A stretch of DNA of 22,528 bases from a virus, in the IMG/VR virus record IMGVR_UViG_3300027714_000136, positions 1 through 22,528 of that record; one strand, written 5' to 3'. Below, one piece after another: positions 1 to 22,528 of the stretch. The notes beneath the pieces are model-generated. The model worked only from the letters and a program-made list of their open reading frames with translations. It was not told where the DNA came from and did no database searches. The position numbers and the translations under genes were made by a program. Numbering within the stretch: position 1 is the first letter of the stretch; each line of letters begins with the position of its first letter.

Positions 1-200
1 TAGCTCCAAGAGATGCAAGTGGGAAGTTTATGAAGCGTAAGACAATAACATTTTTAATAGCTAGAAAAATAGGACGCTTTGGAATACAAGGAATAAGTTT
101 CTTTCAAAAGCCTTTAGGTCTTGGATTGAAACAGTTTGGGAAAGACTTACTAGGAAGCGTAAAAGAAGACATAATTAATAGTATAACAACGATAAAATAA
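1..200 (+). CDS. C-terminal end of a virion protein, possibly tail-completion (partial)
   Basis: An open frame enters the window, reads from base 3 and stops with TAA at 198-200, giving the last 65 residues of a protein whose start lies upstream. The segment is basic and hydrophobic, with a stretch reading TFLIARKIGRFGIQGISFF. In Bacteroidota phages this kind of tail end occurs in small neck or tail-completion proteins (HK97 gp10-like), which would suit its place just before tail genes, but this is inference from recall. The stop codon overlaps the next ATG by one base (TAATG), so translation of the two genes is probably coupled. An internal ATG at 30 could start a very short product, but the frame is open to the window edge, so truncation by the window is the simpler reading. 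Confidence 0.55.
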   Translation, partial: APRDASGKFMKRKTITFLIARKIGRFGIQGISFFQKPLGLGLKQFGKDLLGSVKEDIINSITTIK

Positions 201-1618
201 TGGCATTAACAATAGAACAGCACCCTTTATACACACTTAATCCTGTAGGGCAGGAAGTAATATTTACAGTCTTAGACGCTGTTACAGTAAGTGCTAAATT
301 TAATGTCAAGTATGTAGCTGAAGTTCACATAAGTACAGTAGACATTAACTTAAATACTTCTACAGCTATAGGTACATTCAAGACTACACCAAATAATGCA
401 GGAGCAGGTATGTTTGACTTCAGTCCAATAGCAGAAAGCTTTGTTAGTCCTGATAACTTAGCAGCTTTAGGAAGTGAATACAAAGGTGCAGCAACTTCAA
501 CTATTCTCCCTAATCCTTTACACTTAGTAGACAAGTATTCTCTTAATGATAATGTAGTAAGATACTTGAAAATAAGATTTACAATAGAAGGTTCAGATAC
601 GGCAACAGGAATAGTAGCACCAATATCAGGAGAAGAAGAAGACTCTAGTCAATATACATTATTTAATGGTTATTTAAAATATACTGATTTATTAATTAGA
701 GATGTAGATGGAAACTTTGGATTTAATACAAGTATTTTTAACTTAAATGAATCTGTAACACCCCCATTTCCTCCTCAAGGAAAATATTTAACAAATGCCC
801 CTCTATCTCAATATGCAAATGACAAAGACTACGGAACAATTTCATTCATTTCAACAGAAACAGGTACAGATGGTATACTAAATAGAATGAAAGTGATATA
901 TTACAACAGTGCAGGAACAGAAATAGGTACTGAAGATGACATACCTAATACTGATGCAAACGGAGGTTATACAACATTCACAAATGCAACTAAAAATCAA
1001 TTAATTCATTTTGGATGCTTTCCTGCGAATCTTAGGAATTGGGGTTCAAATTTTGCAACTAACCTTGCATTAGGAACACTTGCTTATTATGAAGTATATG
1101 CAGAAAATACAGCAGGAAATAGAATAACTGATATATTAAAAATAAATTTACTATGCCCAACGCTTAAAGGATTTGAGCCTATTAGACTTACTTGGCTGAA
1201 TCAATGGGGGGTTTGGGATTACTACACTTTTACTATGAAGTCTACTAAGACTATCTCAACTAAAGGAAGTACATACCAACAATTAGAAGGAACTTGGAAT
1301 GATAAACTTTACAGTCCTAGTGGTTACAGAGGTGGTAAGAAAGCGTTTAGAGTTAATGCTACTGAAAAGATAAGTATGAATACAGACTTTGTAAATGAAT
1401 CTGAAGCAGAGTGGTTTGAAGAATTAATTAATAGTCCTGAAGTTTACATCCTAGAAGGTTATCAAACAGACCCTACTTTTTCTTCACTTAATACCTATGT
1501 AACGCCTGCAAGACTTACAACCTCTAACTATACTAGAAAGACTGTAGCAAACGATAAGCTAATTCAGTACACTTTTGAAGTTGAAAAGAGTAAGACACTT
1601 AGAACACAATCAGTATAA
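200..1618 (+). CDS. Virion protein, probable tail-tip/distal-tail-like protein
   Basis: This is a 472-residue protein without signal peptide or clear membrane segment, rich in Thr, Asn and beta-forming residues as expected for a phage structural protein. Its C-terminal 100 residues (a Trp-Phe-Glu-Glu-Leu helix, a Pro-Glu-Val-Tyr strand, then Asn-Asp-Lys-Leu-Ile-Gln-Tyr) resemble a region common in uncharacterised Bacteroidota phage structural proteins. It is followed, with a one-base overlap, by the 910-residue tail protein and then the tape measure gene. A role in the tail tip or distal tail is therefore inferred from position. No catalytic motif was recognised. The start at 200 overlaps the previous stop (TAATG). 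The exact position in the virion cannot be read from the sequence. Confidence 0.7.
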   Translation: MALTIEQHPLYTLNPVGQEVIFTVLDAVTVSAKFNVKYVAEVHISTVDINLNTSTAIGTFKTTPNNAGAGMFDFSPIAESFVSPDNLAALGSEYKGAATSTILPNPLHLVDKYSLNDNVVRYLKIRFTIEGSDTATGIVAPISGEEEDSSQYTLFNGYLKYTDLLIRDVDGNFGFNTSIFNLNESVTPPFPPQGKYLTNAPLSQYANDKDYGTISFISTETGTDGILNRMKVIYYNSAGTEIGTEDDIPNTDANGGYTTFTNATKNQLIHFGCFPANLRNWGSNFATNLALGTLAYYEVYAENTAGNRITDILKINLLCPTLKGFEPIRLTWLNQWGVWDYYTFTMKSTKTISTKGSTYQQLEGTWNDKLYSPSGYRGGKKAFRVNATEKISMNTDFVNESEAEWFEELINSPEVYILEGYQTDPTFSSLNTYVTPARLTTSNYTRKTVANDKLIQYTFEVEKSKTLRTQSV

Positions 1619-4350
1619 TGAGCGTACAACTAATACTATATCCTCAAAGTTATGGAGGACAATTTAATACTATTTCTAGTTCTCCGTCTGAAGCTGTAGT
1701 AAATGGAATCTCTTTCATTAATCTAAATAGCTCAAATACTTATACGAGTACGGCTTCAAATCCTTACTTAGACACAGTAACGAACGAACCTGCTAGTATA
1801 ATTAATACTTGGTATAGGTTTAGAAAAGGTTCACTAGCTTATCCTACTGTATCTTTAGGAGATGTAACTTTAGTAGGGGATTCTAGTGAGATATCAGGAA
1901 TATATCAGACTATTTCAAGCCTTACAATAGGTTCTCAATACACTATAACTATAAATATACCTACAGCAGTAGTTGGTGGTTTTGTTGGCGTAAGGGTTTA
2001 TTCAGGAACTACTTTACAGACTTCAACTTCTTATAGTTCAAATGTAACACAAATAAGTAAGTCGTTCTTTGCAGCTGCTACTGAATTAACTGTAATGATT
2101 AGTTACTATAATGCAACATCTACAAACCTTACTATTTCAAACATATCAACTCAACCTGTAATTGGTGCTATTCCTTCAGGAGATACTAGCATACTAGACA
2201 ACGGACAAGTTATCTTAGACTTGTATGAAGATGAAGACTTACCCTTGACACTTAGTGTAGATAACTTTAAGAATGTAGCGGAGAAAGTACAGAGTTATTC
2301 TAAGTCTTTTAATCTTCCTGCAACAAAAAGAAACAATAAGATATTTGACCAAGTCTTTGAATTAACAAGGTCAGATGACGGAGTTATATTTAACGTATAT
2401 AAGAAGACTAAGTGTGTTTTAAAGCAAGACGGCTTTATTCTATTTGAAGGATATTTAAGGCTTTTAGACGTTACCGATAAGAACGCAGAGATTAGCTACA
2501 ATGTTAATCTATATTCTGAAGTAATAGCTTTAGCAGACTTCTTAAAAGACTCAGACTTTAGGGACTTAGACTTTACAGAATTAACTCACGATTACAATAA
2601 GACACAAATCAAATACAGTTGGAATGACGGAACACCAACTCAGAATACCCCTATTACTTGGACTAATGCAAATACATCAGGTTTTAGAACGGACTTTAGT
2701 ACAGTAAAATATCCTTTTGTAAATTGGAATAATTCATTTATAGTAGCAGCATCAGGTGGAACACCAACAGCAGGTAATCCTCAACTACCTAACTTAGAAA
2801 GTGCTTTCAGACCTTGGATTAATATCAAGTATATTATTGACAGAATATTTGAAGTAACTCCTTTTACATACGAGTCTACTTTGTTTGATTCAACAGACTT
2901 CAAGAAGCTTTATATGGACTTTAATTGGGGTGCTGACAATACACCTAGTGTTGTAGACGTTACTAGTTTCTTAGGACAATGGGCAAAACAAGTTGGAACT
3001 TCTATATTCCCATCTGTAAATGCAGGAACATCTCTTACTAATCTTGAAGTGTATTTTGACCCTTATTTTCCTAGTTTACAACCTACTAACTACGATACAG
3101 TAACGCAAAAAATAACAGCAACTGTAGACGGAGAACAGTATAATATATCAGGACATTATAAGATAGAAAATACTTCAGCAACAGACACTATTGTGGTTGA
3201 TTGCCAATGGACACATAATTCTACAGGGCTTTCTGTATCTCAATTAACTTTAGCTCCTTTAAGTTTTCAGAAATTCAACTTTAACTTTGATAGAACTCTA
3301 CTAAGTGGAGATACTCTTGAAGCTCAATTTAAAAGAAATGACCCTTTAAGTACAGCAACAATTAGACAGTTAGAAAGTAATGTTTTACCATCAGCAAATG
3401 TTGTGTTTAATTCTAGCGTTAAAGCTATAACTTCAAATACTTTCTTGCAAACATTAAGAGGAGAAACAGGACAATGGGAATTTATTAAGGGTATTCTTAC
3501 TATGTTCAATTTAGTAACTATGCCTGATAAAGATAATCCTAATCACATTAATATAGAAACATATTCAGATGTATTCATAACAAGTACTGACAGTACGGAA
3601 TTAAATTGGACTGAGAAGGTAGACGTTTCAGAAATGAAATTAACACCTTTAGCTGACTTGAATAAAAATACTATCTTCAAGTTTGTAGAAGATGAAGATG
3701 ACTTTGCTTTTACTAATTATAAGAATCAAGTTGGAGGACACTTATACGGAAGTAAAAAGTATGACGCAGGTAATGAATTTAACATACTAGAAGGAACTGA
3801 CGAGGTTATCGCAGAGCCTTTCGCAGCTACAGTTATAAAGGCTTTGAGACTTCCTAACTATCCTTCTTTTATAACTCCTGCTATCTACGCTTACAACTCT
3901 GAAGATAATAGTTCAGAAGGTTTTGAAAACAGCCCTAGAATTATGTATAACAATGGAAAACAATCTACAGGGATTTCTTATTATATACCTCCACAAAATG
4001 GGTTGAGTAGTGAGAACCAAACGGAGTACTTAAATTTTAGTCATATAAAAGACGGGGGTTCGGTTGTAGCAGATTATACAGACTTCCATTTTGGAGAATG
4101 CCAACTATTAACAGGTGCAGGAACAGGAACATTGAATAACCTATTTAACTTATATTGGCTACCTTACTATTCAGAACTTTACAATCCAAATACTAGGATA
4201 ATGACTATAAAAGTAAACCTTAGTCCTTCTGATATATCAGAATTTAAGTTTAATGATACTGTATTCATAAAGAACAGAATTTTCAGAGTTAATAAAATAG
4301 ACTACAAACCAAACGATTTAGCAACCGTTGAATTTATACTTATACCATAA
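1618..4350 (+). CDS. Large tail protein, probable baseplate hub/tail-tip protein with an N-terminal carbohydrate-binding-like domain
   Basis: This is a 910-residue protein. Residues of about 40-185 look like a beta-sandwich of the carbohydrate-binding type: Thr/Ser-rich alternating strands, including SLTIGSQYTITINI. From about 195 onward comes a conserved-looking core with LDLYEDEDLPLTLSVDNF and SYSKSFNLPATKRNNKIFDQ. This pattern, a short acidic start followed by 'S(K/Q)SF.(L/I)PA(T/S)K.N..IF', is seen in large tail proteins of many Bacteroidota phages. The C-terminus (about 860-910) ends in beta-rich segments. The gene sits between a probable tail-tip protein and the tape measure gene, overlapping its upstream neighbour by one base. 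The hub role is inference; a virion tail component is well supported by context. Confidence 0.72.
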   Translation: MSVQLILYPQSYGGQFNTISSSPSEAVVNGISFINLNSSNTYTSTASNPYLDTVTNEPASIINTWYRFRKGSLAYPTVSLGDVTLVGDSSEISGIYQTISSLTIGSQYTITINIPTAVVGGFVGVRVYSGTTLQTSTSYSSNVTQISKSFFAAATELTVMISYYNATSTNLTISNISTQPVIGAIPSGDTSILDNGQVILDLYEDEDLPLTLSVDNFKNVAEKVQSYSKSFNLPATKRNNKIFDQVFELTRSDDGVIFNVYKKTKCVLKQDGFILFEGYLRLLDVTDKNAEISYNVNLYSEVIALADFLKDSDFRDLDFTELTHDYNKTQIKYSWNDGTPTQNTPITWTNANTSGFRTDFSTVKYPFVNWNNSFIVAASGGTPTAGNPQLPNLESAFRPWINIKYIIDRIFEVTPFTYESTLFDSTDFKKLYMDFNWGADNTPSVVDVTSFLGQWAKQVGTSIFPSVNAGTSLTNLEVYFDPYFPSLQPTNYDTVTQKITATVDGEQYNISGHYKIENTSATDTIVVDCQWTHNSTGLSVSQLTLAPLSFQKFNFNFDRTLLSGDTLEAQFKRNDPLSTATIRQLESNVLPSANVVFNSSVKAITSNTFLQTLRGETGQWEFIKGILTMFNLVTMPDKDNPNHINIETYSDVFITSTDSTELNWTEKVDVSEMKLTPLADLNKNTIFKFVEDEDDFAFTNYKNQVGGHLYGSKKYDAGNEFNILEGTDEVIAEPFAATVIKALRLPNYPSFITPAIYAYNSEDNSSEGFENSPRIMYNNGKQSTGISYYIPPQNGLSSENQTEYLNFSHIKDGGSVVADYTDFHFGECQLLTGAGTGTLNNLFNLYWLPYYSELYNPNTRIMTIKVNLSPSDISEFKFNDTVFIKNRIFRVNKIDYKPNDLATVEFILIP

Positions 4351-4571
4351 TGCCTGAAATTACATACGAAATACCATACTTAAACGGAATGACAGTTAAA
4401 CCTGTATCAGTTTCAGGACTAGGAGTAGTTACCTTTACAGACGGAACTAATGACGTTACTCCTAATCAGTTACAATGTGAAACTTACGGATATACATACA
4501 ATAGGGCATCAGGAACTTGTTCGGTGTTCAGATACAGCACAAACTTAAACAGAAGCTTTGAAACTAGCTAA
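4350..4571 (+). CDS. Small virion-module protein of unknown function
   Basis: A 73-residue protein starts on an ATG that overlaps the stop of the large tail protein (TAATG). It has a short N-terminal beta-rich part with a Thr-Asp-Gly-Thr-Asn turn, and two cysteines (Cys43 and Cys57) flanking a tyrosine-rich stretch. There is no membrane segment or recognised family. The tight coupling to the tail protein and the tape measure gene 17 nt downstream suggest a small tail or tail-assembly component. The position, between the tail hub and the tape measure, is where tail-assembly chaperones can occur in other phages, but nothing in the sequence identifies it as one, and no slippery site was found at the junction. 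Confidence 0.6.
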   Translation: MPEITYEIPYLNGMTVKPVSVSGLGVVTFTDGTNDVTPNQLQCETYGYTYNRASGTCSVFRYSTNLNRSFETS

Positions 4572-4588
4572 AACAAAAAAATAAAACT

Positions 4589-6124
4589 ATGGCAAAGGAA
4601 GTATTAGAAATGGAGGTTAAGTCCAATATTGGCGAGGTTGCAAAAGATACTGAGAAACTAACTACGGCATCAGGTAAAGCTCAAAAAGGTGTTGGAGGAA
4701 TCGGTAAAGCATTTAAAGGAATGGGTACGGCTATTAAAGCAGCAGGAATAGGACTTGTTGTAGCTTTACTTGCTAAACTTATGGAAGTCTTTAGTAAGAA
4801 TCAAAAAGTATTAGATACATTTAATACAGCTATGACTGCTTTGAGTATAGCCTTCAATGACTTGTTTGGTTTTATTGAAAATAATATAGGAACAGTAGTG
4901 GATTATTTCAAAGCACTATTTGAAGACCCAAGCGTAAAGATTAAAGAGTTGGGAACGGCTATTAAAGATGGATTAGTAGTTAGGTTTAATGAGTTCTTAG
5001 AAGTCTTAGGTTTAGTCGGTAAAGCGTTTGGTCAATTAATTGATGGAAAGTTTAGTAAAGCCTTTGATACTATTAAAGAGGCAGGAGTTCAAGTTGTAGA
5101 CGTATATACAGGTGTAGATGATAGCTTTGAGAAAGTTACTGAAACTATTAAAGGATATGTTACTGAAACACTTAAACAAGCAGACGCAATTACTCAAACA
5201 GCAAAGGCAGCAGGTAGAGCCGAAGTAGAGTTTGCGAGATTAAACGCTAAGTATTTAAAAGATGCTGAAATTCAAAGACAAATAAGAGATGACGAAACTA
5301 AGACATTTGAAGAAAGAATAGAAGCAAATAATAAACTTAGTAAAGTATTAGATGAACAAGCTAAAGACCAAGCGAAACAAGTACAAGTAAAAATAGATAA
5401 TGCACAGGCACAGTTTAACATAAACAAAAGTGAAGAAAACTTCCTTGAATTAGGAAGGGCGAAAAACGAAATGCTTGAACTAGAAGAAACTATTACAGGT
5501 CAGTTGTCAGAACAAAAGACAAATCAGGTAAGTCTTGAAAAGGAATTACTAGAAACTCAAAAAGAAGTAAGAGCTGAAGGGCTTACAGGATTAGAACTTG
5601 AATTGCAAGATTTACAAGACGCTTATGACTTAAAACTAGAAATGGCTAGAAAGTCAGGAATGGAAACAACAGCTATTACTAAGCAATTTGAGAAACAAAA
5701 GACAGAAGTAGTACAAGAGAATATGAATGCTCAGTTAGAAGCGTTCTCAGGACTTGCAGGAGCTTTAAGTGCATTAGCAGGGGATAACAAAGCATTAGCA
5801 GTAGCGTCAGCAGTTATTGATACTTACGTAGGTGCGAATAAAGCATTTGCTCAAGGTGGTACTTTAGGATTTGTAACAGGAGCAGCCGTAATTGCAGCAG
5901 GTTTAAATAATGTTAGAACTATTATGGCAACAGATGTTCCTGATAGTGGAGGAGGAGGAGGTTCAGTTGCAGCACCAAGTACACCTGCACCTCAAATGAT
6001 GTCAGGAGCTTTTGATATATCAGGAGGAGTAGCACCTGAAGCAACTAAAGCGTTTGTTGTTACTGATGAAATGACAAACAGTCAAAACCAATTAGCAAAT
6101 ATAAGAAGAAGAGCAACAATCTAA
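4589..6124 (+). CDS. Tape measure protein
   Basis: This is a 511-residue protein with the usual tape-measure layout. The N-terminal stretch is rich in Gly, Lys and Ala. It is followed by a hydrophobic helix around residues 47-66 (GTAIKAAGIGLVVALLAKLM) and further amphipathic hydrophobic segments to about 180. A long charged coiled coil occupies about 210-385 (runs of Glu, Lys, Gln and Leu). A second Ala/Gly-rich hydrophobic region follows at 385-450. The last part holds a Gly run and a tail reading NSQNQLANIRRRATI, a type of ending often seen in tape measure proteins of Bacteroidota phages. It would set tail length and help DNA entry; about 511 residues would suit a fairly short siphophage-type tail. 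The start is preceded by an A-rich leader without a Shine-Dalgarno sequence. Confidence 0.82.
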   Translation: MAKEVLEMEVKSNIGEVAKDTEKLTTASGKAQKGVGGIGKAFKGMGTAIKAAGIGLVVALLAKLMEVFSKNQKVLDTFNTAMTALSIAFNDLFGFIENNIGTVVDYFKALFEDPSVKIKELGTAIKDGLVVRFNEFLEVLGLVGKAFGQLIDGKFSKAFDTIKEAGVQVVDVYTGVDDSFEKVTETIKGYVTETLKQADAITQTAKAAGRAEVEFARLNAKYLKDAEIQRQIRDDETKTFEERIEANNKLSKVLDEQAKDQAKQVQVKIDNAQAQFNINKSEENFLELGRAKNEMLELEETITGQLSEQKTNQVSLEKELLETQKEVRAEGLTGLELELQDLQDAYDLKLEMARKSGMETTAITKQFEKQKTEVVQENMNAQLEAFSGLAGALSALAGDNKALAVASAVIDTYVGANKAFAQGGTLGFVTGAAVIAAGLNNVRTIMATDVPDSGGGGGSVAAPSTPAPQMMSGAFDISGGVAPEATKAFVVTDEMTNSQNQLANIRRRATI

Positions 6125-6146
6125 AATCAAATAAACTAACTAAAAA

Positions 6147-6157
6147 TCTATTATATA
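6147..6157 (+). promoter_or_regulatory. TCTATTATATA intergenic element, copy 1
   Basis: Exact 11-bp copy of an element found in three intergenic gaps of the virion module (also 6887-6897 and 9244-9254). It ends two bases before the ATG of the prohead protease gene. It does not match the TAnnTTTG Bacteroidota -7 box. Its promoter role is inferred mainly from copy 3, which follows a terminator; this copy is so close to the ATG that it could instead affect translation. Confidence 0.35.
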
Positions 6158-6159
6158 CT

Positions 6160-6882
6160 ATGCCTTGCGAAAAATGTGAAAACGGAAAATATAAATGGGG
6201 AAAGACAGGAAGCTGTAAGTATGACTCAGTTGCTGAATGTGAAGCTGACAATAAAGACTATTACGAAGATATGAAAGAAACTAAAATTGTAGAATTAGTA
6301 ATTGCAGACGATAGTCAAGAACTTGCAATAGACGCTATCAGTCTAGTAACGAGTCCTGCAATAGAGCAAGACTTTGTATTCTTTGGTAAAGAAAAGAACA
6401 ACTTAACTTTCGCTAAAGTAGATGAAGAAAAGAGAATGCTAGTTAGTCCTGCTTTGATTCCTAACAAGCAAATCTTTAGACACGACCCAAACACAGACTC
6501 AGATTACTATGTATATTTTAGTCCTGATACAGTTAGGAAAGCATCTGAGCTTTATTTAAAACATAACAATCATCACAAAGCAACATACCAACATCAAGAC
6601 AGAGTTTCAGGCGTTCTAACAGTTGAATCTTGGATTAAGGAAGGAGATAGTGATAAGTCCAAGTTATACGGCTACGACTTACCTAATGGTACTTGGTTCG
6701 TTAAGATGAAGATTGAGAATGACGAGCTTTGGGAAAAGATAAAAGATGGAGAACTTAAAGGTCTTTCAATAGAAGGCTACTTTACAGATAGAATGGAAGC
6801 TATGTCAGAAAAGCAACCAACTAATGAAGAAATACTAGAAGCACTTAATGAAATAATAAAGGAAAACCAAACAGAACAATAA
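6160..6882 (+). CDS. XkdF-like prohead protease with an N-terminal four-cysteine motif
   Basis: This is a 240-residue protein. Residues 1-30 carry four cysteines (Cys3, Cys6, Cys19, Cys27) around KYKWGKTGSC, which looks like a small zinc-ribbon-type unit. From about 42 the sequence fits the XkdF/phage prohead protease group: an IDAISLVTSPAIEQDF strand-turn, a histidine near 145 in YQHQDRVSGVLTVES, and a serine near 202 in LKGLSIEGYF. In HK97-family prohead proteases a histidine and a serine in this kind of setting form the active site; that assignment here is inference. The gene lies directly before the scaffold-like and major capsid genes, as expected for the enzyme that matures the capsid. 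It follows the tape measure gene after a 35-nt gap. Confidence 0.78.
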   Translation: MPCEKCENGKYKWGKTGSCKYDSVAECEADNKDYYEDMKETKIVELVIADDSQELAIDAISLVTSPAIEQDFVFFGKEKNNLTFAKVDEEKRMLVSPALIPNKQIFRHDPNTDSDYYVYFSPDTVRKASELYLKHNNHHKATYQHQDRVSGVLTVESWIKEGDSDKSKLYGYDLPNGTWFVKMKIENDELWEKIKDGELKGLSIEGYFTDRMEAMSEKQPTNEEILEALNEIIKENQTEQ

Positions 6883-6886
6883 CTAT

Positions 6887-6897
6887 TCTATTATATA
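6887..6897 (+). promoter_or_regulatory. TCTATTATATA intergenic element, copy 2
   Basis: Second exact copy of the 11-bp element, in the 35-nt gap before the scaffold-like gene and 20 nt before its ATG. Here it sits in a near-palindrome, TTCTATTATATAACAGAA, centred on TTATATAA with one mismatched pair. That could mean a bound protein dimer rather than, or as well as, a promoter. Confidence 0.38.
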
Positions 6898-6917
6898 ACA
6901 GAACTTAAAACAAAACT

Positions 6918-7571
6918 ATGGATTTAAAAAATCAAATATTAGTAGCACTTGGTCTTGATAAAGGCGAAGATGTAACAATGGCTTATCAAGCAAAGTCAGA
7001 AGACGGAACTATTTTCGTTTCAACAGCTGAAGAATTAGAAGCAGGAGTTGATATTTCTGTTTTAACTGAAGATGGAACGACAATTTTATTACCTGTTGGA
7101 ACTTACAAGACAGATACAGGTGTATCTTTCAGAGTAGAGGAAGAAGGTATCGTTGCTGAAGTAATTGAGTCTGAAACTGAAGAAGAAGTAGTTGAAGAAG
7201 AAATGGAATTAGCTGAAGAAGCTGATGTAGCTGATTGGGCAGGTATGGAAAAGCGAATTGAAAATCTCGAAATAGCGGTCAGTAAGCTAAAAGAAGATAA
7301 AGACGGAGGAGATGATGAGGTTGAAGAAATGGCTGAAGAAGTTGTTGCACCTTCTACTAATCCTAAATCTATTAAGACTACAGAAGTAGTTGAGTTCGCA
7401 GAATTAAAAGCAGAAAACGAAAGACTAAAGACTGAATTAGCAGAATCTCCTGCATCAGCTCCTTTAGATACAAATAAATTTAGTTCAGAAGCTACTAAGG
7501 TTTCTTTATCTAAAAGAGAAATATCAAAAATGACAAAAAGGGAACAATACCTTTATAATTTATATAACTAA
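6918..7571 (+). CDS. Probable capsid scaffold protein
   Basis: This is a 217-residue, strongly acidic protein. Its middle part (about 75-135) is dominated by Glu, Val and Ala. A predicted short coiled coil (MEKRIENLEIAVSKLKEDK) lies at about 110-128, with a second heptad-like stretch at about 159-175. The C-terminus turns basic (about 190-217, SKREISKMTKREQYLYNLYN). An acidic, helical protein with a basic capsid-binding end, lying between the protease and the major capsid gene, is the usual picture of a scaffold. Identification therefore rests on composition and position, not on a recognised family. The A-rich leader before the ATG is shared with the neighbouring genes. Confidence 0.68.
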   Translation: MDLKNQILVALGLDKGEDVTMAYQAKSEDGTIFVSTAEELEAGVDISVLTEDGTTILLPVGTYKTDTGVSFRVEEEGIVAEVIESETEEEVVEEEMELAEEADVADWAGMEKRIENLEIAVSKLKEDKDGGDDEVEEMAEEVVAPSTNPKSIKTTEVVEFAELKAENERLKTELAESPASAPLDTNKFSSEATKVSLSKREISKMTKREQYLYNLYN

Positions 7572-7594
7572 AATAACTAAAAACAAAAAAAATT

Positions 7595-8509
7595 ATGGCT
7601 TTAGCAGTAACATCAAATTACGCAGGGAAGGCAGCTGGTTTCTACATCAGTCAAGCACTTCGTTCAGCAAACTCTATGGAGTTTCTAACAATGATAGAAA
7701 ATATCAAATATAAAAGTAACATTCAAAAAATGTCGGCTGCTTCAATGGTTCAGGACGCAACTTGTGATGTGAATTTAGCAGGAACTCTTACAATGACTGA
7801 GGCTGTATTAGAGCCAAAAAATCTGATGATACAGAGTGATTTATGTAAGCAAACTCTTTTGAGCAGCTTTGAAGCTTTACAAATGAGAGCAGGAGCAGGA
7901 GCACCACCACCACCATCTTTCAATGACTATGTAATTTCTTATATGGGAGAAACTATTGCTAATGCAACAGAAACTTCTATTTGGGGTGGAAATAACGCAA
8001 CAGCAGGAGAATTTACAGGATTTGTAACAGGAGGAGCAGTAGGTAGATTAGTACAAGCAGGTAATACTGTAGTTGATGTAGCTAATGTAGGTGCAGCTTA
8101 CTCAGCAGCAAACATTATTGAGAACTTACAAAACTGTACAGCAGCTATCCCTACACCAGTTTACACAAAAGAAGACCTTTACATCTATATGAGTCCTAAG
8201 TCTTACAGATTATACATTTCAGCTATCTCTACTTTAGGATATGTGAATGCTTACTCTATGAATGGAGACTATGATGCAGTATTTGAAGGAATCAAAATTG
8301 CAGTTTGTAATGGAATGACTAACGATACTTTAGTAGCAGCAGAAAGAAGCAACTTATTCTTCGGAACTGACTTGTTAAGCGACCAAACTTCAAGAATTGA
8401 CCTTTTAGATATGTCTACATTAGACGGTTCAGATAATATTCGTTTATTAGCTCGTTACAGTGGAGGTGTTCAAGTAGGTATTGGAGCTGACGTTGTACTT
8501 GTATCGTAA
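7595..8509 (+). CDS. Major capsid protein
   Basis: This is a 304-residue protein directly after the protease and scaffold-like genes, in the place of the HK97-fold major capsid protein and of typical size after processing. The N-terminal 45 residues are helical. A Gly/Pro-rich loop occurs at about 100-110 (AGAGAPPPPS), followed by an 'IANATETSIWGGNNATAGEFTG' type segment (about 130-150) that recalls the spine-helix and loop region of Bacteroidota phage capsid proteins. The C-terminus ends in short strands (ARYSGGVQVGIGADVVLVS). Codon use is cleaner and richer in preferred codons than in the early genes, as expected for a highly made protein. It is followed by a GC-rich hairpin at 8527-8554. 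Confidence 0.83.
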   Translation: MALAVTSNYAGKAAGFYISQALRSANSMEFLTMIENIKYKSNIQKMSAASMVQDATCDVNLAGTLTMTEAVLEPKNLMIQSDLCKQTLLSSFEALQMRAGAGAPPPPSFNDYVISYMGETIANATETSIWGGNNATAGEFTGFVTGGAVGRLVQAGNTVVDVANVGAAYSAANIIENLQNCTAAIPTPVYTKEDLYIYMSPKSYRLYISAISTLGYVNAYSMNGDYDAVFEGIKIAVCNGMTNDTLVAAERSNLFFGTDLLSDQTSRIDLLDMSTLDGSDNIRLLARYSGGVQVGIGADVVLVS

Positions 8510-8526
8510 TTAAATAAATAATACGG

Positions 8527-8554
8527 AAGGAGGGGGTAAAACCTCTCCTCCCTT
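8527..8554 (+). other. GC-rich RNA hairpin downstream of the capsid gene
   Basis: In the 65-nt gap after the capsid gene, AAGGAGGGGG (8527-8536) can pair with the CT-rich arm at 8542-8554: A27-T54, A28-T53, G29-C52, G30-C51, one bulged C, then A31-T49, G32-C48, G33-C47, a G-T wobble and further G-C pairing, with a TAAAA-type loop. It is unusually GC-rich for this genome. No U tract follows, so it is better read as a 3' stabilising or attenuating structure than as an intrinsic terminator. Confidence 0.6.
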
Positions 8555-8574
8555 AACCTAATAAAAAACACACA

Positions 8575-9162
8575 ATGGCTTGTACAGCACTAACAAAAGG
8601 TAGGGGACTCGACTGTAATAGAATCAGTGGAGGAATAAAATTCGTTTATTTCGGAGTTTACGACCAATTTACAGCACCAATAGAAACAACAGGACTTCCT
8701 GTTACAGCAGGAGAAGTTACTGACTTAGAAATGGGTTCAAATGACTTATACAGATACACAATGCCTTTAGGTGTTGCTAGTCTTACAGATACAATCGTGG
8801 GTTCGAGAGAAAATGGCAGTATTTACTATACGCCTTCTTTGAGTGTAATTCTTAACAGACTTACAAAAGAAGACCAAAACCAAATCAAACTATTAGGAGC
8901 AACTAAACTTGTATGCTTTGCTCAATTAAACGCAACTTTACCTTCAGGAACAGATGTTATTGTTGCTTTAGGAGTTACTAATGGAATGGAACTTAATGCA
9001 GGAACTATGGACTCAGGTGCAGCTTGGGGAGATAGAGGAGGATATACTCTTACTTTTGACGGAATGGAGGCTTCTCCTTTTCCAATGGTAGCAGACTATC
9101 CAATAGCAACAGGACCTTTCACAAATGCAGGGTTTAATTTTGGTTCAATAGTTACATCTTAA
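8575..9162 (+). CDS. Virion protein, possible tail tube protein
   Basis: This is a 195-residue protein with a beta-rich, Gly/Thr-rich composition. Its N-terminus reads ACTALTKGRGLDCNRISGG and then KFVYFGVYD; similar starts are seen in structural proteins of Bacteroidota phages. The middle part contains alternating strands and an RLTKEDQNQIKLLG helix (about 102-116). A YTLTFDGMEASPFP segment lies near 155-170. It lies just after the major capsid gene and is followed by a terminator, so it is probably abundant in the virion. A tail-tube role is an inference from length, beta content and the 'GYTLT..G.E..P' pattern; a capsid-associated role cannot be excluded. Confidence 0.65.
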   Translation: MACTALTKGRGLDCNRISGGIKFVYFGVYDQFTAPIETTGLPVTAGEVTDLEMGSNDLYRYTMPLGVASLTDTIVGSRENGSIYYTPSLSVILNRLTKEDQNQIKLLGATKLVCFAQLNATLPSGTDVIVALGVTNGMELNAGTMDSGAAWGDRGGYTLTFDGMEASPFPMVADYPIATGPFTNAGFNFGSIVTS

Positions 9163-9189
9163 ATTTCTTATCTGTTTTCTTATAATCTT

Positions 9190-9224
9190 AAAAGGGTAGC
9201 TTAATTGTTACCCTTTTTCTTTTC
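9190..9224 (+). terminator. Intrinsic transcription terminator
   Basis: AAAGGGTA (9191-9198) pairs perfectly with TACCCTTT (9209-9216); the stem can be extended by A9190-T9217. The loop is 10 nt and a T-rich run, TTTTTCTTTT, follows from 9214. This is the clearest intrinsic terminator in the window. It ends the transcript covering the capsid gene and the 195-residue protein. The next gene starts 37 nt further on. Confidence 0.8.
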
Positions 9225-9243
9225 CAAATAAAAACTGACTTTT

Positions 9244-9254
9244 TCTATTATATA
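9244..9254 (+). promoter_or_regulatory. TCTATTATATA intergenic element, copy 3
   Basis: Third exact copy of the 11-bp element, between the terminator at 9190-9224 and the ATG at 9261. The surrounding bases make an imperfect palindrome, TCTATTATATAGTAGA. Because transcription should largely stop just upstream, a promoter is expected here, and this is the only recurring element in the gap. No TAnnTTTG box was seen. Confidence 0.45.
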
Positions 9255-9260
9255 GTAGAT

Positions 9261-9749
9261 ATGATACAAGCCTACACAGAATCAAACTTTAAAGCATACT
9301 TATCTACGGAAGATAATCGTATTGATACATCTGTACTTAAAAGAAATATAAGGTTCTTAGTTAAACTTATTAATGATATGGACGGAAGTATAGACTACGT
9401 ATATCCTGCTGAAGTTATCAATAATAGATTTACTGAAATGACTTTCACTTATGAGGCTGATGCTCTTACAGTTAATATGTTTGATGGAGAAGTTCATTTA
9501 TTACCTTCAGGATATTGGAAGTATGAGGTTTATGAAGTAAGTTGGATAGGAACAGCAAGTCTTAACGCAGAACAAGCACCATCAACAGAAACAGAAGTTA
9601 TTACTCCTATAGGAGATAATATAGGAGTAGTTCAAGGCTTAGTAACAAAAGGAAAGCTATATTTAGCAGAAAAAGATGGAACAGAACAAGTACAATACAC
9701 ACAACATCCTGAACCTTCAGGAACTAACTATATATATTACGGACAATAA
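9261..9749 (+). CDS. Virion-module protein of unknown function
   Basis: This is a 162-residue protein, first gene after the terminator. The N-terminal half (about 1-105) is mixed alpha/beta and acidic, including NIRFLVKLINDMDGSIDYVY and a TEMTFTYEADALTVNMFDGE stretch. A low-complexity linker of Ala, Thr, Glu and Pro lies at about 108-118, and a short C-terminal part is rich in Gln, Tyr and Pro (about 140-162). No membrane segment, signal peptide or catalytic motif was found. The two-part layout is common for minor virion or fibre-attachment proteins, and the position between the capsid and adhesin genes supports a structural role, but no family was recognised. Confidence 0.65.
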   Translation: MIQAYTESNFKAYLSTEDNRIDTSVLKRNIRFLVKLINDMDGSIDYVYPAEVINNRFTEMTFTYEADALTVNMFDGEVHLLPSGYWKYEVYEVSWIGTASLNAEQAPSTETEVITPIGDNIGVVQGLVTKGKLYLAEKDGTEQVQYTQHPEPSGTNYIYYGQ

Positions 9750-9758
9750 ATTAAAATT

Positions 9759-10043
9759 ATGGCAATAGAAAACGTACAACAACTCTTAACAGAGCAATTA
9801 GGAAAGAATAGATGTGATGTCTTTACGACAACAGCAATGACTGACAAAGATTATTATGCAGTCTACTTTGTAACAGAAAGCGTTATTGAAGAAATAGTTG
9901 CATCTAATATACAAGCGGTAACAGGAAGTTCAGCACTTAACCTACATACGACTATCGCAGCAGGAACAACTTTGTTCTTAAACGTTACTGCTATCACTTT
10001 GACGAGTGGAATTGCTATAGGTTACTACGACAAAGTAATATAA
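9759..10043 (+). CDS. Small virion-module protein of unknown function
   Basis: This is a 94-residue protein starting 9 nt after its upstream neighbour, behind the A-rich leader AATTAAAATT typical of this genome. After a short helical start (VQQLLTEQLG) it is beta-rich with many Thr, Ala and Ile residues, and contains Gly-Thr-Thr-Leu-Phe-Leu-Asn-Val and Gly-Ile-Ala-Ile-Gly-Tyr-Tyr turns near the end. The composition resembles small capsid decoration or fibre-associated proteins, but this is only a resemblance. Its stop codon overlaps the next ATG by one base. No family recognised. Confidence 0.62.
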   Translation: MAIENVQQLLTEQLGKNRCDVFTTTAMTDKDYYAVYFVTESVIEEIVASNIQAVTGSSALNLHTTIAAGTTLFLNVTAITLTSGIAIGYYDKVI

Positions 10044-10210
10044 TGAAGTTAGCACTTGGAATGTCATTGCCTTCAAGTAACAAGGGAGGAGTAACACCTG
10101 TACAAAAGCAAGTAAATGACTTTAAGGCTAGGGTTATTGCTGATGGTGGAGTATTTGAAGCTAAGGCTTGTTTAGAAGCACAATTAGTAATATTAAATAA
10201 TATACAATGA
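10043..10210 (+). CDS. Small 55-residue protein upstream of the adhesin
   Basis: A short frame begins at an ATG overlapping the previous stop (TAATG) and ends in a TGA overlapping the adhesin ATG (ATGA). It fills the gap exactly, which is strong evidence that it is a real gene. The protein reads MKLALGMSLPSS, then a helix containing NDFKARVIADGGVFEA and KACLEAQL. A similar 'RV.ADGG..EA..C' pattern is found in small frames next to fibre genes of other Bacteroidota phages, from recall. There is no membrane segment. A role linked to the adhesin is inferred from coupling alone. Confidence 0.62.
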   Translation: MKLALGMSLPSSNKGGVTPVQKQVNDFKARVIADGGVFEAKACLEAQLVILNNIQ

Positions 10211-12093
10211 GTTTATTAGATGATGTAAGTATTGTAGTAACTCCTAATGGGTATAAGGCAGGAGAATTGTATGCAGTTGTACCTGTGCCTACTGAAGGTG
10301 CTGAAGAAGTTACTAATGGAGATTTTGCTACCGATAGTGATTGGGTAAAAGGTACAGGGTGGGCTATATCAGGTGGAACTGCTAATTGTGATGGTAGTCA
10401 ATCAGGGAATACAGATTTAACACAAATTATTGCAACAAGCGTAGGTAAACAATATAAAATAACATATACTGTATCTAATTATTCAGCAGGAAGCATAAAA
10501 ATACGTTTAAATTCAGGGAATGTTTCGTTATCAAAATCAAGTAATGGTACTTTTACAGAAGTATTATCAGGTCAAGGAGGTGGATTTAGTTTAAGGGCTG
10601 ATTTAGATTTTACAGGCTCAATAGACAACGTATCAGTAAAAGAATACACAGCAGCTGATATGGATGTTACAAGAGCAACAGCAGCTACAAGAGTAGATGA
10701 AGCAGGATTAGTTAATTATGCTGAGATTTTAGGAAGTGAGTTAGTAAATTGTGTTAATTTTGATTGTGCTGACCCTGCTGCAGTTTGGAATGAAGGTACA
10801 GGATGGAGTTTTTCAGGAGGTAAGGCTATATATGATGGAACGGGTGGAACATCTCCAATTGCTCAGTCTGATGTTATAGAGGTAGGTAAACAATATAAAA
10901 TAACTATAGAGGTTTTATCAAACGAAGGCTCAGGCTCTAATACTTTATTTTTAGGAGGAACTATATTAAGTACAGGTAATTTATCTGTTGGAACACACAC
11001 ATTTTTTGGTTCAACAAATAATACAAGTGTTGCTTTAACTATATATGGCAGAAGTGGAGAAGTTTTTGAAATAGGAAGTTTTTCAGCAAAAGAAGTTACA
11101 AGAGATAACGTACCTCGTATAGACTACACAGGAGGAGGTTGTCCACATATATTAGCAGAACCACAGAGGACTAATTTAGTTACTTATAGTGAGGATTTTA
11201 GTCAGTCGGCTTGGGTAAAAAGTGGAGTTACTCTAACTTCTAATTACTCTACATCACCTGACGGAACTTTAAATGCAACACGAGTAACAGGTTCATCTTC
11301 AAATTCACTACTTCAATCGTTTGTTTACTTCAGCAATGAAAGTCAAACAGTTATAGTTTCGTTTTACGCTAAAGGTACAGGTAAATTTAGAATAAAGAAT
11401 ACACAAGGAAATGTTGTGGATAATTATTCTTCAAATTATGACGCTACAAGTGATTGGGAGAGATACAGTTATACAATAACTAATACTTCATCTTCAAGCG
11501 GTGTTCAAATAGTTGGCATTGCAGGAAACAGTACAGGAGCTGCTTATGATTTAAGTATTTGGGGTATGCAGTTAGAGATTGGCTCATATCCAACAAGTAT
11601 AATTCCAACCTCAGGAAGTACAGTTACAAGAAACCAAGACCAATTCTCAAGAGATGGTATAAGTAGTTTGATTAATAGTACAGAGGGGGCATTCTTTTTA
11701 GAGATGGCTGCTTTATCAAATGATAGTACAAATAGACAATTAACTTTCTCTGATGGAACTGATACAAATAGAATAGTTCTAAAATATGATAATCAAAGTA
11801 ATGTCATCCAATCTTTCAATAGAGTTGGTGGAGTTGAAACTGCTTTTTTAGCGGCAACCGTATCAGATATAACACAATTTAACAAAATAGCTGTCAAGTA
11901 TAAACTAAATGATTACGCTTTATGGATTGGAGGGGTTGAGGTAGATACCGATACGACAAGCACAACATTTGCATCATCTGTATTAAATGAGTTATCTTTT
12001 GGAACAACCTCTAATCTATTCGGCAAAGTAAAACAACTACAAGTCTACAAGACAGCTTTAACAGATACTCAATTAGCAGCATTAACTTCATAA
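10207..12093 (+). CDS. Tail fibre/adhesin with tandem carbohydrate-binding-like domains and a LamG-like C-terminal domain
   Basis: This is a 628-residue protein with four apparent beta-sandwich units. Units 1 (about 32-148) and 2 (about 175-298) share a 'GTGW..SGG.A..DG' start and an identical GKQYKIT segment. Unit 3 (about 320-480) has the YSEDFSQSAWVKSG start and QLEIGSYPTSIIPTSGS end typical of CBM4_9-like fibre domains. Unit 4 (about 485-628) ends in GKVKQLQVYKTALTDTQLAAL, the usual end of a LamG/concanavalin-like domain. The linker TRATAATRVDEAGLVNYAE continues as RIDYTGGGCP only after unit 2, so that unit looks inserted. The protein probably binds host surface glycans. It overlaps the upstream small gene (ATGA) and sits next to the 119-residue and portal genes. 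Confidence 0.8.
   Translation: MSLLDDVSIVVTPNGYKAGELYAVVPVPTEGAEEVTNGDFATDSDWVKGTGWAISGGTANCDGSQSGNTDLTQIIATSVGKQYKITYTVSNYSAGSIKIRLNSGNVSLSKSSNGTFTEVLSGQGGGFSLRADLDFTGSIDNVSVKEYTAADMDVTRATAATRVDEAGLVNYAEILGSELVNCVNFDCADPAAVWNEGTGWSFSGGKAIYDGTGGTSPIAQSDVIEVGKQYKITIEVLSNEGSGSNTLFLGGTILSTGNLSVGTHTFFGSTNNTSVALTIYGRSGEVFEIGSFSAKEVTRDNVPRIDYTGGGCPHILAEPQRTNLVTYSEDFSQSAWVKSGVTLTSNYSTSPDGTLNATRVTGSSSNSLLQSFVYFSNESQTVIVSFYAKGTGKFRIKNTQGNVVDNYSSNYDATSDWERYSYTITNTSSSSGVQIVGIAGNSTGAAYDLSIWGMQLEIGSYPTSIIPTSGSTVTRNQDQFSRDGISSLINSTEGAFFLEMAALSNDSTNRQLTFSDGTDTNRIVLKYDNQSNVIQSFNRVGGVETAFLAATVSDITQFNKIAVKYKLNDYALWIGGVEVDTDTTSTTFASSVLNELSFGTTSNLFGKVKQLQVYKTALTDTQLAALTS
10441..10904 (+). repeat. 23-bp exact direct repeat inside the adhesin gene
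   Basis: Bases 10441-10463 and 10882-10904 are identical over 23 bp (beginning GTAGGTAAACAATATAAA) and encode the same GKQYKIT peptide in the first and second carbohydrate-binding-like units. The flanking bases differ at once. Identity at the DNA level, with surrounding protein only loosely similar, points to duplication or recombination between domain copies. Confidence 0.85.
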
Positions 12094-12094
12094 T

Positions 12095-12454
12095 ATGAAT
12101 ATATACAAATTACAATACACAGACAAAGCAGAAGGAGATGCTGACTTACTTGCTAAAGGTACTTATGAAGTAGTAACTGAAGAAGGTGTTACTCAAGATG
12201 TGTACAGAAATGGAACTCAGGCAATCGTCTTTATAAATAAGATAGTAGAGATACCTGCAACATATGATAAAGATGGTAAAGAGATAACTCCACCTGTTTA
12301 TTATGATGGAGTTTTTTACGACCTAATGACAACAGAAGAAATTGACTTTGGAATACACGAGTTATTTCCTGTAGATTGTGTACATTCGTTTTTAGGTTAC
12401 GAAAAGAACGCAGAAGGTACAGATGTAGACCCTGATGAATTAATAATAGAATAA
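12095..12454 (+). CDS. Virion-module protein of unknown function
   Basis: This 119-residue acidic protein lies 1 nt after the adhesin stop and 1 nt before the portal start. It begins MNIYKLQYTDKAEGDADLLAKG and contains a Pro-rich turn (EIPATYDKDGKEITPPVYYDG, about residues 49-69). The last 20 residues are strongly acidic (EGTDVDPDELIIE). Proteins of this kind often sit beside fibre genes in Bacteroidota phages. It might help fibre folding or attachment, but no family is recognised and the role is only inferred from position. Confidence 0.62.
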   Translation: MNIYKLQYTDKAEGDADLLAKGTYEVVTEEGVTQDVYRNGTQAIVFINKIVEIPATYDKDGKEITPPVYYDGVFYDLMTTEEIDFGIHELFPVDCVHSFLGYEKNAEGTDVDPDELIIE

Positions 12455-12455
12455 A

Positions 12456-14459
12456 ATGGATAAGATAATTTCAGTAGATTTAAGCACCTCAACAGCTCCT
12501 CTAGTACAAGAGGTTAGAGGGAAGGATTGGATTGAGTACGGCGACGCTAATGGCGAATGGCGAAACCTCTACCCACAGTTCTTAATTGACCTTTACTATT
12601 CAAGTTCAATAACAGCTGCAATCGTAAATGCAACTGCTGAAATGATTTCAGGAGAAGACTTAGTAATAACTGATGAAGATGATAGAGATGAAGAAGCAAG
12701 AGTAAAGCTTCAGAACTTTATGAATAACGCTAACTCTAATGAAACACTACACGAGGTCTTGAAAAAAGTATCATTTGACTTTAAGCTACAAGGAGCATTT
12801 GCACTTAACATTGTATGGTCAAAAGACAGAACACAGATAGCTGAGATTTATCATATTCCGTGTGAGAAGATTAGATGTGAACGTCCTGATGAATTTGGCA
12901 AGACTAACGCTTACTATGTATCAGGAGATTGGGCAAACACAAGAACTAACAAGCCATACAGAGTTCCTGCTTTTAATGTAAACGATAGAACTTCTCCTAA
13001 TCAAATTCTTTACACAGGTCTTTATAGTCCTAATATGAATTCTTATTTTACAAGTGATTACATTTCTTGTAATAATTGGGCGTTAATTGATTCTAAAGTT
13101 TCAGAGTTTCACTTAAATAATATATCTAACGGCTTCACAGGTTCGTTTATGATTTCCTTTGCTAACGGAATACCAACAGCTGAAGAAAGAAATCAGATAG
13201 AAAGAAGCTTAGAATCTAAATTTACGTCAGAAAAAAATGCAGGAAAATTTGTATTGACTTTCTCAGACGACAAGACTAGAGTTCCTGAAATAACTTCTAT
13301 TAGTCCTTCAGATTTAGACAAGCAATATATAGCACTTCAAGAACTACTTACTAGCAACATCCTCTCAGGTCATAGGGTAACTTCTAAGACACTTATGGGC
13401 TTGGATAGTGCTAACGGTTTCAGTTCAAATGCCGACGAGCTTTTAAACGCTTCTAATTTTTACTTAAATACAGTTGTGATGCCATTCCAAGGGCAAATCT
13501 TAAAAGTGTTACACAAGATATTCCAAGTAAACAATATGGATATGCCTGTTCAGTTTGTACAACTTAAACCAATTACAATTCAATTTGATTCCGAAACGAT
13601 TAGAGATGTAATGACTCAGGACGAAATAAGGGAAGAAATAGGGCTACCACCTTTAGAAGGAGAAGTAGCAGAAGATTTTAAACAAGACTTTGCTAAAGTT
13701 GGAATGATTGACGGAAAGCCTGTATTTGACACAATAGAAGAAGCCTTAGCGAGTGCAAAGACTTTAGGGTGTGAAGGCTACCATACGCACGATTATGAAG
13801 GGAAGGAAGTCTATATGGCTTGTGAAGGGCATACAGAAGCTACAGAGCTTTCAAAGTTCATAGAGGAGTTTGGAGAAGATATGTCAGATGATTGGGAATT
13901 AGTAGAAGAAGAAGTAGTAGATGGAGAGCACCAAGACTTTAACTATGAAGAAGTATTAAACGATATAGCAGGAGAAAAGATTGAACTAGCTTCAACAGGT
14001 AGAGCAATTCCTAGTCGTAAGTCTGAGCAAGATGGTATCTCTAAAAAGTCGTATGATTACTTTAGAGTTAGATATGTTTATTCTCAAGATAACTTCTTAA
14101 CTAATAAGTCAGGAACTAAAAGAGAATTTTGCAGACAAATGACAGGACAAAATAAACTCTACCGAAAGGAAGATATTATTAATATGGGAAGTAAAGCAGT
14201 TAATCCAGGCTTTGGCAGAGATGGAGCTAATACTTACTCTATATGGCTTTATAAAGGAGGACCTCAATGTTTCCACTTTTGGAGTCGTAGGATTTACAAG
14301 ACAGTTATAGGAGAATCTAAGACTACTAAGATAGAAGATGCTGATATGATTGGCTATACAAAAGCTAGGTCAGAAGGCTTTACAGCTAAGAAGAACGATA
14401 AGCTAGTAGCAACACCACCAAGAAAAATGAAAAATAACGGATATATAAACGCAAGATAA
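12456..14459 (+). CDS. Portal protein with a long Cys/His-rich C-terminal extension
   Basis: This is a 667-residue protein. Residues of about 20-400 read as a phage portal: YSSSITAAIVNATAEMISGE near the N-terminus, an acidic stem-like region and ISPSDLDKQYIALQELLTSNILSGHRV, ending in DEIREEIGLPPLEGE, the common portal clip/crown ending. A further 265 residues follow. Residues 416-460 include Cys439, His443, His445, Cys456 and His459 in CEGYHTHDYEGKEVYMACEGH. Residues 535-625 form a second block with TKREFCRQM and QCFHFWSRR. Such extensions are not part of ordinary portals, which usually have 400-550 residues. The portal assembles as a dodecamer at the capsid vertex and passes DNA. It is followed 2 nt later by a head-tail adaptor gene. 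Confidence 0.8.
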   Translation: MDKIISVDLSTSTAPLVQEVRGKDWIEYGDANGEWRNLYPQFLIDLYYSSSITAAIVNATAEMISGEDLVITDEDDRDEEARVKLQNFMNNANSNETLHEVLKKVSFDFKLQGAFALNIVWSKDRTQIAEIYHIPCEKIRCERPDEFGKTNAYYVSGDWANTRTNKPYRVPAFNVNDRTSPNQILYTGLYSPNMNSYFTSDYISCNNWALIDSKVSEFHLNNISNGFTGSFMISFANGIPTAEERNQIERSLESKFTSEKNAGKFVLTFSDDKTRVPEITSISPSDLDKQYIALQELLTSNILSGHRVTSKTLMGLDSANGFSSNADELLNASNFYLNTVVMPFQGQILKVLHKIFQVNNMDMPVQFVQLKPITIQFDSETIRDVMTQDEIREEIGLPPLEGEVAEDFKQDFAKVGMIDGKPVFDTIEEALASAKTLGCEGYHTHDYEGKEVYMACEGHTEATELSKFIEEFGEDMSDDWELVEEEVVDGEHQDFNYEEVLNDIAGEKIELASTGRAIPSRKSEQDGISKKSYDYFRVRYVYSQDNFLTNKSGTKREFCRQMTGQNKLYRKEDIINMGSKAVNPGFGRDGANTYSIWLYKGGPQCFHFWSRRIYKTVIGESKTTKIEDADMIGYTKARSEGFTAKKNDKLVATPPRKMKNNGYINAR

Positions 14460-14461
14460 CT

Positions 14462-15034
14462 ATGAGCTACGTACTATTTATATCAGAAGCTAAATTAAAG
14501 GACTCTACGGCAATCAATCTTAATGTTGATGTAGACCTACTACTTCCTTACGTTAGGCAAGCACAGAAGCTCTATGTGGAAACTAAGCTAGGTACAGACT
14601 TGAATCAAAAGCTTAAAGACTTAATTGTTGCAGGAACAGTAAATTTACCTGCTAATGCAGCTTACAAGACTTTGCTAGATGATTACGTTGGAGATATGCT
14701 CCCAAATTGGGCATTTTACCACGCTATCCCATTCCTAAGATTTAAGATAGAAAATGGAAATATATATTCCAAAACCTCTGAGACTGGGAATAGTTTAAGC
14801 ACGGAGGAATCTCAGCACCTAAGAGAAGAAGTTAGAAATACAGCGGAATACTATACTGAACGAATGATTGACTACATCTGTAATAATAATTCACTTTTTC
14901 CTGAATACTCTACAAATACAGGTGCAGATGTAGACCCTGATAGAAATGCGTTTTACAACGGAATGAATCTTGAACGACCACAAAATCAAGGAACAAATTT
15001 TACATTAAGAAACGTATTAGGAAATCTAAATTAA
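14462..15034 (+). CDS. Head-tail adaptor protein (DUF6712-like)
   Basis: This is a 190-residue, largely helical protein. It starts with a short strand (SYVLFISEAKLKDSTAI), followed by helices: LLPYVRQAQKLYVETKLG, an acidic TLLDDYVGDMLPNWAFYHAIPFL stretch, and a Glu/Arg-rich helix (EESQHLREEVRNTAEYYTERMIDYI). This pattern matches phage head-completion/adaptor proteins of Bacteroidota phages (DUF6712-like, from recall), which attach below the portal. It directly follows the portal gene, which supports this. The C-terminal 45 residues are Asn-rich and probably extended. Its stop overlaps the next ATG by one base. Confidence 0.68.
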   Translation: MSYVLFISEAKLKDSTAINLNVDVDLLLPYVRQAQKLYVETKLGTDLNQKLKDLIVAGTVNLPANAAYKTLLDDYVGDMLPNWAFYHAIPFLRFKIENGNIYSKTSETGNSLSTEESQHLREEVRNTAEYYTERMIDYICNNNSLFPEYSTNTGADVDPDRNAFYNGMNLERPQNQGTNFTLRNVLGNLN

Positions 15035-15177
15035 TGAAGAAATACTACAAGACAAAACCTATTAATATTACTAAACTCAAATCGTATTTACAAGATGCCG
15101 ATAAAAAAAACAATTCAAGAAATATCAGAAGTAGCAGTCCTAAACACAACGGTATTAAGCGTAACGACGTTCACTAA
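15034..15177 (+). CDS. Small basic 47-residue protein, overlapping the next gene
   Basis: A short frame opens on the ATG that overlaps the adaptor stop (TAATG) and runs to TAA at 15175. The protein is basic and hydrophilic (MKKYYKTKPINITKLKSYLQ, then several Asn, Arg, Ser and Lys). It overlaps the 55-residue membrane-protein frame (15095-15262) by 83 nt in another reading frame. The coupled start is evidence for translation, but the overlap and lack of a known family make it uncertain. If real, it would be a rare long overlap in an otherwise tightly packed but little-overlapping genome. Confidence 0.45.
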   Translation: MKKYYKTKPINITKLKSYLQDADKKNNSRNIRSSSPKHNGIKRNDVH

Positions 15178-15262
15178 TATAGAGTTAGCTCTAAAGATTA
15201 TTCTATTAGTTGTTTCAATAGCTTATACAATAGATAAGTGGTGTAAACATAAAAAAAAATGA
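15095..15262 (+). CDS. Small membrane protein, holin-like
   Basis: A 55-residue frame starts at ATG 15095, inside the previous short frame, and ends with TGA overlapping the next ATG (ATGA at 15259). Residues of about 29-46 form one hydrophobic helix (IELALKIILLVVSIAYTI), followed by the positively charged end DKWCKHKKK. One membrane helix, small size, a basic C-terminus and direct coupling to a probable cell-wall enzyme fit a holin-like or lysis-accessory protein. The sequence alone does not prove lysis function. A second candidate holin follows at 15665. Confidence 0.62.
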   Translation: MPIKKTIQEISEVAVLNTTVLSVTTFTNIELALKIILLVVSIAYTIDKWCKHKKK

Positions 15263-15663
15263 TAAACCTCTTATTAATTAGAGATACATTCAGTAAGGTT
15301 AGTACATTAGGTGAATTATTTTTAAATGGGGAAAGGATGTGCGACACCTTAGAAAATCCTTGGATAGATAATCAAAGGAATATAAGTTGTATTCCTGAAG
15401 GCGAATATCCTGTAAGACTTAGATACCCTAGAGAATCAGGGACTAGAGATTACTTACACCTATTAGTTCAAGATGTTCCTAATAGAGATTGGATATTATT
15501 CCACAGAGGAAATACAGCTAAAGATACTAGTGGTTGTATTCTAGTAGGAATAGGGACTGAACAGGACGTTGTTCATAACTCTGTCTTAGCTATCGACTTA
15601 TTAATCAAAGAAATACTTAATTTAGGCGGCGAAAACATTAATCTAATAATTAAAAATAAATAA
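15259..15663 (+). CDS. DUF5675 family protein, possible cell-wall-acting lysis enzyme
   Basis: This is a 134-residue protein. It has the DUF5675 layout from recall: an N-terminal strand followed by LGELFLNGERMCDTLENPW, then PEGEYPVRLRYPRESG, and a central FHRGNTAKDTSGCILVG. His82 and Ser91-Gly92-Cys93 in this last segment resemble the catalytic His and Ser-x-Gly-Cys of YkuD-type L,D-transpeptidases, which act on peptidoglycan crosslinks. A cell-wall-acting role is therefore plausible but inferred. There is no signal peptide. It lies between two small membrane proteins that could be holins, with which it would form a lysis cassette. No other lysozyme or amidase was seen in the window. Confidence 0.72.
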   Translation: MINLLLIRDTFSKVSTLGELFLNGERMCDTLENPWIDNQRNISCIPEGEYPVRLRYPRESGTRDYLHLLVQDVPNRDWILFHRGNTAKDTSGCILVGIGTEQDVVHNSVLAIDLLIKEILNLGGENINLIIKNK

Positions 15664-15664
15664 T

Positions 15665-15865
15665 ATGAAAAATATTTCAAATTGGTTTAATAGCCTAGTA
15701 GTAAAGCAAATGCTAAACAGTAAGAAGTTTTGGTATATGGTTAGTTCTGTAGTAGTTCCTGCTTTAGTAACTTACTTAGGAGTTGATGAAACTACAGCAA
15801 CAAATTTATTTTATGCACTTCTTACTTTAATCGGAGCGCAAGGAATAGCAGATATAAAAAAATAG
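15665..15865 (+). CDS. Holin-like two-helix membrane protein
   Basis: This is a 66-residue protein with two hydrophobic helices, about 22-40 (FWYMVSSVVVPALVTYLGV) and about 45-62 (NLFYALLTLIGAQGIADI), joined by a short acidic turn (DETT) and with lysines at both ends. This matches the size and layout of class II phage holins or holin-like proteins. It starts 1 nt after the DUF5675 gene, which supports a lysis role. It would form membrane lesions that release or activate the lytic enzyme. The stop is followed at once by the phosphoesterase gene, which begins with TTG. Confidence 0.68.
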   Translation: MKNISNWFNSLVVKQMLNSKKFWYMVSSVVVPALVTYLGVDETTATNLFYALLTLIGAQGIADIKK

Positions 15866-15866
15866 T

Positions 15867-16952
15867 TTGTCTACAAAAGGCAAAAGGCTAAGACTTTCCC
15901 CTGAAGAAGTTGAGTTAATCAATGAATCTAGGGGGAAGGACTTGTCAAATATTAACGGCAATACTGCTTTAGATATACACCTACAAGATAGAGGTATTGA
16001 AAAGAAAGATATTGTTAGCGTTAAGCATTGGCAGAATATGGGAGGGGATTTACGTTTCTCCATAGTTACCAAAGAACAATATGGTACTGACCAAAACGAT
16101 TTACTTGAAGACGTTAAGAACCTAATAGATAATCACGCACCTACTTATCCAAAAATTAAACGAGTAAAGGGAGAACACTTATTAGTGATAAATCCTGCTG
16201 ATGTTCATATTGGAAAACTAGCAGTAGCTTTAGAAACAGGAGAAGAATATAATACAGAGATAGCTTTTAATAGAGTTATAGAAGGTGTTACAGGACTTAT
16301 AAGTAAAGCACAAGGCTTTAACATAGATAGAGTCTTATTCTGTATTGGCAATGACATACTACATACCGACAACGCAATGTCAAGCACTACAAAGCAAACC
16401 TATCAAGATACAGATGGTAAATTTTGGCAACACTTTGAAATAGCTTTAGAACTGTACGTTAAGTGCGTAGAGATACTTAGACAAGTTGCACCTGTAGACG
16501 TAGTACATTCAATGTCTAATCACGATTATGTTAGTGGTTATCATTTAGCACAATCTTTAAAGGCTTGGTTTAGAAATACTGATGACGTTACCTTTGATAT
16601 ATCAGTAGCTCCTCGTAAATATTTTTTGTACGGAGTTAATTTAATAGGACTTGAACACGGAGATGGTGCTAAATTTGACAAGCTCCCCCTTTTAATGGCT
16701 TCAGAGAAACCAAAATATTGGGCTGAAACTACTCACAGATATTGGTATCTACATCATATACACCATAAGGTAAAGCATAGATGGTTAGACGCTAAAGACT
16801 ATATAGGTGTTACTGTAGAATATATGCGTAGTCCTTCATCTTCAGATTCTTGGCACTCAGGAAAAGGATTTAAAGGAGTACCTCGTGCAGTTGAAGGATT
16901 CATTCATTCTAAAGACTCAGGACAAATAGCAAGGCTAGTACACTATTTCTAG
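15867..16952 (+). CDS. Calcineurin-like metallophosphoesterase, TTG start
   Basis: This is a 361-residue protein. The metallophosphoesterase motifs are in order: Asp112-x-His114 (PADVHIGK), Gly161-Asn-Asp163 (IGNDILHTDN), Asn218-His219-Asp220 (MSNHDYVSG), His264 in GLEHGDGAKF, and a His-rich end (YLHHIHHKVKH, 295-304). These bind two metals and would hydrolyse phosphoesters; the substrate is unknown. The N-terminal 60 residues (RLRLSPEEVELINE and on) have no ATG before residue 58, and the frame is closed by TAA at 15855 just upstream. TTG at 15867 is therefore the likely start. Mre11/SbcD-type nucleases have the same fold, but no partner ATPase gene is next to it. It ends the late gene set. 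Confidence 0.78.
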   Translation: MSTKGKRLRLSPEEVELINESRGKDLSNINGNTALDIHLQDRGIEKKDIVSVKHWQNMGGDLRFSIVTKEQYGTDQNDLLEDVKNLIDNHAPTYPKIKRVKGEHLLVINPADVHIGKLAVALETGEEYNTEIAFNRVIEGVTGLISKAQGFNIDRVLFCIGNDILHTDNAMSSTTKQTYQDTDGKFWQHFEIALELYVKCVEILRQVAPVDVVHSMSNHDYVSGYHLAQSLKAWFRNTDDVTFDISVAPRKYFLYGVNLIGLEHGDGAKFDKLPLLMASEKPKYWAETTHRYWYLHHIHHKVKHRWLDAKDYIGVTVEYMRSPSSSDSWHSGKGFKGVPRAVEGFIHSKDSGQIARLVHYF

Positions 16953-17045
16953 CACCCCCTATAGCCGTTTTAGGCACTTTCTTTTCTTTTTAATACTAAT
17001 ATACTAGACAAGCTATAAAGTTCGTCCTAGATGTAAACACCTTAA

Positions 17046-17079
17046 TTGTTAATAACTTTGTAAATAAACTTGTTAATAA
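17046..17079 (+). repeat. Direct repeat TTGTTAATAA, possible operator
   Basis: TTGTTAATAA occurs at 17046-17055 and again at 17070-17079, a 24-bp period. The first copy contains the odd palindrome GTTAATAAC (17048-17056); the second ends in T, GTTAATAAT. Both lie just upstream of the early promoter, in the only sizeable noncoding gap (16953-17135). Binding by a phage or host regulator is inferred. Confidence 0.5.
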
Positions 17080-17110
17080 TTGTGTGAGTAACTTTAAAGG
17101 TGTACTTTTG
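17080..17110 (+). promoter_or_regulatory. Bacteroidota-type early promoter
   Basis: TTG (17080-17082), a 20-nt spacer, then TACTTTTG (17103-17110) match the Bacteroidota primary sigma consensus TTG-N(about 19-21)-TAnnTTTG. Transcription would start at about 17117, giving a leader of about 20 nt before the ATG at 17136. A second -7-like box, TAACTTTG at 17053-17060, has no good -33 partner. Confidence 0.7.
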
Positions 17111-17135
17111 TCAAACATTAATCAATATAATTAAA

Positions 17136-17306
17136 ATGAAAAAATTACTTATCTACCTAGACAACAACATTTCCGCTAAGTTCGGAGATTACGCAAACGA
17201 ATTAACTTTTAACAGGAGTTATAGCCACGGTCACTTCTTAGTAAAACTACTATGGAAAATAGACAACTTTTCAAACGAATTAAGAACGAAATATTTAAAA
17301 AAATAA
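17136..17306 (+). CDS. Small early protein of unknown function
   Basis: A 56-residue protein, first gene after the early promoter. The ATG at 17136 was chosen over an in-frame one at 17100 because the promoter's -7 box lies at 17103-17110, so the earlier codon would not be in the transcript; the leader AATATAATTAAA also resembles other starts here. The protein begins MKKLLIYLDNNISAKFGDYA and is basic at the end. It contains no clear membrane helix and no known motif. First genes of early phage operons often encode small host-takeover proteins, but nothing here shows which. Confidence 0.5.
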   Translation: MKKLLIYLDNNISAKFGDYANELTFNRSYSHGHFLVKLLWKIDNFSNELRTKYLKK

Positions 17307-17344
17307 TAATCAGGGGGTGTAAAAGCCTTCACAATACAATTAAG

Positions 17345-17596
17345 ATGAAAAACTTTAAGATTACAAATTTAAAAAGCAAAGTAGTTCAGTATATGAACGA
17401 AAGCGAAAAGGAGCAATTCTTTACTAAGAACTCTTTAGGGAACTATAAGAGAGAGAATGTTCAAGAACTAGACAGAGTAAGGTACAATAAAAAACTTCAC
17501 GACTTTGCTTTCTCAGTTGGACTCTTGGCAGTATTTACAGTCCTACTATTCTTAATGTGCGGTACATTAGGATTCATTGACTCTTTAATATTTTAA
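17345..17596 (+). CDS. Small single-pass membrane protein
   Basis: An 83-residue protein whose first 50 residues are charged (ITNLKSKVVQYMNESEKEQ, then several Lys, Arg and Asn). A strong hydrophobic helix spans about 54-77 (FAFSVGLLAVFTVLLFLMCG). The ATG at 17345, behind AATTAAG, was preferred to the in-frame ATG at 17252, which would overlap the previous gene by 55 nt. Function is unknown; early phage membrane proteins may act in superinfection exclusion or host takeover, but no evidence here decides this. Confidence 0.58.
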   Translation: MKNFKITNLKSKVVQYMNESEKEQFFTKNSLGNYKRENVQELDRVRYNKKLHDFAFSVGLLAVFTVLLFLMCGTLGFIDSLIF

Positions 17597-17598
17597 AA

Positions 17599-18012
17599 AT
17601 GGAATTACTAAAAACAATCAAAGTGAACGAAGTGGTAAACAATATTACTACTTCAGTATTAGACGGAACTATTAACCCTTTAGAAGCTATTGTAAGCCTT
17701 AAAAAGCTAGAAGAGATAGTAAAGCAAGCAAAGGTAAGAATAAACGAGTCAGTAATCATTGAAGCAGCTAAACACGGAAAGACGTTTGTGTTCGGAGATG
17801 CTGAAATAACTAACAAGGCTAGTGCAGGACGTTATGACTATTCAAACATTATAGAGATAGTATCTATGGAAGCAAGATTGAAGCAGTTAAAAGACAAACA
17901 TAAGGCTGCATTGAAAGTTGATGTAATTGACTTAGATACTGGCGAACTAATAGAAGCACCAATCTACAAAGGAGGTAAAGAGATTATCTCTATCAAATTA
18001 AATAAAGAATAA
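17599..18012 (+). CDS. Early protein of unknown function next to the ERF gene
   Basis: This is a 137-residue protein with a helical N-terminal half (LEAIVSLKKLEEIVKQAKVRINESVIIEAAKHG, about residues 29-61) and a central helix EARLKQLKDKHKAAL. The C-terminal part is beta-rich (IDLDTGELIEAPIYKGGKEIISIKL). It starts 2 nt after the membrane-protein gene and ends 2 nt before the ERF gene. Phage ERF and RecT annealing proteins often have helical partner proteins beside them, such as Gp157-like proteins, which supports a role in recombination. No named family was recognised. Confidence 0.62.
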   Translation: MELLKTIKVNEVVNNITTSVLDGTINPLEAIVSLKKLEEIVKQAKVRINESVIIEAAKHGKTFVFGDAEITNKASAGRYDYSNIIEIVSMEARLKQLKDKHKAALKVDVIDLDTGELIEAPIYKGGKEIISIKLNKE

Positions 18013-18014
18013 AA

Positions 18015-18578
18015 ATGAAAGAAGAAATAAAGCAGGACTATTTAATAGCTATACAAAGCGAATTAAAAGCACCTAAGAACCAATTCAATAGTTTTGGTAA
18101 GTACAAGTACAGAAGTGCAGAAGACATCTTAGAAGCCGTTAAACCGCTTTTAAAGAAGTATAACTGTTACTTAACGATAACTGAAACAACTCAAGAGATT
18201 GCAGGTTACTTAGTTTTAACATCTAAAGTTTCTATTTCAGATGGCGAAAAGTCTATCTTTGTAGAAGCTCAAGCAGGTATAAATCCTAATAGAAAAGGAA
18301 TGGATATAGCTCAATCGTTTGGCTCTAGTAGTTCTTACGCTAAGAAGTATGCACTTGGTAACTTATTCTTATTAGATGACACTAAAGACTCTGATAGTAA
18401 TAGAGTAAACGAACCTATTTCAAAGCCTGAAATGACTACTGACATTTACAATATTATGTTAGAATTTATCAATACAGGTAAAGGTTCAGCCGTAATGTCT
18501 AAGATGAGAAACTATTCAATGTCTGAAAAACAAGAAAGAACATTGATGAGAATGTTGAAGCAAGAAATAAATAAATAA
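18015..18578 (+). CDS. ERF family single-strand annealing protein
   Basis: This is a 187-residue protein. The ERF fingerprints are visible: FGKYKYRSAEDILEAVKPLL at about 27-46, and MDIAQSFGSSSSYAKKYALG at about 96-115, followed by NLFLLDDTKDSDS. ERF proteins bind single-stranded DNA and anneal complementary strands, and serve phage recombination and possibly replication. The C-terminal 60 residues, rich in Met, Lys and Glu, are a separate, less conserved tail. The gene is in a run with the SSB-like gene and NinG further down, consistent with a phage recombination module. The start is preceded by TAAAA, with no Shine-Dalgarno sequence. Confidence 0.82.
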   Translation: MKEEIKQDYLIAIQSELKAPKNQFNSFGKYKYRSAEDILEAVKPLLKKYNCYLTITETTQEIAGYLVLTSKVSISDGEKSIFVEAQAGINPNRKGMDIAQSFGSSSSYAKKYALGNLFLLDDTKDSDSNRVNEPISKPEMTTDIYNIMLEFINTGKGSAVMSKMRNYSMSEKQERTLMRMLKQEINK

Positions 18579-18598
18579 TTTAACCGAGAAAAGACCTA

Positions 18599-18617
18599 CT
18601 CACTAATCATAGGCGAA
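18599..18617 (+). repeat. CTCACTAATCATAGGCGAA element, copy 1
   Basis: This 19-bp sequence is in the 46-nt gap between the ERF and DUF3127 genes. It matches the sequence at 22506-22523 except for one inserted base. ATATATA separates it from the ATG at 18625. The two copies share nothing around them, so the element itself is probably under selection. Confidence 0.6.
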
Positions 18618-18624
18618 ATATATA

Positions 18625-18951
18625 ATGGATGTAAAAGGAAAATTAGTAAAGAAGTTAGACGTAGAAAGCGGAATCTCAAAGTCTGAAAAAGTTTGGAAAA
18701 AGCAAACTGTAGTAATTGATACAGGTGCAGAATATAATCCTGAAATAGCAGTAACAGCTTTCGGAGATGACAAATTGAAAGACTTGGATAAGTTATCAGT
18801 AGGAGATGAAGTTATGATTAAGTGTAACGTATCATCAAGGGAATACAACGGAAGATACTTTCATAACATTGATGGGTATTGGTTTGCAAAAACTACACCT
18901 GAAACAGCTATGCCTGATGCACCTGTTGAATCTGAAGACTTACCATTCTAA
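18625..18951 (+). CDS. DUF3127 family SSB-like OB-fold protein
   Basis: This is a 108-residue protein. MDVKGKLVKKLDVESGISKS, KVWKKQTVVIDTG, and SREYNGRYFHNIDGYWF are in the order expected for the DUF3127 family, which is common in Bacteroidota and predicted to be an OB-fold single-stranded DNA binder. The last six residues, SEDLPF, after a Pro/Ala/Glu-rich linker, match the acidic tip of bacterial SSB, which recruits DNA repair and replication partners. A role as the phage single-stranded DNA-binding protein beside ERF is inferred. The start at 18625 is downstream of the repeated element at 18599. Confidence 0.78.
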   Translation: MDVKGKLVKKLDVESGISKSEKVWKKQTVVIDTGAEYNPEIAVTAFGDDKLKDLDKLSVGDEVMIKCNVSSREYNGRYFHNIDGYWFAKTTPETAMPDAPVESEDLPF

Positions 18952-18952
18952 G

Positions 18953-19468
18953 ATGACACAAGAAGATAACTTTAAAAACTTATGCAACCTGACAACATCT
19001 TTGTTGGGCTTGCGTAAGGGTTCTCTAGCCTACAAAAGTAGGAAACAAGAGCTTCAAGTAGCAAGGTCAATAGCAAGTGTAATAGCTAGAAAAGAATATG
19101 AAATACCACATTCAACTATTGCAAAGGTAATTAATAGAGATAGAACTTTAATTTATCATTATGAGAAAAAGCATAAACATAACTATGCAACCTTTCCAAA
19201 ATACAGAGAAATTTTTAATAAAGTATTTAATGCTTTTCAATCTATAGAAGATTCTAAAAAGTCCTTCTTTGACTTACAACAGCTTAAAGACTATTTAAGA
19301 AAGAATGATGTTAGTCATAGTGCTAAACACCAAGTTTCTATTAGGATTCAATCAGGTGAAGTAGGTACTGATATAAAAGTTTCTTACAGGGACTTCTATA
19401 ATCAATTAGAAAATGTTAAACTTGCCCTCCAGAACTTCAAATATGAAATTGAAATAATTAACCTATGA
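18953..19468 (+). CDS. Protein with a DnaA-domain-IV-like DNA-binding segment
   Basis: A 171-residue protein starting 1 nt after the previous stop; an in-frame ATG at 18869 was rejected because it lies deep inside the DUF3127 gene. Residues of about 30-75 (QVARSIASVIARKEYEIPHS, then IAKVINRDRTLIYHYEKKH) resemble DnaA domain IV, in which an Arg-Asp-x-Thr helix-turn-helix element contacts the origin boxes. Here the matching residues are Arg62, Asp63, Arg64 and Thr65. No AAA+ ATPase domain is present, unlike full DnaA. The C-terminal 90 residues are mixed and unrecognised. It probably binds the phage replication origin, given the replication proteins that follow. Confidence 0.68.
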   Translation: MTQEDNFKNLCNLTTSLLGLRKGSLAYKSRKQELQVARSIASVIARKEYEIPHSTIAKVINRDRTLIYHYEKKHKHNYATFPKYREIFNKVFNAFQSIEDSKKSFFDLQQLKDYLRKNDVSHSAKHQVSIRIQSGEVGTDIKVSYRDFYNQLENVKLALQNFKYEIEIINL

Positions 19469-20073
19469 AAGAGAAGCCTAACTACTACGCTATAATCCCT
19501 GCTGAAGTCAGATACAGTAAAGCATTGACTCCTAACGCTAAATTGTTATATGCAGAGATTACAGCTCTATGCAATATGAATGGCAAATGCACAGCTTCTA
19601 CTGAATACTTTTGTAGAGTCTATGAAGTTAGTAGAGCATCAATTCAAAATTGGCTTAGTTTGTTAGATAAAAATGGTTATATAACAAGGGTCTTAATATA
19701 TAGACAAGGTAGTAAAGAAATATTGTCTAGGTACATTAAATTGGTGGACAAGCCTAGTCTAAAAATGTGTACAGATAATACTAATATAAATATAACTAAT
19801 AATAATCTTACAGATAGTAATAAAAAGGCTCTCTTTAAAAAACCTACTTTAGATGAAGTTAAAAATTATTGTATCTTACGCAAAAATAATATAGAAGCAG
19901 AAGCTTTTATAGATTTTTATGAAAGTAAGGGTTGGCAAATCGGAAAAGAAATAATGAAAAGTTGGAAAGCTTGTGTTAGAACTTGGGAAAGTAGAGAAAA
20001 GAAAAATCCTAAAACAATGAGCAAGTTAGACGCACAAATTAATGAATGGCAAAAAGCAAAAGAATTATTATGA
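19465..20073 (+). CDS. Helix-turn-helix phage replication protein
   Basis: This is a 202-residue protein. The N-terminal domain, about 5-95, is a winged-helix type: PAEVRYSKALTPNAKLLYAE followed by TASTEYFCRVYEVSRASIQN and WLSLLDKNGYI. Residues of about 104-119 are an Asn/Thr-rich linker. The C-terminal domain, about 127-178, with PTLDEVKNYC, FYESKGWQIGKEIMKSWKAC and VRTWE, occurs widely in phage replication initiators and replisome organisers. It starts with an ATGA overlap with the DnaA-IV-like gene and would act with it in opening or loading at the origin. A helicase-loader partner may be encoded just downstream. Confidence 0.75.
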   Translation: MKEKPNYYAIIPAEVRYSKALTPNAKLLYAEITALCNMNGKCTASTEYFCRVYEVSRASIQNWLSLLDKNGYITRVLIYRQGSKEILSRYIKLVDKPSLKMCTDNTNINITNNNLTDSNKKALFKKPTLDEVKNYCILRKNNIEAEAFIDFYESKGWQIGKEIMKSWKACVRTWESREKKNPKTMSKLDAQINEWQKAKELL

Positions 20074-20438
20074 TACCACTAAAAAAAGAAGAACTACAAA
20101 CATTAACTGAAAAAGTCCTAGACTTATTAGGTAAGACTTCAGTTGAGATAGGACACAGGTCAGACGCTCAAACTCTAGCAAGTCTAAGTAAGATATTTGC
20201 ATCAGACTTAATACAAGAGAAAAGATTTGGTAATATGACTTGGAATCAAATACTAGATGCATTTCATATTGGAGTAAGGTTTGGAAAAGACGAACCATTC
20301 TTAAACATCAGAACCTTTTACAAGTGGGTGTATGCTCACAAGAAAGTAATTGATGACGCAACCTATCAAGTAAGGACATTAAGACAGCCTAAAGAAAAGA
20401 CTCCTTTTTATCAAGAACCTATAAAATTATTAAGATGA
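20070..20438 (+). CDS. Early protein, possible helicase-loading or replication accessory protein
   Basis: This is a 122-residue protein whose ATG at 20070 overlaps the previous stop (ATGA); an in-frame ATG at 20046 would overlap the upstream gene by 28 nt and was not preferred. It is helical and charged: LQTLTEKVLDLLGK, TLASLSKIFASDLIQEKRFG, WNQILDAFHIGVRFG, then FLNIRTFYKWVYAHK. Helical proteins placed directly after an initiator gene in phage operons are often helicase loaders, but no ATPase motif is seen and no family was identified. The assignment is position-based only. Confidence 0.6.
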   Translation: MIPLKKEELQTLTEKVLDLLGKTSVEIGHRSDAQTLASLSKIFASDLIQEKRFGNMTWNQILDAFHIGVRFGKDEPFLNIRTFYKWVYAHKKVIDDATYQVRTLRQPKEKTPFYQEPIKLLR

Positions 20439-20566
20439 AGAAAGAAAAATTGTACGACCCTGTAAAAACAGGAAGTTTTAAAATGATGTTTGGATTCCCA
20501 CAGCCAAGTACATACCGACCTAACAATTGGGTATCAATTAGAAAGCCTAAAGAAGAAAAGAAATGA
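20435..20566 (+). CDS. 43-residue protein in the early operon
   Basis: A short frame coupled on both sides: its ATG overlaps the previous TGA and its own TGA overlaps the next ATG (ATGA twice). Bridging two genes this exactly is good evidence that it is translated. The protein is basic, starting MKKEKLYDPVKTGSFKMMFG and ending in a Lys/Glu-rich stretch, with a Pro-rich turn in between. No motif or membrane helix was seen. Function unknown; small basic early proteins may bind DNA or host factors. Confidence 0.58.
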   Translation: MKKEKLYDPVKTGSFKMMFGFPQPSTYRPNNWVSIRKPKEEKK

Positions 20567-20838
20567 AAACAATAATTATCAAATCAAGTGAAGTTAAAAC
20601 AGGTGCAGATGCTATATTATGGCACTTAAAAACCTATGGAAATATTACTTCTTACGAAGCTATTAAGGAGTATGGTGTTACAAGACTTGCGGCTATAATA
20701 TTTAACCACAGGAAAAACGGATATGATATTGATAGTATGCCTTTAAAAAAGAAAACAAGGTTTGGTAGGTCTACTACAATATCTAAGTACATTTACACTA
20801 AGCCTATTGAAACATATAGTCAAAATAAGATATGGTAA
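20563..20838 (+). CDS. HTH_39-like helix-turn-helix protein
   Basis: This is a 91-residue protein. Residues of about 16-58 (DAILWHLKTYGNITSYEAI, then YGVTRLAAIIFNHRKNGYDI) match the small winged-helix pattern of the HTH_39 family, in which 'ITS.EAI...G.TRL...I..LRK.GY.I' recurs in phage proteins. The remaining 30 residues are basic. It may act as a regulator or as a replication DNA binder. The gene overlaps its neighbours (ATGA upstream and ATGGTAA downstream), so it belongs to the same operon. Confidence 0.72.
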   Translation: MKTIIIKSSEVKTGADAILWHLKTYGNITSYEAIKEYGVTRLAAIIFNHRKNGYDIDSMPLKKKTRFGRSTTISKYIYTKPIETYSQNKIW

Positions 20839-21707
20839 CAGTTAATAGTTTAAGTGGTGGCAAATCTTCAAGTTATATAGCAGCAAATTATCCTGCTGAT
20901 TATAATGTTTTTGCTTTGGTAAGGACTAATGATAAGAGTTGTCTTTACCCTGATGAAAAACTAAGACAAGTAGTAAGTGATAAAATAGGAATGGAATTTA
21001 TAGGAACGCTTGAGCAAGACAATATTATCAAAGTTATGCTTGACCTTGAGCAGTTCATAGGTAAAGAAATCACTTGGTTAAGTCCTAAAACATTTGATGA
21101 AGTAATAAATAATCCTAGTATTACAGGTAAGAACGGAAAACAGTACCTTCCAAATATGATGACGAGATACTGCACTACTGAAATGAAAATAAAACCTATC
21201 TTTGAATGGTGGCAAAAAGAAATAAATGAAATTGTAGAGATGAGAATAGGATTCAGGTCTACTGAAATGAAAAGAGCTAAGACAGTTTTAGACAAACTAA
21301 ATCCTCAAGGAATTGATGAAATGAAAGCTATTATAGGTAAGAGCAAAACAGGTAATAGAAATAGGTGGGGAATGGTGAAATGGAGAATACCAACCTTTCC
21401 TTTAATTCCTGACAATATAAATAATACAGATGTTTTTAATTATTGGAAAAAGAATAAAGAAGTTTCTTTTGAAGATGGTTACTTTAATAATTGTGTTGGT
21501 TGTTTTCATAGAAATCCTATCTTCTTAAATAAGATGGCACAAGAACATAAAAACAAGATGGATTGGTTTGCTAATATAGAAGAAGAAAATTCCCCCAATA
21601 CATTCAGAAAGGATTGTACTTATAAAGAAATACTAGAATATAAACCACAGATTGAATTATCTTTTGAAGATTTTGATGAATGTGATAGTGGATATTGTGG
21701 ATTATGA
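20832..21707 (+). CDS. PP-loop ATPase/PAPS reductase-like protein with a cysteine cluster
   Basis: This is a 291-residue protein. The N-terminal SLSGGKSSS (residues 6-14) is a PP-loop motif for ATP alpha-beta bond chemistry, as in PAPS reductases, QueC and DndC. TRYCTTEMKIKP (111-122, Cys114) matches the 'R.CT...K..P' motif of the PAPS reductase group. Cys221 and Cys224 (NNCVGCFHRNP), Cys262, Cys284 and Cys289 could bind an iron-sulphur cluster or zinc. Such enzymes occur in phages; some related proteins act in DNA or tRNA modification. The substrate here is unknown, and no Dnd partner genes are adjacent. The gene overlaps the HTH_39 gene by 7 nt and the NinG gene by 4 nt. Confidence 0.78.
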   Translation: MVTVNSLSGGKSSSYIAANYPADYNVFALVRTNDKSCLYPDEKLRQVVSDKIGMEFIGTLEQDNIIKVMLDLEQFIGKEITWLSPKTFDEVINNPSITGKNGKQYLPNMMTRYCTTEMKIKPIFEWWQKEINEIVEMRIGFRSTEMKRAKTVLDKLNPQGIDEMKAIIGKSKTGNRNRWGMVKWRIPTFPLIPDNINNTDVFNYWKKNKEVSFEDGYFNNCVGCFHRNPIFLNKMAQEHKNKMDWFANIEEENSPNTFRKDCTYKEILEYKPQIELSFEDFDECDSGYCGL

Positions 21708-22120
21708 AAAAGACAATTAGTAAACTAAAAAAGGAGTTAGATAAATGGTTCAGCCTTTACATAAGACTTAGAGATGCTAACGAGTATGGAATGGTTCAAT
21801 GCTTCACGTGTGGCAAGGTAGGTCATTACAAGACAGGAGGTATGCAAAATGGTCATTTCCAATCTAGGAAACACCTAGCAACAAGATTTTCAGAAGACGG
21901 AAATTGTGAAGTGCAGTGTGTCGCTTGTAATATTTTCCGTAGTGGAGAACAGTACCTTTTCTCACTTAGGCTTGATGAAAAGTATGGGGAAGGTAGAGCT
22001 GAAGAACTAGAGCAATTAGCTAGGACTACTTTAAAAATTTCAAGGGTTGAATATGAAGAGCAGATAACTTATTATAAATTGATTGTTGAAAACTTAAAAG
22101 AAGAAAAAGGAATTGCGTAA
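21704..22120 (+). CDS. ninG: NinG/Rap recombination protein
   Basis: This is a 138-residue protein. It starts with a helix (ISKLKKELDKWFSLYIRLRD), then CFTCG (Cys33, Cys36), NGHFQSRKH (His51 and His57), and CEVQCVACN (Cys72 and Cys75). These form the zinc-finger and HNH-like set of lambda NinG, which aids phage recombination by acting at branched DNA. The ATG at 21704 overlaps the previous TGA (ATGA) and was preferred to the upstream ATG at 21695. Together with ERF and the SSB-like protein it supports a phage recombination module. The C-terminal helix region is rich in Glu and Lys. Confidence 0.86.
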   Translation: MKKTISKLKKELDKWFSLYIRLRDANEYGMVQCFTCGKVGHYKTGGMQNGHFQSRKHLATRFSEDGNCEVQCVACNIFRSGEQYLFSLRLDEKYGEGRAEELEQLARTTLKISRVEYEEQITYYKLIVENLKEEKGIA

Positions 22121-22129
22121 CAAATTGAT

Positions 22130-22137
22130 TATCTTTG
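22130..22137 (+). promoter_or_regulatory. Possible -7 promoter box (TATCTTTG)
   Basis: TATCTTTG matches the Bacteroidota -7 consensus TAnnTTTG, in the 21-nt gap between the NinG gene and the next gene. The -33 side is weak: the nearest TTG at 22113-22115 leaves only 14 nt spacing. With the ATG at 22142, a transcript from here would be nearly leaderless. Confidence 0.3.
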
Positions 22138-22141
22138 GCGT

Positions 22142-22498
22142 ATGATAGAACTAATCTACGCAAATAATGAACATCGAGTAATCATTGAAACTTATATTAC
22201 AATGTGCAAAGAGTTCGCAAAAGAAGTCAGCACAAAAAGTAGATACAATAATTATTTAGAAGTTGTAGAAATTATTTTGGAGTATTCAAATCATTATGGA
22301 GAAGGACAGAGGGAGAATAATTTTTGGGATTGGATGCTGATTATACCTATAAACTTAGCAGTAGCAACTAATGGATTCTTTGCAGGAGTAGAAACAAGAA
22401 GTAATGCAGCAGTAGTAAGGGCTTACAGAGTAGTTCTTGATGAACTGGTACAAGACACAGTTAATAAGATAGATAGTATTGAAACGATAAAAGAGTAA
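22142..22498 (+). CDS. Early protein of unknown function
   Basis: This is a 118-residue, mainly helical protein with an acidic N-terminal half (EVVEIILEYSNHYGEG around 40-55), a moderately hydrophobic segment (DWMLIIPINLAVATNGFFAG, about 63-82) and a charged C-terminal helix (AAVVRAYRVVLDELVQDTVN). The hydrophobic segment is too short and polar for a confident membrane call. No motif or family was recognised. It follows NinG and is followed by the second copy of the repeated element, suggesting that the operon continues beyond the window. Confidence 0.6.
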   Translation: MIELIYANNEHRVIIETYITMCKEFAKEVSTKSRYNNYLEVVEIILEYSNHYGEGQRENNFWDWMLIIPINLAVATNGFFAGVETRSNAAVVRAYRVVLDELVQDTVNKIDSIETIKE

Positions 22499-22505
22499 AG
22501 CCCCG

Positions 22506-22523
22506 CTCACTAATATAGGCGAA
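22506..22523 (+). repeat. CTCACTAATATAGGCGAA element, copy 2
   Basis: This 18-bp sequence lies 7 nt after the last stop codon and matches the 19-bp copy at 18599-18617 apart from one missing base. The first copy lies 7 nt before a start codon. The second probably precedes a gene whose start is just beyond the window. Confidence 0.6.
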
Positions 22524-22528
22524 TAGAT

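Follow-up and report, generated by a model that had tools for sequence, protein, structure and literature searches.

What an 11-bp sequence repeated in three gaps of a phage virion module does, and which protein reads it, is the question raised by the 22,528-base stretch of viral DNA analysed here (the window). The question has a wider setting, as late gene control in phages of Bacteroidota has hardly been described and their promoters differ from the textbook type. A preliminary description had proposed a phage-specific late promoter, with a dimeric activator as the alternative.

Repeated core in the virion module

The window contains exactly three copies of the sequence TCTATTATATA, all on the plus strand (Table 1). 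The expected count is 0.05, and none of 100 dinucleotide shuffles reached three copies. The repeat is thus borne out, as is its placement: the three gaps each precede a virion gene, encoding a protease, a putative scaffold protein and a protein without assigned role, respectively. The terminator noted ahead of the third copy is genuine. Had the motif been equally frequent inside genes, the promoter reading would have suffered; the search located matches upstream of late genes and not inside genes.

A misfit to the host box had also been noted, and it holds. On the gene strand, the three gaps contain neither a TAnnTTTG nor a TTTG box, and the absence of TAnnTTTG argues against a host primary promoter at these places. 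A scan for the sigma-70 consensus gave 6 matches in comparison with 10.0 in shuffles, none of them at the three sites. The T4-type late core TATAAATA is absent from the three gaps on inspection of the sequence. An Rfam search of the window returned no match.

The core is half of a longer element. A second box, CAAAYA, overlooked in the preliminary description, starts exactly 19 bases upstream of each core, and TCTATTATATA forms the -10 half of CAAAYA-N13-TCTATTATATA with a spacing fixed in all three copies. Among 109 distinct sites of related phages, 104 have this box at the same offset of -19, while the flanks vary. Scoring with a 36-bp matrix gave three strong matches in the window, the sites P1, P3 and P2 in descending order (Table 1). 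The next-best window score was -1.1, and the maximum over 60 simulated windows was 7.2 bits.

Table 1. Features of the putative late promoter units and of the predicted sigma operon; positions refer to the window.
Feature	Position	Strand	Evidence and remarks
P1 -33 box CAAATA	6128..6133	+	alignment and logo of relatives' sites
P1 -10 core TCTATTATATA	6147..6157	+	37.8 bits; predicted +1 at 6160, the A of the protease ATG
Head maturation protease, XkdF-like, Peptidase_S78_2	6160..6882	+	Pfam PF14550 6.7e-19, PHROGs; first gene after P1
P2 -33 box CAAACA	6868..6873	+	within 3' end of protease gene; site alignment
P2 -10 core TCTATTATATA	6887..6897	+	35.0 bits; predicted +1 at 6900, 18-nt leader
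Putative scaffold gene	6918..7571	+	first gene after P2; between protease and capsid genes
Major capsid protein	7595..8509	+	phrog_11320, phrog_1623; in P2 unit
G+C-rich hairpin, no T tail	8525..8552	+	-17.4 kcal/mol, z -2.7; after capsid gene
Intrinsic terminator, end of P2 unit	9190..9217	+	11-pair stem, T tail, z-score -5.7
P3 -33 box CAAATA	9225..9230	+	site alignment, logo
P3 -10 core TCTATTATATA	9244..9254	+	37.6 bits; predicted +1 at 9257, 4-nt leader
Virion-module gene, no assigned role	9261..9749	+	first gene after P3; same place in 67 relatives
Host-type -7 box TATCTTTG	22130..22137	+	TAnnTTTG kept in 35/37 relatives
Small gene preceding the sigma gene in most relatives	22142..22498	+	window ends 30 nt later

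Predicted start sites and transcription units

An A at index 13 is present in 90% of the aligned sites and is the likely transcription start. The predicted start lies 2-3 nt past the core, a little closer than the earlier guess of 5-10 nt. The distance from the start of the core to the ATG ranges from 13 to 44, and the minimum of 13 is found in 45 of the 109 sites. With TATTAT taken as the -10 hexamer, transcription would begin at the first base of the ATG when the distance is 13. By the same step, a leaderless mRNA is predicted for P1, and short leaders for P2 and P3. Leaderless starts would be unusual, since only about 5.5% of the mRNAs with a mapped promoter in F. psychrophilum are reported to lack a leader (PMC9723704), and in F. 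johnsoniae 87% of the leaders are longer than 10 nt (PMC6847099).

The putative scaffold gene has a weak phrog_24921 match and is conserved in 80 relatives. The major capsid gene, with 593 confirmed homologous stretches in IMG/VR, has no promoter site of its own and would be served by the scaffold promoter P2. The hairpin behind it may stabilise or protect the capsid mRNA, attenuate transcription, or set the ratio of capsid to downstream gene products. The portal gene and other late genes follow downstream of the first gene after P3.

Conservation in related phages

Relatives were retrieved via the capsid protein, yielding 80 phages of 65-98% identity. Relatives with capsid identities as low as 65% retain the element in the corresponding gaps, with 135 cores on the gene strand and 3 on the opposite strand. 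Longer relatives have two extra sites. One is on the terminase side, ahead of the small terminase gene or, in some relatives, of a ParB-like gene; the other precedes an additional late gene. The fifth site has a weaker -33 box (AAACTA). No promoter sites were found at the early genes of the longer relatives. Judged by this distribution, the element marks the putative late regulon of a large group of uncultured marine phages.

Strong support for a phage-specific late promoter comes from the bipartite geometry, the restriction to late-gene gaps, the orientation along the genes, the conservation, the non-host box and a covarying phage ECF-like sigma factor.

A phage-encoded ECF-like sigma factor in relatives

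In one relative (G001), a gene directly after the homologue of the last gene in Table 1, hereafter gene 22142, encodes a sigma-like protein of 193 residues. It matches TIGR02937 (sigma70-ECF) with 2.3e-7, below the NCBIfam curated cut-off, and phrog_1740 (phage RNA polymerase sigma factor) with 4.4e-5. The AlphaFold (AF2) model has a pLDDT of 72.5 and a pTM of only 0.46. A fold search with this model in the PDB placed ECF sigmas at the top (6dv9_F, SigL, 7e-4), while a PDB sequence search with the sigma alignment gave no match. The C-terminal domain of the model compares with SigE region 4 on -35 DNA (2h27) at a TM of 0.80 and an rmsd of 1.7. In sequence and predicted fold, the protein resembles ECF sigmas and would comprise sigma2 and sigma4 only.

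A sigma match at the locus is present in 79 of 80 relatives of gene 22142 (two are cut by the contig end), and sigma gene and motif co-occur across relatives. The sigma gene follows the gene-22142 homologue directly or behind a small inserted gene. In L201, the locus inspected for it, no anti-sigma gene was recognised beside the sigma gene. A scan of about 85,000 species genomes, one per species, detected the sigma on two contigs only, of 29 and 36 kb, in metagenome bins labelled archaeon and alphaproteobacterium and not flavobacteria. These contigs look like mis-binned phage. Within the two bins, the motif was found on the sigma-bearing contig only, plus two more contigs in one bin. A tblastn search of isolate phages with the sigma gave no match.

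The window stops just short of the position of the relatives' sigma gene, and its presence in this exact phage is inferred from the relatives. It may have been lost or relocated here, as the window contig ends and the near twin (L298/L512) continues after the gene-22142 homologue with an inserted cargo gene, behind which the contig ends. The cargo gene (MKMKIEYLAPYLPYDLQWK..., L298:5389-5490) is also found on about 20 further contigs, behind a repeat of roughly AAARNCCYNCTCACTAATNATAGGCGAA. Its first 34 residues are 100% identical across otherwise diverged phages, which suggests a recently spread mobile cassette and may be the reason why assemblies break there. The repeat of the type AAARNCCYNCTCACTAATNATAGGCGAA is located at 18587-18615 and 22499-22526 in the window, just upstream of early-region or cargo genes. 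It has 24 matches in the loci examined, some on the same contig, and L324, L326 and L361 have three consecutive copies; neither a stable fold nor an Rfam match was obtained for it. In L300, L301, L303, L307 and L335, inserted genes between the gene-22142 homologue and the sigma gene mark one hot spot, and some of these inserts resemble DNA methyltransferases by eye.

Covariation of promoter and sigma factor

The sites of one clade read TACATTATATA instead of TCTATTATATA. They changed together, with the -33 box and the spacing kept; two sites in one genome of this group read TATATTATATA. The comparison set six sigma sequences from the TACATTATATA (TACATT) genomes against 100 from TCTATT phages. 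Among the 50 sigma positions that are at least 99% conserved in the 100 TCTATT phages, five change in the TACATT clade, four of them within residues 70-79. None of the six sigmas of the clade retains R78, which is N in five and Y in one. R78 and the TCTATT sites both persist in L379/L388, where the sigma shares only about 51% identity with the reference. The sigma4 recognition helix ISRNSLFTTIDKVR is unchanged in the TACATT clade, save one T to S in some sequences, in line with the unchanged CAAAYA box.

Residues 76-79 of the sigma model make up the loop that joins the final two helices of sigma2. From the helix order, not from a structural superposition, they would correspond to loop L3 of ECF sigmas. 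This loop is a modular determinant of -10 specificity, and a swap transfers the specificity, as stated in the passage of PMC6372665 on the work of Campagne et al. The putative -10-reading loop thus changed with the -10 motif, and neither the putative -35-reading helix nor the -33 box changed with it. All TACATT genomes belong to a single clade (support 0.95) and hence count as a single evolutionary event, and the loop was singled out post hoc. Over all relatives, cores are identical within the genome in 43 genomes, with 27.2 expected and a maximum of 37 in 5000 shuffles; this signal is real but diluted by variants at single sites, and the genomes are related, hence the test yields no clean probability.

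Alternative explanations

A late promoter may be read by another protein of phage or host, such as an activator or a host ECF sigma, with the sigma-like gene acting elsewhere. Flavobacteria own several ECF sigmas, seven in the case of F. psychrophilum (PMC9723704), and phage winged-helix proteins are encoded in the early region (window position 20563). Such a reader is nevertheless unlikely in view of the co-occurrence of sigma and motif and of the -10 loop, which differs in the TACATT clade. The two metagenome-assembled genomes argue in the same direction: the motif is confined to few contigs including the sigma-bearing one and is not spread genome-wide, though these bins are not labelled flavobacteria. 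The position of the repeats at gene boundaries would also suit recombination or module-boundary sequences, or translation signals at the RNA level, the latter in a phylum without Shine-Dalgarno sites that uses A-rich upstream sequence (PMC6847099). A variable distance to the ATG combined with a fixed internal spacing is hard to reconcile with these functions, as are the lack of copies before internal late genes, e.g. the capsid gene, the terminator directly preceding P3 and the correlation of the motif change with the sigma change. Boundary or translation signals are therefore very improbable.

The dimeric activator, or a repressor of the same type, drew on near-palindromy. In copies 2 and 3, 14 of 16 positions, counted by eye, do agree with the reverse complement, and the site of one relative is a perfect palindrome. 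The symmetry is not kept in the group: relatives' sites match at 6 to 16 of 16 positions, mostly 10-14, and the right half of the palindrome is low in information in the site logo, one A excepted. The strand bias of the cores and their fixed distance to the asymmetric CAAAYA box indicate a directional element. A dimer-binding site is hardly credible, and the activator proposal was not sustained.

Proposed cascade

The favoured reading, a late promoter served by the phage sigma, would extend to a cascade of two steps. The host primary sigma would transcribe the phage sigma operon from a TAnnTTTG promoter. Such a box is located directly before gene 22142, the first gene of the relatives' sigma operon. 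Counting its G as -5 (PMC6847099) places the start on the A of the gene-22142 ATG. No clear -33 TTTG accompanies this box, for which reason the promoter of the sigma operon remains a prediction. The gap that leads into the early region contains two more host-type TAnnTTTG boxes, at 17053-17060 and 17103-17110, both likely early promoters; the latter has a TTG near -33.

The phage ECF-like sigma, of about 190 residues with sigma2 and sigma4, would then redirect the host RNA polymerase to the late sites. These would consist of the -33 box CAAAYA, a 13-bp spacer and the extended -10 element TCTATTATATA, with a start at the A three bases past the core. In the commonest layout, the start would coincide with the A of the ATG and give a leaderless late mRNA. 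The units driven by the sigma would comprise protease, scaffold-capsid, neck/portal, terminase and tail genes. Transcription, start site, leaderlessness and binding by the phage sigma are all inferred. The host is probably a marine flavobacterium, as suggested by a distant cultured relative and the host-type boxes. The probability that the repeats are late promoters of a lytic, probably flavobacterial phage, operating in a two-step cascade from host sigma to phage ECF sigma, is estimated at roughly 0.87. The broader picture, a widespread and hitherto undescribed group of marine flavobacterial phages with an ECF cascade, largely leaderless late mRNAs and a loop and promoter set that shifted together, is considered probable.

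If true, the group would illustrate how, in nature, a sigma factor and its regulon can shift specificity in step. It poses a testable question, namely how a sigma alters its promoter sequence when several promoters must follow. Sequence alone yields a predicted late regulon for hundreds of uncultured marine phages, and with it a predictable infection timetable. The pair of promoter and sigma offers a portable, host-independent tool for flavobacteria.

Comparison with known systems

A phage sigma with its late promoter is of a known kind from other phages. New elements are an ECF-type sigma in a flavobacterial setting, starts that are probably leaderless, and a correlated shift of promoter and sigma. 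In the literature searched, with subscription journals largely outside, no such system was described in flavobacterial phages.

The cultured phage P12024S of Nonlabens (Persicivirga), a host of the Flavobacteriaceae, has a protein annotated 'Sigma-70 region 2' (gp33) encoded upstream of the terminase gene. It was found by annotation and matches TIGR02937 with 5.1e-7 (ECF families). The BLAST match to the sigma of the window group is only 0.03; the link is based on position, sigma-family matches and promoter architecture, not on a direct BLAST match. The late genes of P12024S are preceded by AAAACAAA-N-TTTCCGTTAATATAnnATG (AAAACAAA..CGTTAATATAnnATG sites) on one strand. Five sites show the full pattern and a sixth has a weaker upstream box, while a simulation yielded 0.025 expected full matches. 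These sites look like a classical ECF promoter with AAC and CGT boxes, and the CGT box is also found in the F. psychrophilum motif SM6 (PMC9723704). Compared with this AAC-type -35 and CGT-type -10, the -10 core TCTATTATATA of the window has drifted from CGT. P12024S and P12024L (genus Inhavirus) resemble the window group in an analogous bipartite late promoter and in the same two-base gap to the ATG. They differ in a -10 that reads CGTTAATATA, and their capsid and portal proteins are 25% and 31% identical, respectively.

ECF (group 4) sigmas resemble the relatives' sigma in having two domains and about 190 residues. The loop-linked change of the -10 in the TACATT clade is likewise of the kind treated in that passage of PMC6372665. 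A difference is the carriage by lytic phages, and an adjacent anti-sigma gene was not seen in L201.

In the case of T4 and SPO1, the host RNA polymerase is likewise steered by a sigma-family protein of the phage to late promoters that are short and phage-specific. T4 late promoters are read by gp55, and the middle and late promoters of SPO1 by gp28 and gp33/34, respectively. These sigmas are not of the ECF type, and T4 requires a sliding clamp. The phages studied here differ by -33 and -10 boxes, many apparently leaderless starts and a probable flavobacterial host. With the primary promoter of Bacteroidota (TTTG / TAnnTTTG) the system shares the host machinery, and a box of this type precedes the phage sigma operon.
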